A stretch of DNA of 64,000 bases from positions 124,001 through 188,000 of the forward strand of contig CALSMN010000005.1 in the NCBI GenBank assembly GCA_943787465.1, read 5' to 3'. The notes under the pieces are model-generated. The model was given only the letters and a program-made list of their open reading frames with translations. It ran no database searches and was not told where the DNA came from. Origin of the DNA: an uncultured Bacteroidia bacterium (GTDB taxonomy: Bacteria > Bacteroidota > Bacteroidia > NS11-12g > UBA9320). The position numbers and the translations under genes were made by a program. Below are positions 1 to 64,000 of the stretch, piece by piece. Position 1 is the first letter of the stretch. Every line of letters begins with the position of its first letter.

Positions 1-1
1 T

Positions 2-466
2 CATATTAATCCTGCTGTATCATTAGCATTTTATCTGAATAAAGAGCTTTCTCTTCTAGATTTAATTATGTATGTAATTTCTCAGTTGCTTGGAGCAATT
101 TTAGGTGCTTATCTGATCAATATCATTTTGCCAAGCAAATTAGTGGGAACAACCCTACCCTCCGTTAATATATCCATTGGTTTTACATGCGAATTTGTAT
201 TAAGTTACATCCTTATGCTAGTAATATTTTGGATAGCTGATTCTAAAAATAAATATCATAAATATGCGGCCTTTGTCATTGGTTTTCAAGTTGCTTTGCA
301 CACCTATATTGTGGGATTGTTCACCGCTGTAAGTATGAACCCTGCCCGAAGTCTTGGTCCAGCATTGATTTCAGGCCATTGGGAATACTATTGGTTATAT
401 TTGCTTGCACCCACACTAGGAATGATACTATCCTTTATTACATGGAAAAAACAAAAATATTTATGA
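2..466 (+). CDS. MIP-family channel (aquaporin/aquaglyceroporin), 5' end outside window
   Basis: Membrane channel of the major intrinsic protein family; the reading frame is already open at the window start and the true N-terminus is missing. Both half-helix signatures are visible: HINPAVS at the very start and MNPARSLGPA near residue 110, with hydrophobic membrane segments between and after them. The gene ends in an ATGA overlap with the next gene, an arsenate reductase, so the two are translationally coupled. In Sinorhizobium meliloti an aquaglyceroporin (AqpS) paired with ArsC lets arsenite made by ArsC flow out; the pairing here suggests the same role, by inference. Ordinary water or glycerol transport remains possible because the selectivity-filter residues were not all assessed. 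Confidence 0.9.
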   Translation, partial: HINPAVSLAFYLNKELSLLDLIMYVISQLLGAILGAYLINIILPSKLVGTTLPSVNISIGFTCEFVLSYILMLVIFWIADSKNKYHKYAAFVIGFQVALHTYIVGLFTAVSMNPARSLGPALISGHWEYYWLYLLAPTLGMILSFITWKKQKYL

Positions 467-876
467 AAAAGAAATTACTCATACTGTGCACAGGAAATAG
501 CTGTAGAAGCCAAATGGCAGAGGCATACATGAGAGTATATCATCATAAAACCTATACCATATACAGTGCTGGAATAGAAAAACATGGGCTAAATCCATTT
601 GCAATGGGTGTATTAATGGAAGATGGTTTAGATATTTCTAATCATACTTCTAATACTGTAGAAGAATTACCCGTCGAATCTTTCGATGTTGTGATCACTG
701 TATGTGATCATGCATATGAGGTGTGCCCGATATTTCCTGGCAAACACATTAAAATTCATCATAACTTCACTGATCCGAGTAAAGCAAGCGGTTCTGCATC
801 TTCTTTAATTTTAGCATTTAGAAAAACACGCGATGAGATTAAAGAGTTCTGTCAAAACTTCCAATTATTATCTTGA
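463..876 (+). CDS. arsC: Arsenate reductase, thioredoxin-coupled LMW-PTPase type
   Basis: 137-residue cytoplasmic enzyme reducing arsenate to arsenite. The ATG at 463 overlaps the stop of the channel gene and gives the family N-terminus MKKKLLILCTGNSCRS, with the CX5R phosphate/arsenate loop starting at Cys9. The two further redox cysteines of the thioredoxin-linked ArsC family are present as Cys81 and Cys88 (C-DHAYEV-C), followed by the TDPS region that corresponds to the DDPA stretch of Staphylococcus ArsC. All three cysteines argue for arsenate reductase rather than a plain low-molecular-weight tyrosine phosphatase. No arsR regulator lies in the window; it may lie upstream of the channel gene. 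Confidence 0.9.
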   Translation: MKKKLLILCTGNSCRSQMAEAYMRVYHHKTYTIYSAGIEKHGLNPFAMGVLMEDGLDISNHTSNTVEELPVESFDVVITVCDHAYEVCPIFPGKHIKIHHNFTDPSKASGSASSLILAFRKTRDEIKEFCQNFQLLS

Positions 877-897
877 TATTTCTTTACTTTGCCGATT

Positions 898-1851
898 ATG
901 GAAGAAAACAGAAAACATCTACTACAAAAACTTGAAGAAAAATTTGATGCTGCAGGTCAGGACCTAAATACTCATTTAGAAGGACTTCTTCATGCTAATT
1001 ATATCACATATTGGGATTACATTAAAACGGATGCACTTTTAAGTCTTCAGCAACAACGCACTCAATTTCCAGATGAGATGGTATTTATCATGTATCATCA
1101 AATCAATGAAATTATATTTAAAATGATGCTTTGGGAAATCGAACAAGTTTCTTCAAATAAAAATTTGACAGTTGATTTCTTCTCAGAAAAATTATATCGA
1201 ATCAGTCGATATGTTGACATGTTATCTTCTTCATTTGATGTTATGGGTGAAGGGATGCAAATAGAACAATATCAGAAATTCAGACACACCCTTACTCCTG
1301 CCAGTGGTTTTCAAAGTGCTCAATATCGAAAAATTGAATTTGCAAGTACCGAGCTTATTAATCTGATAGACAACCGGTTTAGAGAAGATATTGACCGAAA
1401 TACTCCATTTAGCCATGCTTTTGAACACCTTTATTGGCAAGCTGCAGGAAAAGATCATAAAACAGGTAAAAAGAATGCATTGCTTGCCAATTTTGAAAAA
1501 AAATACATGGATGACTTTATTGACTTTATGAAAACATACAACACAACCAATCTATGGACCTGTTATAAATCATTGCCAGATGATAAGAAAAAGAATATCA
1601 AACTTCTTAATGCAATGCGTCATTATGACCATACTCTTAATGTGAAATGGGTTATGGCACATTACCATGCCGCAGGAAAATATTTAGCCAAAGATGATGG
1701 CACTGTTGAGGAAGCTACAGGGGGCTCTGACTGGAGAAAGTATATGTTACCTCAATATCAAAGACGCATATTTTTTCCTGAATTATGGTCTGCTGAAGAA
1801 TTAAAAAACTGGGGTATCGATAATTTAGAAGGATACACTATTCTGACTTAG
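898..1851 (+). CDS. kynA: Tryptophan 2,3-dioxygenase
   Basis: Heme enzyme that opens the indole ring of L-tryptophan to N-formylkynurenine, the first step of the kynurenine route. The 317-residue product has the family segments YWDYIKTDALLSLQ, DEMVFIMYHQINEIIFKMM and, near the C-terminus, WVMAHYHAAGKYL followed by TGGSDWRKYM and FFPELW; the conserved His after the Trp of the latter region is the expected heme ligand. The ATG at 898 is preferred over an in-frame TTG at 889 because a near-consensus -7 element (TTACTTTG, 884-891) would overlap the TTG. No other kynurenine genes are nearby. The gene converges with the next one, the two stops overlapping by four bases. Confidence 0.93.
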   Translation: MEENRKHLLQKLEEKFDAAGQDLNTHLEGLLHANYITYWDYIKTDALLSLQQQRTQFPDEMVFIMYHQINEIIFKMMLWEIEQVSSNKNLTVDFFSEKLYRISRYVDMLSSSFDVMGEGMQIEQYQKFRHTLTPASGFQSAQYRKIEFASTELINLIDNRFREDIDRNTPFSHAFEHLYWQAAGKDHKTGKKNALLANFEKKYMDDFIDFMKTYNTTNLWTCYKSLPDDKKKNIKLLNAMRHYDHTLNVKWVMAHYHAAGKYLAKDDGTVEEATGGSDWRKYMLPQYQRRIFFPELWSAEELKNWGIDNLEGYTILT

Positions 1852-3365
1852 AAATAAGGTAAATTATACCATTTTAAAAACTCCTCGTGATATGGAGACT
1901 GGATCTGTATAAAATAGTTGCCTGGTGGTATCGATGACTTTTTAATGCGAAGTATATGTTGAAACTCACCGCTAATTATTTTAGTTCCAAATGTATTTAC
2001 AATAGAATACTGGTAGAGGTCATCATTTATTGGAACAACCTCAGTATATTCTGGATATTCAATAATATGTAGTTTGATATTAATTGAGGTTTGAGAAATA
2101 ATTTTGGAGTAACTAGAAAAGCCATCAAAATCTACCTGTTTAATTCGATAATATGTTTGATCGTATGGTGAATTATCAATTGATGTATATTCGATATTTT
2201 TATTAGTTGTCCCACCACCATCTATCCGATTCAAGGTAAAAAAATTAATTCCATCTTTGGATTTTTCAAGTTCAAAATAGTCATTTTCAGTCTCTCTATT
2301 TGTACTCCAACTTATTCTATTTGATAGTAATTCCTGTTTACTATAAAATGACGCAAATTCCACTGGCAGCATACTAGCATATAGTATTGGTGATAAAACA
2401 TAATCAGACCACGGATTGAGATAAGTGTACATTTTAAAATAATAATTATGTCCATTAATTAGATTTGTTACCGTAACTGATGTCCCTGTACCCTTATAAA
2501 TACAAAACTCATCTAAAGGTAAATTTGTAGATGAATTAGGGTCAGAAAAAATAGAGTTAGCTGTAAAGTCACTTGAAACACAATCACCATTGGATCCGTT
2601 ACAGTTTTGTATACTTGGATCAAATGTTGGGATACTACCATCTTTAGCTATAATCATAATTTGACTAAAACATGATGGATTTACCCAATCTAATTTTACA
2701 GATGATATACTTTGAGGCCATATGTTTGGATTACTTACAGGTATTGCTGAAGTACATCCTAAAATTGCAATTCCTGGATCTTGACCTATGGCAACAGAAG
2801 GAGTCCAACCATCTGATTGATAAGTGGGTATAAACCCCTCTATATCTAATGTTCCAGTCGGACTTGTAGCTCCCCATGCATAGAGTCTTATTGAAATAAA
2901 TTGCCCTACAGACAATGTCGGAATACTCTGTAAATCAATGACATAGGTTTGAGGCGTTGAACTAGTTATATGGTGTTGATTAAATAATGAAAATGAAGTA
3001 TTAAATCCATCTAATGAATATTGAATCTCATAATGATTAGGTCCCGAAGGACTTCGATCAATGATAATTGTCATTTCTGCTAAATCAATAATTCTATTAG
3101 TGAGTGCAGTTAATGAAAACGCTATGTAATCATTGGATACAACTGCATCAGAAAGTGATGATTCATCCCAACCATAAGAATTAAAATCTTGTGCTGTTCC
3201 AGTAGTTTTTTGTATCCCACTACCTCTTACAAGTCCCGAAATGGACATATTATGGCCCTCAGCTAGTGATGGATGATTGTCATTACTCCGGTCAATTAAT
3301 CCAATAAGTGATTGAGCATGGAGTGAAATAGAAAAAAACAGAGTTAAAATCCATAGAACTTTCAT
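1848..3365 (-). CDS. Secreted protein with FN3-like segment and putative T9SS C-terminal domain
   Basis: 505-residue secreted protein. An N-terminal signal peptide (MKVLWILTLFFSISLHAQS) is followed by a long beta-rich region of no recognised family; around residues 290-420 it shows the WSTNRETENDYFELEKSKDG and YYRIKQVDFDG phrases that recur in Bacteroidota secreted proteins just before the sorting domain. The last ~75 residues (YSIVNTFGTKI ... IPPGNYFIQIQS ... FLKWYN) look like a divergent type A T9SS sorting domain. Substrate and activity are unknown. It is a single gene: a terminator precedes it and its own -7 element lies 5 bases before the ATG. Cell-surface localisation is inferred from the tail, which departs from the canonical motif. 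Confidence 0.75.
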   Translation of the reverse strand: MKVLWILTLFFSISLHAQSLIGLIDRSNDNHPSLAEGHNMSISGLVRGSGIQKTTGTAQDFNSYGWDESSLSDAVVSNDYIAFSLTALTNRIIDLAEMTIIIDRSPSGPNHYEIQYSLDGFNTSFSLFNQHHITSSTPQTYVIDLQSIPTLSVGQFISIRLYAWGATSPTGTLDIEGFIPTYQSDGWTPSVAIGQDPGIAILGCTSAIPVSNPNIWPQSISSVKLDWVNPSCFSQIMIIAKDGSIPTFDPSIQNCNGSNGDCVSSDFTANSIFSDPNSSTNLPLDEFCIYKGTGTSVTVTNLINGHNYYFKMYTYLNPWSDYVLSPILYASMLPVEFASFYSKQELLSNRISWSTNRETENDYFELEKSKDGINFFTLNRIDGGGTTNKNIEYTSIDNSPYDQTYYRIKQVDFDGFSSYSKIISQTSINIKLHIIEYPEYTEVVPINDDLYQYSIVNTFGTKIISGEFQHILRIKKSSIPPGNYFIQIQSPYHEEFLKWYNLPYF

Positions 3366-3369
3366 CTTT

Positions 3370-3377
3370 CAAAATTA
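3370..3377 (-). promoter_or_regulatory. Bacteroidota -7 element TAATTTTG
   Basis: Exact TAnnTTTG match on the minus strand ending five bases before the ATG at 3365, so the transcript would be essentially leaderless. It abuts the terminator hairpin of the upstream phosphate gene. No clear -33 element was recognised. Confidence 0.6.
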
Positions 3378-3410
3378 AAAAAACCAAATGAAATTTCATT
3401 TGGTTTTTTT
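3377..3410 (-). terminator. Rho-independent terminator after the Na/Pi cotransporter gene
   Basis: Perfect 20-base palindrome at 3384-3403 (CCAAATGAAA and its complement, no unpaired loop drawn) flanked by A7 and T7 runs, which lengthen the stem and supply the U-tract. It lies between the cotransporter stop (3440) and the promoter of the downstream gene. By symmetry it could act on either strand. Confidence 0.85.
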
Positions 3411-3439
3411 AATTAGCCTATATTAATTATAAATTATAT

Positions 3440-5581
3440 CTAAATATCTCCGGATGCTGCTTCAGAAACATTTATAATATGATCTCCGATACGCTCTATC
3501 GATGAGAAAATATTACTGTAAATTAATCCGCTTTGTGCATTATAATCACCTTTCTCCATACTTTTTAAATGCTTTTTACGAATTTCATTTCTCATTTCAT
3601 TGATGGCTATCTCCTGTTTTATCGCTATATCGAGTTTGATGTCATCATAATTACCAATTAAGTTTTTCATCATGATTTCAAATCCTTTTTCAACTTCAGA
3701 AAATAATTTATTTAAATTATCACGTTGATTTTGATCAAACCATAGTTTAGCATCAATTTTTTTATCTACAGCTTTAGAAATTTCCATGTAAATATCTCCA
3801 ATTCGCTCTAAATCACTAGTGATACTTAACATGGATCTTAGTTCGATTGATGATTTATCTGATAATTCCGAAATAGAAACTTTTCCTAAATAATGCGCAA
3901 TTTCAGATTCAAGATTATCTGTAATATCTTCGTATTTGATGATTTTTTTCATCAACTTCCCTCTCAATTTTACATCCGTTTCATTAATCAGATCTTGACT
4001 TTTAAAGTGCATTTTTTTCGTCAACTCCGCAAATTTTACTATTTCTTTTTTTGCCTCTAGAATAGAAATTTCTGGAGTTGAAGTTATACCTCCAGCAATA
4101 AATTCTAGCTTAAATATTTCATCATCTTCTCCTTTAGATTTTACTGTCATTTCAGCTAATCTAACTAACAATGGAACAAACCAGATTAATAGTAAAACAT
4201 TCGTTAGATTGAATATAGTATGGAAGGCCGAAAGACCAATAGTAGCTCCAGCTCCATTAATTGTATTTCCCATATCATCTAAGAAAGGATCCATACCTAA
4301 AATATTTGAAGTAAACCAAGTTACAACTCCCAAAAATACAGGCATAAGGAAAATCATCCACCCTACACCGACTATATTAAACATGGAGTGTATTCTTGCC
4401 GAACGTTTAGCATGCACATTTCCAACTAAAGAGGCAAGTTCAGCTGTAATCGTTGTTCCAATATTCTCACCCAAAATCATAGCAGCACCTACTTCAAAAG
4501 GAATGATACCTTTCAGAACCATCGTTAAAGTAAGTGCCATTGCTGCGCTTGAAGACTGGACAACAACAGTCACCAAAGTACCAAGTAGAACAAAAGCAAT
4601 ACGTCCAATGAATGGCGAATTACTAAATTGAGTAAAAAACTGAACAATTCCAGAATCGGCATCTAAATCTGGAACAGAGTCCTTTAAAAATCCTAATCCC
4701 ATAAATAAAATCGCAAAACCGATGATTGCATTAGCCCATCCTTTAACATTCTTTCTAGCCATAAACATCAGTGGTGCTCCAATGGCAATAAAAATCAATG
4801 AATAACTTGATAAACTTATCTTAAATCCAAATAATGAAACCAACCAACCTGTTATAGTTGTTCCTATATTGGCTCCCATCATGACGCCAGAAGACTCTAA
4901 TAATGTAAGTAAACCTGCATTTACAAAACTCACAGTCATGACAGTAGTTGCACTAGAAGATTGAACTAAAGCGGTAATTAAAAAACCACTTAAAACTCCC
5001 AAGTATCTATTTTTAGTCATAGTACTTAGTATCTTACGTAAACCGCCAGCAGCTGATTGCTGAAGTCCCTCACTCATTAGTTTCATGCCAAAAATAAACA
5101 AACCTAAAGAACCCAATAAAACAAGAAACTTATAAAGCCCCCAACTACGTTCTGTTTGAAATTTACCTTTCGATGACCAAACTAATTCTTCACTCTGAGG
5201 TATGCCATTTTTTAGTGTTGTTTTGATATCTTCTCCATTCTCTAGACAACCTATTTCCCAAACATATTTTTCACCGGATTTCATTCCGTCTATTTTGAAT
5301 GATGTGTTCTTGGCGTCAATTACTGGAGAATATTTCCAAGGTTTACCTTTATCTAATTTACGTTGGTATTTAATAATTACATTTTTAACATACGCAATAG
5401 AATCATAATCGATCATCCAAGAAAATACGGCACCTCCCTCAATGGGTGATGTGCTGAGGTTTTTGAAAATTCCATTACTAAGCTTTATGTTAGAGGTAGC
5501 CTCATTTGCAAATGAGTTTACTGACAATAACATGATCACAGCTAACAAGAATGACTTGAAGATGGTAAGTGATTTTTTCAT
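3440..5581 (-). CDS. Na+/Pi cotransporter with N-terminal periplasmic domain and C-terminal PhoU-like domain
   Basis: Inner-membrane sodium-dependent phosphate transporter of the NptA/PNaS family. From the ATG at 5581 (713 residues) the order is: signal peptide MKKSLTIFKSFLLAVIMLLS; a roughly 120-residue predicted periplasmic beta domain (WMIDYDSIAYVKN ... YVWEIGCLENGE); two Na_Pi_cotrans repeats, each with the hallmark QSSSA (LVQSSSATTV and VVQSSSAAMA); then a cytoplasmic helical PhoU-like region of ~200 residues. The first 20 codons of the longer frame were discarded because the signal peptide starts at MKKS. It follows the phosphate-porin gene by 49 bases, so the two probably form one operon for crossing both membranes. 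The extracytoplasmic N-terminal domain is unusual for this family. Confidence 0.9.
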   Translation of the reverse strand: MKKSLTIFKSFLLAVIMLLSVNSFANEATSNIKLSNGIFKNLSTSPIEGGAVFSWMIDYDSIAYVKNVIIKYQRKLDKGKPWKYSPVIDAKNTSFKIDGMKSGEKYVWEIGCLENGEDIKTTLKNGIPQSEELVWSSKGKFQTERSWGLYKFLVLLGSLGLFIFGMKLMSEGLQQSAAGGLRKILSTMTKNRYLGVLSGFLITALVQSSSATTVMTVSFVNAGLLTLLESSGVMMGANIGTTITGWLVSLFGFKISLSSYSLIFIAIGAPLMFMARKNVKGWANAIIGFAILFMGLGFLKDSVPDLDADSGIVQFFTQFSNSPFIGRIAFVLLGTLVTVVVQSSSAAMALTLTMVLKGIIPFEVGAAMILGENIGTTITAELASLVGNVHAKRSARIHSMFNIVGVGWMIFLMPVFLGVVTWFTSNILGMDPFLDDMGNTINGAGATIGLSAFHTIFNLTNVLLLIWFVPLLVRLAEMTVKSKGEDDEIFKLEFIAGGITSTPEISILEAKKEIVKFAELTKKMHFKSQDLINETDVKLRGKLMKKIIKYEDITDNLESEIAHYLGKVSISELSDKSSIELRSMLSITSDLERIGDIYMEISKAVDKKIDAKLWFDQNQRDNLNKLFSEVEKGFEIMMKNLIGNYDDIKLDIAIKQEIAINEMRNEIRKKHLKSMEKGDYNAQSGLIYSNIFSSIERIGDHIINVSEAASGDI

Positions 5582-5630
5582 AATTTTAATTTTGGTTTGT
5601 AAATATATAATAAGTAATTGTTTTATAAAT

Positions 5631-6812
5631 TTAGATTCCAATTTCTACTTGGAAACGAATACGATAATTGGGCTCAGAAGTGTTTTCTGTTTGTATATAA
5701 GACACATCCGATTGAACTTTTAATTTATGTCCAACAATGTACTTTGACAAACCTAAGGTATACTCTTTAGTATTTAAAGTATTGGCTAAGCCCTTTGCCA
5801 GATCAACAGAGGTGTATCGAGTGGATACTTCGTAGTTATTTTCAAATAAGTAACCCATTTGACCCACATATCCTGAACCTGATGTAAAACCTAAAATGTC
5901 ATCAGATAATTGTTTATTGGCATATTCACCCATAAAACTAAACCCTTTGAACTTGAATACGGCATCAACAAATAGTGTAGTGATATCATTAAACAAAGCA
6001 GAGTCATTCCCTGAAGCGTTTATAACAGAAACAAAAGAGCCTAATTGCCCCCCACTCCTATTGGTATTTTTATTTATGCAAGATGTCACCCCAATGGCTA
6101 AACGTGGTTTTGCCTCACGAACAAGATCTGCACTAAAATAGTCACCTTTATTACTAAAATTACCTAATGGATAAAATTCTAATCTACCCGTGTAGGCTAA
6201 ACCATTTTTTTCATTAGTAGCTGTAATGTTTCTTCCCTCCCCCGTTGTAATTGCAGCAGCTAGTTTTACAGGCATTTTACCAACGCTTTGGTTGAGTCTG
6301 TACTGAACCCCAAAATCACGATCAATATTAAACTTACTATTTACATTACTTCGATCTACAAATTGTAATGCCATGGATGAAATAACACGCTCTCTGTTCC
6401 CTGGTAATTTAGTTTGACCAAACCAAATCTGTTGATTTTTAGAAAATGCATATTTAACTACCGCATCCAACACAATTTTAGAGCCATCACTTACCCGATC
6501 AGCATCTTTTGTAATACCCAAATCTCGATTACTGAGAGCTAGCTCCAATTTATATTGAAACTTAGGACTATAGATGTAACCATTTGATTTTAGTCGCATA
6601 CGTCGAATCATAGCCTTCATTTCTTGATCATTTCCTGATTCGTTGGTTTCAAATGATGACAAACTTTGAATTCGAAAACTAAATTTCATATTCACTTTTT
6701 TATCTTCAGACTTAAATGACAAACCTTTTTCAACGGTTGGGTAACTTATTTGTGACTGAGCCGAAAATGAGAGTAGTATTAAAAATATAATTCCTTTTAT
6801 TTTATTATTCAT
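5631..6812 (-). CDS. Outer-membrane porin, phosphate-selective OprO/OprP type
   Basis: 393-residue outer-membrane beta-barrel. The ATG at 6812 gives a clean signal peptide (MNNKIKGIIFLILLSFSAQSQ); the 53 codons upstream in the frame are promoter region. The family features are an RRMRLKSNGYIYSPKFQYKLELALSN strand pair near residues 70-95, KYAFSKNQQIWFGQTKLPGNRE, QFVDRS, and many alternating strands, ending in an aromatic-rich final strand (YRIRFQVEIGI). Located directly upstream of a Na/Pi cotransporter gene, which strongly supports phosphate as substrate. A PhoB-box-like direct repeat lies just upstream. Substrate selectivity itself is inferred. Confidence 0.85.
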   Translation of the reverse strand: MNNKIKGIIFLILLSFSAQSQISYPTVEKGLSFKSEDKKVNMKFSFRIQSLSSFETNESGNDQEMKAMIRRMRLKSNGYIYSPKFQYKLELALSNRDLGITKDADRVSDGSKIVLDAVVKYAFSKNQQIWFGQTKLPGNRERVISSMALQFVDRSNVNSKFNIDRDFGVQYRLNQSVGKMPVKLAAAITTGEGRNITATNEKNGLAYTGRLEFYPLGNFSNKGDYFSADLVREAKPRLAIGVTSCINKNTNRSGGQLGSFVSVINASGNDSALFNDITTLFVDAVFKFKGFSFMGEYANKQLSDDILGFTSGSGYVGQMGYLFENNYEVSTRYTSVDLAKGLANTLNTKEYTLGLSKYIVGHKLKVQSDVSYIQTENTSEPNYRIRFQVEIGI

Positions 6813-6833
6813 ACTACAAATAGTATTTTCTAA

Positions 6834-6850
6834 TGTTAACTTAATGTTAC
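6834..6850 (-). promoter_or_regulatory. Candidate Pho box: two hexamers at 11-bp period
   Basis: Read on the minus strand, GTAACA (6850-6845), five bases, then TTAACA (6839-6834). Two hexamers on one face of the helix at 11-bp period are the layout of PhoB/PhoP boxes, and TTAACA-N5-TTAACA is the Bacillus PhoP form. The repeat lies a few bases upstream of a weak -7-like TACTATTTG (three-base spacer), that is, over the -33 region, as expected for an activator-dependent promoter of the phosphate porin gene. Confidence 0.5.
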
Positions 6851-6935
6851 CATAGTGTGATTTGAAATTTAAATTTCTATAAACAGACCTATAGATATGA
6901 AATATATAGTTTCTGATACTTCGTTTATGAAGTAT

Positions 6936-6943
6936 TAAATTTG
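6936..6943 (+). promoter_or_regulatory. -7 element TAAATTTG
   Basis: Exact TAnnTTTG match eight bases upstream of the acetyltransferase ATG at 6951; predicts a leader of only a few bases. Confidence 0.6.
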
Positions 6944-6950
6944 TGTTACA

Positions 6951-7391
6951 ATGATTCGAAAAGCCGTTCAATCCGATGTACCTGATTTATTAAAACTTAT
7001 CCATGAATTAGCACTATTTGAAAAAGCACCTCAAGAAGTCATCAACACGGAAGAACAAATAATCCTTGACGGATTCGGTATGAATCCGTTATTTAATGCT
7101 TTTGTCGCTGAGTATGATCACCGAGTTATTGGCTTTGCTATTGTCTACTACAGATACAGCACATGGAAAGGAAAATGTTTGTATCTGGAAGACTTAATCG
7201 TAACTAGAGAATACAGAAATAAAGGTATTGGACAACAACTTTTTGATGCTTGTATAGATTTTGGTAAAGTCAATTTGTGTCACAAAATGGTTTGGCAAGT
7301 GCTAGATTGGAATAAATCAGCCATACGATTTTACACTAAAAATAATGCCTCCATGGATGGAGAATGGATTAATGGATCAATAGACCTATGA
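6951..7391 (+). CDS. GNAT-family N-acetyltransferase, SSAT-like
   Basis: 146-residue acetyl-CoA-dependent acetyltransferase. The N-terminal IRKAVQSDVPDLLKLIHELALFEKAP is typical of the diamine/spermidine acetyltransferase-like branch, and the acetyl-CoA pyrophosphate loop is seen as REYRNKGIGQQLF near residues 86-98, preceded by the strand LYLEDLIV. The C-terminal VLDWNKSAIRFYTKNNA is the usual GNAT strand-helix. Substrate cannot be told from sequence; a small amine or amino acid is likely. Its TGA overlaps the ATG of the next gene (ATGA). Confidence 0.85.
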   Translation: MIRKAVQSDVPDLLKLIHELALFEKAPQEVINTEEQIILDGFGMNPLFNAFVAEYDHRVIGFAIVYYRYSTWKGKCLYLEDLIVTREYRNKGIGQQLFDACIDFGKVNLCHKMVWQVLDWNKSAIRFYTKNNASMDGEWINGSIDL

Positions 7392-8755
7392 ATAAAAATC
7401 AATGGCTTTGGATAGCTTTAGGTGTTGTAAATATTATTATCACTTTAAGTATTCCAAGTACGTTTGATAGTGGTGACAGTATTCTTCATTATTTACAAGC
7501 TCATCAAGGATTAAAAACACCACACTACTTTATGAATATGTGGTCAAAACCAGTATTTATGTTGATGGCTTTCCCTTTTGCTGTATGGGGATGGATTGGG
7601 ATGCAAATTTTTAATTCATTATGTGTATTGGGTAGCGCATTTGCCATCAAAAATATAATGGATAATTATCAAATGAATGGTTGGTATGGTGTTTTTTTAT
7701 GTTATTTCTCCCAATCATTTTTATTAGTTCAATCTTCTGGACTCACAGAGCCACTTTTCATGTTATTCCTCGTATGGATTGTGTGGTCAGAAATACAAGA
7801 TAAATCTATTTTAGCATTTACTTTACTATCTTTTTTACCTTTTATTCGTTCTGAAGGATATATTATCATACTTCTATTTTTTGCTTATTCACTTTTCCAA
7901 AAACGCTTAAAATACCTTCCTTTTATAGGAATTGGTACATTTTGTTTCGGAATTTTAGGACTGTTTTATTTTAATGATTTTCTATGGATGTTTCATCAAA
8001 ATCCCTATGCTGGAATAGAAACAAAATACGGGCACGGATCAGCTATGCACTATATCGAACAATTACCGTATATCATAGGCTTACCTATTTTTATCTTGTT
8101 TGTTCTTGGTATATTTCGTTTTTTCAACAACTTCAAAAGTTCTATTGACTTGAAAGAATTATTTTTAATTTATGGAGTCTCACTCGGTTACATTGCTGCA
8201 CATAGTATTTTTTGGACATATGGATTATTTCATAGTTTTGGATTAACTCGAGTATTGATTGTAATCATACCCTTTCTCATATTTATTGCTTATAGGGGTA
8301 TTGAATGGATATGCTGTGCATTTCATTTTGTAACACAAAAAGTAGTTTTGCTATTTTTAGGTCTAATTATTTTTATTTTTCCTTTCACTTCAAGTCCAAT
8401 GGCCCTATCATGGGAGAATGATATACAATTAGAACACAAACAATTATTAATGAATAAAGTAAACCTTTGGTTAATGAACCATCAACTTGACAAATATCCA
8501 ACATATACAAATGCATATACACTTCCATTTGTATCTAAAAGAATAATTGATAATGAAAATGAAATTTTGGAATTAAACCAAATAAAAAAAAATAGACCCC
8601 CTAAGTCACATGATTTGATAGTTTGGGATTCCTATTTTGCTATGACAGACGCACAAATTGATCAAGATTACATAGAAAAAAAGCTTAATGCAAAACCATT
8701 AAAGTCATTTATGAATGACAAAAAATATAAAATTGTCATTTATCAAATTCCTTAG
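7388..8755 (+). CDS. Polytopic membrane protein, GT-C-like glycosyltransferase candidate
   Basis: 455-residue inner-membrane protein with about ten hydrophobic segments. The first periplasmic loop carries FDSGDSILHYLQAHQ and then WSKPVFMLMAFPF, which resemble the acidic loop and the K-P segment of GT-C lipid-linked-sugar glycosyltransferases, and a soluble tail follows the last membrane helix. I could not assign a substrate or a named family. Translationally coupled to the acetyltransferase by ATGA, and convergent with the ArnT-like gene, whose stop overlaps it by 20 bases. Confidence 0.6.
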   Translation: MNKNQWLWIALGVVNIIITLSIPSTFDSGDSILHYLQAHQGLKTPHYFMNMWSKPVFMLMAFPFAVWGWIGMQIFNSLCVLGSAFAIKNIMDNYQMNGWYGVFLCYFSQSFLLVQSSGLTEPLFMLFLVWIVWSEIQDKSILAFTLLSFLPFIRSEGYIIILLFFAYSLFQKRLKYLPFIGIGTFCFGILGLFYFNDFLWMFHQNPYAGIETKYGHGSAMHYIEQLPYIIGLPIFILFVLGIFRFFNNFKSSIDLKELFLIYGVSLGYIAAHSIFWTYGLFHSFGLTRVLIVIIPFLIFIAYRGIEWICCAFHFVTQKVVLLFLGLIIFIFPFTSSPMALSWENDIQLEHKQLLMNKVNLWLMNHQLDKYPTYTNAYTLPFVSKRIIDNENEILELNQIKKNRPPKSHDLIVWDSYFAMTDAQIDQDYIEKKLNAKPLKSFMNDKKYKIVIYQIP

Positions 8756-10445
8756 CTCTTTCCCATACACCGTATCCATTTCCTTCGAAGACTTTAATTA
8801 AATTAGGGTAATTAGCTTCCAACTCTTCAAATTTTGAAATACGTGCTGTGATGGAAAATGGAATTTCAGTATTTAAAATCACGGCATCTCTAACTTGATT
8901 ATCAAATATCTTTTTTTCATGTTGATTAAAATCGTAAAGCGATTTAATACCCTGATCATTGAGCATTTTTTGTCGCACTTCTACTACCTGTTCTAACTTG
9001 TTTTGTTGCGTATAATAACGATGCGCATAACTTTTAAAACCGTATGTAAAATGCACCATTGGCTTATTTTGGTAGGTCTCTAATTGTCTTATCCAATCAC
9101 CTTGAACTAAGTGTTCAATGTTGGGTATTGTGGTTGTCATAAAAATAGATACACACAAAGAGTTTAATATTAAAAAAAGCATAATTCTTGGCGATTTATA
9201 TCGTAACAGTAAAAGCCAAATACTAATGATAAAAACTATTGAAACGAGTAACGGGACATAACTCCAAGAAATCGAATTACGTAACATTGAAGTAACGGAT
9301 GTATCTACTATTAATTCATTGATAAAAACAGAAGTCAATAAAGATGGATAAATTGATAATATTCCTAAAACAGAAAAAATAATAAACCAACAAAAGCCTA
9401 CTACAATCAGAATAATCTTAATAGATTTGTGTATGTGTCTATGATTGGAAAACCATATTCCCGCTATTATGGATAAAGGGATATAACACATACTACTGTA
9501 ATGTACAATTTTAGTAGTGACTAAAGAAAATACAATTAAAACAACCCAGAATAAAACTTTCATGAATCGGACATAAGTAGAGTCCATTCTTGTTCGAATT
9601 GGAGTAAAAAGAGCTTTTAAGACTAAAACAAACAAAGGAAAACAACCAAAAAGTAGAACTACTACGTGATAATAAAATGGTTGCCCATGAGATGCAATTG
9701 GATATTTGAATAATTCTATTTGATAAATTATAAATTCCTTTAAAAACCACCATCCATTCTGAGAAACTTGAATACTAAAAAATATTCCTGGAATAACAAC
9801 AAGACCAAATACCAAAATCAATATTTCTTTGAATGTATAAAAATTTATGCGGTACACCCATTGATAGCACAGACCCGTTAATCCAACCAATAAAATAGCA
9901 GCTGGACCTTTAGTAATTACTGCAAATCCAAGCATCAATCCAGAAATAAAAAATGCCCAACTCGTTTTATTTTCTATTGCCCTAACTAAAAACAAGACAC
10001 TTGAAAAAATAAACAAGTTAAATAGTGGGTCAATAATTCCAGATTTAAAATAAAAATGAGGTGTGAACGACCCTAAATAAAACAGTACTGTCAATATAGA
10101 AGCTTTCAAGCCATATCGTAGCCTAACCGTTTGGTATAATAAGAGTATGGTAAATAAACCTATAAGGACGTTGGGAAGTCTTGCAGCAAATTCGTTGATA
10201 CCAAAAAATGACATTGAAATTGCTTGAAACCATATAAATAAGGGTGGTTTTTCCCAGAAAGGCTCATAATTGATTTGAACATTAAGCCAATCTCCTGTAA
10301 CTATCATTTCACGTGATGCTTCAGCAAAGTTTATTTCATCCCAATCAAAAAGGTGAACTTGACCTAAAAAAGGGATAAATAATACAAAGTAGCCTAGAAT
10401 TACTATTGAAATGATGTAATGTTTATACAAAAGTGTTTTTATCAT
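8736..10445 (-). CDS. ArnT/PMT-type glycosyltransferase (GT39/GT83-like)
   Basis: 569-residue polytopic GT-C enzyme that moves a sugar from a polyprenyl-phosphate donor to an envelope lipid or protein. The first periplasmic loop has the catalytic signature FDWDEINFAEASREM near residues 33-47 and the EPFWEKPPLFIW motif; FAARLPNVLIGLF and a dozen membrane helices follow, with a soluble C-terminal domain. Its ATG overlaps the TGA of the PAP2 phosphatase gene, so the two are coupled, which suggests joint work on a lipid-linked intermediate or on lipid A. The donor and acceptor are not determinable here. Confidence 0.87.
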   Translation of the reverse strand: MIKTLLYKHYIISIVILGYFVLFIPFLGQVHLFDWDEINFAEASREMIVTGDWLNVQINYEPFWEKPPLFIWFQAISMSFFGINEFAARLPNVLIGLFTILLLYQTVRLRYGLKASILTVLFYLGSFTPHFYFKSGIIDPLFNLFIFSSVLFLVRAIENKTSWAFFISGLMLGFAVITKGPAAILLVGLTGLCYQWVYRINFYTFKEILILVFGLVVIPGIFFSIQVSQNGWWFLKEFIIYQIELFKYPIASHGQPFYYHVVVLLFGCFPLFVLVLKALFTPIRTRMDSTYVRFMKVLFWVVLIVFSLVTTKIVHYSSMCYIPLSIIAGIWFSNHRHIHKSIKIILIVVGFCWFIIFSVLGILSIYPSLLTSVFINELIVDTSVTSMLRNSISWSYVPLLVSIVFIISIWLLLLRYKSPRIMLFLILNSLCVSIFMTTTIPNIEHLVQGDWIRQLETYQNKPMVHFTYGFKSYAHRYYTQQNKLEQVVEVRQKMLNDQGIKSLYDFNQHEKKIFDNQVRDAVILNTEIPFSITARISKFEELEANYPNLIKVFEGNGYGVWERAKEFDK

Positions 10446-11062
10446 TTAGGAGATGAAAACCAATCATTAATGAGATAAAAACAAATGCTAGCAATCATTA
10501 TACCTAGAATACCACCAACAACTATATCAATAAGGAAATGTTGACCAAGATATAACCTTGAATATGCCACTAGCAATGCTAAAATTGGTGTTGTAATCTG
10601 AACCCATATCTTTCTACAAGAAAATGCGATAACAGTAGCAAATGTAAATGCTGCTGTGGTATGTCCACTTGGGAAAGAATTATTCTTATGTTGATTTTCA
10701 TTTTCTATAGCATGTAAATTATCATAGAAGTAGGATGGCCTATGTTCATTTTTGAATAGATAATGCTTACATGATTGAGTAATACCTAAAGATAGTAATG
10801 CACTCATAGTGAGTGTAAGAAAATATTTTTTACGTAAATCAACAGAGATAAAAACTAAAATCAGAACTGACATTAAATAACCGGTAATTTCTCCCAATCG
10901 GGTAATGAATGTGAAAAAAATATCAAGGTATGAATTATGACATTGATTTACAGCAATTACACTTTCTCCATGTTTTAGGAATAATAAAGCTAATAATCCA
11001 AATAGAATAAATAAAAATGTAATCAAAAAATACACTTTATATGTTATAAATAATCGTAACAA
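10442..11062 (-). CDS. PAP2-family membrane phosphatase
   Basis: Integral-membrane phosphatidic acid phosphatase-type enzyme, ~206 residues, with all three catalytic motifs: KHYLFKNEHRP (KX6RP), FPSGHTTAA (PSGH) and SRLYLGQHFLID (SRX5HX3D). Likely acts on a lipid phosphate or polyprenyl pyrophosphate. The frame has no early ATG: in-frame TTG codons lie at 11071 and 11062. A -7 element (11069-11076) overlaps the first, so I take 11062; this is uncertain by a few codons. Coupled to the downstream ArnT-like gene by ATGA. Confidence 0.85.
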   Translation of the reverse strand: MLRLFITYKVYFLITFLFILFGLLALLFLKHGESVIAVNQCHNSYLDIFFTFITRLGEITGYLMSVLILVFISVDLRKKYFLTLTMSALLSLGITQSCKHYLFKNEHRPSYFYDNLHAIENENQHKNNSFPSGHTTAAFTFATVIAFSCRKIWVQITTPILALLVAYSRLYLGQHFLIDIVVGGILGIMIASICFYLINDWFSSPK

Positions 11063-11068
11063 GACTTT

Positions 11069-11076
11069 CAAAAATA
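11069..11076 (-). promoter_or_regulatory. -7 element TATTTTTG
   Basis: Exact TAnnTTTG on the minus strand immediately before the PAP2 gene. Its position bears on which TTG codon is the start. Confidence 0.5.
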
Positions 11077-11139
11077 AAAGTCTTAGCTAGTTTATTAGCC
11101 AAAAATTCGTTTATTTGAATAACGATAAGGATTTACGAA

Positions 11140-11523
11140 GTGGAAAGAATAAAATTAGAACTAGAATTTGTAATAAAATCATCCCCGACTATCCTATTTC
11201 AATACCTGTCTACTCCTTCTGGCCTTGTAGAATGGTTTTGTGATGATGTAAACATCAAAGGAAGTAAACAATACAGTTTTTTTTGGGACGGTTCTGAAAA
11301 TAAGGCTGAATTAGTAAAAAAAATTAACGGTAAGTTGGTCAAATTTAAACTACTTGATAATCCTTCCGATGAATATTTTCAATTTGAAGTAACCAAAGAT
11401 GAACTGACCGGAGATATCGGATTATTAATTACTGATTATGTCAATGAAGATGAAGTTGAAGAAATGAATATGTTATGGGAAAGTCAGGTAAATGACCTCA
11501 AGCATGCTCTAGGTTTAGCCTAA
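11140..11523 (+). CDS. START/SRPBCC-like domain protein
   Basis: 127-residue soluble protein with a START-like (AHSA1-type) fold: IKLELEFVIKSSPTILFQYLSTPSGLVEWFCDDV at the start, then strands ending in a C-terminal helix (EEMNMLWESQVNDLKHALG). Such single-domain proteins are common in Bacteroidota; ligand and role are unknown. The start is GTG at 11140, the only plausible initiator before the first strand. A near-consensus -7 box (TTTATTTG, 11110-11117) precedes it. It converges with the next minus-strand gene (four-base overlap). Confidence 0.75.
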   Translation: MERIKLELEFVIKSSPTILFQYLSTPSGLVEWFCDDVNIKGSKQYSFFWDGSENKAELVKKINGKLVKFKLLDNPSDEYFQFEVTKDELTGDIGLLITDYVNEDEVEEMNMLWESQVNDLKHALGLA

Positions 11524-11990
11524 TTTTTTCTTATGTTTTCTATCTGATTATTCAGTTTGTCAATTTTAGTTTTGATTGAATCATTCCAGTGAGTATTATC
11601 CAATCCTATCATATTCTTCATAAAAGAAGCGTATTTTATCTTAGCATTCTTTTTTTCCAAACAACTTAAAGATTCACCACTCGTAGCAAGAAAAACCTGT
11701 CGTATATCAAACGCATCTTGTGCATGATTTTTAATGTGATTTTTAGCTAAACCTATTATACAATCACATATATCCTTATCTCCTTTAGAATGACAATATT
11801 TTTCTTCATAGAAAGTAATGGTAGATCGTTTTACTTCAAATGGTCCTAACTTTCTATAAAAAAGATAGCCAGAACTTAAAATTATTACCAATGAAATCAG
11901 AACTAATTTTCGTAAAAACTTTGTCACATACCATGCTATTAATAGGATAAATATAATAATCAATCCATAAACTAGTGAAGTGAGAGACAT
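11520..11990 (-). CDS. Hypothetical membrane-anchored protein
   Basis: 156 residues of no family I recognise. Two hydrophobic segments (residues ~6-20 and ~28-46) are followed by a charged soluble domain with four cysteines, two of them in CDC (DKDICDCIIGLAKNHI), and a helical C-terminus. Nine bases separate it from the thioredoxin-fold gene upstream, so it probably belongs to the same minus-strand transcript. The cysteine spacing might indicate a disulfide if the domain is periplasmic. Confidence 0.55.
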   Translation of the reverse strand: MSLTSLVYGLIIIFILLIAWYVTKFLRKLVLISLVIILSSGYLFYRKLGPFEVKRSTITFYEEKYCHSKGDKDICDCIIGLAKNHIKNHAQDAFDIRQVFLATSGESLSCLEKKNAKIKYASFMKNMIGLDNTHWNDSIKTKIDKLNNQIENIRKN

Positions 11991-11999
11991 ATTTGAAAT

Positions 12000-13292
12000 T
12001 TATTTTTTTATTAATTGATACAGCTCTTTTGGAGAAATTTTATCATTTATGAGTTTTCGATGTTTTCCTAAATAATATCCTCTTGGAACATTTTCTAAAA
12101 AATATTGACTCGCAATTTCTGCATGACTAAAACCAACTGGCCAGTCAATTTTATCATAATAAAACATTATTTTTACTTGTTTGGGTTGATCGCCGTGATT
12201 CAACGTAATTAATTTTATTCTATCACTAAATTCATTATTTAATAATGATAAATAGAGTTTATCCTCGTCCGAAATAGTAAGTTTATCCCAAAAAAATAAA
12301 TATACTTCTTGCTTTTTGAACTCCTTGAGTTCATGTTTCATATTAAACACATTAAAGTATGTAAAATTAGGTGTTTTCTTACCCAATTTAAGTTGACTAT
12401 TAGATTCTAAAGATTGATCTTCATAAAATTCAATATACTTACCGGAGCTTTCTATTTGAGTAATTCGGTATGTTTTACCACTCCATTCAAATGTATTATC
12501 ACTGATTATGGGTTTTATGATCTTTAGCTCATCAGATATCACTTGGCTTTTATAAGGACCAATATATAATTTGTCGACACATCCATCATTGTAAAGACCA
12601 TTAACGTTCATATCTTTAATTCCAAGGGTAAATGAATCCGTTTTATTTGTATAGTGTGCGACAGCAACATTATATCGTTGTTCACGATAGCAATAATTAA
12701 TCTTTGTAAACTTTTTGTTCCCGCTATGAGCAGTATAATGCTCTGTAAGTAAATTCTTATATGGAATATTCTCTCCGTAGTTAAAACGGGTTAATTTGAA
12801 AGTGTATCGAGCTTCTGGAGCAGAAGTATTCTTAAGTGTAATATCTACATCATTCTGATAGGAAGTCAAACTATCTGGTGCACCATCGTTAGTGAAGTCT
12901 AAATCATTATTTCTATCAATATAAAAATATACCGTTCTTCTAGAACGGATATAATTACCTACCATACACAAAATATATCCCTCCCTTTGAATGTTATCTG
13001 CGCCAGAAAAATAGATATATGTATATCCTGTATCTCTACAATTTTGCATTATCGGTAATTGTTTAATAGTATACCAAGGTAATTTTTCATCAAGAGCTAA
13101 CCCAAATTTCGAATAGGGCTCTATAGTTTTATTTTCATACTTGTAGATGGGTAATATACTTTGAGATTTTTCGAAAAAATCATCCTTACTGTCTCTGCTA
13201 GTGGGTAACCGAATTGATTGACCTAAAACAAAAATCCCAATCAAACTGATTGGGATTAATATGAAAATTCTTTTAAATGATTTCAAAAACAT
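12000..13292 (-). CDS. Exported protein with degenerate thioredoxin-like C-terminal domain
   Basis: 430-residue exported protein: signal peptide (FKRIFILIPISLIGIFVLGQS), a ~270-residue beta-rich domain of unknown type, and a C-terminal domain arranged like TlpA/AhpC-type thioredoxins (LKLGKKTPNFTYFNVF, then LKEFKKQEVYLFFWDK, then ENVPRGYYLGKHRKLI, where the VP sits at the usual cis-proline position). The CXXC motif is absent: the active-site turn reads FFWDKLTIS. It is therefore unlikely to be a redox enzyme and may be a binding or scaffold domain. Four bases separate it from the metallopeptidase gene. Confidence 0.6.
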   Translation of the reverse strand: MFLKSFKRIFILIPISLIGIFVLGQSIRLPTSRDSKDDFFEKSQSILPIYKYENKTIEPYSKFGLALDEKLPWYTIKQLPIMQNCRDTGYTYIYFSGADNIQREGYILCMVGNYIRSRRTVYFYIDRNNDLDFTNDGAPDSLTSYQNDVDITLKNTSAPEARYTFKLTRFNYGENIPYKNLLTEHYTAHSGNKKFTKINYCYREQRYNVAVAHYTNKTDSFTLGIKDMNVNGLYNDGCVDKLYIGPYKSQVISDELKIIKPIISDNTFEWSGKTYRITQIESSGKYIEFYEDQSLESNSQLKLGKKTPNFTYFNVFNMKHELKEFKKQEVYLFFWDKLTISDEDKLYLSLLNNEFSDRIKLITLNHGDQPKQVKIMFYYDKIDWPVGFSHAEIASQYFLENVPRGYYLGKHRKLINDKISPKELYQLIKK

Positions 13293-13296
13293 GGTA

Positions 13297-13971
13297 TTAG
13301 TCTCTTCCCATTACTAGAGAGATATAATAGAGTAAGGTTGCTAGTGAACCTAGTGCTGCAACTACATAAGTCATAGCTGCCCATTTCAATGCATCTTTAC
13401 TATGTTCAATTTCAGCAGAAGTTGCCATATTTCTCTCTTCAATCCAAGCCAATGCTCGGTTACTTGCATCAAACTCTACAGGCAATGTTACAAAACTGAA
13501 GACAGTTGTCAGACCAAATAAAGCTATACCTATGTATAACACTTCTGGTATACCCTTAAATGCTAATAATGCAAAACCAGCAAGTATTACCCACTGCATC
13601 CATCGAGAACTTACACTCACAACAGGTACAAGTTTACTTCGTAATGTCAACCAACTGTATGCTCTTGCGTGTTGAACCGCATGACCACATTCATGGGCTG
13701 CAACTGCTGCTGCAGCAGCATTTCGTTCATTATACACTACCTCGCTTAGGTTGACTGTCTTTTTAACGGGGTTGTAATGATCCGTTAGCTCGCCATTTAC
13801 GGAGATAACTTTCACATCATAAATACCGTGATCTGATAGCATTTTTTCTGCAATCTCTTTTCCACTCATATTACTAGAAATGGGAGTCATCGAGTACTTT
13901 CGAAATTTTGAGGTAAGTCGATTTTGAACGAACCAACTTACAGCCATAATGGCAATAAATAATAGAATCAT
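13297..13971 (-). CDS. Zn-dependent membrane peptidase, YugP family
   Basis: 224-residue membrane protease of the neutral zinc metallopeptidase-2 family. The zinc motif HECGH lies at about residue 92 in AAAVAAHECGHAVQHARAY, preceded by a conserved NLSEVVYNERN segment; an N-terminal membrane helix and two C-terminal hydrophobic stretches anchor it, and FVTLPVEFDASNRAL is typical of the family. Physiological substrates are unknown for most members. It sits in the closely spaced minus-strand group that starts at purD. Confidence 0.88.
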   Translation of the reverse strand: MILLFIAIMAVSWFVQNRLTSKFRKYSMTPISSNMSGKEIAEKMLSDHGIYDVKVISVNGELTDHYNPVKKTVNLSEVVYNERNAAAAAVAAHECGHAVQHARAYSWLTLRSKLVPVVSVSSRWMQWVILAGFALLAFKGIPEVLYIGIALFGLTTVFSFVTLPVEFDASNRALAWIEERNMATSAEIEHSKDALKWAAMTYVVAALGSLATLLYYISLVMGRD

Positions 13972-14021
13972 AATATTAAATTTTATTTATTGGAGTATAT
14001 CAAATTATGTACCAAATATTA

Positions 14022-14171
14022 TTAAATATTTTTAATTAATAAAATAATCATTGCTATAATAAACATAGTAATAGAAATCTTATTAATGATATGCATTGAT
14101 TTGATAAAAGAACCTTCTCCCGTATCTTTTTTGAATGTTAAATAACTTATAATTTTTTTAAAAACTTGCAT
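14022..14171 (-). CDS. Small membrane protein, 49 residues (DUF6728-like)
   Basis: Short frame starting with ATG at 14171, three bases after the purD stop. The product has a basic N-terminus (MQVFKKIISYLTFKK), a polar middle (DTGEGSFIKSMHIINK) and one C-terminal membrane helix (ISITMFIIAMIILLI). The arrangement, with the M-H-x-I-N-K-I-S phrase before the helix, resembles the small DUF6728 proteins of Bacteroidota as I remember them; this was not checked by search. The tight spacing after purD and its conserved look support a real gene despite its size. Confidence 0.7.
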   Translation of the reverse strand: MQVFKKIISYLTFKKDTGEGSFIKSMHIINKISITMFIIAMIILLIKNI

Positions 14172-14174
14172 AAT

Positions 14175-15449
14175 TTAATATGTTTTAAGATCTTGACCAA
14201 TATCTCGACGAAATGTCATGTTTTCAAAATTAACACTATCTAATAAAGTATAAGATGAATTGAGTGCATCATCCAATGAATTTCCTAAACATGTAGCAGC
14301 TAAAACACGACCTCCATTGGTATATAAACCATAATCAACTCTTTTTGTTCCGGCATGGAATAATGTTTTTACTTTTGAATCAATTTGAATCATTTTTCCA
14401 TTTTCATATTTTTCCGGATAGCCCCCAGATACAGCAAAAACGGTAGTTGCATAATGGCTGATTGAATCAGCAATTCGGGTTTGCAAGAGTCCTGCTTTAG
14501 CATCTTCAATCATAGAAGATAAAGATTCTTTTAAACGTGGAATTATAACTTCAGTTTCAGGGTCACCTAATCGAACATTATATTCAATTACTTTTGGATC
14601 ACCATTGACTAAAATTAATCCAAAAAATACGAAGCCTCTGTAATTAATATGATGTTTTTTAAATCCTTGTATAGTCGGAATCACTATTTGATCTAGTGTT
14701 TTTTTATGAATATCAGCCGTATAAAAAGGGACAGGAGATACAGCACCCATCCCACCCGTATTTAGTCCTTTGTCTCCCTCACCTATTCGTTTATAATCTT
14801 TTGCTTCTGGAAGTAAAACGTAATTCTCCCCATCGGTTAGGGCAAAAACACTAAACTCAATACCATCTAAAAACTCTTCCACAACTACACTTTGTGAGGC
14901 ACTCCCAAATTTTTCATTTTGAAGCATATCCTGCAATTCGTGTTTAGCTTCTTCTAGAGAAGATAAAATCAATACTCCTTTACCTGCAGCCAAACCATCT
15001 GCTTTTAAGACATAAGGTGGAGATAAGGTTTCTAAAAAACGATACCCCTCGTTCAAACTATCCAATTTAAAGGTTTTATAAGCTGCCGTAGGAATACCTT
15101 GTTTTTGCATAAATTTTTTTGCAAAGGCTTTACTGCTTTCCAGTTGCCCCGCATGTTTATCTGGAGAAAAAATAAAAATATTCTTGGTAGCATCATCATT
15201 TTCAAAAGAATCTCTAACACCTGAGGCAATGGACTCTTCTGAACCTGGAAGAATAGTGTCAATATCATTTTGCAAACAGAAACGCTTCAAGTTATCAAAA
15301 TCAGTTACGGCTATATTTACATTTTCACCACACAAACATGTACCGGCATTTCCAGGGGCGATAAAAATATTTTCTTTCCCTATCTCACTTTCAAGTTTCC
15401 AAGCAATAGCATGCTCTCTTGCACCCGAACCTAGTATTAAAATACGCAT
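14175..15449 (-). CDS. purD: Phosphoribosylamine-glycine ligase (GARS)
   Basis: ATP-grasp enzyme joining glycine to phosphoribosylamine in purine synthesis. 424 residues, the usual length. N-terminal MRILILGSGAREHAIAWKL and IAPGNAGT are diagnostic; VLKADGLAAGKGVLI and EYNVRLGDPETEVIIPRL are ATP-grasp and metal-binding segments, and the C-terminal TTVFAVSGGYPEKYENG completes the family pattern. No other pur genes are nearby. It heads a run of minus-strand genes, with a -7 element 17 bases upstream. Confidence 0.97.
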   Translation of the reverse strand: MRILILGSGAREHAIAWKLESEIGKENIFIAPGNAGTCLCGENVNIAVTDFDNLKRFCLQNDIDTILPGSEESIASGVRDSFENDDATKNIFIFSPDKHAGQLESSKAFAKKFMQKQGIPTAAYKTFKLDSLNEGYRFLETLSPPYVLKADGLAAGKGVLILSSLEEAKHELQDMLQNEKFGSASQSVVVEEFLDGIEFSVFALTDGENYVLLPEAKDYKRIGEGDKGLNTGGMGAVSPVPFYTADIHKKTLDQIVIPTIQGFKKHHINYRGFVFFGLILVNGDPKVIEYNVRLGDPETEVIIPRLKESLSSMIEDAKAGLLQTRIADSISHYATTVFAVSGGYPEKYENGKMIQIDSKVKTLFHAGTKRVDYGLYTNGGRVLAATCLGNSLDDALNSSYTLLDSVNFENMTFRRDIGQDLKTY

Positions 15450-15465
15450 ATTAAATTATTCACTT

Positions 15466-15473
15466 CAAAGATA
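15466..15473 (-). promoter_or_regulatory. -7 element TATCTTTG (purD)
   Basis: Exact TAnnTTTG on the minus strand, 17 bases before the purD ATG. Confidence 0.6.
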
Positions 15474-15519
15474 AATATGGTTACATTTGAAGCTTAAAAA
15501 TTAGTAAAAATATATACAC

Positions 15520-15573
15520 ATTCCATTCAATTTATCTCAGATTGAATGGAATAACCTTAAGTTGACTAAGGTT
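15520..15573 (+). promoter_or_regulatory. Two tandem hairpins between purD and secA
   Basis: First inverted repeat: a perfect 12-bp stem (ATTCCATTCAAT, 15520-15531, with its complement at 15541-15552) around a 9-base loop. The second follows at once: a perfect 7-bp stem (AACCTTA 15553-15559, TAAGGTT 15567-15573) with a 7-base loop. There is no T-tract, so they are not ordinary terminators. They lie 60-110 bases before the secA ATG and could be a leader structure or protein binding sites. secA promoter candidates are only near-consensus (TACATTTT at 15613-15620), so whether the hairpins are transcribed is unknown. Confidence 0.6.
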
Positions 15574-15632
15574 GTGTATGTTTTGACTTCTTATGGCATA
15601 GATTTAGATATTTACATTTTAAAATTAAAAGA

Positions 15633-18600
15633 ATGATCAATTCGTTATTAAGCGGTATTCAAAAACTATTTGGCAACAAAGCAGATAAAGATGTCAGAGA
15701 AATAGAACCTTTAGTCCATAATATTAATACTGAATATGAAAAGCTACACGTATTATCCAATGATGAATTACGAGCCAAAACGGCTCACTTCAAAAATCAA
15801 GTAAACGACTATTTGGCAGATATTGACGCTCAAATATCAAATTTAAAGGCAGAAATTAAACAAACGACTCTTCATGAAATTGATAAAAGAGAAGACGCTT
15901 ATGATCAAATTGATATACTAGAAAAAGAAAGAGATAGCAGATTAGAAGAAATTCTAAACCATATACTTCCTGAAGCTTTTGCGGTTGTTAAAGAAACAGC
16001 GCGACGGTTCACAGAAAATGACCAAATTACTGCAACGGCTACAGATTATGACCGAGATTTGGCCGCTAACAAACCTCACATACAAATAAAAGACAATCAA
16101 GTTATTTATGAAACTACTTGGGATGCGGCAGGTCAAGAAGTTACCTGGAACATGGTCCATTATGATGTACAATTGATAGGCGGTGTAGTTTTACATCAAG
16201 GGAAAATTGCAGAAATGCAAACCGGTGAAGGGAAAACATTAGTTTCAACTTTACCTGCATATTTGAACGCTCTTGGGCAACGCGGAGTTCATATAGTGAC
16301 TGTCAATGATTACCTAGCAAGAAGAGATGCCGAATGGAATGCACCTATATTTCAATTTCATGGATTAAAAGTAGATTGTTTGGATTATTATCGACCCCAT
16401 TCTCCTGAACGAAAAAATGCATATTTAGCTGATATTACCTATGGTACCAACAATGAATTTGGGTTTGATTATCTGAGAGATAACATGGCTCATAGTCCTG
16501 AAGACCAAGTTCAGCGTAAACATCACTTTGCAATGATTGATGAAGTAGACTCTGTGCTAATTGATGATGCTCGAACACCGCTTATCATCAGTGGACCTAC
16601 TCCCAAAGGTGATATCCATGAGTTTAATGAATTAAAACCCAAAATCCAAAAAGTAGTAGATGCCCAAAAAAGATACTTAAACACTGCTCTAGCCGACGCT
16701 AAAAAATTGATTAAAGAAGGTAAAACTGGGGAAAATGAAGCAGGACTTTTGTTATATCGAAATTACAGGGGTTTCCCAAAAAATAAACCACTTATTAAAT
16801 TTCTAGGTGAACAAGGCATTAAAGCAATGATGACAAAAGCTGAAAACTTTTATTTACAAGATCAACAAAAAGAGATGCATGTGGTAGATGCTGAATTATA
16901 TTTTACCATAGATGAAAAAAATAATCAAGTTGAACTAACAGATAAAGGAATTGATTTAATCTCTGAAAATAGTGGAGATAAAGACTTTTTTATTTTGCCA
17001 GATGTTGGTTCCTCTATCGCTGAATTAGAAAAATCAACTTTAACCGATCAAGAAAAGCAACTAAAAAAGGATGAATTGATGCGTGATTTTTCTGTCAAAT
17101 CAGAACGTGTACACAGCATTAATCAGTTATTAAAAGCATACGCTATGTTTGAAAAAGATGTTGAATACATTATTCAAGATGGTAAAGTGAAAATAGTTGA
17201 TGAACAAACTGGTCGTGTGATGGATGGAAGAAGATACTCAGATGGTCTTCACCAAGCCATTGAAGCAAAAGAGAATGTTAAAGTTGAGGCAGCTACTCAA
17301 ACATTTGCTAGCATTACTCTTCAAAATTTTTTTAGGATGTACCATAAATTAAGTGGTATGACTGGAACTGCTGAGACAGAGGCAGGTGAATTATGGGAAA
17401 TATACAAATTAGATGTAGTAGTAATTCCAACAAATAAACCTATTGCTCGGGAGGATAGAGATGATTTGGTATACAAAACTGTAAGAGAAAAGTTTAATGC
17501 AGTTGCAGAAGAAATTGTTGTCTTACAAAAGGAAGGCAGACCCGTTCTAGTGGGGACTACATCTGTAGAAATCTCTGAACTACTAAGTAGAATGTTGAAT
17601 ATGCGAAAGATCAAGCATAATGTTCTAAATGCAAAACAACATCAACGAGAAGCTGATATTGTAGCTGAAGCTGGTCAACCCGGTGCGGTTACATTAGCAA
17701 CCAACATGGCAGGACGTGGAACCGATATTAAATTAGGTAAAGGTGTTAAAGAAGCTGGAGGTTTAGCCATTATAGGTACAGAAAGGCACGATAGCCGAAG
17801 AGTAGATAGACAATTAAGAGGTAGAGCCGGTAGACAAGGAGATCCGGGATCATCCCAATTTTTTGTTTCTCTAGAAGATAATTTAATGCGATTATTTGGT
17901 TCAGATCGTGTATCTAAAGTTATGGACCGTTTTGGTTACGAAGAAGGTGAAGTCATTCAACATTCGATGATATCCAAGACCATAGAACGTTCGCAAAAGA
18001 AGGTAGAACAGAATAATTTTGGTGTACGTAAACGACTACTTGAATATGATGATGTTATGAACAAACAACGGGTTGTCATATATAGTCGTAGGAAAAATGC
18101 TTTGTATGGTGACCGTTTATCTTTGGACATAAATAATGCCTTATATGATTGGGTAGAAGATACTATTATTAATTATAAAGAAGCTAATGATTATCACGGT
18201 TTGAAAGATGAGACACTCCGTCAATTAGCATTTGATATACGCTTAACCGAAGAAGAATTCATCACAGAAAAAGTAGAACCCTTAACACAAAAACTATTTG
18301 ATCAATTAAGGAATACCTATGAACGAAAAAATCAGTCTATTAAAGAACGTGCATTGATCGTATTTAATAAAATATTTGCTGAAAAAGGTGAAGATGTAAA
18401 AAATATATTAGTACCCTTTTCAGATGGCAGAAAATCAATTAATGTATCCATAAACCTCAAAAAAGCGCTAGAGACTCAAGGGGAAGAAATAATCAATGCT
18501 TTTGAACGTTATGTAGCATTAAACACTATAGATGAACATTGGAAAGATCATCTTAGAGAGTTAGATGACTTAAAACAATCAGCAAATAATGCATCTATTG

Positions 18601-18941
18601 AACAAAAAGACCCATTACTGATTTACAAATTAGAGTCATTCAATTTATTTCAAATAATGATACGAAACTTAAATACTGAGATAACTTCACTTCTTTTTAA
18701 AGGCGACATAACATCACAGAATTCAAATGAAGTAAAAGAAGCCAAAGAACATAAACCGAAACAAAATAATTTGATTAAAACAAGTAGAAGCGCTGATTCT
18801 ATTCTTAATCAAAATAATACTACTCAAACGCCTAAACAAACCCAGGTGCCTATTCGTGCCGAAGAAAAAGTGGGCAGAAATGACGATTGTCCCTGTGGTA
18901 GTGGTAAAAAATATAAAAAATGCCATGGTAAAACTGTCTAG
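15633..18941 (+). CDS. secA: Preprotein translocase ATPase SecA
   Basis: Cytosolic motor that pushes preproteins through SecYEG. 1102 residues, in the long range typical of Bacteroidota. Walker A is MQTGEGKTLVSTLPAY, the DEAD-type box is MIDEVDSVLIDDARTPLIISG, and the motor's second half has TNMAGRGTDIKLG and DRQLRGRAGRQGDPGSS. An insertion-rich region around residues 330-450 lengthens the protein. The C-terminus carries the SecB/zinc-binding tail CPCGSGKKYKKCHG. The gene is preceded by two hairpins, and the next gene starts within its last 17 bases. Confidence 0.98.
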   Translation: MINSLLSGIQKLFGNKADKDVREIEPLVHNINTEYEKLHVLSNDELRAKTAHFKNQVNDYLADIDAQISNLKAEIKQTTLHEIDKREDAYDQIDILEKERDSRLEEILNHILPEAFAVVKETARRFTENDQITATATDYDRDLAANKPHIQIKDNQVIYETTWDAAGQEVTWNMVHYDVQLIGGVVLHQGKIAEMQTGEGKTLVSTLPAYLNALGQRGVHIVTVNDYLARRDAEWNAPIFQFHGLKVDCLDYYRPHSPERKNAYLADITYGTNNEFGFDYLRDNMAHSPEDQVQRKHHFAMIDEVDSVLIDDARTPLIISGPTPKGDIHEFNELKPKIQKVVDAQKRYLNTALADAKKLIKEGKTGENEAGLLLYRNYRGFPKNKPLIKFLGEQGIKAMMTKAENFYLQDQQKEMHVVDAELYFTIDEKNNQVELTDKGIDLISENSGDKDFFILPDVGSSIAELEKSTLTDQEKQLKKDELMRDFSVKSERVHSINQLLKAYAMFEKDVEYIIQDGKVKIVDEQTGRVMDGRRYSDGLHQAIEAKENVKVEAATQTFASITLQNFFRMYHKLSGMTGTAETEAGELWEIYKLDVVVIPTNKPIAREDRDDLVYKTVREKFNAVAEEIVVLQKEGRPVLVGTTSVEISELLSRMLNMRKIKHNVLNAKQHQREADIVAEAGQPGAVTLATNMAGRGTDIKLGKGVKEAGGLAIIGTERHDSRRVDRQLRGRAGRQGDPGSSQFFVSLEDNLMRLFGSDRVSKVMDRFGYEEGEVIQHSMISKTIERSQKKVEQNNFGVRKRLLEYDDVMNKQRVVIYSRRKNALYGDRLSLDINNALYDWVEDTIINYKEANDYHGLKDETLRQLAFDIRLTEEEFITEKVEPLTQKLFDQLRNTYERKNQSIKERALIVFNKIFAEKGEDVKNILVPFSDGRKSINVSINLKKALETQGEEIINAFERYVALNTIDEHWKDHLRELDDLKQSANNASIEQKDPLLIYKLESFNLFQIMIRNLNTEITSLLFKGDITSQNSNEVKEAKEHKPKQNNLIKTSRSADSILNQNNTTQTPKQTQVPIRAEEKVGRNDDCPCGSGKKYKKCHGKTV

Positions 18942-19335
18942 CGTTCTTTTATTATTAATTAGTTTTTTATTTTCTAACGATGTGTTTAGTCAGGTAAGGG
19001 TTTCTATTGATCCGAAAATTGAAGAAGAAATTGTAAAAAAAAATGCAGCAATTGATACACTTAAGATCAATGGCTATCGAATCCAAATAGCATTTAATAC
19101 AAATCGAAACCAAATCAATGAAGTCAATCAAAAGTATAGCACCATATTCCCAGATAATTTGAAATCGTATGTTATATACCAACAACCCTATTGGAAATTA
19201 CGCGTTGGTGATTTTTATCGTGAAATTGAATCACTTCAGTTTTTATATACCATCAGAAAGGATTTCCCTAATGCCTTCATAGTACCAGACTTAATTAATA
19301 GACCTCAATACTTTGAGAACGATTCGAAAGAATAA
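18925..19335 (+). CDS. Exported SPOR-like domain protein
   Basis: 136 residues. The ATG at 18925, inside the end of secA, gives a signal peptide (MVKLSSVLLLLISFLFSNDVFSQ). The mature part is mainly one SPOR-type repeat: GYRIQIAFNTNRNQINEVNQKY, FPDNLKSYVIYQQPYWKLRVGDFYREIESLQFLYTIRKDFPNAFIVPD. SPOR domains bind denuded septal peptidoglycan, so a role at the division site or in cell-wall remodelling is likely. The 17-base overlap with secA implies co-expression. Confidence 0.8.
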   Translation: MVKLSSVLLLLISFLFSNDVFSQVRVSIDPKIEEEIVKKNAAIDTLKINGYRIQIAFNTNRNQINEVNQKYSTIFPDNLKSYVIYQQPYWKLRVGDFYREIESLQFLYTIRKDFPNAFIVPDLINRPQYFENDSKE

Positions 19336-19346
19336 TAGTAATTTCA

Positions 19347-19354
19347 TAGATTTG
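19347..19354 (+). promoter_or_regulatory. -7 element TAGATTTG (arginase-comB)
   Basis: Exact TAnnTTTG between the SPOR gene and the arginase ATG (28 bases further on), suggesting that arginase and comB have their own promoter. Confidence 0.55.
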
Positions 19355-19382
19355 TTAACCCAAATTATATCTTAAGTGCCAC

Positions 19383-20348
19383 ATGAGTAATACCACAATA
19401 GTTCAATCTAAGTCTGAAATTGGTGCAGGCACTTATGGAGCTAGTATTGGGGTTGAAGCATTAAAACTTGCTGCTTTAAATCAAGGAAATGGTTACTTTA
19501 AAGACCGAAATATCATAGAAATCATTAATCATAATTCATCTTTATTTAGCTCTTCTAGTATAGACACTCCACATGCTAAAAATATCGATAAGCTAATTGA
19601 TATATATCAAGACTTTTGCCATAAATTTAAAAAAGTATATGATACTGGAAATATACCTATTGTTTTAGCTGGTGATCACTCATCTGCTGGAGGTACAATC
19701 GCAGGTATAAAGCATTCATTCCCACAGAAAAGACTTGGAGTTATTTGGGTAGACGCTCATGCAGATTTACATTCTCCCTACACCTCTCCTACTGGCAATA
19801 TGCATGGAATGCCACTAGCAGTATCTTTAGGTATCGACAATAAGGCTAATCAAAAAAATAATGTTTCAAATGATGCAGTTAATTATTGGAAGAAGCTAAA
19901 AAATATTTCTGAAATAAATCCTAAGATTGATTCTAGAGATGTCGTACTTATTGGTGTTAGAGACACTGAAAAAGAAGAAGATGTGCTCATCCACGAATTA
20001 AATATGAAAACCTTTGTGGTAGAAGAAGTAAGACAATCCAACCCAAAAAAAATAGCCAACGAAACACTAAAATATCTTGAAAATTGTGATATTATTTATG
20101 TTTCATTTGATGTAGATAGTATGGATTGTGATCTAATATCTCATGGAACAGGAACTCCTGTATGCAACGGATTCTCAGAAAAAGAGTCAACAGAATTATT
20201 AATTGAATTATGTAAAAGTACGAAATTATGTTGCTTTGAGATAACCGAAATTAATCCATTATTAGATGAAAAAAATACCATGGCTGAAACTGGATTTCGG
20301 ATATTAGAAAAAGTAAGTCAAATTATAGAAGAAAAATTGGATTTATAG
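19383..20348 (+). CDS. rocF: Arginase (ureohydrolase family)
   Basis: 321-residue binuclear manganese hydrolase. Metal-binding motifs in order: AGDHSSAGGTIAG (first His), WVDAHADLHSP (DAHAD plus His) and SFDVDSMDCD; TGTPVCNGFSEKE and FEITEINPLLDEKN close the active site. The N-terminal EIGAGTYGASIGVEALK replaces the classic GQ-rich arginase start but matches Bacteroidota homologues. Arginine to ornithine plus urea is the expected reaction; agmatinase or formimidoylglutamase activity cannot be fully excluded. comB follows one base after its stop. Confidence 0.88.
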   Translation: MSNTTIVQSKSEIGAGTYGASIGVEALKLAALNQGNGYFKDRNIIEIINHNSSLFSSSSIDTPHAKNIDKLIDIYQDFCHKFKKVYDTGNIPIVLAGDHSSAGGTIAGIKHSFPQKRLGVIWVDAHADLHSPYTSPTGNMHGMPLAVSLGIDNKANQKNNVSNDAVNYWKKLKNISEINPKIDSRDVVLIGVRDTEKEEDVLIHELNMKTFVVEEVRQSNPKKIANETLKYLENCDIIYVSFDVDSMDCDLISHGTGTPVCNGFSEKESTELLIELCKSTKLCCFEITEINPLLDEKNTMAETGFRILEKVSQIIEEKLDL

Positions 20349-20349
20349 A

Positions 20350-21051
20350 ATGAAGATTGAGACAATATTATCGCCTCTTTTATTTAACCAAATTGATTTA
20401 TTGAAAAATAAAGCAGTAGTAATTATTGATATACTTCGGGCAACATCTACCATATCTACGATCTTGAATAATGGAGCACTTTGTGTTATCCCTGTATCAG
20501 AAGAGACAGAAGCGCTTAAATATAAAAATAAAGATTATCTAATTGGCGGCGAACGAGGAGGTGAAACTATCCCAGGTTTTAACTTTGGGAATTCACCATT
20601 TGACTATACTAAAGATATTGTTCAAAACAAAGAAATAGTATTGACTACTACAAACGGTACCCGTTGTGTTGAGATGTCAACCCATGCTAAAACTATAGTC
20701 ATTGGATCTTTTCTTAATTTATCATCTGTAGTCGATTATATAAAAAAACTAAATCTGGATATTGTTTTATTTTGTGCTGGATGGAAAAACAGGGTAAATT
20801 TAGAAGATAGCTTATTTGCTGGGGCATTTATTTCAAAATGTAAAGATGCTCAATTAGACGATTCATCGCTTTTATGTTTAGATCTATATCAATCCAATCA
20901 AGATAATTTATATCATGCTATGAAAAAATCTAATCATTTTAAGAGACTCAAAAGTAAAGGCGTTGAAAATGATATAAAATATTGCTGTCAATTAGATACA
21001 ATAACTTGTGTGCCCATATACCATGATGGCAAAATAGTGAAAGCTTATTAA
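20350..21051 (+). CDS. comB: ComB-family 2-phosphosulfolactate phosphatase
   Basis: 233-residue Mg-dependent phosphatase of the ComB family. Conserved blocks: VVIIDILRATSTISTIL near residue 24, LIGGERGGETIPGFNFGNSP, and TTTNGTRCVE. In methanogens ComB makes sulfolactate for coenzyme M; in Bacteroidota the physiological substrate is unsettled and no ComA or other coenzyme M gene lies in this window. It forms a tight pair with arginase and converges with rpiB (four-base overlap). Confidence 0.88.
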   Translation: MKIETILSPLLFNQIDLLKNKAVVIIDILRATSTISTILNNGALCVIPVSEETEALKYKNKDYLIGGERGGETIPGFNFGNSPFDYTKDIVQNKEIVLTTTNGTRCVEMSTHAKTIVIGSFLNLSSVVDYIKKLNLDIVLFCAGWKNRVNLEDSLFAGAFISKCKDAQLDDSSLLCLDLYQSNQDNLYHAMKKSNHFKRLKSKGVENDIKYCCQLDTITCVPIYHDGKIVKAY

Positions 21052-21482
21052 CAAGGTATCTTATCTATTCTATTTTGGTGTCTACCACCTTCAAATTTGG
21101 TATTTATGTAAATTTCAATAATTTCTAATGCTTCTAATTCATTTAAAAATCGGGCTGGAATACAAATGACATTGGCATTATTATGTTGTTTGATTAATGA
21201 GGCCACCTCCTTATTCCAGGCTAGTCCAGCTCTTATTTCTTGATGCTTGTTTGCCGTCATACAAACTCCATTAGCACTCCCACAAATTAATATTCCAAAA
21301 GTAGCTTGATTTTTTTTAACATCAGTAGCCACTGGATGTACAAAATCTGGATAATCAACTGAATCTGTTGCATTGGTTCCATGATTTATAAAAATATATT
21401 TTTCATTAAAATGGCGCAAAATTGTATTCTTCAAATCCGTCCCTGCGTGATCATTTCCAATAGATATAATTTGTTTATTCAT
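21048..21482 (-). CDS. rpiB: Ribose-5-phosphate isomerase B
   Basis: 144-residue sugar-phosphate isomerase of the RpiB/LacAB family. Diagnostic segments: ISIGNDHAGTDLK at the N-terminus, VDYPDFVHPVA, GILICGSANGVCMTANKH (with the active-site Cys of SANGVC-type motifs; E. coli has C66 in the related TGVG region), and EGGRHQNRIDKI at the C-terminus. It interconverts ribulose 5-phosphate and ribose 5-phosphate. Its start overlaps the end of tatC by eight bases, so it is probably the last gene of a fabG-tatC-rpiB operon. Confidence 0.93.
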   Translation of the reverse strand: MNKQIISIGNDHAGTDLKNTILRHFNEKYIFINHGTNATDSVDYPDFVHPVATDVKKNQATFGILICGSANGVCMTANKHQEIRAGLAWNKEVASLIKQHNNANVICIPARFLNELEALEIIEIYINTKFEGGRHQNRIDKIPC

Positions 21483-22320
21483 AATTTTCTGGTGATTCTA
21501 TGAGTGGTTCTGGATTTACTTTATTAGCTATAATAATCCCAATTTCGTACAATAGGAGTATTGGGAAAGTTAAAATGATTTGACTAGTTACATCTGGAGG
21601 AGTAATTACCGCAGAAATAATTAAAATTACCACGACAGCAACTCTTCGATACCTTCTCATTGACTCTCCCGTTAAAAGACCAACTTTTGCAAGAAAATAA
21701 ACAACAATGGGCAATTCAAAAATAATACCCGCACCAAAAACTAATAAACTGATAAAATTAACTACTGAGCTTACTTTAAAATTTCGTTCTATGCTATCAC
21801 TCAAACTATAATTGGCTAAAAAATTGACAGATATAGGTGAGAGTATATAATATCCAAACAAAACTCCGCTAAAAAATAATAGAGAAGAAAAACCAATGAC
21901 TAAAAAAGAAAATTTTCTTTCTGATTTTTTTAATGCTGGTTTAACAAATCGATAGATTTCAAACAATACATAAGGCATTGCTATAATTAAACCTCCAAGA
22001 AAAGCAATCATAAAGTGCTGATAAAACTGTTCTTGAATATCTAAAGCCTGAAGTTTAAAACTAATAACATCAATGCAAATTTTATCATTATCATAAATAT
22101 AATAACTTAGATCACAAAGCTTACGATATGACCAGAAGTCACTTTTTGTAGCACCAATTAATATATTATCAAAAATATATCGACCATATATGAATGAGAA
22201 TATAGATGTAATAAGAACAACCACAACCGAGCGAATAAGATGCCATCTAAGTGCTTCTAGATGCTCTAAAAAAGACATTTTAGTGTCGTATTCGTCAATA
22301 TCCACTTGATCTAATGGCAT
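21475..22320 (-). CDS. tatC: Twin-arginine translocase subunit TatC
   Basis: 281-residue polytopic inner-membrane receptor of the Tat folded-protein export pathway. The N-terminal MSFLEHLEALRWHLIRSVVVVLI is the family signature; FEIYRFVKPALKKSERKF and MRRYRRVAVVVILIISAVITPPDVTSQIILTFPILLLYEIGIII are the conserved cytoplasmic loop and last helices. An insertion of ~40 residues after helix 1 (residues ~60-100) is usual in Bacteroidota. TatA is not in the window. Sixteen bases separate it from fabG. Confidence 0.95.
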   Translation of the reverse strand: MPLDQVDIDEYDTKMSFLEHLEALRWHLIRSVVVVLITSIFSFIYGRYIFDNILIGATKSDFWSYRKLCDLSYYIYDNDKICIDVISFKLQALDIQEQFYQHFMIAFLGGLIIAMPYVLFEIYRFVKPALKKSERKFSFLVIGFSSLLFFSGVLFGYYILSPISVNFLANYSLSDSIERNFKVSSVVNFISLLVFGAGIIFELPIVVYFLAKVGLLTGESMRRYRRVAVVVILIISAVITPPDVTSQIILTFPILLLYEIGIIIANKVNPEPLIESPENYE

Positions 22321-22336
22321 CCTTGTATACTATTCA

Positions 22337-23086
22337 TTACATCAACATACCACCACAAACACTAATTACTTGCCCTGTAACATATGTCGACATATCACTG
22401 CCCAAATAAACACAAGCATTGGCAACATCACTTGGCTGTCCTCCACGTTTTAGAGGTATTCCGTCGCTCCATTTCTTCAGTGCTTCTTCCCCGAGCTCTG
22501 CGGTCATCTCTGTTTCAATAAATCCTGGTGTGACAACATTGCAACGAACATTTCTACTTCCTAATTCTTTTGCGACAGATTTACTAAATCCAATGATACC
22601 AGCTTTTGAAGCAGCATAATTACTTTGTCCTGCATTCCCCATTACACCCACAACACTGCTCATATTAATTATGCTTCCATATTTTTGGCTCAAAAATGTA
22701 CGCAAACAAGCTTTTGTCAGATTAAATACCGATTTTAAGTTTACATTCATGATTTCATCCCACTGATCTTCAGACATACGCATTAGTAAATTATCTCGTG
22801 TAATTCCTGCATTATTTACTAAAATATCAATTTTACCAAATTCATTGACTATTTCATCTACAAATGATTGAGATGAATCGAAATCGGCTGCATTACTCTG
22901 AAATCCCTTTGCCTTAACTGAATATTTTGATGTTAGTTCTTTTTCTAATTCTTGAGCTTTCTCTACAGAACTTGCATAACTAAAAGCAATGTTACACCCA
23001 TTTTCTGCAAATTTTTCTGCAATAGACTTACCTATACCTCTACTGGCACCAGTAATAATAGCTGTTTTTCCCTCTAATAAATTCAT
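22337..23086 (-). CDS. fabG: 3-oxoacyl-ACP reductase FabG
   Basis: 249-residue short-chain dehydrogenase reducing 3-oxoacyl-ACP with NADPH in fatty-acid elongation. The cofactor motif TGASRGIG (residues ~12-19), NNAGITRDNLLMRM, the catalytic Ser of NMSSVVGVMGNAGQ, and YAASKAG with the Tyr-Lys pair are all present, as is the FabG-type ending VTGQVISVCGGMLM. Likely first gene of fabG-tatC-rpiB, with a consensus -7 element 18 bases upstream. Confidence 0.94.
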   Translation of the reverse strand: MNLLEGKTAIITGASRGIGKSIAEKFAENGCNIAFSYASSVEKAQELEKELTSKYSVKAKGFQSNAADFDSSQSFVDEIVNEFGKIDILVNNAGITRDNLLMRMSEDQWDEIMNVNLKSVFNLTKACLRTFLSQKYGSIINMSSVVGVMGNAGQSNYAASKAGIIGFSKSVAKELGSRNVRCNVVTPGFIETEMTAELGEEALKKWSDGIPLKRGGQPSDVANACVYLGSDMSTYVTGQVISVCGGMLM

Positions 23087-23103
23087 ATAATTTAGGTATT
23101 AGG

Positions 23104-23111
23104 CAAATGTA
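23104..23111 (-). promoter_or_regulatory. -7 element TACATTTG (fabG)
   Basis: Exact TAnnTTTG on the minus strand. It partly overlaps an imperfect plus-strand counterpart (TATAATTTG ending at 23118, three-base spacer), so the two divergent promoters may compete for RNA polymerase. Confidence 0.6.
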
Positions 23112-23193
23112 TAATTTGAAAGCAAAATATACTCCATTATCTCAACATTTTAAAATACCCAAAACTAACACTAACTCGAAGTGTTATGTGTGT

Positions 23194-23655
23194 ATGTCTT
23201 TTTTCTGTTTAAAAACACAAATAAAACTCCCTATTTCTCTATCTGAGGCATGGGACTTCTTTTCATCGCCTCACAATTTAAGTAAAATCACACCTCCAGA
23301 AATGGGGTTCATTATTACAAATTCTCCAGAAAATAAAATGTTTGAGGGCCAAATCATAACCTATAAAGTGAGTCCTTTACTGGGTATTAAAATAAATTGG
23401 ATGACAGAAATAACAACCGTTAAAGATCAAGTATATTTTATTGACGAACAACGATTTGGACCCTATGCTCTTTGGCATCACAGACATCATTTTGAAGAAA
23501 TTGAAGGTGGAGTTATTATGACAGATGAAGTTAATTATAAATTGCCTTTTGGCTTACTAGGCGTGATCGCAAATTCACTATTTATAAGAAAAAAACTTCA
23601 ATCTATTTTTGATTATCGTGAGAAGGTTTTATTTGAACAATTTATAAAAGAATAA
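23194..23655 (+). CDS. SRPBCC-family ligand-binding-like protein
   Basis: 153-residue soluble protein with a START/SRPBCC fold like COG4276: LKTQIKLPISLSEAWDFFSSPHNLSKITPPEMGF, then YKVSPLLGIKINWMTEI and FIDEQRFGPYALWHHRHHFEEIEGGVIMTDEVNYKLPFG, and a C-terminal helix with FDYREKVL. It may bind a hydrophobic ligand, and no catalytic role is known. I take the ATG at 23194; an ATG at 23107 in frame lies inside the divergent promoter. The four-residue MSFF start is short for the fold, so the exact start is uncertain. Confidence 0.75.
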   Translation: MSFFCLKTQIKLPISLSEAWDFFSSPHNLSKITPPEMGFIITNSPENKMFEGQIITYKVSPLLGIKINWMTEITTVKDQVYFIDEQRFGPYALWHHRHHFEEIEGGVIMTDEVNYKLPFGLLGVIANSLFIRKKLQSIFDYREKVLFEQFIKE

Positions 23656-23657
23656 TT

Positions 23658-24128
23658 TTACTTTTTTGTTAGTTCAAAATGAAATGGCAAAAACTGACTG
23701 ACATCCTCAGCCATAAAAACGATATCACCTCCACCCCACATCCATATCTCAATGGAAGATTTTTGTCTATTTCTTATGTCAGAAATTACTTGAAGACATC
23801 CTGCACATGGAACTAAAATATCTGGCACTTTATAACGATTAGATTTAGCATATATAGCTATTTTACTTACTTTGTTGTTGCTCAAGTTCTTCGAACTCTC
23901 AAATAAAGCGACACGCTCTGCGCACATGCCAGATGGGAACGAGGAATTTTCTTGATTACTGCCCCTAATAATGGTTCCGTTTTGATGTAAGACCGAACAA
24001 CCAACATAGAACTCTGAAAATGGAGCATAGGCTGAACTAGAGGCTCTTTTGGATTGATTTAAAAGATTTTTTATTTCTGATGTTACATCATCATAAACCA
24101 GTTCTGAGATGGAAACTGTTTTTTGCAT
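23658..24128 (-). CDS. cdd: Cytidine deaminase
   Basis: 156-residue zinc-dependent pyrimidine-salvage enzyme. Zinc and catalytic motifs are CAERVALF (C-A-E) and VPCAGCLQVI (PCxxC), with AYAPFSEFYVGCSVL as the substrate-binding N-terminal block. The ATG at 24128 is preferred over one nine codons earlier because the shorter form matches family length. The gene converges with the SRPBCC gene, and a 9-bp inverted repeat lies upstream. Confidence 0.92.
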   Translation of the reverse strand: MQKTVSISELVYDDVTSEIKNLLNQSKRASSSAYAPFSEFYVGCSVLHQNGTIIRGSNQENSSFPSGMCAERVALFESSKNLSNNKVSKIAIYAKSNRYKVPDILVPCAGCLQVISDIRNRQKSSIEIWMWGGGDIVFMAEDVSQFLPFHFELTKK

Positions 24129-24151
24129 ATTTATGTATTGATCCTGCAATA

Positions 24152-24173
24152 TCAACCATTTTTTAATGGTTGA
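24152..24173. repeat. Inverted repeat between divergent cdd and dehydrogenase genes
   Basis: Perfect 9-bp inverted repeat (TCAACCATT ... AATGGTTGA) around TTTT. It sits 24 bases before cdd and just upstream of the -7 element of the dehydrogenase gene, a position suitable for a shared operator. No flanking T-tract long enough for a terminator is seen. Confidence 0.5.
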
Positions 24174-24194
24174 ATAAGTATTATAAAAAAAATG

Positions 24195-24202
24195 TACGTT
24201 TG
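24195..24202 (+). promoter_or_regulatory. -7 element TACGTTTG
   Basis: Exact TAnnTTTG, 15 bases before the ATG at 24218; this supports that start over an in-frame TTG at 24170. Confidence 0.6.
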
Positions 24203-24217
24203 AAGTATATTTCTAGA

Positions 24218-25546
24218 ATGAAAATAGTCGTTTTTGGTGCAGGATTATCCTCAACTTATCTTATTAATTATTTAGAAGAAAATGCTCTTGTATACCATTG
24301 GGATATTACGGTAGTAGATCTGGATATAAAACAAATTAAAGATAAAGTTACATCCAAATCTACGCATTGCATATCCATAGACATACAACAAGAAGAGCGA
24401 ATTAAGCCACTTATTGAAAATGCTTTTTTAGTGGTGAGTATGTTGCCAGCTTCATTGCACTACAACATCGCTAAATTATGCTTAAAACTCAATACAAATT
24501 TGGCTACAGCATCCTATCTGTCAGATGATATCAAAAAATTATCGGATAAAGTGAAATCTAAAAATCTCATCTTTTTAAATGAATGTGGTTTAGATCCAGG
24601 GATAGATCATATTTCCGCAATGAAAATTATTGATGAAATTAATAATAGAGGTGGAAAAATAATAGAATTCGAAAGCTTTACCGGTGGATTAATAGCCCCT
24701 GATTGCGAGGATAATCCTTGGAAATATAAATTTACATGGAATCCAAGAAATGTAGTTCTTGCAGGAGCTGGAGGCCCTGTAAAATTCATACATAACAATC
24801 AGTATAAGTACATTCCGTATCATAAGCTTTTTAGAAGAACAGAAGTAGTATCAATTGATGGCTACGGAAAATTTGAAGGATATGCCAATAGAGATAGTTT
24901 AAAGTATAGAGAAACTTATGGATTACAAGATGTAGAAACGATGTATAGAGGTACATTTAGGAGACCCGGTTTTTCAAAGGCATGGAATTGTTTTGTTCAA
25001 TTGGGAGCAACGGATGATACCTATTCAATCGAAAATTCTGAGGGTATGACTCATCGAGATTTTATTAATACATTTTTAGCATACCACCCTACAGATAGTG
25101 TTGAGCTAAAATTCAAATCGTATTTAAACATTAGTCAAGATGATATTTATTTATGGGAAAAAATTGAAAGTACTGGCATTTTTTCAGACGACATCATCGC
25201 TATAAAAAAAGCTACACCAGCTCAAATTCTTCAACATATATTAGAAAAAAAATGGAATTTAAAAGAAACTGATCGAGATATGATTGTAATGTGGCATAAA
25301 ATAAAATATGCATCTCAAAATAATATTTATACCATCGAAAGTAGCTTGGTTTGTGAAGGAGAAAATAAAACAAAAACGGCAATGGGTAAAACTGTGGGTC
25401 TTCCATTAGGAATTGCTTGCAAATTAATAATGACGAATCAAATAAATGAACGAGGATGTATATTGCCTATTAGTAAAGATATTTATCAACCTATAGTTCA
25501 AGAGTTGGAGTTATTCGATATTAAATTCAAAGACAAGGAATATTAA
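24218..25546 (+). CDS. Saccharopine dehydrogenase/reductase-family oxidoreductase
   Basis: 442-residue NAD(P)-binding enzyme of the saccharopine dehydrogenase (LYS9-like) family. The Rossmann motif is VVFGAGLSSTYLINYL at the N-terminus; NECGLDPGIDHISAMKIID, FESFTGGLIAPDCEDNPWKYKFTWNPRNVVLAG and the C-terminal GKTVGLPLGIACKLI are the family landmarks. The closest known reaction is reduction of the alpha-aminoadipate semialdehyde-glutamate adduct to saccharopine or its reverse in lysine metabolism; other amino-acid-derived substrates are possible. The ATG at 24218 fits both promoter and nucleotide-binding motif. It overlaps the DUF4249 gene tail by four bases. Confidence 0.85.
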   Translation: MKIVVFGAGLSSTYLINYLEENALVYHWDITVVDLDIKQIKDKVTSKSTHCISIDIQQEERIKPLIENAFLVVSMLPASLHYNIAKLCLKLNTNLATASYLSDDIKKLSDKVKSKNLIFLNECGLDPGIDHISAMKIIDEINNRGGKIIEFESFTGGLIAPDCEDNPWKYKFTWNPRNVVLAGAGGPVKFIHNNQYKYIPYHKLFRRTEVVSIDGYGKFEGYANRDSLKYRETYGLQDVETMYRGTFRRPGFSKAWNCFVQLGATDDTYSIENSEGMTHRDFINTFLAYHPTDSVELKFKSYLNISQDDIYLWEKIESTGIFSDDIIAIKKATPAQILQHILEKKWNLKETDRDMIVMWHKIKYASQNNIYTIESSLVCEGENKTKTAMGKTVGLPLGIACKLIMTNQINERGCILPISKDIYQPIVQELELFDIKFKDKEY

Positions 25547-26433
25547 CGAATTAATACTTCTTTTTGCTGTTCATTGTAAAAATAAAATCCACCTAGACCA
25601 CTATTTATATTACCTTCTAATTGTCCTTCATAATACAAAGGTCCACCGAATGCATTGTTATTTTGAAACAATAAACGATAAAATTCAAACATCTGACTTG
25701 ATACCGATTTTAACCTAACCGTAAAAGATGTTGCTTTAAAATCAGGGCGTAAAATATTATCAATTGGAATCAGTAATTGAATGGTTTTGAAATTACCATT
25801 GAATAAAATATCTTCAAAAAAAGCGGTATTAACTCCACTTGCAATCCTTTGGAATGATGATAAAAATAGCTTTTCTGTGCTTGAAAAAACAACGGGATAC
25901 GATTTATAAACGGAATCTATTGTTGTTGATTTTTCTAAACCATTAACTAGTACATCCAACACATAAAAATTGGTGTCCAATGGATCTGATATTCCTACAT
26001 TGACTTTATAATTTACAATATCTCTTAGACTAGTATCCACTTGTATCTCAGGTATATTTTTTGGTACCTTATCTGTTGAAGTAATAGTTGGGAAACCTTC
26101 AGTTTGAGCTTCCATCGTATATGTCTGATTTTCTTCAAGTAATATCGGAATAAATACCTGTCCTTTATTTGGGATATATGTTTCTCTAATAATGCGTGTA
26201 TTTCCTTTAAAAAGCTGAATTTCAATAGGATTTACTATTCCAATTGTATCTTCCTCTCCCAATAAATTAAACGATGTATTAAATTGAATTTCAAGAATAC
26301 CATCAGGCGTATTAAAAGCATTTATTACTAATTTGGGCTTAAAATTTGAATTATCAAATGGTATAATTTTTTCACAAGAAACAAAAAGTATTAAAAGTGA
26401 TATAAATGTTAATTTAATCAAACTCAATCGCAT
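25543..26433 (-). CDS. DUF4249 lipoprotein, partner of TonB-dependent receptor
   Basis: 296-residue lipoprotein: signal peptide ending in the lipobox LFVSCEK (Cys at ~residue 20), then a two-part beta domain with the DUF4249 phrases KLVINAFNTPDGILEIQFNTSF and YTMEAQTEGFPTITSTDKVPK. Such proteins are regularly encoded after TonB-dependent receptors in Bacteroidota and are thought to be surface substrate-binding partners. Its start lies inside the end of the receptor gene (20-base overlap), which supports a receptor-lipoprotein pair. Confidence 0.85.
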   Translation of the reverse strand: MRLSLIKLTFISLLILFVSCEKIIPFDNSNFKPKLVINAFNTPDGILEIQFNTSFNLLGEEDTIGIVNPIEIQLFKGNTRIIRETYIPNKGQVFIPILLEENQTYTMEAQTEGFPTITSTDKVPKNIPEIQVDTSLRDIVNYKVNVGISDPLDTNFYVLDVLVNGLEKSTTIDSVYKSYPVVFSSTEKLFLSSFQRIASGVNTAFFEDILFNGNFKTIQLLIPIDNILRPDFKATSFTVRLKSVSSQMFEFYRLLFQNNNAFGGPLYYEGQLEGNINSGLGGFYFYNEQQKEVLIR

Positions 26434-28996
26434 ATTTAATAATAGGTAAGATGGGCATTAGTGATCTAATTTTCAATACAGGTTGTGAAGATTCATCAAT
26501 ACCAATAAATGCCATGAATGGGTTCAATCGATTATATACATTATATACGCCAATAATTAAATTAGATTTCATTTTTTTGTGATTTTTAGAAATACGGTAC
26601 GAAACATCTAAATGATGAATAGCTGGTAATCTAAAATTATTAATATCATCGAAATCTTCTAAAATGACTTTTTGGTTGTTCAGGTAAGTAATAAATCTTC
26701 CAGTTGGTAGAGTTATTAGATTACCACTAATATAATTAAAAGCGATCGAAAGTTCATGTTTGTTTTTAAAAGAATGACTAGCCCAAAATGAAAAATCATG
26801 GGGCCTATCAAATTTAGTATAATAGGTCTCACCGTTATTTATTTCATCAACAGTCCTCATTGATCTAGAATAAGCATAAGCAAAGTTGATTGTTGAATTA
26901 TTAAATTTAAAATCAAATCCAGATTCTAGACCCCTAGAAATTCCATTTCCTGAAACCATACTATTTTCCCAATTCTGGCTTAAAATATTGGGTGTATTTA
27001 AATCGTACTCTACTATATTTCTATATGCTTTATCAAACACACCGAATGAAATATTTCCATTCCTATTTTTGATTGAAAATCTTCCTGACCATTGAGTTAC
27101 ATGAAGTGGTTGAAGCGCATTATTGATTGGTAACCAAATATCTATAGGCAACCCCAGACTGTTGTTTGGTATAAGTTGTATAAATTGATTTGATTTACTG
27201 TATCCTAATCGAAGTTGTGATTTTTTATTCAAATTTATTGATGAATACAACTTGGGCTGTATGTACCAGAACGATTTTTTTTGATTGATATATTGAGTAG
27301 CTCTTATTCCAAAATTTACATACCCAAATCGTGTATACATTTTATGATCTACATAGCCATAGTACTCTGTCGTAACAAAAGAATTAGTTGAAAAATTGGT
27401 ATCTATTTCTGTTGTATTTATAGTATTTATATTATCTGTTGTTTTTGACACATAATTTCTTGAATATGGTAAAAATCCATAATTTACAGAACCCAATCCT
27501 ACTTTCATTAAATTATTACTATTTAAAAAAATTCTTGTATTACCTAGTGTTCTAAATTCTTGAATACCACTTCGATAGTTCGAAGAATTGATAGTATTTA
27601 TATCTTGTTTTTCAAGGTTGTATTCATCGATAAGTTTCAATTCATAATTACTAAAAGAGGCATATAAATTGAAATGTAGTCTAGAATTAAAGCGAGTCTG
27701 CCATTTTAAACCAACTAGTTTATTTCTCCATCCTATGGAACCATTTGTTTTTTCCTCCGTAAATTCAGGTACAGAAGTTGTTAAATTAGAATTAAAATTT
27801 AACTGATCGCCCCCAAAATAACTAGTTATACTGAGTTCATTGTCTACATTCAGTTGATAATGTAGTTTACCAAATATATCTAAAGACCATAAATAGGAAG
27901 AACTTTTGTAAGGATTTGAACGATTCTTGAAAAATTCGATAGGTCTGTAAAATAAATCTGCATTTGTTCTTCGTAAGCTCAAAGAATAACTTAATTTATT
28001 TTTAAGAATAGGTCCATTAATAGCTAAACCATTCGATAACAACCCTAAATCAACAAATACTTCCGTTGATTTTTTATTCCCATTATGCAATCCAATATCT
28101 ATGACACTGCTTAATCTATTGGCAAATTGAGATGGAAAAGCTTCTTTGTAAATATTTATATTCTGAATATTAGGCGTATTGAATATAGAGTATAAACCCA
28201 TTAAATGAAACGTATTATACACCGGTATTTTATCTACTAAGATTGAATTTTGATCCGGATCTCCTCCACGAACAGATAATCCTTGTTGTCCAAATGAACT
28301 GTTTTGTATACCAGGCAATAGTTTTACTGTGGTTAATAAATCTAATTCACCAATCAATGTTGGATAGTTTAATTTTAAATTTAATTGATCATAGTCTTTC
28401 CATACGAGTCCAATTGAATCAATATGACTTTTGACATGAATAGAATCTAATTTAACGATAGGTACAAGTTTTATAATTAAATGTTGTCCATTAATTACAT
28501 TTAATTCTATATATTTTGTTTGATAATTTTGATGTTGTATACGAAGTTCTATAGCAGAATTTTGGGTTGATAATTGAAATAATCCATTTGGATCTGTTGT
28601 GAAATCGTGAATATCATCGTTAAAACTAATCCTTACAAAAGGAATTCGCTCAGAGGATGTAATATCTAAAACTGTACCTGAAATAATGATTTTTTGATTT
28701 TTTTTAGCAATAATAGAAATGGAATTTTTATTCACCTCATAGCGTAAATCATATTGATTTTGAAAATAAGCTAGTGCCTTTGCTAGGTCTGCATTAGCCC
28801 ATGATATTTTTACTGTTTTATCGATTACATGCTCCAGTTTGTAGTTAAAATCAACATCCGTACGGAGCATTATTGAATCAATACAGTCTACCAAGGTGCC
28901 CGAAAAATGAAATTTCCCTATCTCTCTATCTAAAAGGGATTGAGCATTAGCAAAACCATGACAAAATATTAAAATATAAATTAAATGAATTCGCAC
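26414..28996 (-). CDS. TonB-dependent outer-membrane receptor with N-terminal STN domain
   Basis: 860-residue receptor. In order: signal peptide to ~residue 18; an STN signalling domain (~25-98, with KFHFSGTLVDCIDSIMLRT and LAKALAYFQNQYDLRYEV); a carboxypeptidase-regulatory-like beta domain (~105-185, IIISGTVLDITSSERIPFVRISF); a plug (GELDLLTTVKLLPGIQNSSFGQQGLSVRGGDPDQNSILVD split over ~215-255); then a long beta-barrel. The STN domain marks it as a transducer that touches FecR, matching the adjacent ECF sigma/FecR genes. The imported ligand is unknown. It follows fecR by 22 bases. Confidence 0.92.
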   Translation of the reverse strand: MRIHLIYILIFCHGFANAQSLLDREIGKFHFSGTLVDCIDSIMLRTDVDFNYKLEHVIDKTVKISWANADLAKALAYFQNQYDLRYEVNKNSISIIAKKNQKIIISGTVLDITSSERIPFVRISFNDDIHDFTTDPNGLFQLSTQNSAIELRIQHQNYQTKYIELNVINGQHLIIKLVPIVKLDSIHVKSHIDSIGLVWKDYDQLNLKLNYPTLIGELDLLTTVKLLPGIQNSSFGQQGLSVRGGDPDQNSILVDKIPVYNTFHLMGLYSIFNTPNIQNINIYKEAFPSQFANRLSSVIDIGLHNGNKKSTEVFVDLGLLSNGLAINGPILKNKLSYSLSLRRTNADLFYRPIEFFKNRSNPYKSSSYLWSLDIFGKLHYQLNVDNELSITSYFGGDQLNFNSNLTTSVPEFTEEKTNGSIGWRNKLVGLKWQTRFNSRLHFNLYASFSNYELKLIDEYNLEKQDINTINSSNYRSGIQEFRTLGNTRIFLNSNNLMKVGLGSVNYGFLPYSRNYVSKTTDNINTINTTEIDTNFSTNSFVTTEYYGYVDHKMYTRFGYVNFGIRATQYINQKKSFWYIQPKLYSSINLNKKSQLRLGYSKSNQFIQLIPNNSLGLPIDIWLPINNALQPLHVTQWSGRFSIKNRNGNISFGVFDKAYRNIVEYDLNTPNILSQNWENSMVSGNGISRGLESGFDFKFNNSTINFAYAYSRSMRTVDEINNGETYYTKFDRPHDFSFWASHSFKNKHELSIAFNYISGNLITLPTGRFITYLNNQKVILEDFDDINNFRLPAIHHLDVSYRISKNHKKMKSNLIIGVYNVYNRLNPFMAFIGIDESSQPVLKIRSLMPILPIIKYAIEFD

Positions 28997-29018
28997 TGGT
29001 GCGAATTTAACGATTTGA

Positions 29019-29948
29019 TTATTCCAACGTTAAGGTATTATCCTTGAGCTTGAATTTTAAGGAAGAAATTTGATTCAATACTTTCAAGCAATCCTGAATA
29101 TTACTTTTGGGGATAACCAAAGTATAGCTTTCCTCCAAGTATGGTTTTGGTATATCATAGCTATATCCATAAGTATTATTTATTTGCTCAAGAATATAAA
29201 TCAAAGGTGCATTTTTGCAAGAAATGTAATCCTTGTCAATCGGGGTATTAAGAATATTTGAATGTGTAATTTTACCATTAAAGGACATGAGGTGATCATT
29301 TGAATTTAAGGTATATTCTACCCCATTTTCAGTATATATAACTTGACCCTCATATAAATCAATAAGCAATAAATCAGAATATTTGCTTGTATATAATTTA
29401 AATTGTGTTCCCATCACTTTAACATCGCCTTTTGATGTATGAATTATAAAAGGGGAGCCATTTTTCTTTACATCAAAAGCTGCTTCTCCTTCCAATCTAA
29501 CTTCCCGATGTTTAGTGTTAAAGCTATAGTCCATGGTTAGAGTTGAATTGGAGTTAAGGGTGACCAGGGTTTGATCTTCAAGAACGTGTGAAACCGTTTG
29601 TTGATTTGCTATGAAAACTGTATCCTTTGTTGAATAAAACCATGTGATGTAGGAAATCATAGCGATCATCAGGATGGTTGCAGCAAATTGAAGGTATTTA
29701 CGGGTAGTTATTCTATAAACATTTCTTTGATCATCAATGATGCTTGAACTAAATTCAGACCAACGAAGCTCAGATTCTTGTGAATGAAAATGAATAGAGG
29801 CAGTCAAATCCCATACTTTTCTAAATGATTCAAATTCTTGTTGCAATTCTGGATTACTGACCAGATCAGCTTCAAAAAGCAATTGGTCAGCATGAGACAT
29901 GCTATTGGTCAAGTATTGTGTGATTCTATGTTGCAATTTGGAATTCAC
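29019..29948 (-). CDS. FecR-family anti-sigma factor
   Basis: 309-residue inner-membrane anti-sigma regulator. N-terminal cytoplasmic helices (HRITQYLTNSMSHADQLLFEADL ... FRKVWDL), a membrane helix at ~87-105 (FAATILMIAMISYITWFYS), the FecR periplasmic domain with VTLNSNSTLTMDYSF, REVRLEGEAAFDVKKNGSPFIIHTSKGDVKVMGTQF, and a C-terminal DUF4974-type domain (NAPLIYILEQINNTYGYSYD). It should hold the ECF sigma factor until the TonB receptor's STN domain signals ligand. It follows a small anti-sigma-like gene and precedes the receptor gene. Confidence 0.92.
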   Translation of the reverse strand: MNSKLQHRITQYLTNSMSHADQLLFEADLVSNPELQQEFESFRKVWDLTASIHFHSQESELRWSEFSSSIIDDQRNVYRITTRKYLQFAATILMIAMISYITWFYSTKDTVFIANQQTVSHVLEDQTLVTLNSNSTLTMDYSFNTKHREVRLEGEAAFDVKKNGSPFIIHTSKGDVKVMGTQFKLYTSKYSDLLLIDLYEGQVIYTENGVEYTLNSNDHLMSFNGKITHSNILNTPIDKDYISCKNAPLIYILEQINNTYGYSYDIPKPYLEESYTLVIPKSNIQDCLKVLNQISSLKFKLKDNTLTLE

Positions 29949-29964
29949 TGATGGTATAGGTTTT

Positions 29965-30171
29965 CTATAAGTAGCTACTCACAGTAGATTTTAAATGCGA
30001 TAACGTTTGTTGATTGTACTTGCTTTCATTTAGCCATGCATTTACGTCAGATACTTCTTTTTCGGTACATTTTCCAAAAAGAAATTTTAAAAGTATGTTG
30101 GATTCCCAAATCATTATGATTGTGTCTATGTATTTATTAATACAACTAAATGGAGCTCTACCCTTATTCAT
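29965..30171 (-). CDS. Small stand-alone anti-sigma N-domain-like protein
   Basis: 68 residues from ATG 30171 (49 from an internal ATG at 30114). The segment WESNILLKFLFGKCTEKEVSDVNAWLNESKYNQQTLSHL reads like the N-terminal sigma-binding domain of FecR proteins, but the frame stops where the membrane helix would follow. The full FecR downstream has its own N-terminal domain, so this is extra. The ATG overlaps the sigma factor stop by eight bases. It could be a functional soluble sigma-binding peptide or the leftover of a duplicated fecR start. Confidence 0.65.
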   Translation of the reverse strand: MNKGRAPFSCINKYIDTIIMIWESNILLKFLFGKCTEKEVSDVNAWLNESKYNQQTLSHLKSTVSSYL

Positions 30172-30658
30172 TGGTTAATTTTTTTTTAAATATTTTTAAT
30201 GCTTTAGTGATTTGAGCTTCTACAGTCTTGATTGAGATATCGAGCAAGTCTGCTATTTCAGCATTCTTTAATTCATCTATTCTACTCATAGAAAAAATTT
30301 GTTTGCACTTTGGTGGCAGGGTATTCATTACTTTTTCAAGGATTAAACGTTGTTCCTTATCGATGATGGATTGGTCTGTTTGATAAGAGCTAATTGCATT
30401 AATTGTATCATCATCATTAACCGTATCTAATTTTTGTTTCTTTAGAAAATTAATGCATTTATTTTTTACAGCTCTGTATAGATACGACTTTAGGGAGATA
30501 TCATAGGATAAACTAGATTTTTTGTGCCATATTGATATAAAAACATCATTTACTATCTCACTGGCTTCATTGGGATTCCCTGTAAGATAGGACGCGTATT
30601 GGAATAGTGACGGTTGAAATCGTTTGTATAAAATCTCGAAACTATGCTTGTTATTCAC
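30164..30658 (-). CDS. ECF-type RNA polymerase sigma factor
   Basis: 164-residue extracytoplasmic-function sigma factor. Region 2 is LYKRFQPSLFQYASYLTGNPNEASEIVNDVFISIW plus SLKSYLYRAVKNKCINFLKKQK; region 4 is LPPKCKQIFSMSRIDELKNAEIADLLDISIKTVEAQITKALKIFKKKL with a clear helix-turn-helix. It should direct transcription of its own fec-like operon (small anti-sigma-like protein, FecR, TonB receptor, DUF4249 lipoprotein) when released. A -7 element for the housekeeping sigma lies 19 bases before the start. Confidence 0.94.
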   Translation of the reverse strand: MNNKHSFEILYKRFQPSLFQYASYLTGNPNEASEIVNDVFISIWHKKSSLSYDISLKSYLYRAVKNKCINFLKKQKLDTVNDDDTINAISSYQTDQSIIDKEQRLILEKVMNTLPPKCKQIFSMSRIDELKNAEIADLLDISIKTVEAQITKALKIFKKKLTNE

Positions 30659-30676
30659 GTTTATATCAGAAAAATG

Positions 30677-30684
30677 TCAAAATT
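30677..30684 (-). promoter_or_regulatory. -7 element TAATTTTG (ECF sigma operon)
   Basis: Exact TAnnTTTG on the minus strand, 19 bases before the sigma factor ATG. Confidence 0.55.
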
Positions 30685-30751
30685 AATCAACTCACTTCAA
30701 GAACCACGATACATAAGATGAATAATTATTAGGAATAGTATCTAGATATTT

Positions 30752-30759
30752 TAAATTTG
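30752..30759 (+). promoter_or_regulatory. -7 element TAAATTTG (tRNA-Cys)
   Basis: Exact TAnnTTTG, 15 bases before the 5' end of the tRNA gene. Confidence 0.6.
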
Positions 30760-30774
30760 CAATCCTAAAATAAT

Positions 30775-30845
30775 GGTCGGATGGCCGAGCGGCTAGGCTC
30801 AGCTCTGCAAAAGCTGCTACACCGGTTCGAATCCGGTTCCGACCT
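30775..30845 (+). tRNA. tRNA-Cys (anticodon GCA)
   Basis: 71-base cloverleaf. The acceptor stem GGTCGGA pairs fully with TCCGACC; D-stem GCC/GGC; anticodon stem CAGCT/AGCTG with loop CTGCAAA, giving anticodon GCA; T-stem ACCGG/CCGGT with loop TTCGAAT. The discriminator base is T (U), as usual for Cys tRNAs. CCA is not encoded. Confidence 0.96.
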
Positions 30846-30848
30846 CAC

Positions 30849-30881
30849 AAAAAAAAAGGGGCTGATTATCAGCCCCTTTTT
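30849..30881. terminator. Bidirectional terminator between tRNA-Cys and a lipoprotein gene
   Basis: Eight-bp GC-rich stem (GGGGCTGA/TCAGCCCC) with loop TTA, flanked by an A9 run on one side and T5 on the other, so the stem extends and a U-tract exists on both strands. It serves the tRNA (plus) and the convergent lipoprotein gene ending at 30901 (minus). Confidence 0.9.
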
Positions 30882-30900
30882 AATTCATCATTGTTGGATG

Positions 30901-31449
30901 TTACAAATCATCTCTTCTTACAACGTCGAAAATTCCTTTTGTAATATTAACCGTTTGACCAGTTCTACCATTTTTGACTTGTCCAGAAAAAGTTCCTTTA
31001 ATATGTTCTCCTATAGCTCCATACTCTGTTACTACAATTGTCATTGTGCTTCCAGATGCACTGAATTCCTCTCTATAAATGGTTCCTTCTTCACCCGCAC
31101 CAGCTTGAAAATCAACATCTGAGTTACCTACTACAGTAGTAAAAGTACCCGTAGTTTGTCCTGGGAATGTGATATTAAAATTAGCATCACCATTGGTGCC
31201 ATCATTTCCATAAACACTAATGTAAGTACTTGAATCTCCAGAATCAAATTGACCAAATGTTTTATCTGCATTCTCATTTAATTTGAATAATTCTAAACCG
31301 ATTTGTATTTGGTTAGTAATAGTTGAAGTCGGTGTAGAATCTTGGGTATTATTTGTTGGTTTAGTTGGAGTATCATCTGTTCCGCAACCCGTGGTTAAGG
31401 ATAGTGCTACAGCAGCACCAAACAATAATAGTAATGTAATATTTTTCAT
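30901..31449 (-). CDS. Hypothetical lipoprotein
   Basis: 182-residue lipoprotein: signal peptide with lipobox LTTGCG (Cys at ~22), a Thr/Pro/Asn-rich linker (TDDTPTKPTNNTQDSTPTST), and a ~135-residue beta-rich domain with many Gly, Ser and Thr residues (FPGQTTGTFTT, EEGTIYREEFSASGSTMTIVVTEYG, IKGTFSGQV). The domain resembles the small beta-sandwich lipoproteins common in Bacteroidota, but I cannot name a family. Single gene, with a near-consensus -7 element (TATTATTG, 31468-31475) and a strong shared terminator. Confidence 0.7.
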   Translation of the reverse strand: MKNITLLLLFGAAVALSLTTGCGTDDTPTKPTNNTQDSTPTSTITNQIQIGLELFKLNENADKTFGQFDSGDSSTYISVYGNDGTNGDANFNITFPGQTTGTFTTVVGNSDVDFQAGAGEEGTIYREEFSASGSTMTIVVTEYGAIGEHIKGTFSGQVKNGRTGQTVNITKGIFDVVRRDDL

Positions 31450-31514
31450 TTTATTTATATTTTTCTACAATAATACAACTCAATTTTAAAATCAAAATCA
31501 TCTATCGAATCAAA

Positions 31515-32213
31515 TCATTCAAAAATGACTTCAGTATGATTTCTGATTCGATCTTTTCTATCTAAAGTAAATAATACTCCATCTTTATGACCTACATATT
31601 TACACGTATCATTCACTTTTATAAGATAGGATGCTTCAGGTAATGCTACTATTTTTTGATCTGGATTTATGGATAAAAACTCCTTTAGTCGTTGTTCTCT
31701 GGACTCTCCTCCATGATTGGGGATGACATCTTCGGTATAGTGAGGATTGATTTGAAAAGGAACTAAATGTAATGCTTTAAAACTCTTCGGTTGTACAATT
31801 GGCATATCATTGGTCGTACAAATCGTAGGTGAAGCTATATTGGAACCCGCACTCCATCCTACATAGGGTGTTCCAAATGAGATTATTTCATTCATACAAA
31901 CTGTTAGCTGAAAACGTTGTAACTCTCGAAGCAAATGAAATGTATTACCTCCACCAACTAGAATTGCACTTGCGTTCTGAATGGCTGCTTTTTTATCCTC
32001 ATAGTCATCCAAATTATTAACTGATAGGCCCCATTCAGATAAAGCAATATTGACTTTTTCTGTATAATCAATATATGAAATACCCACACCTGCATAGGGT
32101 ATAAAAACTACGTTTGATGTATGACCTGTAAGAAAAGAAACAATAGTACTTGAGCACCACTGCATGTAACTTTCTGTTGGATTTGTACTGTTACTGAGTA
32201 ATAATAACTTCAA
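31515..32213 (-). CDS. pepE: Dipeptidase E (peptidase S51)
   Basis: 232-residue cytoplasmic alpha-aspartyl dipeptidase family member. The nucleophile elbow is GWSAGSNIASP and the preceding glycine loop is LVGGGNTFHLL; FIPYAGV and LHLVPFQINPHYTE are further family blocks. I choose the TTG at 32213, one base after the FKBP gene stop, because it yields the standard start MKLLLLSNST; an ATG six codons earlier (32231) would overlap the FKBP gene. Last gene of an ABC-F, FKBP, pepE transcript. Confidence 0.9.
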   Translation of the reverse strand: MKLLLLSNSTNPTESYMQWCSSTIVSFLTGHTSNVVFIPYAGVGISYIDYTEKVNIALSEWGLSVNNLDDYEDKKAAIQNASAILVGGGNTFHLLRELQRFQLTVCMNEIISFGTPYVGWSAGSNIASPTICTTNDMPIVQPKSFKALHLVPFQINPHYTEDVIPNHGGESREQRLKEFLSINPDQKIVALPEASYLIKVNDTCKYVGHKDGVLFTLDRKDRIRNHTEVIFE

Positions 32214-32214
32214 T

Positions 32215-32901
32215 TTAGTGTATAATGTCAACTATACTCACCTCAAAAATCAATACAGAATTAGAGGGTATAGGACCCATATCACGATCACCGTACCCCA
32301 ATGATGCAGGAATTACTAATTCCCAAGTAGAACCTTTAGGCATCATAAGTAAGGCTTCACCCCATCCTTTTATTACACTACTGGTTTGAATTTTGATGGG
32401 TTCACCTCTTTCAATTGAACTATCAAAAACTGTCCCATCAATTAGTTTGCCAGTATAATGAACCACTATAGTATCCTCTGCAGTGGGTAACTCTCCATCA
32501 CCAGCAGTTAGTACCTTGTATTGCAAACCAGATGCTGTCACATTTACGCCTGGTTTAGATTTATTTTCATTTAAAAATGAATCAGCTTGTTGATTTGATT
32601 TATTCAATTTTTCTTGTTGTAATTTGTTGAAATATGCATTCATAAAAGTTGATGCAATTTCTGGACTAATTTCTGATTCTAAGCCTTCCAAGGATCGTTG
32701 TATCCCCGTTAAAAATGATGTTTTTTGAATAGCTGTCATTCCTTCTTGTTTCAAACCAGAGCCAACCTGCATCCCTATCAAATAGCTAACACTATCTAAT
32801 TCTGTGGCTAATTCTGAAGGTATTGATGTGTCAATTTTTTCTTCTTCTTGTTGGCAAGCAAATAATGAAATTGCTACACCTAGTAATACTAATTTTTTCA
32901 T
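32215..32901 (-). CDS. FKBP-type peptidyl-prolyl isomerase lipoprotein
   Basis: 228-residue lipoprotein isomerase. The lipobox is LFACQQ (Cys at 16). The N-terminal FkpA/Mip-like dimerisation helices (YLIGMQVGSGLKQEG, ~residues 40-115) precede the FKBP domain (ASGLQYKVLTAGDGELPTAEDTIVVHYTG split; FDSSIERGEPIKIQTSSVIKGWGEALLMMPKGSTWELVIPASLGYG in parts), ending LIFEVSIVDI. It should catalyse proline isomerisation for envelope proteins. Three bases separate it from the upstream ABC-F gene. Confidence 0.92.
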   Translation of the reverse strand: MKKLVLLGVAISLFACQQEEEKIDTSIPSELATELDSVSYLIGMQVGSGLKQEGMTAIQKTSFLTGIQRSLEGLESEISPEIASTFMNAYFNKLQQEKLNKSNQQADSFLNENKSKPGVNVTASGLQYKVLTAGDGELPTAEDTIVVHYTGKLIDGTVFDSSIERGEPIKIQTSSVIKGWGEALLMMPKGSTWELVIPASLGYGDRDMGPIPSNSVLIFEVSIVDIIH

Positions 32902-32904
32902 GGT

Positions 32905-34524
32905 TTATACTTCTATGTTAATTCCTGTGTAAAGTTCTTCTCGTCTACTGGTAATATCTTTATCTTCTCGATAAGAGTCGTAATCTGTTTTCTTATCAAC
33001 AAGACCATTGGGACCTATTTCAATGATTCGATCTGCAATGGATTGAATAAATTGATGATCGTGTGATGTAAACATCACTGTACCTTTATAATCGTTAAGG
33101 CTATTGTTAAAAGCAGTAATGGATTCGAGATCCAAGTGATTCAATGGCTCGTCTAACATTAAAAAATTTGGATTAGCTAACATCAGCTTAGAGATCATGC
33201 AACGCACTTTTTCTCCTCCACTTAAAACATTACACTGTTTTAATGCTTCCTCTCCACTGAAAAGCATTTTACCTAAAAAACCTCTTATGAACGTCTCATC
33301 TTTTTCCTCAGAATATTGACGTAGCCAATCTACTAAACTTAGTTTAGAGGTGAAATATTCATCATTATGATTGGGTAAATACGCAGCGTTTATAGTTATC
33401 CCCCACTCTATCTCTCCACTATCCGGCTTTATCTCGCCATTCAATACCTGATAGAATTTAGAGGTAATGATACTGTGTTTTGAGTAAAGGAATATCTTCT
33501 CTCCTTTTGTAAGATTAAAAGATATATTATTAAAATAGGGTGCTAGTGATAAATTTTTAACATTGAGTATTTGATCACCCGCATCTCGTTCTTGCACAAA
33601 AATGATAGCTGGATACTTTCTACTGGAGGGTTTTATTTCGTCTAAATTTAAGTTATCAAGCATTTTTTTTCTCGAAGTAGCTTGTTTTGATTTTTTAACA
33701 TTGGCACTAAATCGAGCAATAAACTCTTGTAATTCTTTTTTACGTTCTTCCGCTTTTTTATTTTGATTTTGTTGTTGTCTCAATGCCAATTGAGAACTTT
33801 CATACCAGAATGTATAATTCCCCCCAAATTGACTGATTTTATTAAAATCAATATCTACTACTTGAGTACATACTGAGTCTAAAAAATGCCTGTCGTGAGA
33901 TACAACTATAACCAAATTTGGAAAATTGAGTATAAAATTTTCCAACCAGGACACCGTTTCAATATCTAAATCATTAGTAGGCTCATCCATCACTAAAATA
34001 TCAGGACTTCCAAATAAAGTTTGAGCAATAAGAACACGTACTTTTTCATTGTTACTCAAGTCTTTCATGAGCATGTGATGCTTATCTGTGGATATACCTA
34101 AACCTTCCAGTAATTCACCCCCTTCACTTTCTGCCATCCATCCATTCATTTCTGCAAATTTCTCTTCCAACTCAGACGCTTTTATACCATCCTCCTCAGA
34201 AAAATCTGGTTTAGCATATAATTCATCCTTTTCAAGCATAATGGCATACATTTCTTTGTGACCCATCATAACAGTGTGTAGAACAGGAAATTCGTCATAC
34301 GCAAAGTGATCTTGACTTAATACGGCCATCCGTTTTCCTTTTTCAATAGAAACATGACCTGTTGTTGATTCCATTTCACCGGTCAATACTTTTAAAAAGG
34401 TAGATTTCCCTGCACCATTAGCCCCAATTATGCCATAGCAATTATTGGTGTTAAATTTTAAGTTAACTTCATCGAAAAGAACTCGCTTTCCAAACCGAAT
34501 GGATAAATCATTAATTGTAATCAT
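32905..34524 (-). CDS. ABC-F family ATPase, YbiT-like
   Basis: 539-residue soluble twin-ATPase of the ABC-F (ribosome-associated) class. NBD1 has Walker A GANGAGKST, a degenerate signature LSNNEKVR and Walker B ILVMDEPTNDLD. The linker contains FSANVKKSKQATSRKKMLDNL, as in YbiT. NBD2 keeps the signature LSGGEKVR and Walker B FLMLDEPLNHLD but has lost Walker A (KIFLYSKHSIITSK instead of GxxGxGKS/T). One composite ATP site is thus complete and the other lacks both key motifs. First gene of a probable operon with the FKBP isomerase and pepE; near-consensus -7 box TAATATTG at 34541-34548. Confidence 0.9.
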   Translation of the reverse strand: MITINDLSIRFGKRVLFDEVNLKFNTNNCYGIIGANGAGKSTFLKVLTGEMESTTGHVSIEKGKRMAVLSQDHFAYDEFPVLHTVMMGHKEMYAIMLEKDELYAKPDFSEEDGIKASELEEKFAEMNGWMAESEGGELLEGLGISTDKHHMLMKDLSNNEKVRVLIAQTLFGSPDILVMDEPTNDLDIETVSWLENFILNFPNLVIVVSHDRHFLDSVCTQVVDIDFNKISQFGGNYTFWYESSQLALRQQQNQNKKAEERKKELQEFIARFSANVKKSKQATSRKKMLDNLNLDEIKPSSRKYPAIIFVQERDAGDQILNVKNLSLAPYFNNISFNLTKGEKIFLYSKHSIITSKFYQVLNGEIKPDSGEIEWGITINAAYLPNHNDEYFTSKLSLVDWLRQYSEEKDETFIRGFLGKMLFSGEEALKQCNVLSGGEKVRCMISKLMLANPNFLMLDEPLNHLDLESITAFNNSLNDYKGTVMFTSHDHQFIQSIADRIIEIGPNGLVDKKTDYDSYREDKDITSRREELYTGINIEV

Positions 34525-34591
34525 CGTTTGCTTAAGGGTGCAATATTAAGTTATACCGAGTTAAAAATAAGTTAGAACTTTTAAATTTAGA

Positions 34592-34599
34592 TATATTTG
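34592..34599 (+). promoter_or_regulatory. -7 element TATATTTG (RRM protein)
   Basis: Exact TAnnTTTG 99 bases before the ATG at 34699, so the transcript would carry an untranslated leader of about 90 bases, unlike most genes in this window. Confidence 0.55.
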
Positions 34600-34698
34600 C
34601 ATCTCAATATTAAGAGAAATACAAAATGGCCTCACTTACATTATATTTACGCTTCCAGCCATAGCATCTCATTTCTCAATTTAACAATTTATAACATA

Positions 34699-34962
34699 AT
34701 GAACATTTTTGTAGCAAGTTTACCTTTTAGTGTAGACGACCAAGAACTAAGAGAACTTTTTGAACCCTACGGTGAAGTATCATCCTGCAAGGTAATTTTT
34801 GACAGAGACAGAAATCGATCCAAAGGATTTGGTTTTGTTGAAATGGAAAACGATACAGAAGCACATGCTGCGATTGCAGCACTTCACGAATCTTCTTTCG
34901 AAGGAAGAGATATTATTGTGAAGATTGCCGAAGATCGTCCAAAACGAAACACTCGATATTAA
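34699..34962 (+). CDS. RNA-binding protein with a single RRM
   Basis: 87-residue protein that is almost entirely one RNA recognition motif: RNP2 is IFVASL at residues 3-8, RNP1 is KGFGFVEM at ~41-48, and the last strand is DIIVKIAE with a basic tail (RPKRNTRY). Such proteins in bacteria act as RNA chaperones, often in the cold, by analogy with cyanobacterial Rbp proteins. An earlier in-frame ATG (34597) is rejected because it abuts the -7 element. The ~90-base leader could carry regulation. Confidence 0.88.
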   Translation: MNIFVASLPFSVDDQELRELFEPYGEVSSCKVIFDRDRNRSKGFGFVEMENDTEAHAAIAALHESSFEGRDIIVKIAEDRPKRNTRY

Positions 34963-34977
34963 GTTTTAACTCAAAAC

Positions 34978-35010
34978 AAAGAGAGTCCACGTAAAAAGGG
35001 GGCTCTCTTT
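34978..35010. terminator. Terminator between RRM and glycosyltransferase genes
   Basis: Eleven-bp stem (AAAGAGAGTCC with GGGCTCTCTTT, one T-G wobble) with an 11-base loop. Its far arm covers the stop of the convergent glycosyltransferase gene. The T-tract is short (TTTATTT). Confidence 0.75.
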
Positions 35011-36187
35011 ATTTGATAGCTTTTATGTACTGATTTAGTTGATGAGCAATGCTATCCCAACTAAACCTTTTGTGAGCTATATTCAGACCTTTTTTACCTA
35101 CTCTAGTTCTTAAGTCTTGATCCCTTAAAAGTTCATTTACTCGAGTAATAAATTCATGTTTACCTTTCTCCATATAAACACCATCACCATTATTAATTTG
35201 TAGGCCCTCAAAACCAATATGAGTACAAACCACAGGAACACCCATGGCCATAGCTTCTAATACTTTATTTTGAGTGCCCGCACCAAATCGTAATGGTGCT
35301 ATCAAAATGGTAGATTTTCGATACAAATCCGAGATGTCCTCAACAAATCCGGTTACCTTAATTGAATTACTCTCCAGTTTTTTAACAGATTCAATAGGTC
35401 TTTGACCAGCAATGATAAATTTTGTGTTTGGATTTATTTTTAGGATTTGAGGCCACATCTCTTTTACAAAGTAGGTAACTGCATCGACATTTGGAGCATA
35501 GTCCATGTTACCGGTAAATAATAATGTATTTGCCAGAGTATAATCATGACCTTCATAGCAATCGAATGTTTCTAGATCTACACCATTCAATAAAATATCT
35601 ATATGGTCAACTTGATGTAATTTTTGGAGGTAGTTTTTATCCTCCACAGAACAGACTAGAACTTGATCAAATTTATTAATTACTTGTTCTGCTTTAGCTA
35701 ATCGCTTGATTTCAATTCTGTCAATTAAACGATTAATCCAAGGTCTTTCAGTTTCACTTCTTCGTTTAAAATATAGGGAAAAAGCATCCGGTAAATCTAA
35801 AATTTTGGGCACATTTAAATCCTTGGTATACTGGCTCATTCTTAAATGTTGTGTATGTACTACATCAATGGAAAAATGGTTGATTACTTTTTTCACCATT
35901 CGATGCATTGCATTACTTCTAAAATAAGCCAACTGTAATGGCGTAGTTGAAAGCAATGCGGGTATGCAATTAAATATAGATTTCCATTGAGGTAAATACA
36001 CTAACTCTATTTCCTTAAAATATGGAGAAATATCACTTAAGTAATTGAGCTCATCTCTTTTTTCATAAAAAGTTACGAGATAGAGCGTGTGGGTCTTGGC
36101 AAGTCTCTTAGTGAGATTATAAATTTTTAATTTATCGCCTCTATGTGGGGGGAAAGGGAATCTATTAGCTACAAAGAGGATGTTCAC
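35009..36187 (-). CDS. GT4-family glycosyltransferase
   Basis: 392-residue cytoplasmic GT-B glycosyltransferase. The N-terminal acceptor domain begins MNILFVANRFPFPPHRGDKLK, as in the sugar transferases tied to exosortase-type systems (TIGR03087-like); the C-terminal donor domain has LLFTGNMDYAPNVDAV, FVEDISDLYRKSTILIAPLRFGAGTQNKVLEAMAMG (the ExGxxNKxLEAMA-type donor site, in parts) and VVCTHIGFEG. It probably adds a sugar during surface polysaccharide assembly; donor and acceptor are unknown. Single gene; a -7-like TATTTTCG precedes it. Confidence 0.88.
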   Translation of the reverse strand: MNILFVANRFPFPPHRGDKLKIYNLTKRLAKTHTLYLVTFYEKRDELNYLSDISPYFKEIELVYLPQWKSIFNCIPALLSTTPLQLAYFRSNAMHRMVKKVINHFSIDVVHTQHLRMSQYTKDLNVPKILDLPDAFSLYFKRRSETERPWINRLIDRIEIKRLAKAEQVINKFDQVLVCSVEDKNYLQKLHQVDHIDILLNGVDLETFDCYEGHDYTLANTLLFTGNMDYAPNVDAVTYFVKEMWPQILKINPNTKFIIAGQRPIESVKKLESNSIKVTGFVEDISDLYRKSTILIAPLRFGAGTQNKVLEAMAMGVPVVCTHIGFEGLQINNGDGVYMEKGKHEFITRVNELLRDQDLRTRVGKKGLNIAHKRFSWDSIAHQLNQYIKAIK

Positions 36188-36263
36188 TCCTGCGAAAATA
36201 CATTAGGTATTTTATAATATGTATTCTAAGTCTCTATTCTGTAAAGAATCATATCATTATAAT

Positions 36264-36271
36264 TACCTTTG
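36264..36271 (+). promoter_or_regulatory. -7 element TACCTTTG (ribBA)
   Basis: Exact TAnnTTTG nine bases before the ribBA ATG. The resulting leader is too short for an FMN riboswitch. Confidence 0.65.
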
Positions 36272-36280
36272 CACACATAA

Positions 36281-37486
36281 ATGAGTGATTTTAAATTTAA
36301 TACCATTGACGAAGCCATTCAAGAAATAAAAAATGGAAAATTAGTCATAGTTGTAGATGATGAAGATCGTGAGAATGAAGGCGATTTCTTAACTGCTGCA
36401 AGAAATATGACAACAGAATTAGTCAACTTTATGGCTACTGAAGGTAGGGGGTTAATTTGCGTTCCTATCACTGAAGAGCGTTGTGATGAATTGAACCTTG
36501 ACTTAATGGTGGGTAAAAATACAGCTCAATTTGAAACTCCTTTTACCGTTTCTGTTGATTTGATTGGTCATGGGACCAGTACAGGGATTTCTGCCTATGA
36601 TCGATCAAAAACAATTCAAGCACTAGTGAATCCAGACACCAATCCCAAAGAATTGGGCAAACCTGGTCATATTTTCCCACTTAGAGCAAGAACTGCAGGA
36701 GTACTTCGAAGAGCAGGACATACCGAGGCTGCAATCGACTTGTCTCGTTTAGCTGGTTTTGAACCGGCTGGATGTATCGTTGAAATAATGAATGAGGACG
36801 GAACCATGGCTAGACTTCCTGATTTGATCAAAGTAGCAAAGAAACATCAAATGAAGATTATCTCTATTGCCGATTTAATTGAGTATCGACTTAAACATGA
36901 AAGTCTCATTGAGAGACAGATAGATGTTAAAATGCCCACTGATATCGGAAATTTTGATTTAATAGCTTATAAACAAACCAGTAACGGCATGGATCATCTC
37001 GCATTAACTAAAGGGAAATGGGATAAAGATGAGGCTGTTCTTGTTCGTGTACATTCGAGTTGTTTGACTGGAGATATCTTTGGTAGCTGTAGATGTGATT
37101 GTGGCGAACAACTCAAAAAAGCCATGCAAACTATTGAAGAAGCAGGGAAGGGCGTAATTGTATACATGAATCAAGAAGGACGTGGAATTGGATTACTTAA
37201 TAAACTAAAAGCCTATAAACTTCAGGAAAAGGGATTAGATACTGTAGAAGCTAATTTAGAATTAGGTTTTCAGATGGATGAACGGGATTATGGTGTTGGA
37301 GCTCAAATTTTAAGAGATTTAGGCGTTCGTAAAATCAAACTCATGAGTAACAATCCTAAGAAACGAAAAGGTCTTATAGGATATGGTCTTGAAATTATTG
37401 AGAATATTCCATTAATGGTCAAACCCAATCCACATAATCAAGGTTATTTGGATACCAAAAAAGAAAAAATGGGACATGATTTATAA
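36281..37486 (+). CDS. ribBA: Bifunctional DHBP synthase / GTP cyclohydrolase II
   Basis: 401-residue bifunctional riboflavin enzyme. The N-terminal RibB half (1-~200) makes 3,4-dihydroxy-2-butanone 4-phosphate and has [47 protein letters not shown] (in parts) and [14 protein letters not shown]. The C-terminal RibA half opens the GTP ring: [21 protein letters not shown] carries the three zinc cysteines, [11 protein letters not shown] and YGVGAQIL the catalytic core. Both halves appear intact. An ABC-F gene follows after 34 bases. Confidence 0.97.
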
Positions 37487-37520
37487 TTAGGTCCCCCTAT
37501 TTTAAATAAAAAATAAAATC

Positions 37521-39431
37521 TTGCTTCACATACAAAACGTATCCTTCGAATTTGGCGGCAACTATCTTTTTAGAGATATTGATTGGTATATAAAACCCCG
37601 AGAGCGTATTGGTCTCATTGGTAAAAATGGTGCTGGTAAGTCTACCTTGCTCAAATTAATAATGGGTAAATATGAAGTACGTGAAGGTTCTGTAAACAAA
37701 GCTGGAGGAGTAAATTTAGGGTATCTTTCACAAGATATGATCAGTGAAGATGGCAATCAAACCATTCTAGAACACGCTAAACAAGCTTTTGATCGTGCCT
37801 TATTTGTTCAAGCAGAATTAGAAAAACTCTATTCTCTAATGGAAACTAATCCTAGCGAGGAAAATATCCAAAAGATGGCTGATTATCAAGAAGAATTTGA
37901 CGCTCTAGACGGGTATAATATTGATAATAAAACAGCCGAAATTTTAGAAGGACTTGGATTTAAAACAGCGGATCTTAATCGACCAATGAATGAATTTAGT
38001 GGAGGCTGGCGAATGCGTGTTGTTTTAGCTAAAATGCTCTTGGAAGAACCTGATATCATGTTGATGGACGAGCCCACTAATCACCTTGACCTTCCCAGTA
38101 TTGAGTGGTTAGAAAGTTATTTGAGTAATTATCCAGGCAGTGTAATCATTGTATCTCACGACCGGGAGTTCTTGAATAAAATGATAACTAAAACAGCCGA
38201 ACTAAGTAACCAAAAACTCTATCTTTGGGATGGTAATTATGATTTTTATTTAAAAGCAAAGATTGAACGTGATAACTTATTAAGTAGACAAGCCGCTAAT
38301 CAAAATCAGTATATCAAAGACCAAGAGAAATTTATAAATCGATTTAAAGCTAAAGCAAGTAAAGCTAAAGCTGTTCAATCCAGAATAAAAATGGTTGAAA
38401 AAATAGATCGTATTCAAGAAATTGATGAAGATAAATCAAACCTTAAAATAGACTTCAAAGTCAGTAAACAAAGTGGTAAGGTGGTGATGAACTTGGATCA
38501 TATCAATCAAGGTTTTGGTAATCAGTTACTTTTTGAGGATGTAGAACGAGAAATTGTTCGTGGAGATAAAATTGCACTTATTGGAGCTAACGGAACTGGT
38601 AAATCTACCTTTCTTAGTATTATAGCCGATGATATTCCCTTCAAAGGTTCTCGTAAAGAAGGTCATAATGTTATTACATCGTTTTATGCTCAGCACCAAT
38701 TAGAAAGTTTGCATTTAGACTATGAAATATTAGAAGAACTTCAGTATGATGCTCCTCACAAAACAGAAATGGAATTACGCAGTATGTTGGGTTGCTTCCT
38801 GTTTGGTGGTGATGATGTGTTTAAAAAAATTAAAGTCCTAAGCGGTGGAGAGAAAGCTCGCGTATCTTTAGCAAAAACACTAGTTTCTGAAGCTAATTTT
38901 TTACTTTTAGATGAGCCAACCAACCATTTAGATATTGATTCCATTGAAATCATTATTGAAGCGCTCAAACGGTATGAAGGCACATTAATATTTGTATCTC
39001 ACAATCGATATTTTATTGAGAAACTTGCTAATAAGGTATGGTGGATTGAAGATCAAGATGTTAGAGAATACCCCGGTAGTTACAAAGAATATCTCTACAA
39101 AGTTCAACAGGAAAACACCTCGATTGCACCTGTATCTGAAAGTAAATCGAAAATGGTTACCTCACCTAAAAAAGAAACTTGGAAGCAACGAGACGAAAAT
39201 GAGCTTGCCCTAAAGCAAGCTCAAAAAAAGTTAAGTCTACAAGAGAATGAACTTAAAAAAGTGAAGCAGACCCTTGAAGACATTGAAAAAGAGTTAGCAA
39301 CTATAGCATCGGATGATATTTCGAAGTATCAATCGTTGAGTGAGCAACATCATCAAAAAATGAACCAATGCACTCAATTAGAATCCTCTATCGAAGAACT
39401 TATTGAGGAAATAATTAGTCTTGAGGAATAA
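37521..39431 (+). CDS. ABC-F family ATPase, Uup/YheS-like
   Basis: 636-residue twin-ATPase of the ABC-F class acting on ribosomes. NBD1: Walker A GKNGAGKST, signature FSGGWRMR, Walker B IMLMDEPTNHLD. NBD2: GANGTGKST, LSGGEKARV, FLLLDEPTNHLD. Both sites are complete, unlike the other ABC-F protein here. The C-terminal ~100 residues (ELALKQAQKKLSLQENELKK on) form a coiled coil typical of Uup-type members. The start is a TTG at 37521, where the first strand (LHIQNVSFEFGG) begins. Likely read from the ribBA transcript. Confidence 0.92.
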   Translation: MLHIQNVSFEFGGNYLFRDIDWYIKPRERIGLIGKNGAGKSTLLKLIMGKYEVREGSVNKAGGVNLGYLSQDMISEDGNQTILEHAKQAFDRALFVQAELEKLYSLMETNPSEENIQKMADYQEEFDALDGYNIDNKTAEILEGLGFKTADLNRPMNEFSGGWRMRVVLAKMLLEEPDIMLMDEPTNHLDLPSIEWLESYLSNYPGSVIIVSHDREFLNKMITKTAELSNQKLYLWDGNYDFYLKAKIERDNLLSRQAANQNQYIKDQEKFINRFKAKASKAKAVQSRIKMVEKIDRIQEIDEDKSNLKIDFKVSKQSGKVVMNLDHINQGFGNQLLFEDVEREIVRGDKIALIGANGTGKSTFLSIIADDIPFKGSRKEGHNVITSFYAQHQLESLHLDYEILEELQYDAPHKTEMELRSMLGCFLFGGDDVFKKIKVLSGGEKARVSLAKTLVSEANFLLLDEPTNHLDIDSIEIIIEALKRYEGTLIFVSHNRYFIEKLANKVWWIEDQDVREYPGSYKEYLYKVQQENTSIAPVSESKSKMVTSPKKETWKQRDENELALKQAQKKLSLQENELKKVKQTLEDIEKELATIASDDISKYQSLSEQHHQKMNQCTQLESSIEELIEEIISLEE

Positions 39432-39969
39432 TCGTAGTATAATCCTCTTTCTCTTTATATGCTTTCAATCGTTCCTCTGCTTGAAGTATTCGTTTATTTT
39501 TTTCTTCATATTCATCAGCAGATATTTCATGATTTTGTTTTTGTTCCTCTAATCGTATTTTAGCTTCATTGATTTTATTAGAAACTTTAGTTTGTGCTAT
39601 TTGAATCTTAGCCTCATTCTTGATTTTGGATTCATCATTCTTAAATTTATTTTTTGCCTCTGTAGAACGTTTTTCTCCAAATTCGCGACCAGTTTGTCCT
39701 TGCTTATATTTACCGTAAGCTTTACCTGGAGAGCTAGCTTCTTGATCGTCATCATTTCTCACCTTGTGATGATGTTCAGAAACATCTTCTTCCACTTCTT
39801 TTTGAAAAATTTCTCGACTTTCTTTGGCCTTATCTTTATATTCTGAGGTTTCGTCATTAATCCCTTTTTTAAAAGATTTACTCCCCTTCTCTTGTTGTGC
39901 AAAACTCAAAACACCAATTGTCATTAAAGCCAACAATAATGACCGTCTTTTAATCATATTTTTCATCAT
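39415..39969 (-). CDS. Exported charged coiled-coil protein, unknown
   Basis: 184-residue exported protein: signal peptide (MIKRRSLLLALMTIGVLSFAQ), then a highly charged, Lys/Glu-rich helical region (KDKAKESREIFQKEVEEDVSEHHHK, in part; EAKIRLEEQKQNHEISADEYEEK, in part), likely coiled coil in the last 90 residues. No family recognised. Its ATG overlaps the stop of a small lipoprotein gene (TAATG), so the two are co-translated, perhaps as a periplasmic envelope or stress pair. It converges with the ABC-F gene, overlapping by 17 bases. Confidence 0.7.
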   Translation of the reverse strand: MMKNMIKRRSLLLALMTIGVLSFAQQEKGSKSFKKGINDETSEYKDKAKESREIFQKEVEEDVSEHHHKVRNDDDQEASSPGKAYGKYKQGQTGREFGEKRSTEAKNKFKNDESKIKNEAKIQIAQTKVSNKINEAKIRLEEQKQNHEISADEYEEKNKRILQAEERLKAYKEKEDYTTIIPQD

Positions 39970-40214
39970 TAAATTCCCTCTAATAAACTATCCACATCGT
40001 TTTCTAACTTCTGAATAGATTGAAGCACAGAATCTTCTTGGTTACTTGCCTCTTGAAGTTTCTGATCCAACTCCTCTGGTATTTCCGTTTCTACCTGATC
40101 AATAACCTCTTGATCTGTTGTTGTTTCATTGTTTTGTTCTGCTGTGTTAGACTGACATCCTAACCATAAAAAGGTAGATGTAATGCATACGTAAGTCAAT
40201 TGTTTGTAGTTCAT
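39969..40214 (-). CDS. Small acidic lipoprotein
   Basis: 81-residue lipoprotein with lipobox LWLGCQS (Cys at 20) and an acidic, Gln/Glu/Asp-rich mature part predicted to be helical (EIPEELDQKLQEASNQEDSV, SIQKLENDVDSLLEGI). Unknown function. Coupled to the downstream exported coiled-coil gene by TAATG overlap. An 8-bp inverted repeat lies about 60-80 bases upstream. Confidence 0.7.
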   Translation of the reverse strand: MNYKQLTYVCITSTFLWLGCQSNTAEQNNETTTDQEVIDQVETEIPEELDQKLQEASNQEDSVLQSIQKLENDVDSLLEGI

Positions 40215-40274
40215 ATTTATTATTTTTAAATTGAATGCAATACTATTGATGTAAACATTTTAAAAACTGTTTCA

Positions 40275-40296
40275 ATTTATGATATTCGTCATAAAT
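40275..40296. repeat. Inverted repeat upstream of the lipoprotein pair
   Basis: Perfect 8-bp arms (ATTTATGA/TCATAAAT) around TATTCG, in the 126-base gap before the small lipoprotein gene. No T-tract; could be an operator. Confidence 0.4.
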
Positions 40297-40340
40297 CAAT
40301 ATGATTTTTGTACAAAATACCCTTAATTGCCCTAGAAATT

Positions 40341-42482
40341 CTACAAATGCTCTATGAAGTAGTTGCTAACTTTTTCATAAAGATGGATGCGATCTTTACC
40401 CATGACATTGTGCTTGTGGTGAGGATACACGAAATAGTCTAATTGCACTCCTTTTTTAACCGCTGTTTCTAGGTATTGAAGACTATGTTGCCATAACACG
40501 ACATCATCTAATCCACCATGAATCATTAATAATTTACCTTCTAATTTTTCAACATAATTATTTAAGTTAGTTTTTGCATACCCCTCCGGATTTTCCTGCG
40601 GCGAATCCATATATCTTTCGGTATACATGATTTCATAAAGTGACCAATCAATGACGGGGCCACCTGCTACACCAACTTTAAATATGCCCGGATGTCTACT
40701 CATCATACTTGTTGTCATAAATCCTCCATAACTCCAACCGTGAATGCCTATGCGATTAGTATCTACCCATGATTTGCTTTTTAACCAGTCTATTCCCGTT
40801 AGTTGATCCTCCATTTCTTTTTCACCGCAATTTCGATGTATCGTACTTTCAAACTCAAATCCACGATCAGCACTTCCTCTTCCATCTATGCTAAACACCA
40901 TAAACCCTTTCTGAGCCATGTATTGATACCATAAATTCGCACCGCCCATCCACCGATTGGTGATTAACTGTAGATGTGGTCCATTATACAAATACACGAC
41001 CACTGGATATTTTTTTGCTGAGTCAAAATCCACAGGTTTAAATACGCGATAATACAAATCATCTCCACTATTCCCTTTTAATTTTCCCAGCTCCATAGAT
41101 CCTAAGTCATAATCTTTTATAGGATTTTCCGCTTGATGCAATACCTCAAGAATAGATCCATTTTCATCTATTATTTGTATTTGTTTTGGGTTAGTTGTAC
41201 TTGACCAATTATCAATAAATAACGTTCTGTCTTCGTTAGGAATTATAGTATGATATCCTGATTTATTTGTTAGTTTCACCATTTTACCATTTTTAAGATT
41301 CACACGATATAAATGCCTATCCAATGGACTATCTTTGGTTGCGGAGATAAAGACCTCTTGACCATCTTTGGATACTCCGTGATAAGCTGTAACAACCCAA
41401 TTCCCTTTTGTAACTTGTTTTATTAACTTACCATCCGCTCTATATAAATACAAATGATTAAAACCATCTCGTTCACTCCACCAAAGAAATTGAGATGGAT
41501 TATTATTCATAAATATTACAGGGTGTTCTGGTTCTACATAGCGATTATTTTCTTCTTCAAATAATGTTCTCACAAAATCTCCTGTATGAGCATCGTACAT
41601 ATTAAGCCACATATGATTTTGGGCACGATTCACGAGTGCTATCAAAACATATTTTTCATCTGGAGACCAACTGACATTGGTTAAATATTGCTCTGGATCA
41701 CCATCAGTTTTAATAAGTACTGGAGCTGATGAATCATACATGTTTTTAATTTTTACGACCACATGATGACTAAGTGATCCTGCAGTTGGATAACGAAGCA
41801 TTTGTGCTGTAGCCGGTGTATCTGATAATTGATAAAGAGGATACTGTGTTACCATGCGTTCATCCATTTCATAATACGCTAACTTGTTAAAATGAGGAGA
41901 TGGAAACAATCCATCTGTTATTCCAAATTCACTTCTATGCACTGTCTCTCCTATCACTATACCATCAATATCCGAAGTAATTTCATCTTGATGATCTTTA
42001 ACACCAAATGCTAAACCGTTCTCTAAATGAGCCATATATCCTGAACCATTTGAAAATAATAACGGTTGTCTAACTTTAGTTGCCACCGAAAAAGGCAATT
42101 TTCGTATGGATTTTAAATAAATATCATACGCATAGGCATTCTGCCCTTTGGTATACATAAACTCCGAATTTGATAACCATTGCGCATGAGGTAATCGAGA
42201 TAAAAAATATGCAGAATCTTGAATGGCATTATTTACATCATCTAAAGTAACCATTATTGTTCTTCCTTTTGGTATTCTTATCTCTTGAATTTCTAAAATC
42301 GACTGACTACCTTCAACACGAATTTGTGAAAATGAATTTCCACCCGGCAACCATTGCAAGTCATATAATCCAGTTGGATACAAATGATATCCGGTTATGG
42401 CATCTTGTATCGTAAAATGTTTTTCTTGTGAAAAAGAAATAAACGAAGAGAAAAGAAAAATAAATAGAATGATGTTTTTCAT
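40341..42482 (-). CDS. S9B dipeptidyl peptidase IV-like serine peptidase
   Basis: 713-residue exported peptidase: signal peptide (MKNIILFIFLFSSFISFSQ), a DPPIV-type beta-propeller (residues ~30-480, with YDLQWLPGGNSFSQI, NVSWSPDEKYVLIALVNR, FLWWSERDGFNHLYLY), then the alpha/beta hydrolase catalytic domain. The nucleophile elbow is GIHGWSYGGFMTT, the Asp is in MIHGGLDDVV, the His in YPHHKHNV. DPPIV-type enzymes release N-terminal X-Pro dipeptides. The ATG at 42482 is preferred over 42497 because a near-consensus -7 element (CATATTTG, 42487-42494) would overlap the latter. Confidence 0.92.
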   Translation of the reverse strand: MKNIILFIFLFSSFISFSQEKHFTIQDAITGYHLYPTGLYDLQWLPGGNSFSQIRVEGSQSILEIQEIRIPKGRTIMVTLDDVNNAIQDSAYFLSRLPHAQWLSNSEFMYTKGQNAYAYDIYLKSIRKLPFSVATKVRQPLLFSNGSGYMAHLENGLAFGVKDHQDEITSDIDGIVIGETVHRSEFGITDGLFPSPHFNKLAYYEMDERMVTQYPLYQLSDTPATAQMLRYPTAGSLSHHVVVKIKNMYDSSAPVLIKTDGDPEQYLTNVSWSPDEKYVLIALVNRAQNHMWLNMYDAHTGDFVRTLFEEENNRYVEPEHPVIFMNNNPSQFLWWSERDGFNHLYLYRADGKLIKQVTKGNWVVTAYHGVSKDGQEVFISATKDSPLDRHLYRVNLKNGKMVKLTNKSGYHTIIPNEDRTLFIDNWSSTTNPKQIQIIDENGSILEVLHQAENPIKDYDLGSMELGKLKGNSGDDLYYRVFKPVDFDSAKKYPVVVYLYNGPHLQLITNRWMGGANLWYQYMAQKGFMVFSIDGRGSADRGFEFESTIHRNCGEKEMEDQLTGIDWLKSKSWVDTNRIGIHGWSYGGFMTTSMMSRHPGIFKVGVAGGPVIDWSLYEIMYTERYMDSPQENPEGYAKTNLNNYVEKLEGKLLMIHGGLDDVVLWQHSLQYLETAVKKGVQLDYFVYPHHKHNVMGKDRIHLYEKVSNYFIEHL

Positions 42483-42637
42483 ACAACAAATATGCATAAA
42501 TATTTAAAAGTGATTTGAATCATGGTATAAATTAAGAACTAAGGAATAAATAGAGTCGTGAATTATTTATTGTACGCTTTATGTACGTTATATTGGGAAC
42601 TAAAGAGGTGTAATTGTAAAATATTGAACATTCCATG

Positions 42638-42645
42638 TATTTTTG
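42638..42645 (+). promoter_or_regulatory. -7 element TATTTTTG (cold-shock-domain gene)
   Basis: Exact TAnnTTTG, 30 bases before the ATG at 42676. Confidence 0.55.
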
Positions 42646-42675
42646 CGGACTAATTATCATACCACAAATCATTTA

Positions 42676-43122
42676 ATGTCAAAATCACAAGAAACCTACA
42701 GCAAAAAAGAAAAAGAAAAAAAACGCATCAAAAAGCGTAAAGAGAAAGAGGAAAAACGTCTAGAGCGAAAAGCCGCTTCTAAAGGTGGAGGACTTGACAA
42801 CATGTTGGCATACATTGATGAAAACGGGAATATTTCTGATACACCTCCTGATCCAGATAAAAAAGTGGAATTTGAATTAGATGACATTGTTACAAGTGTT
42901 CCCAAGCAAGAAGCTTTTGATATAGATGCTGTTAGAGAAGGTAAGATTGATTTTTTTAATACAGAAAAAGGATTTGGATTTATTAAGGAATCAGGTACGA
43001 ATGAGAGCTATTTTGTCCATTACAAAGGCCTTTTAGAAGATGTAGAGGAAGGAAATAAGGTTTCCTTTCAACTGGAAAAAGGCATGAAAGGATTAAATGC
43101 TATTGAGGTTAAGAAAATCTAA
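42676..43122 (+). CDS. Cold-shock domain protein with basic N-terminal extension
   Basis: 148-residue nucleic-acid-binding protein. The first ~40 residues are extremely Lys/Glu/Arg-rich (KKEKEKKRIKKRKEKEEKR), followed by a ~45-residue linker, then a C-terminal cold-shock domain: EGKIDFFNTEKGFGFIKE contains the RNP1-like KGFGFI, and SYFVHYKGLL the second motif (FVHY). This extended architecture is common in Bacteroidota. It probably acts as an RNA chaperone. The ATG at 42676 is downstream of the -7 element, whereas the earlier in-frame ATG (42643) overlaps it. Confidence 0.9.
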   Translation: MSKSQETYSKKEKEKKRIKKRKEKEEKRLERKAASKGGGLDNMLAYIDENGNISDTPPDPDKKVEFELDDIVTSVPKQEAFDIDAVREGKIDFFNTEKGFGFIKESGTNESYFVHYKGLLEDVEEGNKVSFQLEKGMKGLNAIEVKKI

Positions 43123-43128
43123 TTAGCC

Positions 43129-44022
43129 CTACTTTATACGAAAGCTATCACTGACTATTAATTCTTTGGTTCCGTGAGACCAGGAATAAAATCCTTCACC
43201 GGTTTTTATTCCTTTTTTACCTGCATTTACCATGTTTACAAGTAACGGACAGGGAGCATATTTAGGATTTCCAAAACCTTCATATAGCACATTTAATATT
43301 GCTAGACAGACATCTAAACCAATAAAATCGGCTAATTGTAAAGGCCCCATTGGATGTGCCATTCCGAGTTTCATGACACTATCAATATTGCTGACATCCC
43401 CAACCCCCTCATGTAATGTCCAAATCGCCTCATTGATCATCGGCATTAAGATTCTATTAGCAATAAACCCTGGGTAATCATTTGCCATGGCTGGTATTTT
43501 ACCAATGTCTTTAGATAATTGCTCAATAGTATCTGTAACTGATTTTGACGTATTATATCCATTGATAATTTCTACTAATTTCATCACTGGTACCGGATTC
43601 ATAAAGTGCATTCCTATAACCTTATCCGGTCGATTAGTTTGTGCAGCTAACGCTGTTATGCTAATGGATGATGTATTTGAGGCTAAAACACAATCTATGG
43701 GTGCGTGTGTATCCATTTGTTTGAATATATCAAACTTAAGTTCTTTATTTTCTGTTGCGGCTTCTACTATTAAATGAGCATTTCGAACACCATTTTCTAT
43801 TTGTGTAAAAGTAGAAATATTAGCTAAAGTCGCTATTTTTTCATTGACTGAAATTTTTTCTTTAGCAACCATTCTATCTAAGTTTCTTTCAATAGTAACC
43901 AACGCTTTATCTAAGGCAGATTGATTGATATCAATTAAAGATACCTGATAATTATGTTGAGCAAAAATGTGGGCTATCCCATTTCCCATAGTGCCTGAGC
44001 CTATAACTGATATATTTTTCAT
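43129..44022 (-). CDS. hbd: 3-hydroxyacyl-CoA (3-hydroxybutyryl-CoA) dehydrogenase
   Basis: 297-residue NAD-dependent dehydrogenase. N-terminal Rossmann motif VIGSGTMGNGIAHIFAQ with the acidic SLIDIN strand end; ASNTSSISITALAAQ, GMHFMNPVPVMKLVEII (active-site His in HFMNP) and the C-terminal domain GVGDVSNIDSVMKLGMAHPMGPLQLADFIGLD (in parts). It oxidises 3-hydroxybutyryl-CoA or similar in fatty-acid or butyrate metabolism. It follows the DUF5683 gene by 33 bases, at the end of the parAB run. Confidence 0.94.
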   Translation of the reverse strand: MKNISVIGSGTMGNGIAHIFAQHNYQVSLIDINQSALDKALVTIERNLDRMVAKEKISVNEKIATLANISTFTQIENGVRNAHLIVEAATENKELKFDIFKQMDTHAPIDCVLASNTSSISITALAAQTNRPDKVIGMHFMNPVPVMKLVEIINGYNTSKSVTDTIEQLSKDIGKIPAMANDYPGFIANRILMPMINEAIWTLHEGVGDVSNIDSVMKLGMAHPMGPLQLADFIGLDVCLAILNVLYEGFGNPKYAPCPLLVNMVNAGKKGIKTGEGFYSWSHGTKELIVSDSFRIK

Positions 44023-44055
44023 ATTTAATTTTAGCTTACAAATGTAAATGAATAT

Positions 44056-44640
44056 CTAAAAATTGTACTGTAAAGTAATCCCATTATACATCCCTATACC
44101 AGGATGAAAAGCATATACTTTTGGAATACATTTAAAACTTAAATCTTTATTTAAGCTAAATTCATTTAGGTGGGCATCTACATTTGCATCAATGGCTTGA
44201 AGTGCATATAACATTACAAACCCAATCAACGATAAATCTCTATATTTTCGATGAAAATCTCGATCACTTTTAACTGATGCCTCAGATCTATTTGGATAAT
44301 GATCAATGGTTGAAGGATCATCATCAATTTTGGCAGCATAGATGGTTTGGTATTTTGAGAGGCTGTCTCTGTTAAAGTCAAACATGTAAGCTAGACCTCC
44401 AAAACCTCCATAAACAATTGCTGCTTTGAGGTATTTTTTATTATAGATTTGTCCTGAACCTGGAATAGTCAAAGCTAAAACCGTTGCTTTCTTAGGTTTA
44501 CTCCAAGTTGTATTTTCATTTTTATTTTTCAGAATAATTGTAGTGTCAGATAATGGCTGGATTGAGGAGTTTTCATCCACTGTTTGACCAAAAATCAGCA
44601 TAACAATGCTACAAAATAGTATAGAAATGAATAGTCTCAT
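44056..44640 (-). CDS. DUF5683 membrane protein
   Basis: 194-residue protein with an N-terminal signal/anchor (MRLFISILFCSIVMLIFGQT) and the DUF5683 core KATVLALTIPGSGQIYNKKYLKAAIVYGGFGGLAYMFDFN (in parts), HRKYRDLSLIGFVMLYALQAIDANVDAHL. Function unknown, but genes of this family sit right after parB throughout Bacteroidota, as here (14 bases from parB), so a role near chromosome segregation or envelope growth is possible. Confidence 0.88.
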   Translation of the reverse strand: MRLFISILFCSIVMLIFGQTVDENSSIQPLSDTTIILKNKNENTTWSKPKKATVLALTIPGSGQIYNKKYLKAAIVYGGFGGLAYMFDFNRDSLSKYQTIYAAKIDDDPSTIDHYPNRSEASVKSDRDFHRKYRDLSLIGFVMLYALQAIDANVDAHLNEFSLNKDLSFKCIPKVYAFHPGIGMYNGITLQYNF

Positions 44641-44654
44641 TGATTAGGTAGCTA

Positions 44655-45533
44655 CTAAGTCATTTTCTTGAGTAATGCCTCTAATTGTTCTTTGGATGAA
44701 AAATCTATGATAATTGATCCTTTATCACTTGATTTTGATTTGAATTTTATAGAAGTGTTCAGGTGATTTGCTAACTTGTCCTTTTGTGACAGATAAGTAG
44801 AGAAGTCAAAATATTTTCGAGCTGATTTATCTGATTCATTACGCTCCAAATTTTCTCGTTCCTCCTTCACCATATCTTCGACTTGTCGCACTGATAATCC
44901 ACTGTTTACTGTTGATTTAAATAGTTGAATTTGACGAATTGGGTCTTCAACATTAATGAGTGCACGAGCATGCCCCATCATAATCTGACCTTCTTTGATG
45001 GCAAGCTGTATTTGTTCAGGTAGTTTGAGAAGTCTGAGGTAGTTATTCACTGTGCTTCTTTTTTTTCCAACACGCTCACCAAGAGCATCTTGTTTCAGAC
45101 CGCATTCTTCTAATAATCGTTGGTAAGACAAGGCAACTTCTATCGCATTTAAGTTCTCTCTTTGAATATTTTCAATCAATGCCATTTCGAGCATCTGTTG
45201 ATCATCTGCTAATCTAATATAAGCAGGTATATGTGTTTTTTGAGCTAAAATAGATGCCCGAGTTCTTCGTTCACCGCTAATAATCTCATATTTTTCGTAA
45301 CCAATTTTTCGAACAGTAATAGGCTGGATAATGCCATGAACTTTAATCGATTCAGATAATTCTAGCAAGGCATCTTCATCGAATTTTGTTCTAGGCTGAA
45401 AAGGATTAGCAATAATTTGACTGATCTGAATTTCAGCAATACTGTGAAGGGCTTTGGGCTCAATACTGGTTATGTCTGTATCTACATTTTCTAATAATGC
45501 ACTTAATCCTCGACCTAATACTTTCTTGCTCAT
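44655..45533 (-). CDS. parB: Chromosome partitioning protein ParB
   Basis: 292-residue centromere-binding CTP hydrolase. The N-terminal KKVLGRGLSALL is typical; the CTP-binding box is ISGERRTRASILA (GERR) preceded by IIANPFQPRTKFDEDALLELSESI (in parts); the helix-turn-helix is LKQDALGERVGKKRSTVNNYLRLLKLPEQI (in parts), followed by MMGHARALINVED. It loads at parS sites; I saw no clear parS match (TGTTNCACGTGGAAACA) in the window, though this was not an exhaustive scan. Its ATG overlaps the end of parA by four bases. Confidence 0.95.
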   Translation of the reverse strand: MSKKVLGRGLSALLENVDTDITSIEPKALHSIAEIQISQIIANPFQPRTKFDEDALLELSESIKVHGIIQPITVRKIGYEKYEIISGERRTRASILAQKTHIPAYIRLADDQQMLEMALIENIQRENLNAIEVALSYQRLLEECGLKQDALGERVGKKRSTVNNYLRLLKLPEQIQLAIKEGQIMMGHARALINVEDPIRQIQLFKSTVNSGLSVRQVEDMVKEERENLERNESDKSARKYFDFSTYLSQKDKLANHLNTSIKFKSKSSDKGSIIIDFSSKEQLEALLKKMT

Positions 45534-46333
45534 TCCTGTATAATTCTTTCTTCTTCCGTTATTTTAGTTAATCCATTTTTTTGCAGCAATTCTCTGGCTA
45601 GATTCAAATAACCAACACTACCCGCTGCTGTAGCATCATGTTCCAATACGGGCAATCCAAAACTAGGCGCTTCACTTAATGTAGTGTTTCTTTTAATAAT
45701 GGTATCGAATACCAACTGTTGAAAATGTAATTTAACTTCCTCTACAACTTGATTACTTAAACGTAAACGTGAATCATACATCGTTAAAACCAAACCTTCA
45801 ATTTCTAATTGAGTATTGATGCTTCGTTGAACAATTTTTATCGTATTTAATAACTTACCTAATCCTTCCAAGGCAAAATACTCACATTGAACAGGAATTA
45901 ATACGGAATCAGAAGCTCCCAAAGCATTGGTAGTAATTAATCCAAGAGATGGAGAACAATCTATAATAATGAAATCATAACTGTTTCGAACTTTTTCTAA
46001 AATCGTACTAAGTATTCGCTCTCTGTTGGGCAAATCTATCATTTCAATTTCAGCACCTACTAGGTCAATATTGGCAGGGAGAACATGCAAAAATGGGTAA
46101 TTCGTTTCTAAGATTGCATCCGTAGGATTGAGATCTTGCACCATCAATTCATATAATCCTAAACGAATATTTTTTGGATCAAAACCCAAATGAGATGTAG
46201 AATTAGCTTGAGGATCAGCGTCAATCAGTAAAACTTTATTTTCCAATACAGAAAGACTGTAGGATAGATTAATAGCTGTGGTTGTTTTTCCGACGCCTCC
46301 TTTTTGATTGGCTACACAAATTATTTTAGACAT
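45530..46333 (-). CDS. parA: Chromosome partitioning ATPase ParA
   Basis: 267-residue deviant Walker A ATPase. The nucleotide motif is ANQKGGVGKTTTAINLSYSL near the N-terminus; LLIDADPQANSTSHLG, IIIDCSPSLGLITTNALGAS and VLIPVQCEYFALEGLGKLL are the switch and base-contact regions. It works with ParB to segregate the chromosome origin. It lies 15 bases after the UPF0173 hydrolase gene, so hydrolase-parA-parB-DUF5683-hbd may be one transcript. Confidence 0.96.
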   Translation of the reverse strand: MSKIICVANQKGGVGKTTTAINLSYSLSVLENKVLLIDADPQANSTSHLGFDPKNIRLGLYELMVQDLNPTDAILETNYPFLHVLPANIDLVGAEIEMIDLPNRERILSTILEKVRNSYDFIIIDCSPSLGLITTNALGASDSVLIPVQCEYFALEGLGKLLNTIKIVQRSINTQLEIEGLVLTMYDSRLRLSNQVVEEVKLHFQQLVFDTIIKRNTTLSEAPSFGLPVLEHDATAAGSVGYLNLARELLQKNGLTKITEEERIIQE

Positions 46334-46348
46334 ATAGTTCTGTTATTT

Positions 46349-47044
46349 TTAAAGTTCAAAGGTTTGATTGATTAAAGGTAAAATGAGCTGAATGCTTGCA
46401 TCAGAAAATGAGGCATAAGCTGATTTATGATCAATTTCTATGGGTGTAAACGTATCAAAATGCATTCCAATAATTTTTTTAGAATCTATAAGCTTAGCTG
46501 CTTTAACTGCATCAGATATGCCCATTGTGAAATTATCTCCAATGGGTAAAAAAGCAAAATCTAATTCATATTCTAACGGTATTAATTGCATGTCTAGTGT
46601 TAAAGCAGTGTCTCCAGCATAATAAAAACACACCTCTGGTGTTTTAATTACAAAACCAACTGCACTTCCAGCATAACTTCCATCAGGAAAAGAACTACTG
46701 TGTTCCGCTTTGACCATTTTGATTGAACAAAAACCCAGATTTATAGATCCACCAATATTCATGGGCAGGCCATTCGTAACGCCTTGAGCTGAAAGCCATT
46801 CCGTAATTTCATAAACTGAAATTACTTGAGCTTGACTTTGTTTACAAATGGACACAGCATCTGCTATATGATCACCATGACCATGGCTAATTACAACTAG
46901 GTCAGGCTTAATTGTGGAAATATCGATCATACTTGCTTTGGGATTAGGTGAAATAAATGGATCGAAGAGTATATTTTTACCGCTCAATTCCACTAAAAAG
47001 CAAGAATGTCCGTAATATGTAATGTTTGGTCTCAATTTTATCAA
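46349..47044 (-). CDS. Metallo-beta-lactamase-fold hydrolase (UPF0173)
   Basis: ~231-residue metal-dependent hydrolase. The N-terminal ITYYGHSCFLVELSGKNILFDPF and the metal site SHGHGDHIADAV (HxHxDH) mark the UPF0173 branch; AEHSSSF, FYYAGDTALT and IGMHFDTF give the remaining ligands. Substrate unknown. No ATG fits: TTG codons at 47044 and 47035 both start close to the family N-terminus and lie downstream of a consensus -7 element, whereas the first in-frame ATG (47110) is upstream of it. I use 47044. Confidence 0.85.
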   Translation of the reverse strand: MIKLRPNITYYGHSCFLVELSGKNILFDPFISPNPKASMIDISTIKPDLVVISHGHGDHIADAVSICKQSQAQVISVYEITEWLSAQGVTNGLPMNIGGSINLGFCSIKMVKAEHSSSFPDGSYAGSAVGFVIKTPEVCFYYAGDTALTLDMQLIPLEYELDFAFLPIGDNFTMGISDAVKAAKLIDSKKIIGMHFDTFTPIEIDHKSAYASFSDASIQLILPLINQTFEL

Positions 47045-47055
47045 AGAATAAAATT

Positions 47056-47063
47056 CAAATCTA
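47056..47063 (-). promoter_or_regulatory. -7 element TAGATTTG (hydrolase-parAB)
   Basis: Exact TAnnTTTG on the minus strand in the ~33-base gap between the divergent TTG starts. Used here to fix the hydrolase start. Confidence 0.55.
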
Positions 47064-47077
47064 AACACAATACGAGG

Positions 47078-48682
47078 TTGATAATAAACAGATTTTTCAT
47101 AGTTATACACATCAATATGATGTTGATTTCTTGTAATTCAGCTCCGGATTCTTCTGATAAAAAAATAATTCGTTTTAATAGCGCTTCAGGAATTACATCT
47201 TTGGACCCTGCATTTGCAAGAACACAAGAGAACATACGTGCTGTAAATCAACTCTTTAATGGATTAGTCGAACTAGATAGTCAATTAAATATCTCACCCG
47301 CTATAGCTAAAAGTTGGTCGATTTCTGAAGATGCTAAAACGTACACTTTTGTACTCAATAATGAGGTCTTTTTCCACAACGACCCAAAGATTCCCATAAT
47401 AAATGAGAGGGTAACTGCCACTGATTTTGAATATTCATTTTATCGAATAATCGATAAAAAAACAGCGTCTGATGGAGCATGGATATTTAACGATATTGTA
47501 AATCCCAAAGACGCATTTAAAGCGTTAAATGATACCGTATTTCAGATTAACCTTAAAAAACCTTACGCTCCACTACTAAACCTACTTACCATGGCCTATT
47601 GTTATGTTGTCCCTCAAAAAGCAGTGGAGTTTTATGGTAATAGTTTTGGAAAAAATCCAGTGGGTACCGGTCCTTTTCAATTCGCTAATTGGTCAGAAGG
47701 TATCAAATTAAACTTTATAAAAAATGAAAATTACTTTGAATCGAAACCCGATCATCCTATTCCTCTTATTGATGCAATTTCTATCACCTTTAATCAAAGT
47801 AAACAGACCGAATTGCTTCATTTTTTTCAAGGTAATCTTGATTTATTTAATGGGATTGAAAGTTCATTCAAGGACGAAATATTAACTCCCAATGGAAAAC
47901 TCAACCCAAAATATGTCCATAATTTTGAATTACAAAAAAATCCATTTCTGAATACTGAATATCTTGCATTTAACATGGAAGATAGCATGTCACCAGTTTG
48001 CGATGTGAATTTTAGGAAAGCGATACATCATGCCATAGATAGAGAAACAATGATTGACTATTTAAGAAATGGGATCGGTAAATCCCCAAACGGTGGATTT
48101 TCTCCGAGGGGTCTTCCTGCTCATGTAAAAAGTGATGAGACGATGTATAATTTAGAATTGGCTCAGGAATATTTATCAAAATGTTCGATTAAACAAACCA
48201 AACCTCTACAATTAACTACTACTTCAAATTATCTAGATTTATGCATTCTTGTTCAAAATAATTGTGCTAAAATTGGCATTCAGATTTCCATAAATGTAGT
48301 ACCTGCAAGCTTACTCAAACAATCTAAATCTACTGGTGAATTATCATTTTTTAGGAGCAGTTGGATTGCTGACTATCCTGATGGAGAAAATTATATGGCT
48401 TGTTTTTATGGGCCAAATAAGGCTCCTAATGGTCCCAATTATACCCGATTTAGTAACCATCAGTTTGATACTTACTATACCCAACTTATTAATACTACTG
48501 ATCTTAAAAAAAGAAAAGAATTATATCAATCCATGGAAAAACTGTTGGCTAAGGAGCAACCATTTGTTCTGCTTTACTATGATGAGAGTATTTGGATAAA
48601 AAGCAATAAAGTCAGTGGTATTAGAATTAATGCCCTCAATCATTTAGATTTAAGAAATGCTAACATCCTATCGTTGGAATAA
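47078..48682 (+). CDS. Oligopeptide/dipeptide ABC transporter substrate-binding lipoprotein
   Basis: ~534-residue lipoprotein of the SBP_bac_5 (DppA/OppA) family. The lipobox is MLISCNS; starting from the TTG at 47078 gives a normal lipoprotein signal (MIINRFFIVIHINMMLIS-C). The mature part has LDPAFARTQENIRAVNQLFNGLVEL, SWSISEDAKTYTFVLNNEVFFH (in parts), NPVGTGPFQFANWSEG, and VNFRKAIHHAIDRETMIDYLRNG, classic for peptide binding. No permease or ATPase genes adjoin it, so it is an orphan binding protein. An upstream in-frame ATG (47006) would overlap the divergent gene. Confidence 0.88.
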   Translation: MIINRFFIVIHINMMLISCNSAPDSSDKKIIRFNSASGITSLDPAFARTQENIRAVNQLFNGLVELDSQLNISPAIAKSWSISEDAKTYTFVLNNEVFFHNDPKIPIINERVTATDFEYSFYRIIDKKTASDGAWIFNDIVNPKDAFKALNDTVFQINLKKPYAPLLNLLTMAYCYVVPQKAVEFYGNSFGKNPVGTGPFQFANWSEGIKLNFIKNENYFESKPDHPIPLIDAISITFNQSKQTELLHFFQGNLDLFNGIESSFKDEILTPNGKLNPKYVHNFELQKNPFLNTEYLAFNMEDSMSPVCDVNFRKAIHHAIDRETMIDYLRNGIGKSPNGGFSPRGLPAHVKSDETMYNLELAQEYLSKCSIKQTKPLQLTTTSNYLDLCILVQNNCAKIGIQISINVVPASLLKQSKSTGELSFFRSSWIADYPDGENYMACFYGPNKAPNGPNYTRFSNHQFDTYYTQLINTTDLKKRKELYQSMEKLLAKEQPFVLLYYDESIWIKSNKVSGIRINALNHLDLRNANILSLE

Positions 48683-48684
48683 TT

Positions 48685-49227
48685 TTATCCAGCTTTCAAA
48701 TTTCCACTTTTCTTAACACCACCCTTCGCTTTACTTTGTGCCTTTGGCGTATTCTTGGGTGCTTTATTTTGAGAAGTAGATTTCGCTTTTGTGTTCTTTA
48801 AATCTTTAGAGACATCTTCATCGGTTTGTGTGAGTTGGTTAAAATCAACTTGGTCTTTTAAAATAGTGTACCAACTTACTAATTTCAATATATCCGAATT
48901 ATAGACTTGATCCTCATCATAGTCTTCTATTACTTCTCTAAAAAAAGACTGAATTTCTTCACCACTACTCTTTTTAGTAATTAATTGTAATCCTCCCTCT
49001 ACTTTAGTATGTAGTGATTTAATAATTTCCTCTAATTTTTTATCACCATCGTAGGTATACATTGAAATATCATTGAGGAATGATACTTTTTGAGTTAAGC
49101 TTGTAGGAAATCTTCGCTTATCACCATTTAGTGATTCAACAATGAGTCCGTTAGATCGTTTTCCTACTAATTTATGTAAACCCGGTTTTCCAGCAACAGA
49201 TACAATTTCGTTAAGATATAATGACAT
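48685..49227 (-). CDS. DUF5606 protein
   Basis: 180-residue cytoplasmic protein. The first ~130 residues match DUF5606 as I know it: YLNEIVSVAGKPGLHKLVGKRSNGLIVESLNGDKRRFP (in parts), VSFLNDISMYTYDGDKKLEEI and a helical part with SWYTILKDQVDF. The C-terminal 45 residues are a basic, Lys/Ala/Ser-rich tail (KAPKNTPKAQSKAKGG), which suggests nucleic-acid contact. Function unknown; the family is restricted to Bacteroidota. It converges with the substrate-binding gene. Confidence 0.85.
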   Translation of the reverse strand: MSLYLNEIVSVAGKPGLHKLVGKRSNGLIVESLNGDKRRFPTSLTQKVSFLNDISMYTYDGDKKLEEIIKSLHTKVEGGLQLITKKSSGEEIQSFFREVIEDYDEDQVYNSDILKLVSWYTILKDQVDFNQLTQTDEDVSKDLKNTKAKSTSQNKAPKNTPKAQSKAKGGVKKSGNLKAG

Positions 49228-49321
49228 AAGTACTATTTAAATTTAAAGTGCGAAAATATTTATTCTAATCAATAACTAATGATTAACTATATTTTTTATG
49301 AATGTTCTATACAATGATAAG

Positions 49322-50173
49322 CTATAAAACAGCATTAATCTTTAAAAGTTTAATCAATAAACCTTCCATTTTATCCAGTGACAACATATTTGCACCATCA
49401 CTTAAAGCAGTACTTGGATCTGGATGAGTCTCAATAAACAAACCATCAACACCTACTGCAACTGCAGCTTTTGTTAGTGGTTCAATTAATTGTGGAAGTC
49501 CTCCAGTCACACCACTACCATTGTTGGGCTGTTGAAGAGAATGTGTACAATCCATAATTACAGGATGACCCATTTCCTTTAACCAAATTAAATTTCTATA
49601 ATCGACAACCATATCTCCATAACCAAACATATTTCCTCGTTCCGTTAACAAAATTTGGTTATTGTCCATGTCCTTAACCTTTTGAGCAGCATATCTCATA
49701 GCTTCAGCTGCAGCAAACTGACCCTTTTTTATATTTATAATTTTACCCGTTTTAGCTGCTGCCTGTAATAGATCCGTTTGTCGAAACAAAAAAGCAGGGA
49801 TTTGAAGAACATCCACAAATTCAGCAGCTAATGCGGCGTGACTACTTTCATGTATGTCAGTTACAATGGGCACGTTAAAAGTTGATCTAACTTTGCCAAG
49901 TAATTGTAATGCTTTTTCATCACCAATACCTGAAAAAGAAGATGCATTCGTTCTATTCGCTTTTCTAAATGAAGATTTGTATACAAATGGAATATTCAGC
50001 TTATCGGTCAACTTGATTAAAAACTCAGCTGTTTCCATAGTTATTTTTTCATTTTCAACAGCACAAGGTCCTGCTAAAAGAAATAAATTATTTCCAGTTA
50101 GAACTTTACTTAAGGTAGACTCAATCGAATTCAAAATAGGTGTTGTTTTAATTTCATTTACAAATGTACTCAT
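49322..50173 (-). CDS. kdsA: KDO-8-phosphate synthase
   Basis: 283-residue enzyme joining PEP and arabinose 5-phosphate to make KDO-8-phosphate for lipopolysaccharide. Motifs: FLLAGPCAVENEKITMETAEFL (in parts), FVYKSSFRKANRTNASSFSG, VDVLQIPAFLFRQTDLLQAAAKTGK, KKGQFAAAEAM, LLTERGNMFGYGDMVVDYR and FIETHPDPSTALSDGANML. All hallmark lysines and the DPS/ALSDG metal region are present. Its presence indicates an LPS-bearing outer membrane. Confidence 0.96.
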   Translation of the reverse strand: MSTFVNEIKTTPILNSIESTLSKVLTGNNLFLLAGPCAVENEKITMETAEFLIKLTDKLNIPFVYKSSFRKANRTNASSFSGIGDEKALQLLGKVRSTFNVPIVTDIHESSHAALAAEFVDVLQIPAFLFRQTDLLQAAAKTGKIINIKKGQFAAAEAMRYAAQKVKDMDNNQILLTERGNMFGYGDMVVDYRNLIWLKEMGHPVIMDCTHSLQQPNNGSGVTGGLPQLIEPLTKAAVAVGVDGLFIETHPDPSTALSDGANMLSLDKMEGLLIKLLKINAVL

Positions 50174-50283
50174 TTATAAAATGGGATTTTTAGAACCTGT
50201 ACCATACCGTTCAAAAAAAGCATGCATTATGATCTTTAAAACCTTTTTATTTTTTAACATTGCATTGCATAAAAACTAATTTG

Positions 50284-51084
50284 ATGTCAAATAATCTATT
50301 ACAAGGGAAAAAAGGAATTATCTCAGGAGCACTCGATAGCAACTCGATAGCATGGAAAGTCGCTGAAAAATGTGTAGAACAAGGAGCTGAAATAATTTTA
50401 ACAAATGCCCCCATTGCCATGCGTATGGGTGCCATAACTGAACTTTCAGAAAAATTAAACGCTCCAGTTATACCCTGTGATGTGACAGAAAATGCCCAAG
50501 TAATCGAGTTGGTTGAAAAGTCTATGGAACATTTTGGTGGTAAATTTGATTTTCTACTTCATTCTATTGGGATGAGCTTGAACGTTCGTAAAGGAAGAGA
50601 ATATACCAACTTAAAATACGATTGGACACACAAAACCTATGATATATCTGCTTTATCTTTTCATAAAATGATTCAAGCATGCTACCAATCAGATGCTATC
50701 AATGATTGGGGTTCTATCTTGGGACTTACTTACATTGCTGCACAGCGCGTTTTTCCTGATTACAGTGAGATGGCAGAGAGTAAAGCAATTCTGGAGAGCA
50801 TAGCTCGTAATTTTGGTTACCATTATGGTAAAAAGTCTAAAGTTAGAATAAACACTATTTCTCAATCACCTACAGTTACTACTGCAGGAAGTGGTGTGAA
50901 AGGTTTTGATGATTTTATCAGTTTTGCGTCCAAAATGTCGCCTTTGGGAAATGCAGATGCAAATACATGTGCTGACTATTGTATTTCATTATTTTCTGAC
51001 CTTACGAAGATGGTGACCATGCAAAACCTTTTTCATGATGGTGGGTTTAGTTTTACAGGTGTCAGCAATGATGTATTACGATAA
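50284..51084 (+). CDS. fabI: Enoyl-ACP reductase FabI
   Basis: 266-residue NADH-dependent SDR enzyme that completes each fatty-acid elongation cycle. The cofactor motif is GIISGALDSNSIAWKVAEK; the catalytic pair lies in RVFPDYSEMAESKAILE (Tyr-X6-Lys) with the second Tyr in GLTYIAA; LHSIGMSL and SPTVTTAGSGVKGFDDFISF follow the FabI pattern. The start ATG at 50284 is the family start (MSNNLLQGKKG); an earlier in-frame ATG (50260) overlaps a near-consensus -7 element (TAACATTG, 50255-50262). Confidence 0.94.
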   Translation: MSNNLLQGKKGIISGALDSNSIAWKVAEKCVEQGAEIILTNAPIAMRMGAITELSEKLNAPVIPCDVTENAQVIELVEKSMEHFGGKFDFLLHSIGMSLNVRKGREYTNLKYDWTHKTYDISALSFHKMIQACYQSDAINDWGSILGLTYIAAQRVFPDYSEMAESKAILESIARNFGYHYGKKSKVRINTISQSPTVTTAGSGVKGFDDFISFASKMSPLGNADANTCADYCISLFSDLTKMVTMQNLFHDGGFSFTGVSNDVLR

Positions 51085-53220
51085 CTAAAGCTTAACTCCC
51101 ATCTCATTGAGAACTACATCAGCTTTACCAAAATACTTCATAATATACAAAACATATCGAATATCTACACCGATTGATCGGCTGTAGCTTTCATTCCAAG
51201 CATAGTCATTTATTGTTGCCGTATACGCTCGATCAAAGTTAACTCCTACTAATCGTCCCTGACTATCCATTATTGGACTTCCACTATTACCTCCTGTGGT
51301 ATCCATGTTATATAAAAAACCTACAACTACACTAGAATTTATTGGACTTTTCAATACATCAGCTGGTACTATTTGCTTCATTTTGTCAATATATTCAGAT
51401 TGTAAAAAGTAGTCTGGGTTATCAGAGCCTTCTGTTTTTTCAATTATCCCCGCTATTGTTGTGTATGGACTCGCTATTACCGCATCTTCGGGTTCATAGC
51501 CTTTTACATATCCATAGGTGAAACGTAACGTACCGTTAGCATCAGGTATAAAGTCCCCCCCCTTCATTTCCATATCAATATCATTAAATCTAGGGATGAT
51601 CTCGTCTATTTCTGCATTGATTTGATTCATTTCTGATTCCATAGCCAAGAATAGTTTATTTACTTGTCCAGCAAAAGTGATTAAAGCATCTTTTGTAGCT
51701 ATAAACTTACCTAAATCTGAGGAAATCAATTCCGTATTTTTGGATATATCTCTTAATTTAGAAGATTCCCAAAGCATTGAAGCAAATGAATAAGCTGCAT
51801 TTTTTATTGATAGATCTGAGGCGTTAAAAAATTTATGATTAAACAAGAACTTAGTTTCGACTAAATCACTCAAAGACAATTGATAGATAAGTTCAGAAAA
51901 TAGTTTTTTCTCTAATGAAATTTTATCAGATAAACTTCGATAAGCTGTTAATTGTTTAGCAATTTGTTCTTTGTTGGATTCAATATATTTTGATTTTTCA
52001 GTTTTACTAAGATCACTCATTGATTGCTGGTGGAAATCAGTAAAAGCTGCACCACCAAAAATACCATTACGATATAATTGATTCAGATATATATAATCTC
52101 TGGACAACGCGAATTTTCTTTCATATAATGATTTATTTTTCTTAAATAAAGGTAAATATTCTTTGAGCTTTTTGTGATTTGAAGCAAAGTCAGCCATTTG
52201 TTTTTGAGCTTGGTATTTTTGAGCAATAATACCTGTTCTTTCAAGGCCTTGCATTTTTCCCTTAAAGTTTTTAGAGGTATTATTTAAACTTGCTAATCTG
52301 CCACTATACTTTAATTGAAGGTCTACATCATTCCCCGCATAAGTTTGTATTGCATCAATTTGAAAATCAAACCAATCTGAAATGATAGGTAAAACATAAT
52401 TGTTTTGATAATCCAAGAATTCAGCAGTCTGATTTCGATATGTTCTTCCAGGATAACCTAAAATAAATGTAAAATCACCTTCTTTGGTTCCAGCTGGATT
52501 GATCACTAAATGTTTTTCAGGAACGTAGGGTTTTCCATTTTCATAGGCACGCACAATCGAAAAGTCACCATTATGTCTCGGCCATTCCCAATTGTCTGAT
52601 TCACCACCAAATTTACCAATATTTTTGGGTGGCACATAAACCAATCGAACATCATTGAGTGTCTTGTATCTGAAAAGTGTATAGGATTTTCCAACAAGCA
52701 TCTCCGATATTTCTGGAACCAAGGCTGGATTACTTTCAACTTCACGTTGTATAATACCCGTTATGTTTTGATCAATAATTTTTTTCTTTTCCAAAGCAGA
52801 AGTTGAGGAAGAAATACCCTTTAAAACTTCAGCAGAGACATCCATGTATGAAACCGTAATTTGACATGGCAATGTAGTTCTTATTTCGTCTGATTCTTGA
52901 GAGGCATAGAAACCATTTTCCAGATAATTGTTGGTTGAAGAACTTGCAGAAGCAACAGAACTGAACACACAATGATGATTTGTAATAATCAGACCTGTTT
53001 CAGAAACAAAAGAACCCGTACATCCACCTAAACGAACCAATGCATTGACCAAAGCTGGCTTGGTTTCATTGTAAATTTCATCTGTATTTATTTCTAATCC
53101 TGCTTTTTTTAAGTCCAATGTATTTAATTGGCTCATAGGAAACATTCCTTCGTCTAGTTGATCTGATTTAAACGACAGTAACAAGACAAGGAAAACCATC
53201 GACACTACTATTTTATTCAT
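51085..53220 (-). CDS. S46 family dipeptidyl peptidase, DPP11-like
   Basis: 711-residue exported serine peptidase: signal peptide (VVSMVFLVLLLSFKS region), a chymotrypsin-fold half with the His motif FVSETGLIITNHHC near residue 72, a long helical middle region (~270-530), and the nucleophile motif TTGGNSGSPIMDSQGRLVG near the C-terminus. The residue 18 positions after the catalytic Ser is Arg (GVNFDRAY); in Porphyromonas enzymes Arg there gives DPP11 specificity for Asp/Glu at P1, whereas Gly gives DPP7. So it probably releases dipeptides ending in acidic residues in the periplasm. Confidence 0.92.
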   Translation of the reverse strand: MNKIVVSMVFLVLLLSFKSDQLDEGMFPMSQLNTLDLKKAGLEINTDEIYNETKPALVNALVRLGGCTGSFVSETGLIITNHHCVFSSVASASSSTNNYLENGFYASQESDEIRTTLPCQITVSYMDVSAEVLKGISSSTSALEKKKIIDQNITGIIQREVESNPALVPEISEMLVGKSYTLFRYKTLNDVRLVYVPPKNIGKFGGESDNWEWPRHNGDFSIVRAYENGKPYVPEKHLVINPAGTKEGDFTFILGYPGRTYRNQTAEFLDYQNNYVLPIISDWFDFQIDAIQTYAGNDVDLQLKYSGRLASLNNTSKNFKGKMQGLERTGIIAQKYQAQKQMADFASNHKKLKEYLPLFKKNKSLYERKFALSRDYIYLNQLYRNGIFGGAAFTDFHQQSMSDLSKTEKSKYIESNKEQIAKQLTAYRSLSDKISLEKKLFSELIYQLSLSDLVETKFLFNHKFFNASDLSIKNAAYSFASMLWESSKLRDISKNTELISSDLGKFIATKDALITFAGQVNKLFLAMESEMNQINAEIDEIIPRFNDIDMEMKGGDFIPDANGTLRFTYGYVKGYEPEDAVIASPYTTIAGIIEKTEGSDNPDYFLQSEYIDKMKQIVPADVLKSPINSSVVVGFLYNMDTTGGNSGSPIMDSQGRLVGVNFDRAYTATINDYAWNESYSRSIGVDIRYVLYIMKYFGKADVVLNEMGVKL

Positions 53221-53255
53221 GGTAATATTATTATTTATAAATTTTCTTTTGAATG

Positions 53256-53987
53256 CTAATCAAAATAAGATGCCTTTATAAAATTAGTTAGCATTTCATT
53301 ATTGCTCGTTTTTATATCTTCCACTTTACCCATCCACTCATTTTTACCCTGGTATATGAAAACAACATCATCGCCAATATCAAAGACAGTCTTCATATCA
53401 TGAGTATTAATGATTGTCGTAATATTAAATTCTTCTGTTATACTTTTCAAAAGCTCATCAATGACACGAGATGTTACTGGATCTAAACCTGAATTAGGTT
53501 CATCACAAAACAAATACTTAATATCTAATGCAATGGCTCTAGCTATTCCTACTCTTTTTTTCATACCACCACTAATTTCAGCTGGATATTTTTGATTAAT
53601 ACCAGCCATTTCAACCTGCTCTAGACAAAAATTTACACGATCTCTTCGTTCCGCTAAAGACATTTTAGTGAACATTTTTAATGGAAATTCTATGTTTTCC
53701 TCAACTGTAAATGAATCAAACAAGGCAGTTCCCTGAAATAGCATCCCAATTTCTTTTCTAACTTCTCTCAATTGGCTGTATTCAAGATTGGTAAAGTCTC
53801 GGTCATCATACATCACATTTCCTGAAGTTGGATTGAGAAGGCCTACCATACATTTCATCATTACACTCTTTCCATGTCCACTACTCCCAATAACTAGATT
53901 GACCCTACCTGTTTCAAACTTCGCTGAAATATTTTTTAATACTTCTACACCGTTGAATGATTTTGATACATTAGTAAGTTCAATCAT
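53256..53987 (-). CDS. mlaF: MlaF-like ABC transporter ATPase (lipid asymmetry)
   Basis: 243-residue ATPase of the MlaEFD phospholipid transport system. Walker A IGSSGHGKSVMM (Gly-His-Gly-Lys, with His in place of the usual Ala/Ser/Cys), signature EISGGMKKRVGIARAI, Walker B YLFCDEPNSGLDPVTS, and the switch His in IINTHDMKTVF. GMKKR rather than GQQQR is typical for MlaF. Its ATG overlaps the stop of the permease gene by four bases; mlaD is not in the window. Confidence 0.9.
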   Translation of the reverse strand: MIELTNVSKSFNGVEVLKNISAKFETGRVNLVIGSSGHGKSVMMKCMVGLLNPTSGNVMYDDRDFTNLEYSQLREVRKEIGMLFQGTALFDSFTVEENIEFPLKMFTKMSLAERRDRVNFCLEQVEMAGINQKYPAEISGGMKKRVGIARAIALDIKYLFCDEPNSGLDPVTSRVIDELLKSITEEFNITTIINTHDMKTVFDIGDDVVFIYQGKNEWMGKVEDIKTSNNEMLTNFIKASYFD

Positions 53988-54721
53988 AATAGTAGTTGAG
54001 CTAAAAGATAATCTGCCAATAATATAGAAACAGCACTATACACAACCGCTTTAGTGCTACTTGCGCCTACTTCAAGTGCTCCACCGTTGGTTGTATATCC
54101 CTGAAATGCTGATAAAGAAGTAATTATGAAAGCATAAGTGAACGCTTTGATGAGGGAAAAGAATAAATTAAAGGGAATAAATGATTCTCTAGCTCCTTGC
54201 AAATATTCCTCGTATGTTAAAATACCTGAAGCTTCACCCGCAATAATTCCACCAAGATTACTTAAAAAAATAGACAAGATAACAAGCATGGGTATCATAA
54301 TTAATCCCGCAACTATTTTGGGTAACGCTAGAAATCCACTGGAATTTATTCCCATCACTTCAAGAGCATCAATTTGTTCGCTTACTCTCATTGTACCAAT
54401 TTCTGAAGCAATGTGTGAACCTACCTTACCAGCAAGAACTAAACATGTAATAGTTGGGGCTAATTCAAGCATCGAAGAATCACTCACAATAGACCCAATC
54501 ACCGGTTTTGCTATCAATGGTGAGATTAATTGATAAGCTATCTGCAGGGTCGTTACCGCACCCTGAAAAATAGCAATGATAATCACAATAGATAATGATC
54601 CCACACCTATATTGTTCATCTCAGTTATGGTTCTATCTATATATACTGAGAGTTTTTCTGGCTTAGAGAACATTCCTTTTAAAAATAAGATATAGTTACC
54701 AAAGTTGTAAAAGAAAGACAT
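53984..54721 (-). CDS. mlaE: MlaE-like ABC transporter permease
   Basis: 245-residue inner-membrane permease of the MlaE/YrbE family. Blocks: QIAYQLISPLIAKPVIGSIV, LELAPTITCLVLAGKVGSHIASEIGTMRVSEQIDALEVMGINS (in parts; the ARIGA-type EIGTMRVSEQIDALEVMG loop is diagnostic), LPKIVAGLIMIPMLVILS, and AFQGYTTNGGALEVGASSTKAVV. It works with the ATPase encoded immediately downstream to move phospholipids between the membranes. Confidence 0.92.
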   Translation of the reverse strand: MSFFYNFGNYILFLKGMFSKPEKLSVYIDRTITEMNNIGVGSLSIVIIIAIFQGAVTTLQIAYQLISPLIAKPVIGSIVSDSSMLELAPTITCLVLAGKVGSHIASEIGTMRVSEQIDALEVMGINSSGFLALPKIVAGLIMIPMLVILSIFLSNLGGIIAGEASGILTYEEYLQGARESFIPFNLFFSLIKAFTYAFIITSLSAFQGYTTNGGALEVGASSTKAVVYSAVSILLADYLLAQLLL

Positions 54722-54823
54722 AACGGCGGTAAATATACATACATCTATTGGCTCTGCGAATGAAAACGTAATAACCTTGACAAAAACTTTGTTTTTAATT
54801 TCAACAACTACCCTAATTGTTTT

Positions 54824-54831
54824 TAATTTTG
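54824..54831 (+). promoter_or_regulatory. -7 element TAATTTTG (SDR gene)
   Basis: Exact TAnnTTTG, 14 bases before the ATG at 54846. Confidence 0.6.
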
Positions 54832-54845
54832 TTTAAAATAAAAAT

Positions 54846-55520
54846 ATGAGAATAGCGGTAGTTAGTGGGGGGACAAAAGGAATTGGAAGAGCCATAAGCG
54901 AAAAGTTGCTTCAAAATGGATGTAAAGTTTATGTTATTGCAAGAACTAATGACAATGAATTTACCCATGAAAATCTTATTCAATACACCGCAGATTTTTC
55001 TTTAAAATCTGGGATTTCTTCCTTTACAGAGTTTTTATTTTCTCATGAATCTGTTGTTGATATACTTGTAAACAATGTAGGTGTATTCATTCCAGGAAAA
55101 CTCATGGAGGAAGGAGATGGATCTTTTGAGAAACAAATCAATACAAACTTAGCTTCAACATACCACCTAACCCGACATACCTTTGACGCTATTAAAAAAT
55201 CAGATAAACCATACATTTTTAATATTTGTTCCACAGCAAGCATTACTCCGTATTTGAATGGAGGCTCTTATTGTGTCAGTAAATATGCACAATTGGGCTT
55301 TACTAAAGTACTTCGGGAAGAACTGAAAGAGGAAGGTATCAAAGTAAGTGCTGTTCTTCCAGGAGCAACGCTTACGAACTCATGGGCAGGAACAGACCTA
55401 CCCAAAGAACGATTTAGTGATCCAGAATCTATTGCTGATTTAGTTTGGCTAGCATACCAACTTCCCGATACTACTGTTATGGAAGAAATTATTTTGCGTC
55501 CATTGAGCGGAGATATTTGA
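54846..55520 (+). CDS. Short-chain dehydrogenase/reductase
   Basis: 224-residue NAD(P)-dependent SDR. Cofactor loop VSGGTKGIGRAI, NNVGVFIPGKLMEE (NNxG), the Ser of NICSTASITPY and the YCVSKYA catalytic Tyr/Lys are all present. A VLPGAT segment after it is usual in classical SDRs. Substrate unknown; the short length and SKYAQLGFTKVLREELKEEGI region resemble 3-ketoacyl- or sepiapterin-reductase-like members. It stands alone between divergent mla genes and a T9SS cargo gene with its own promoter. Confidence 0.88.
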   Translation: MRIAVVSGGTKGIGRAISEKLLQNGCKVYVIARTNDNEFTHENLIQYTADFSLKSGISSFTEFLFSHESVVDILVNNVGVFIPGKLMEEGDGSFEKQINTNLASTYHLTRHTFDAIKKSDKPYIFNICSTASITPYLNGGSYCVSKYAQLGFTKVLREELKEEGIKVSAVLPGATLTNSWAGTDLPKERFSDPESIADLVWLAYQLPDTTVMEEIILRPLSGDI

Positions 55521-55570
55521 AATAGTTCAATACTTGACACTTTTATGATTATGCAAATCAAAAATATCAT

Positions 55571-55578
55571 TAAATTTG
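55571..55578 (+). promoter_or_regulatory. -7 element TAAATTTG (T9SS cargo gene)
   Basis: Exact TAnnTTTG, 32 bases before the ATG at 55611. Confidence 0.6.
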
Positions 55579-55610
55579 GAGCATATTTAAATTTTATAAG
55601 TTAATACGAA

Positions 55611-56933
55611 ATGAAAAGAATACTACAAAATCTGACAATGATTACATTTTTACTAGCAATCACAGTATTGAAAGTAAATGCTCAGGGAGAAATTAAATCG
55701 AATGATTATTTAGGCAACGAAATTATAAGTGATGCTCAACAATTGGAAACACAGAAATTAAAAGCCAACTACCGGAATTGGAAATTCCCTGTTGATGCTA
55801 TCCAACAACTGACTACGCTCGACAGATATGTTAGTTTCTTGTTCCAAGATACAGCTGTTAAGTTTGTCTATAGTGATGGAACTGCAGGTCATTATCCATG
55901 GAATTCTGTGGGAGCAGTTTTCACTCCAAATGACCCTAATTTAGAATTATCCGATGATAATATTCGTTTATCTCGCTACAATGAATACACTGTAGATTCC
56001 ATTTATTTTCCTTACTTATATGTACGATATGTAGATTCTATTGATGTTGCTGGTACAATGACTCCTGTTGTAGATACCTTAATTGTCCAATTTTTTAAAG
56101 CAAATCAGATGAGATCAAGTGGCTTCACTCCCACTGGAGGAGATCGCGAATTATTCCTTATCCCTGATAACTGGACACCAAGTTTACATGGATCAAATAA
56201 TACCGCTTATGAATTGAGAATTCCTCTCACCATAGAGGATACAACATCAAGACCTTCAGCTGAAGGTTGGGGTGCTCGTGGCAGAACAATACCATTACCT
56301 GAGGGCTTTAATATCAATTCTGATGCTGCAACTGAAGATTTACAATTTACAAATGCTTTTGGTTTTAGTTTCACTTTTGCTACTATGGTGCCATACCAAT
56401 TTGGAGATACTATGGAAGCTAGAGATGGTTCTGAAATCAAAAATAAAGTGAACTATTTTGGTCATTCCATGTTCCAAAATTCCTCTGTTATGGTTGCACA
56501 AACTGAATATGTGAACAATTCTTGGTGGGTACCCGGTGAATTAGGATATGGTGGCGATCAAAATGGTTGGGAAGTAGCCATTCCTGGAAATGCTTATTTC
56601 GAGGATCGTTACATTAACTATGCTGTTCATATCACCACTGATCAGTTAGGAACTGAAGATTTAGATAATAATATTGCTATTGGCTTATACCCAAATCCAG
56701 TCTCTAAAAATGAGCTATTAAAAGCTGATTTTAACTTAATAAACGCATCTAACGTTACACTTTCATTGTATGATTTATTAGGAAATAAAGTGAAAGATAT
56801 AGCTCAAGGGTATTTTACATCTGGTGAGCATAAAACCGATGTAAATATTTCAGATTTAAGTGCAGGAATGTACATTTATAAAATACAAGCTGGAAATGCA
56901 TCAACCAGTAAAAAAGTGACTATCATTGATTAA
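55611..56933 (+). CDS. Secreted protein with type A T9SS sorting domain
   Basis: 440-residue secreted protein: signal peptide (NLTMITFLLAITVLKVNAQG), a ~320-residue body of unknown family rich in Asp, Asn and aromatic residues (FTPNDPNLELSDDNIRLSRY, FLIPDNWTPSLHGSNNTAYE), and a canonical type A sorting domain in the last ~80 residues: IGLYPNPVSKNELLKADF, VTLSLYDLLGNKVKDI, ISDLSAGMYIYKIQAGNASTSKKVTI. The tail implies export by T9SS and surface attachment. Function unknown. A strong terminator follows. Confidence 0.87.
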   Translation: MKRILQNLTMITFLLAITVLKVNAQGEIKSNDYLGNEIISDAQQLETQKLKANYRNWKFPVDAIQQLTTLDRYVSFLFQDTAVKFVYSDGTAGHYPWNSVGAVFTPNDPNLELSDDNIRLSRYNEYTVDSIYFPYLYVRYVDSIDVAGTMTPVVDTLIVQFFKANQMRSSGFTPTGGDRELFLIPDNWTPSLHGSNNTAYELRIPLTIEDTTSRPSAEGWGARGRTIPLPEGFNINSDAATEDLQFTNAFGFSFTFATMVPYQFGDTMEARDGSEIKNKVNYFGHSMFQNSSVMVAQTEYVNNSWWVPGELGYGGDQNGWEVAIPGNAYFEDRYINYAVHITTDQLGTEDLDNNIAIGLYPNPVSKNELLKADFNLINASNVTLSLYDLLGNKVKDIAQGYFTSGEHKTDVNISDLSAGMYIYKIQAGNASTSKKVTIID

Positions 56934-56950
56934 TAACTAATCAACGATGT

Positions 56951-56983
56951 AAAAAATCCTCTCCTTTTTGGAGGGGATTTTTT
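56951..56983. terminator. Bidirectional terminator
   Basis: Fourteen-bp stem (AAAAAATCCTCTCC with GGAGGGGATTTTTT, one T-G wobble) and loop TTTTT, between the convergent T9SS cargo gene (ends 56933) and the gene ending at 56986. A- and T-runs on opposite sides suit both strands. Confidence 0.9.
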
Positions 56984-56985
56984 AT

Positions 56986-57570
56986 TTAAATCAATCCTGA
57001 AGTTGGAGAAAAAATAAAATCCTCTACTGCAGGACTATCTCCCATTATTTGATCTTTCAAATCGTCTAAAATTTCTTTAGTCTCCGTAGATAAAACCGAT
57101 TGTAATTTTTCCATAAATCCATCAGATACAACCAAAGGAGAAAGTTCGAAGACCAATTTATTATCTTCTATTATTCCACTCACTGCATATTCACTACATA
57201 ATCGCGTTTCTTTACCCGTTAATGAGCAACGGTCAATCCAACTCTCGATATTATATTTTTCAGTTCGATGCAAGTAGTCTAATTTACGAAACAAATATTC
57301 GCTGTGTAACTCATATAATGATTGAATGGCATTTTTACTTTCACTGCTGATATCACCTGAAATGTTTTGAGTACACGGTTCACATATGGCATATTCATAA
57401 ATGATTTCAGATTTGTTGAGAATACTATTTTGTTTGAAAACCTTTTCAATAAAATAGCGATGAACCTTATTTAAGGATCGATTACAATTTGAACATAGCT
57501 CAAAGGGAGCCATAGTATCAAACGAATAAAAAAAGGATGGTATGCAATCGTTTATTTTTTTTCGTATCAT
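56986..57570 (-). CDS. Hypothetical cytoplasmic protein with paired CxxC motifs
   Basis: 194 residues from the ATG at 57570 (or 175 from an ATG at 57513). It has two CxxC pairs that could bind zinc: ELCSNCNRSL and YAICEPCTQN, ~50 residues apart, plus a DRCSLTGKETRLCSEYAV segment with two more cysteines. The rest is mixed helical, with an acidic C-terminus. No family recognised. The frame extends upstream of the -7 element (57579-57586), which rules out earlier starts; the close ATG would give a near-leaderless transcript as elsewhere here. Confidence 0.7.
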   Translation of the reverse strand: MIRKKINDCIPSFFYSFDTMAPFELCSNCNRSLNKVHRYFIEKVFKQNSILNKSEIIYEYAICEPCTQNISGDISSESKNAIQSLYELHSEYLFRKLDYLHRTEKYNIESWIDRCSLTGKETRLCSEYAVSGIIEDNKLVFELSPLVVSDGFMEKLQSVLSTETKEILDDLKDQIMGDSPAVEDFIFSPTSGLI

Positions 57571-57578
57571 AAATAAAT

Positions 57579-57601
57579 CAAATGTAAAAGTATTACATTT
57601 G
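57579..57601. promoter_or_regulatory. Back-to-back divergent -7 elements forming a perfect palindrome
   Basis: TACATTTG on the plus strand (57594-57601) and TACATTTG on the minus strand (57579-57586) are exact -7 matches separated by seven bases. Together they form a perfect 9-bp inverted repeat (CAAATGTAA/TTACATTTG) with spacer AAGTA. They serve the small basic protein gene (plus) and the CxxC protein gene (minus). Each element lies where the other promoter's upstream contacts would be, so polymerase can probably occupy only one at a time. Confidence 0.65.
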
Positions 57602-57616
57602 CACAAATTTGTAGCA

Positions 57617-57871
57617 ATGGGAGTAACACGATTAGAAAGAAAAGGTAGAAAAAACAAAACTGTAGCCAAGGTTAGAGTTAAAACTATCAAACGATTAAAA
57701 AGTAAAATTACAGTTGAATCTCCTAACAAAGAAGATTCAGGTGTTGTTATTGGAGGAGTAATGGACGTACTATCAACCATAAAGAAAAAACCTGCTACTA
57801 AAGCAAAGAAAGAAACTCCAAAAACAGAAGTTGTAGAAGAAACTCCCCAAGAAGAAAAATCTGAGGAATAA
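57617..57871 (+). CDS. Small basic protein, Bacteroidota-type
   Basis: 84-residue protein. The first ~45 residues are strongly basic (MGVTRLERKGRKNKTVAKVR, VKTIKRLKSK), then SPNKEDSGVVIGGVMDVL, and the tail is Lys/Glu-rich (KKKPATKAKKETPKTE). I have the impression of similar conserved small proteins in other Bacteroidota, but no name or function; an RNA- or ribosome-binding role would fit the composition. The ATG at 57617 lies 16 bases after a consensus -7 element. Confidence 0.75.
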   Translation: MGVTRLERKGRKNKTVAKVRVKTIKRLKSKITVESPNKEDSGVVIGGVMDVLSTIKKKPATKAKKETPKTEVVEETPQEEKSEE

Positions 57872-57892
57872 TTTATTTATTAAAATACATCG

Positions 57893-57922
57893 AGCCTCTT
57901 GTGAAAACAAGGGGCTTTTTTA
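57893..57922. terminator. Terminator between small basic protein and lectin-type gene
   Basis: Nine-bp stem (AGCCTCTTG with CAAGGGGCT, one T-G wobble), loop TGAAAA, followed by T7 on the plus strand. It ends the plus-strand gene (stop at 57871); the minus-strand lectin gene ends at 57920. Confidence 0.88.
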
Positions 57923-59962
57923 TTTTATAAGATGAAGTGACCCTTTAGAAAATTTGGCTTGCTTAAGTCCATTGTCTATGCCGCTCCAGTCAGAAATCCA
58001 AAAATATACTCCATCCTGACATGGTATATTTTTAAAGGTACCATCCCAAGAATCCGTTATATCATTTGTCTGATATACAAGCTCTCCCCAACGATTGTAA
58101 ATTTTTAAATTGTAAGAAAATAGTTTAGGGCAATCAACCGTAGGTTTAAAAAAATCATTCAAATTATCTTGATTAGGTGTAAAAGCATTAGGAAATACCA
58201 AATCACATAAACAATCTATTAATTTGACATCAAAATTGGCACTATCTTCACCACATGAATTTTCAGCTTTAACCACAACGATTCCATCATAATTTTTCAA
58301 TGAGTATGAGTATCCATTGACCGAATTGTTCCAGGTAATATCAGCTAAAATTTCATCCACAGTTACAATGATTTCTTCATTTCTACAAATCAGAACATCA
58401 TCCAATTGACTCAACTTAGGGGAATTTAAAGTAAAAACGTCAATCGTATCTGATTCAAAACATAAATCATTCTTTCCTATTGATAACGTATACCTACCCG
58501 CTTTATCAATTTTAATTGATGAAGCTGTACTTCCTGTATTCCATCTAAAATCAAACTGATCTGTAAGTTTTGGAAATAATGTAAACGTATCTCCCAAACA
58601 AAGTAATGTATCCTCACCAAGATAGAGGTTTTCAATAATCAATTCACGTATTTGATAGTAATCAACTACTGTATTGCATTCATTTTCAGCTTGAACTTCT
58701 ACTAATTGAGTTGATTTATAAAATCGGGATTCTGATGATAAACCATCACCCCATTGATAAGTAGCATCATCTGGTTGAACATCAATACTAATTAAAGTTG
58801 AATCTCCCTCACAAAACACCGTATCCCCTTCCATTAAAATAGAAGGTGAGGTATTGGTGGTAATATTAAATGTGTCTTCATCATAACAAATCCCTTTCCA
58901 TACCCTGAGACTGTATTCCCCTGCGGATGTCCAAGTCACTTTTTTATTTTTTGAGCCACTTTCCCATAGTAATGAATCATACATAGATGTGAAATCAAAT
59001 GCGTATCCAAGACCATCACACAAAAGAGAATCTGTGATAGAATCCATCGTGAAAGATTCCGCAATTTCTACATATACCGTATCTTGAAAAATGTTATCAC
59101 ACAAGTCGGTATACGTTACATAGTAGGTCATAGGGACTTCTGAGGAACATGTAGGTTTTCGGATGGTATGATCATTCAAAAAGCTATTAGGAGTCCAGGT
59201 ATATTTATTATTTTTACTCTCTCTGGCATTCAATAAAATAGTTTCACCCTTACACAATGTAAATGTATCTTGAACCAAAATATCTTCTCTCAAACAAACC
59301 GTTTGTTTGTTATTTAATCCTCCCGTAGAGGATGTAAACCCCCAATAGACTATATTTTTACCTTTGAATATACTGTTTTGGATGTCATAGGTAATCTGTT
59401 GACGAAGATTGCAATCAAACCATACTTCGATTTGCTTTTTATTGGCATCCCAGACTATACGAACTAAATGGTCTTTTCCATCTTCTATGTTGCCCCCACT
59501 TGGAAGAGCTGACACAGGGGCACTAATACTGTTTGCACTTGTATGAGTAACACTTCCATTTTTAAAAATACCAATGTGATCGCTAGCTAAATCACCCATA
59601 TTGTTATTTTCAAAATCATCAAATTCGATCCCAAAACTAGGAGAAAATCCTTCAAATCCCAAGCCCCCTCCGGAGTTGCCAAGAGCCTTATTACCAACAT
59701 CTTGCAAAACAAAAACGATACCATCTGCACCTGATTGATCCTTGTTTCCAAAATTTAAGTAAAATTCTAAATCAAAATCCTTAGATAAATCAATAGGATC
59801 TGCATACCAAACTGAACCAAGCTGCCAATTGACAGCACTGGTTAATTGATAACAATCTCCTCCAATAGATCTCGCATTTCCATTGGCAAAATAGGATTGG
59901 CTAACTCCCTCTTTATTCAAAAAAATAAAGAAAACAATTAGTAAAAGTATAGATTTTTTCAA
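57920..59962 (-). CDS. L-type lectin-domain surface protein with gliding-type (T9SS type B) C-terminus
   Basis: ~680-residue secreted protein: signal peptide (KKSILLLIVFFIFLNKEGVSQS); an L-type lectin domain at ~25-225 (GDCYQLTSAVNWQLGSVWY, ADGIVFVLQDVG, GIEFDDFENN, DHLVRIVWDANKKQIEVWFD); several Ig-like/PKD-like repeats with recurring DTF...C patterns; and a CHU_C/gliding-motility C-terminal domain (VFPNAFTPNQDNLNDFFKP, LKIYNRWGELVYQTND, WDGTFKNIPCQDGVYFW). It is probably a T9SS-exported carbohydrate-binding adhesin. The start TTG at 59962 gives MKKSILLL; a TTG six codons earlier coincides with the -7 element. Confidence 0.87.
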   Translation of the reverse strand: MKKSILLLIVFFIFLNKEGVSQSYFANGNARSIGGDCYQLTSAVNWQLGSVWYADPIDLSKDFDLEFYLNFGNKDQSGADGIVFVLQDVGNKALGNSGGGLGFEGFSPSFGIEFDDFENNNMGDLASDHIGIFKNGSVTHTSANSISAPVSALPSGGNIEDGKDHLVRIVWDANKKQIEVWFDCNLRQQITYDIQNSIFKGKNIVYWGFTSSTGGLNNKQTVCLREDILVQDTFTLCKGETILLNARESKNNKYTWTPNSFLNDHTIRKPTCSSEVPMTYYVTYTDLCDNIFQDTVYVEIAESFTMDSITDSLLCDGLGYAFDFTSMYDSLLWESGSKNKKVTWTSAGEYSLRVWKGICYDEDTFNITTNTSPSILMEGDTVFCEGDSTLISIDVQPDDATYQWGDGLSSESRFYKSTQLVEVQAENECNTVVDYYQIRELIIENLYLGEDTLLCLGDTFTLFPKLTDQFDFRWNTGSTASSIKIDKAGRYTLSIGKNDLCFESDTIDVFTLNSPKLSQLDDVLICRNEEIIVTVDEILADITWNNSVNGYSYSLKNYDGIVVVKAENSCGEDSANFDVKLIDCLCDLVFPNAFTPNQDNLNDFFKPTVDCPKLFSYNLKIYNRWGELVYQTNDITDSWDGTFKNIPCQDGVYFWISDWSGIDNGLKQAKFSKGSLHLIK

Positions 59963-59977
59963 CTGAATATGTTGTAA

Positions 59978-59985
59978 CAAATATA
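59978..59985 (-). promoter_or_regulatory. -7 element TATATTTG (lectin gene)
   Basis: Exact TAnnTTTG on the minus strand, 15 bases before the TTG at 59962. Confidence 0.55.
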
Positions 59986-60025
59986 GTTATTTAGGATTTA
60001 GTAAATACTACTATAAGTGGTAATG

Positions 60026-61405
60026 CTAAGCTGTAAGCTCTTTGATATCCGATTTAATTTTATTGACTAAACTGTTAGCTACACTCAGGGTACTTCCTTC
60101 GGCATAAATGCGTATAATGGGTTCTGTGTTGGATTTTCGTAGATGCACCCACTCTGTATCAAATTCTATTTTCACGCCATCCACCGTATTTATAGGTTGA
60201 TTTTTATATTTATCTTGAATACGATCAAGGATAAAATCTACATCTATATCAGGAGTCAGTTCCATTTTATTTTTACTAATAATATAATTTGGATAAGAGG
60301 CTTTAAGGTGACTTATGGGTTGATTTACTTTAGCAAGATGAGTGAGAAATAATGCAATACCCACTAACGCATCTCTTCCATAATGAAGTTCAGGTAAAAT
60401 AATACCCCCATTTCCTTCACCTCCAATAATGGCATTGGTATCTTTCATCATTTTCACTACGTTGACCTCTCCTACAGCGCTAGCTTGGTAGGTTCCACCA
60501 TGTTTTTCCGTAACATCTCTTAAAGCACGTGTGCTGGATAAATTAGAGACGGTATTCCCTTTTTTATGACTGAGAACGTAATCTGCTACAGCAACTAATG
60601 TGTATTCTTCTCCAAATACATCTCCATTTTCATTGACAAATGCTAAACGGTCTACATCCGGATCTACCACAATACCTAGATCCGCTTGATGACGAATAAC
60701 GGCTGAAGATAAATCTGTCAAATGTTCGGGCAATGGCTCCGGATTATGGGGAAATTTCCCAGTAGGCTCACAAAAGAGCTCAATAACTTGGTTGACCCCC
60801 AGTTTTTTTAACAGAAGGGGTACAGCAATACCTCCAGTTGAATTGACGGCATCTACCACAATGGTAAAATTACGTTGGCGTATGGCTGCAGTGTCAATTA
60901 AATCTAGGTTTAAAATCGCATCAATATGCCAATTTATATACGCTTCTCGAGTTGTATAACTGCCTATCTGATCAATAGAAGCATATGAAAAATCGTTGGA
61001 TCCGACTTGACGAATAATTTCATTACCTAAAGCCTCCGAAATAAATTCTCCTTTTGCATTGAGTAATTTTAAAGCATTCCATTGTTTGGGATTATGACTT
61101 GCCGTAATAATAATCCCTCCAGCGGCCTCTTCGTTTACAACAGCCATTTCCACTGTAGGTGTGGTACTTAAGCCTAAATCAATGACGTCTATACCCTTAC
61201 TCATAAGCGTACCACAAATCAATTGATTGATCATAAACCCTGACAATCGAGCATCGCGACCAATGACAATTTTACGGTTTTCAGCCGTTAAAATTTTATC
61301 TGCAAAAGCCGTCGTGTATTTAACAATATCTAAGGGAGTTAACGATTCGTCCTCTACCCCACCAATTGTTCCTCGAATACCCGATATTGATTTAATTAAT
61401 GTCAT
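60026..61405 (-). CDS. glmM: Phosphoglucosamine mutase (alpha-D-phosphohexomutase)
   Basis: 459-residue phosphosugar mutase. The phosphoserine loop is GIIITASHNPKQWNALKLL near residue 100; the metal loop is VDPDVDRLAF; the sugar loop is GEGNGGIILPELHYGRDALVG; the phosphate-binding C-terminal loop is RKSNTEPIIRIYAEG. The N-terminal ISGIRGTIGG is GlmM-like. Glucosamine 6-phosphate to 1-phosphate for peptidoglycan and LPS is the likely reaction; phosphomannomutase activity is the alternative. A -7-like TTTATTTG is just upstream. Confidence 0.9.
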   Translation of the reverse strand: MTLIKSISGIRGTIGGVEDESLTPLDIVKYTTAFADKILTAENRKIVIGRDARLSGFMINQLICGTLMSKGIDVIDLGLSTTPTVEMAVVNEEAAGGIIITASHNPKQWNALKLLNAKGEFISEALGNEIIRQVGSNDFSYASIDQIGSYTTREAYINWHIDAILNLDLIDTAAIRQRNFTIVVDAVNSTGGIAVPLLLKKLGVNQVIELFCEPTGKFPHNPEPLPEHLTDLSSAVIRHQADLGIVVDPDVDRLAFVNENGDVFGEEYTLVAVADYVLSHKKGNTVSNLSSTRALRDVTEKHGGTYQASAVGEVNVVKMMKDTNAIIGGEGNGGIILPELHYGRDALVGIALFLTHLAKVNQPISHLKASYPNYIISKNKMELTPDIDVDFILDRIQDKYKNQPINTVDGVKIEFDTEWVHLRKSNTEPIIRIYAEGSTLSVANSLVNKIKSDIKELTA

Positions 61406-61528
61406 ACGTTCAATTGCAAATAAACAACCAATATGCGTCTATTTTTCCATCATATTAATAACAACTTTTTGGCATGATGTGGATTATGTAACTAAAATTT
61501 AGGGAATCGCATAAAAATCATATCCATT

Positions 61529-61544
61529 TATGATATATATCATA
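61529..61544. repeat. 16-bp perfect palindrome, candidate operator
   Basis: TATGATATATATCATA is fully self-complementary. It lies 21 bases upstream of a weak -7-like AACATTTG (61566-61573), about where a regulator would cover the -33 region of the small-peptide locus. The 447-base gap between glmM and the next long gene otherwise contains only the features listed (palindrome, leader, peptide, terminator). Confidence 0.45.
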
Positions 61545-61660
61545 TTTTTACTATTTTTTATTTAAAACATTTGACCCTTGGAGTTAGTTGAAAATCCTGT
61601 CGCTCGCATATCACGAGGGCACTAAAGCGAGTAGGCACAACACTTTATCATATACTTTAC

Positions 61661-61729
61661 ATGAAAAAATTAAGTGTAAAAAAACAACGAACCGTTGTTG
61701 CTGGAGGAGATCATACCTATGGCTGGTAA
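61661..61729 (+). CDS. 22-residue putative RiPP/bacteriocin-like precursor peptide with Gly-Gly
   Basis: Short frame with a basic leader starting MKKLSVKKQR, a hydrophobic TVVA, then GG and a six-residue tail DHTYGW before TAA. A Lys-rich N-terminus followed by GG is the usual layout of leaders cut by C39 peptidases, and MKK-L-x-x-KK starts are common in Bacteroidota RiPP precursors. The adjacent downstream gene carries the N-terminus of exactly such a C39 exporter. There is no Cys, so it is not a standard lanthipeptide; Asp, His, Thr, Tyr and Trp are modifiable. The gene is too short to be sure by statistics alone. Confidence 0.55.
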   Translation: MKKLSVKKQRTVVAGGDHTYGW

Positions 61730-61788
61730 TTTTTCTTATACATAAGAAAAAATTGCTACCTATAATGGGTTGCTCTATTCCATAATTT

Positions 61789-61833
61789 AAAAATCACCAA
61801 TCATGAACAAAATATTGCTTTGGTGATTTTTTT
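61789..61833 (+). terminator. Terminator (possible attenuator) between the small peptide and the C39-HlyD fusion gene
   Basis: Perfect 12-bp stem (AAAAATCACCAA/TTGGTGATTTTT) with a 19-base loop and a T7 run. It is preceded by a weaker A/T hairpin right after the peptide stop (TTTTTCTTAT/ATAAGAAAAA, 61730-61751). It ends 18 bases before the next ATG, so the downstream gene is read only by readthrough or from a promoter I cannot see. Confidence 0.8.
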
Positions 61834-61851
61834 ATACCTACTAAAACATAC

Positions 61852-62595
61852 ATGTCTAAAATTATTCACTTTTTTAAAAAAAAGAACATCAAACCTTTTC
61901 CTTTTATCCGTCAAACCGGTATGATGGAGTGTGGCACAACCAGTTTGGCCTACAATCGATACTATCAGTCCGTGGAAGATTATAAAATTCAAGTCATATC
62001 AATAAACAAAATGATCAATAGTCTGAAGACTGAAATTAGTAAGTTTACAACTGAAAATTATAAACTAACAACCAATTATGAAGCAATAACCTTTGATTTA
62101 ACCTCGGAGATTGATAATCTTAAATCAAAAATCAGGAACATCTACGGTGACTTCCAAATATCAGATGATGGGCTGTATCTAATTTCAGATAGAAAAGGAC
62201 AGATTACTTACATAAAAACATCAGATTGGCAAATTGACGCTCAAGCAGTGATTGTAAAAATTTTACCTCAAAATAGAATTCAAGAAATCGTATGTCTTAT
62301 CCCACCGCATAAAATTGGACAGATTCAATCAAAAGCAAAGGCATCCATTCAAATAGCCAGTTTTCCAACATATACATGGGGTACCCTTCAAGGATACGTA
62401 AAAAATTATAGCCAGACACCAGACGAAAACGGAAATTATCTTGCAACAATTATCATCAAAGACTATGGAAAACTAGCTCCGATGATACGACCCAGTATGC
62501 AAGGCACAGCATACATCATCTATGAAAATAAAACATTACTTGGTTATCTCGTAAGCACAGTGAAACAAAAATATGATTCTTCTATAAACACATAA
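61852..62595 (+). CDS. Fusion of C39 bacteriocin-exporter N-terminus to HlyD-type C-terminus (probable deletion scar)
   Basis: 247-residue product. Residues 1-34 (HFFKKKNIKPFPFIRQTGMMECGTTSLAY ends it; catalytic Cys27 in MECG) match the start of a peptidase C39 domain of bacteriocin ABC exporters, but the catalytic His and Asp, membrane helices and ATPase are absent. From about residue 40 the protein is a coiled coil (~45-95: INKMINSLKTEISKF) and then the lipoyl/beta-barrel part of an HlyD membrane fusion protein (GQITYIKTSDWQIDAQAVI, IPPHKIGQIQSKAKASIQI, SMQGTAYIIYENKTLLGYL). The HlyD membrane anchor is missing. An in-frame deletion joining two neighbouring genes is the simplest reading; it is unlikely to export anything by itself. 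Confidence 0.75.
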   Translation: MSKIIHFFKKKNIKPFPFIRQTGMMECGTTSLAYNRYYQSVEDYKIQVISINKMINSLKTEISKFTTENYKLTTNYEAITFDLTSEIDNLKSKIRNIYGDFQISDDGLYLISDRKGQITYIKTSDWQIDAQAVIVKILPQNRIQEIVCLIPPHKIGQIQSKAKASIQIASFPTYTWGTLQGYVKNYSQTPDENGNYLATIIIKDYGKLAPMIRPSMQGTAYIIYENKTLLGYLVSTVKQKYDSSINT

Positions 62596-62655
62596 ATCTA
62601 ATCTTGTTCATATCACGTGAATAAACCTAGTGTTCTATAAGCGTTTAAAAAACTA

Positions 62656-62663
62656 TACATTTG
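62656..62663 (+). promoter_or_regulatory. -7 element TACATTTG (rnpB)
   Basis: Exact TAnnTTTG three bases before the predicted 5' end of RNase P RNA. Confidence 0.7.
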
Positions 62664-62666
62664 TGA

Positions 62667-63033
62667 AGGCAAAACGGCTTATCGCGGGTGGATGTATGTT
62701 CATTTGAGGAAAGTCCGGGCAACATAGAGTAATGTACCTTTGGAAACAAAGGGTGTATGCGTTGAAAAACGAATACAACAGCAAGTGTAACAGAAAATAA
62801 CCGTTTGCTTTGGCGAATAAGGGTGAAAAAGTGAGGTAAGAGCTCACACGCTTGAATAGTAATATTCATTCGGTACAAACCTTACATGTTGTAAAACCAA
62901 GTAAACTACAGATTTAGAGCTACTCGTTCTAATGCTTGTTTATTCAAGATGCTGTAGAGGGTAGGTTGCATAGATAAATGATAAGCTCATTCGCCTTGGC
63001 GAAGAGACAGAACCCGGCTTATAGTTTTGCCTT
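62667..63033 (+). ncRNA. rnpB: RNase P RNA (bacterial type A)
   Basis: Catalytic RNA that matures tRNA 5' ends. The conserved core GAGGAAAGTCCGGGC is at 62706-62720 (P4 5' half and CR-I), and the matching 3' core ACAGAACCCGGCTTAT is at 63007-63022. The 5' end AGGCAAAAC (62667-62675) pairs with GTTTTGCCT (63024-63032) as P1, directly followed by a T-run that should end transcription. GGTAAGAGCTCAC at ~62837 is a further typical segment. Ends are set by P1 pairing and may be off by a few bases. The minus-strand ORFs here are shadows. Confidence 0.94.
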
Positions 63034-63059
63034 TTTTAAAAAAAAATGAATTAGAAAAT

Positions 63060-64000
63060 ATGGCCAGAATACTAATTGTTGATGACGAAGAAAGCATACG
63101 AGAAACACTTCGCGAAATACTAGAATATGAAGGATACGAAATTGAAGAAGCTAGTGATGGTGAAAAAGCTATATCACTCATAAAAAAATTCAATTACGAT
63201 GCTGTTCTTTCAGACATTAAAATGCCCAAATTAGATGGTATTGAGGTTTTGGAACAAGCGAAATCTATCGCTCCAGAGCTTCCATTTATTATGATCTCGG
63301 GGCACGGCACCATAGAAACAGCTATTGAAGCAACTAAAAAAGGGGCATTTGATTTCATCAATAAACCCCCTGATTTAAATAAGCTACTCATTACCGTTCG
63401 AAATGCCGTTGATAAAAGCAATTTAGTCATTGAAACTAAAGTTCTCAAACGTCAAATTACAAAAACACGTGCGATTCTTGGTGACTCACCTAGCATAAAA
63501 AAAATCAAAAAAACCATCGAGAAAGTGGCACCAACCGATGCTCGTGTTTTAATAACTGGAGAAAATGGTACAGGTAAAGAATTGGTCGCTCGATGGATAC
63601 ATGAAAAAAGTAATCGAGCAGATAAGCCTCTTATTGAAGTCAATTGTGCGGCAATCCCGGGAGAATTGATTGAAAGCGAACTGTTTGGTCATGAAAAAGG
63701 TTCGTTTACCTCGGCTATCAAACAAAAATTAGGCAAATTCGAAAAGGCTTCTGGAGGCACATTATTTCTTGACGAAATTGGTGACATGAGTTTAGCTGCT
63801 CAAGCTAAAGTACTTCGAGCACTTCAAGAAAATAAAATTACCCGTGTGGGTGGTGAAAAAGATATTGAAGTAGATGTTCGAATTATTGCAGCCACCAACA
63901 AAGACCTCATGCAAGAAATCGAAGATGGTAATTTCAGAGAAGACCTTTATCATCGTATATCAGTAATTGTGGTACACATCCCTACTTTAAACGAACGTAT
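63060..64000 (+). CDS. Sigma-54-dependent NtrC-family response regulator, 3' end outside window
   Basis: Two-component response regulator activating sigma-54 promoters; 313 codons are visible. The receiver domain (1-~118) has ILIVDDEE, the phospho-acceptor Asp52 in LSDIKMP, Thr/Ser switch in MISGHGT and Lys102 in INKPP. The AAA+ domain starts ~140: Walker A TGENGTGKEL (167-174), Walker B TLFLDEIGDMSL, second-region RVGGEKDIEVDVRIIAATN and REDLYHRI. The sigma-54 contact loop reads GSFTSA (214-219) rather than GAFTGA. The DNA-binding C-terminus is cut off. The partner kinase is not in the window. Confidence 0.95.
   Translation, partial: MARILIVDDEESIRETLREILEYEGYEIEEASDGEKAISLIKKFNYDAVLSDIKMPKLDGIEVLEQAKSIAPELPFIMISGHGTIETAIEATKKGAFDFINKPPDLNKLLITVRNAVDKSNLVIETKVLKRQITKTRAILGDSPSIKKIKKTIEKVAPTDARVLITGENGTGKELVARWIHEKSNRADKPLIEVNCAAIPGELIESELFGHEKGSFTSAIKQKLGKFEKASGGTLFLDEIGDMSLAAQAKVLRALQENKITRVGGEKDIEVDVRIIAATNKDLMQEIEDGNFREDLYHRISVIVVHIPTLNER

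What the first reader, a model, noticed from the sequence alone, without database searches (positions are those of the whole stretch)
61661..61729. Unannotated 22-residue Gly-Gly peptide: candidate minimal RiPP precursor
A tiny frame with basic start MKKLSVKK, then VVA-GG and the tail DHTYGW sits directly before a gene that begins with the N-terminus of a C39 peptidase exporter. The sequence shows the frame, the GG and the neighbour; family knowledge says C39 peptidases cut after GG; that this is a secreted or signalling peptide is inference. A six-residue core with His, Tyr and Trp and no Cys would be among the smallest known and does not match a class I know.
Basis: partly seen in the sequence, partly recalled or inferred. 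Interest (0 to 1): 0.75.

Follow-up and report, generated by a model that had tools for sequence, protein, structure and literature searches.

The report
Relic of a peptide-export gene set
A tiny Gly-Gly peptide frame sits in front of a gene that is only the two stuck-together ends of a peptide exporter and its adaptor, so this is most likely the leftover of an ordinary peptide-secretion gene set rather than a working miniature peptide system.

Summary
The 22-codon frame (61661-61729, MKKLSVKKQRTVVAGGDHTYGW) is really there, and the next gene does begin like a C39 peptidase exporter. But that gene (61852-62595, 247 aa) is not an exporter. Its first ~33 residues match the N-terminus of C39 peptidase-ABC transporters; the rest matches the C-terminal half of an HlyD adaptor. 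This is what an in-frame ~2.8-kb deletion in a precursor - C39-ABC - HlyD operon would leave (inferred). The 99.5%-complete genome has no C39 peptidase, nor do the other 37 genomes of its family. The 1.1-kb stretch carrying both frames is absent from the same site in the four nearest congeners. No relative of the 22-mer turned up in 18 congeners, the class sample, or a tail-pattern scan of genome contigs. The leader has one of the four hydrophobic positions C39 peptidases use. Best reading: a vestigial double-glycine precursor beside a broken exporter, not a functional minimal RiPP. It is ordinary gene decay, with a small residual chance that the orphan peptide is still made and used.

The parts
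61487..62604 (.). 1,118-nt stretch between the glmM upstream region and RNase P; 35-42 nt instead in the four nearest congeners
61511..61548 (.). Dispersed intergenic repeat with palindrome ATGATATATATCAT (61530-61543); four places in this genome counting this one, others in G013, G006 and G009; looks like a Crp/Fnr-type box (recalled consensus)
61661..61729 (+). 22-codon frame MKKLSVKKQRTVVAGG/DHTYGW, probable double-glycine precursor or its shortened remnant
   Evidence: no family match
61721..61760 (+). Strong hairpin that starts inside the last codons and covers the stop
   Evidence: 61720-61850 folds with z -3.94
61789..61837 (+). Terminator-like hairpin (perfect 12-bp inverted repeat, then T run) between the peptide frame and the fusion gene
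   Evidence: not listed by the consensus scan, whose loop limit of 8 excludes it
61852..61950 (+). N-terminal ~33 residues of a C39 peptidase-ABC exporter, with the Q...ECG cysteine box, cut off before the His and Asp
61951..62595 (+). C-terminal ~214 residues of an HlyD-type adaptor, fused in frame to the C39 start

Best explanation
The locus is the relic of a peptide-secretion cassette of the usual layout: GG precursor, C39 peptidase-ABC exporter, HlyD adaptor. An in-frame deletion of about 2.8 kb (inferred from the sizes of intact relatives) joined codon ~33 of the exporter gene to about codon 225 of the adaptor gene, removing the catalytic His/Asp, the membrane and ATPase domains and the adaptor's first half. 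In the intact ancestor the exporter would have cut the precursor after Gly-Gly and secreted the tail with the adaptor (inferred from the family). Now nothing in this genome can do that by a C39 peptidase, so the 22-codon frame is an orphan, possibly shortened itself, probably without a secreted product.
For: Fusion: residues 1-33 align with C39-ABC N-termini (F16, P17, C27, G28 and L32 invariant in all 7 rows), while PHROG 4949 matches residues 34-240 at profile 225-439 of 447 (E 1.3e-8) and TIGR01843 matches 133-242 at 298-416 of 422 (E 6.3e-11, under its curated cut-off). Plasmid hits, the best over residues 21-237, are annotated HlyD adaptors, one beside a bacteriocin-secretion ABC gene. 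Intact order precursor - C39-ABC - HlyD is seen in the order relative G059 (L006: GG peptide of about 100 aa, 745-aa ABC, 431-aa HlyD), and C39-ABC - HlyD in G199 (L050). No PF03412 in the own genome, 0 of 38 in the family, 1 of 108 in the order. Site empty in the four nearest congeners, which form the sister clade. The fusion frame's codon score (0.142) is below all nine window genes used as the standard (0.308-0.443) and the held-out sigma-54 regulator (0.399), as expected of foreign or unconstrained DNA. The leader fits only -4 (V) of the hydrophobic positions -4, -7, -12, -15 described for GG peptides (passages of PMC7018657).
Against: The fusion is open for 247 codons with no stop, so it is either recent or still constrained; no relative allows a selection test. 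The direct parent operon was not found in any search, so the deletion is inferred, not shown. The peptide frame has a native-like codon score (0.443, but only 22 codons), and hairpins after it suggest it could be transcribed. The 33-residue C39 match is short (best E 8.4e-5, per genome, among 395 genomes).
Confidence: 0.7

Rival explanations
1. The 22-codon frame is a live minimal GG precursor; it is made, cut by some other protease or exporter, and the hexapeptide DHTYGW is secreted as a signal or toxin.
For: Rare composition for a chance frame; own hairpin and terminator; a Crp/Fnr-like box upstream; the genome has other ABC exporters (3 PF00664 matches over cut-off) and HlyD-like proteins.
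Against: No C39 peptidase in the genome; no relative of the frame in the searched genomes; leader lacks hydrophobic residues at -7, -12 and -15; adjoining exporter gene broken.
Confidence: 0.08
2. The 22-codon frame is not a gene; it is a chance frame or part of the 5' leader RNA of the relic, and GG is coincidence.
For: No homologue; leader mismatch; no NCBIfam match (HMMER filters may drop a 22-mer).
Against: Such a frame is expected about 0.006 times in this stretch and it sits where a precursor gene belongs, just upstream of the C39 gene start, as in L006.
Confidence: 0.18
3. The 247-aa fusion is a functional new protein: a C39-type N-terminal tag on an adaptor fragment.
For: In-frame junction, 247 codons open.
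Against: No second copy in 107 other genomes of the order (as DNA) or in the viral and genome collections; low codon score; the fusion lacks the N-terminal half of an adaptor.
Confidence: 0.05
4. The join is an assembly error and the intact operon is present in the organism.
For: The junction was not checked against reads (none available here).
Against: The place lies inside a 311-kb contig of a 10-contig, 99.5% complete assembly, and no C39 domain is found on any contig.
Confidence: 0.04

Closest known systems
Double-glycine peptides with C39 peptidase-containing ABC transporters (PCATs), as in Bacteroidales RiPP clusters (PMC10352776) and bacteroidetocins (PMC6671954)
   Same: Small basic-start frame with GG just upstream of sequence from a C39-ABC gene and an HlyD gene, in the order seen in L006.
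   Different: Exporter reduced to ~33 residues fused to an adaptor end; leader of 16 residues with one of four recognition positions; six-residue tail; no modifying gene seen next to it.
HlyD/CvaA-type adaptors of bacteriocin and type I secretion (TIGR01843; the name CvaA is recalled)
   Same: Residues 34-240 of the fusion match the C-terminal half.
   Different: The first half is missing; the protein starts with C39 sequence instead.

Membership tests
GG peptide exported by a PCAT | GG (or GA/GS) ending a leader | tested here: met
   G15 G16
GG peptide exported by a PCAT | Hydrophobic residues at -4, -7, -12 (and -15) | tested here: not met
   V at -4; R, S and K at -7, -12, -15 (read; positions from passages of PMC7018657 and PMC6959990)
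GG peptide exported by a PCAT | A C39 peptidase in the same genome | tested here: not met
   0 matches to PF03412 in G000; control genomes 8 of 14 positive
GG peptide exported by a PCAT | Homologues with conserved leader and variable tail | tested here: not met
C39 peptidase-ABC exporter (neighbour gene) | Catalytic Cys, His, Asp plus membrane and ATPase domains | tested here: not met
   only the Cys box; no PF03412, no ABC domain
HlyD adaptor (neighbour gene) | Full-length adaptor above curated cut-off | tested here: not met
   41.9 bits against 208.65; C-terminal part only
RiPP precursor | Modifying enzyme beside the precursor | tested here: not met
   immediate neighbours are glmM, RNase P and a sigma-54 regulator; the rest of the genome was not searched for RiPP enzymes
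RiPP precursor | Modified product | not testable with these tools
   needs peptidomics

The most novel reading that the evidence does not exclude
A living orphan signal: after loss of its exporter the host kept the 22-codon frame, transcribes it from an Fnr-like box and releases the hexapeptide DHTYGW by a non-C39 route, which would be among the shortest GG-derived products.
Probability: 0.04. Interest if true: 0.6.

Novelty: new member of a known kind. Interest (0 to 1): 0.14.

Why it matters
It shows how a gene start can mislead: a C39 N-terminus does not mean a C39 exporter. Broken exporter cassettes leave orphan GG frames that mining for small peptides could mistake for minimal precursors.

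Tried and rejected
Attenuator leader peptide (tail with His, Thr, Tyr, Trp before a terminator): rejected as main reading because each of these residues occurs once and the downstream gene is not biosynthetic; no Rfam match of weight in 61400-62660 (one chance match, E 3). Mobile-element ends: the repeat search of 61400-62700 showed no direct repeat flanking the stretch. Parent operon: none found by protein in the genus (only an HlyD in G006 at another site, 23-25% identity), in genome contigs or viral contigs, or as DNA in the order (other matches are short). Weak 22-mer hits: of six besides the own one, five overlap long frames on one strand or the other (L053, L054, L055, L057, L058) and the sixth (L056, G803, ending AGGDACNGYIRYLC) lies between genes with no C39 motif in the 16 kb fetched (its upstream DNA folds no better than shuffles). 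The two tail-pattern places (L059, L060) are unlike the frame outside the pattern. Literature: (search listings with starts of abstracts); passages only of PMC6959990, PMC7018657 and PMC10352776; PMC6671954 seen as listing and start of abstract only. No structure prediction was run.

Full report
What is there. The frame 61661-61729 reads MKKLSVKKQRTVVAGGDHTYGW and stops. In the 64-kb window 521 ATG frames of 15-60 codons were counted; five contain GG and only this one also has at least three K/R in the first ten residues with a GG starting at residues 13-31. A simulation with local composition expects about 0.006 such frames in a stretch of this length on one strand; the criteria were chosen after seeing the frame, so this is a guide, not a test. 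Downstream lie a hairpin over the stop codon and a terminator-like hairpin (perfect 12-bp inverted repeat; the consensus scan did not list it), then the gene 61852-62595.

The neighbour is a fusion of two gene ends. Its first ~33 residues align with the starts of C39 peptidase-ABC exporters. The first 47 residues, searched in 395 genomes of the phylum, gave seven hits besides itself at E up to 0.01. Four of these (L047, L049, L050, L052) lie at the start of ABC genes of 719-729 residues; one (L048) and another (L051) lie at C39 starts whose frames are broken further on; one (L046) has a stop inside and is cut by its contig end. Five of the seven, plus L006, were aligned (L046 and L051 left out). 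From residue 34 on the protein matches the C-terminal half of HlyD adaptors: PHROG 4949, residues 34-240 at 225-439 of 447; TIGR01843, 133-242 at 298-416 of 422, below its curated cut-off; 87 plasmid records at E up to 1, 15 listed, 14 of them with an HlyD or adaptor name and one without annotation. Pfam has no match of weight and the solved-structure search only a weak membrane-fusion-protein match (E 0.014). A boundary at residue 33/34 seen from both sides argues for a join of two genes. In intact relatives the exporter precedes the adaptor (L006; L050), so one deletion of about 2.8 kb would do it. That size is arithmetic from relatives, and the deletion is inferred.

No exporter remains. 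PF03412 has no match in the whole genome (1.97 Mb, 99.5% complete), in 0 of 38 genomes of the family (own genome included) and in 1 of 108 of the order; the control rang in 8 of 14 known genomes. The fusion keeps the cysteine box but none of the rest of the peptidase. The genome does hold three ABC exporters over the Pfam cut-off and other HlyD-like proteins; since one search found no C39 domain, none of them carries one.

The stretch is peculiar to this lineage as far as sampled. Of 18 congeners, 15 gave the neighbouring regulator at E up to 1e-80 (16 of 19 with the own genome), and the site was fetched for 14 (G014 was split between contig ends and left out). In four (L024-L027) only 35-42 nt lie between the glmM side and the RNase P side, against 1,118 here; nine (L028-L035 and L037) carry an endonuclease/exonuclease-like gene (named from its sequence, by recall); one (L036) has 572 nt without a long frame. 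L030 is cut by its contig end, and L028 and L032 are cut inside glmM. A tree of glmM and RNase P/regulator DNA (13 genomes and the window, L030 dropped) places the window as sister to the four empty-site genomes (support 1.0), so gain here or loss in the sisters are both possible. As DNA the stretch has no counterpart in 107 other genomes of the order except short matches.

The peptide has no known relatives. Search of 18 congeners: none. The class sample of 395 genomes (own included) gave six others with hits at E 0.27-0.96, none near a C39 motif (the one worth a wider look). The pattern GG-[D or N]-HTYGW, as DNA with third-base freedom, gave two chance places in genome contigs (one genome for each of 84,980 species, by the tool's description) and none in viral contigs. 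These searches would miss relatives with a diverged tail in genomes not sampled. GG leaders bind C39 domains through hydrophobic residues at -4, -7, -12 and -15 (passages of PMC7018657; L at -12 and -7 and the role of -4 in PMC6959990); here these are V, R, S, K. Either the leader has been shortened too or the frame was never a good substrate.

Judgement. The most likely story is decay of an ordinary peptide-secretion cassette. The open frame of the fusion and the neat peptide frame leave a small chance that something is still made.

Noticed in passing
61511-61548: Dispersed intergenic repeat around ATGATATATATCAT, at four places in the genome counting this one and at places in G013, G006 and G009; resembles a Crp/Fnr-type operator (recalled consensus). 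The palindrome ATGATNNNNATCAT occurs once in the window.
   Followed up: partly
62666-63037: RNase P RNA (RF00010, 198.8 bits); the small frames listed across it are therefore probably spurious.
   Followed up: yes
L005 (G006:C101:6000-15800): Type I-like set: 104-aa protein, ABC without C39, HlyD, outer-membrane-like protein, with similar secreted-protein frames on both sides; an HlyD/ABC pair also lies in the own genome at C5:206438-209091.
   Followed up: no
L028-L035, L037 (glmM-RNase P interval): Nine more distant congeners carry an endonuclease/exonuclease-like gene at the same site, absent from the window and its four nearest congeners.
   Followed up: partly

Follow-up and report, generated by a model that had tools for sequence, protein, structure and literature searches.

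In adaptors of the HlyD family, the general layout comprises a membrane anchor, two lipoyl halves and a coiled-coil hairpin, and the domain boundaries used here follow this family knowledge. When a deletion between adjacent genes gives a chimeric pseudogene, the upstream gene contributes its start and the downstream gene its end. In the RiPP clusters of Bacteroidales, precursors with a double-glycine (GG) motif are commonly paired with a C39 exporter (PMC10352776), and a transport set that comprises a C39 exporter, a second ABC transporter and HlyD has been described for such peptides elsewhere (PMC3140520). The two halves of the open reading frame (ORF) described here derive from two subunits of such a cassette, the C39-peptidase ABC exporter and HlyD, which are known from colicin V export and from Bacteroidales RiPP clusters (PMC10352776). 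In contrast to this double-glycine peptide cassette, the fusion has no transporter, no ATPase, no anchor and no complete peptidase. It shares the C-terminal positions of the HlyD type I secretion adaptors (TIGR01843), while their N-terminal half is missing. Its start-to-end join is that of the deletion-derived chimeric pseudogenes, but the frame is kept and the ORF is still gene-like.

The window is the whole stretch of DNA analysed, 64,000 nucleotides from an uncultured Bacteroidia bacterium (G000, contig C5, positions 124001-188000), the genome of which is 1.97 Mb in 10 contigs, 99.5% complete and of Bacteroidota type in its gene content and relatives. The fusion ORF (61852-62595, forward strand) encodes 247 amino acids, is open throughout and lies well within a 311 kb contig. 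The left flank of this site is a glmM-like phosphoglucosamine mutase gene on the reverse strand (60026-61405), with orthologues at 76-82% identity in 16 of the 18 congeners, and the right flank is the RNase P RNA gene rnpB on the forward strand (62666-63037; Rfam RF00010, 198.8 bits). Beyond glmM, the window encodes a lectin-like protein whose C-terminal region is of the gliding type (57920-59980), and a similar lectin-like gene is found between glmM and a phosphatase-like gene in G016 and G006 (L040 4250-5695; L043 474-1898).

The initial annotation read the ORF as a C39-exporter start joined in frame to an HlyD end, and alignment of both halves to intact relatives confirmed this. The first 33 residues (61852-61950) align with the starts of five exporters of the same subfamily and keep the MECGTT motif; Cys27 (61930-61932), which had been proposed as the catalytic cysteine, corresponds in each of these five to the catalytic-type Cys of ECGTT. 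Residues 15-33 are identical at 17 of 19 positions to the N-terminus of the C39 exporter of locus L124 (E 3e-11), and the fusion ORF matches the C39 exporter of locus L123 with an E of 1e-8. In the Pfam scan the fusion ORF had no match, and neither had the C39 piece alone, which is too short; since Pfam does not recognise it, the C39 assignment rests on the subfamily alignment. Residues 34-247 (61951-62595) align with residues 212-425 of the L123 HlyD (E 2e-39, 33% identity), which corresponds to the C-terminal half of the adaptor past the coiled-coil hairpin turn. Positions 298-416 of NCBIfam TIGR01843 match residues 133-242 (E 6e-11), with a score of 41.9 against a cut-off of 208.65. The two-part structure proposed earlier therefore stands, while its C39-like part ends at residue 33 in the alignment, not at residue 34. 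In BLAST, the HlyD alignment reaches as far back as residue 19, which could suggest that the N-terminus, too, comes from HlyD; this reading was rejected, because the matches there are only scattered and the identity of residues 15-33 to a C39 exporter is far stronger. Judged from these alignments, a single exporter subfamily accounts for both halves.

Intact and increasingly close relatives were found stepwise, L087 and L088 at the beginning, and then the loci L123 (genome G703) and L124 (genome G749) by profile search of Bacteroidota genomes. In L123, a complete cassette lies on one strand, with a 47-codon peptide carrying KKIKGG (4268-4411) followed by a 729-aa C39-ABC exporter (4890-7079) and a 425-aa HlyD (7117-8394). 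In L124, the genes of the C39-ABC exporter and HlyD overlap by 14 bases. Upstream of this exporter, an ORF (2868-3440) appears by eye to consist of a GG leader and then a Hint-like region, a type of cargo that is unusual for C39 exporters. The L088 locus has the C39 exporter and HlyD on one strand with one other gene in between, and this ORF (7837-9018), judged by eye, looks transposon-associated and has zinc-ribbon cysteines. In G319, G354 and G431, the two genes are on separate contigs. A three-row profile search gave matches only in two genomes known beforehand, and single-protein scans of genome contigs, viral contigs and plasmids gave no relative. The HlyDs of L047, L048 and L051, the first matches within the order and genus, were rejected as close relatives; they belong to a different branch, with TolC-like genes and ABC proteins that lack C39 as neighbours.

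The initial annotation had suggested an in-frame deletion of the rest of the exporter gene and the start of hlyD. This is supported as the best explanation, a deletion between neighbouring genes on the same strand, because L123 and L124 have intact cassettes in which the genes follow this order. In the coordinates of L123, the piece missing from the window would be 4962-7749, or 2788 bp. Aligning each half to intact exporter and HlyD genes, the check that had been proposed, placed the breakpoint after the Ala33 codon (61950/61951, forward strand), where the C39 alignment stops and the HlyD alignment starts, within an uncertainty span of 61948-61983. The position near 61950 is at the edge of the range of 61950-61975 predicted earlier.

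The interval between glmM and rnpB is variable in the genus (window 61405-62666; L037, L040, L043, L044 and L046), being near-empty in four congeners, occupied by a phosphatase-like gene in five and by the export relic in the window. In G008, G007, G003 and G014, the gap is about 190-202 bp, against 1261 bp in the window, and these empty sites align at the DNA level with the window on each side of the extra DNA, which places the acquired remnant at approximately 61490-62600. The five other congeners have an endonuclease/exonuclease/phosphatase-like ORF instead. Since the interval is only about 200 bp in four congeners, the simplest history is that this lineage probably acquired the export cassette at this position and that the cassette lost its middle afterwards.

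Between glmM and the fusion, a 22-codon ORF on the forward strand (61661-61729), MKKLSVKKQRTVVAGGDHTYGW, is a candidate double-glycine leader peptide by its translation and codon score. The codon score is good for its length and exceeds that of 350 of the 436 windows of 22 codons taken from resident genes. The putative cleavage site is MKKLSVKKQRTVVAGG/DHTYGW, and the end of the peptide is 122 bp upstream of the exporter remnant, so that a GG motif would lie near a C39 exporter gene. No curated precursor family in Pfam or NCBIfam matched the 22 residues, a query so short that it would rarely score, and no relatives were found in 108 genomes of the order or 395 genomes of the phylum. A weak match in G052, which reads EKRTVVDGEKHTHGW, was rejected since it is antisense to a GTPase-like gene. 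With no relative detected and an unusually short leader, the peptide may itself be a remnant. RNA folding of 61725-61845 (z -4.35) gave an A+U-rich hairpin directly after the peptide stop (61730-61751, forward strand), and a second, terminator-like hairpin with a T run after it was predicted between the peptide and fusion ORFs (61789-61833, forward strand).

Compared with a peptidase-containing ABC transporter (PCAT), the fusion has the C39 motif with the catalytic Cys at its N-terminus. The catalytic His and Asp are absent, as the sequence past residue 33 aligns with HlyD and not with C39, and so are the transmembrane and ATPase domains, with no hydrophobic segment and no ABC family match in Pfam or NCBIfam. 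Compared with HlyD, the C-terminal region of the family is present (TIGR01843; L123 HlyD), and residues 1-211 of the L123 HlyD have no counterpart. The earlier statement that the HlyD-like part has no membrane anchor was borne out, with a maximal 19-residue Kyte-Doolittle mean of 1.21. The alignment covers only the part past the hairpin turn, so the piece is predicted to have lost the first helix of the coil and the first half of the lipoyl domain together with the anchor, and would form neither a complete coiled-coil hairpin nor both lipoyl halves. With the catalytic His and Asp lost at the join, along with transporter, ATPase, HlyD anchor and one half of the lipoyl domain, the fusion almost certainly cannot support peptide export.

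The actual frame is the sole frame with a positive codon score across the whole ORF, and this score is below those of all 60 resident-gene windows of the same length. Such a low score fits a foreign origin as well as decay and does not discriminate between them. In neutral simulation, the median time to breakage of the ORF is 14 substitutions when indels are left out, or 6 events with 10% indels. As the ORF is still open against this median of 6-14 events, the deletion would seem recent if the fusion is neutral, a suggestion drawn from one genome per species. Retention of the frame has a one in three chance, or alternatively might reflect selection.

The latter would fit a selected new protein, such as a cytoplasmic HlyD-derived peptide binder or a regulator in which the C39 start serves as a leader-docking piece. 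The 247 open codons and a codon bias that favours this frame alone agree with such a protein, but the C39 piece has neither the catalytic His and Asp nor the greater part of its fold, and the HlyD piece is without its anchor and first lipoyl half. Moreover, the full-length fusion, the presence of which in other genomes had been named as a check, was absent from every other genome searched, including the 18 congeners. In a profile search of 395 genomes of the class and 395 of the phylum, nearly all relatives of the HlyD half had an uninterrupted frame as long as a complete HlyD, and no fusion-sized ORF was found among the close ones. A selected protein of this kind is thus very unlikely, and that the chimera is expressed and selected specifically as a soluble HlyD-derived binder of the stranded peptide, a new C39-start/HlyD-end architecture, is slightly less likely still.

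The join rests on one assembly, so an intact exporter locus could have lost its central part during assembly or two copies could have been collapsed, the latter having been raised by the initial annotation. Against such an artefact, the locus is well within its contig in a nearly complete assembly, and no second C39 domain or related HlyD copy was found elsewhere in it. No C39 peptidase was detected in the host genome or its 18 congeners, and among the matches listed for a C39-ABC query against the genus, every ABC exporter starts past the peptidase domain of the query. The proposed search for a complete paralogous exporter elsewhere in the genome likewise found none, and therefore the assembly had nothing to collapse with; we consider an artefact very improbable. 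A mixed population, with intact and deleted forms among the sampled cells and the deleted form assembled, would suit a recent deletion, but no exporter fragment occurs elsewhere in the assembly, and there is hardly any chance that this is the explanation.

We therefore regard it as highly probable that the fusion is the deletion relic of an acquired peptide-export cassette, in agreement with the earlier proposal that the export locus was lost and the peptide left behind as a relic. What was observed directly is the homology of each half, the intact gene order in other genomes, the site that is empty in the congeners and the lack of another C39 domain in the host; the deletion as an event, its size, its recency and the lack of function are deduced. 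A small export cassette of a short double-glycine peptide, a C39-peptidase ABC exporter and an HlyD adaptor would have been acquired between glmM and rnpB. Later, a deletion of about 2.8 kb would have taken all exporter codons after the 33rd together with the 5' half of hlyD, and what remained of the two genes would have been fused in frame. The product would be a soluble 247-residue chimera incapable of leader cleavage, ATP hydrolysis or membrane anchoring and without a complete lipoyl domain, so that peptide export would be lost and the peptide gene stranded.

The fusion, almost certainly non-working, would thus represent ordinary gene loss at an early stage and not a new kind of protein. 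In a single genus, the same site would have both gained and lost a cassette for peptide export, with the deletion mapped by an intact relative and the gain bracketed by the empty sites. It also illustrates that a chimera formed by in-frame deletion can pass as a new protein architecture in annotation pipelines.
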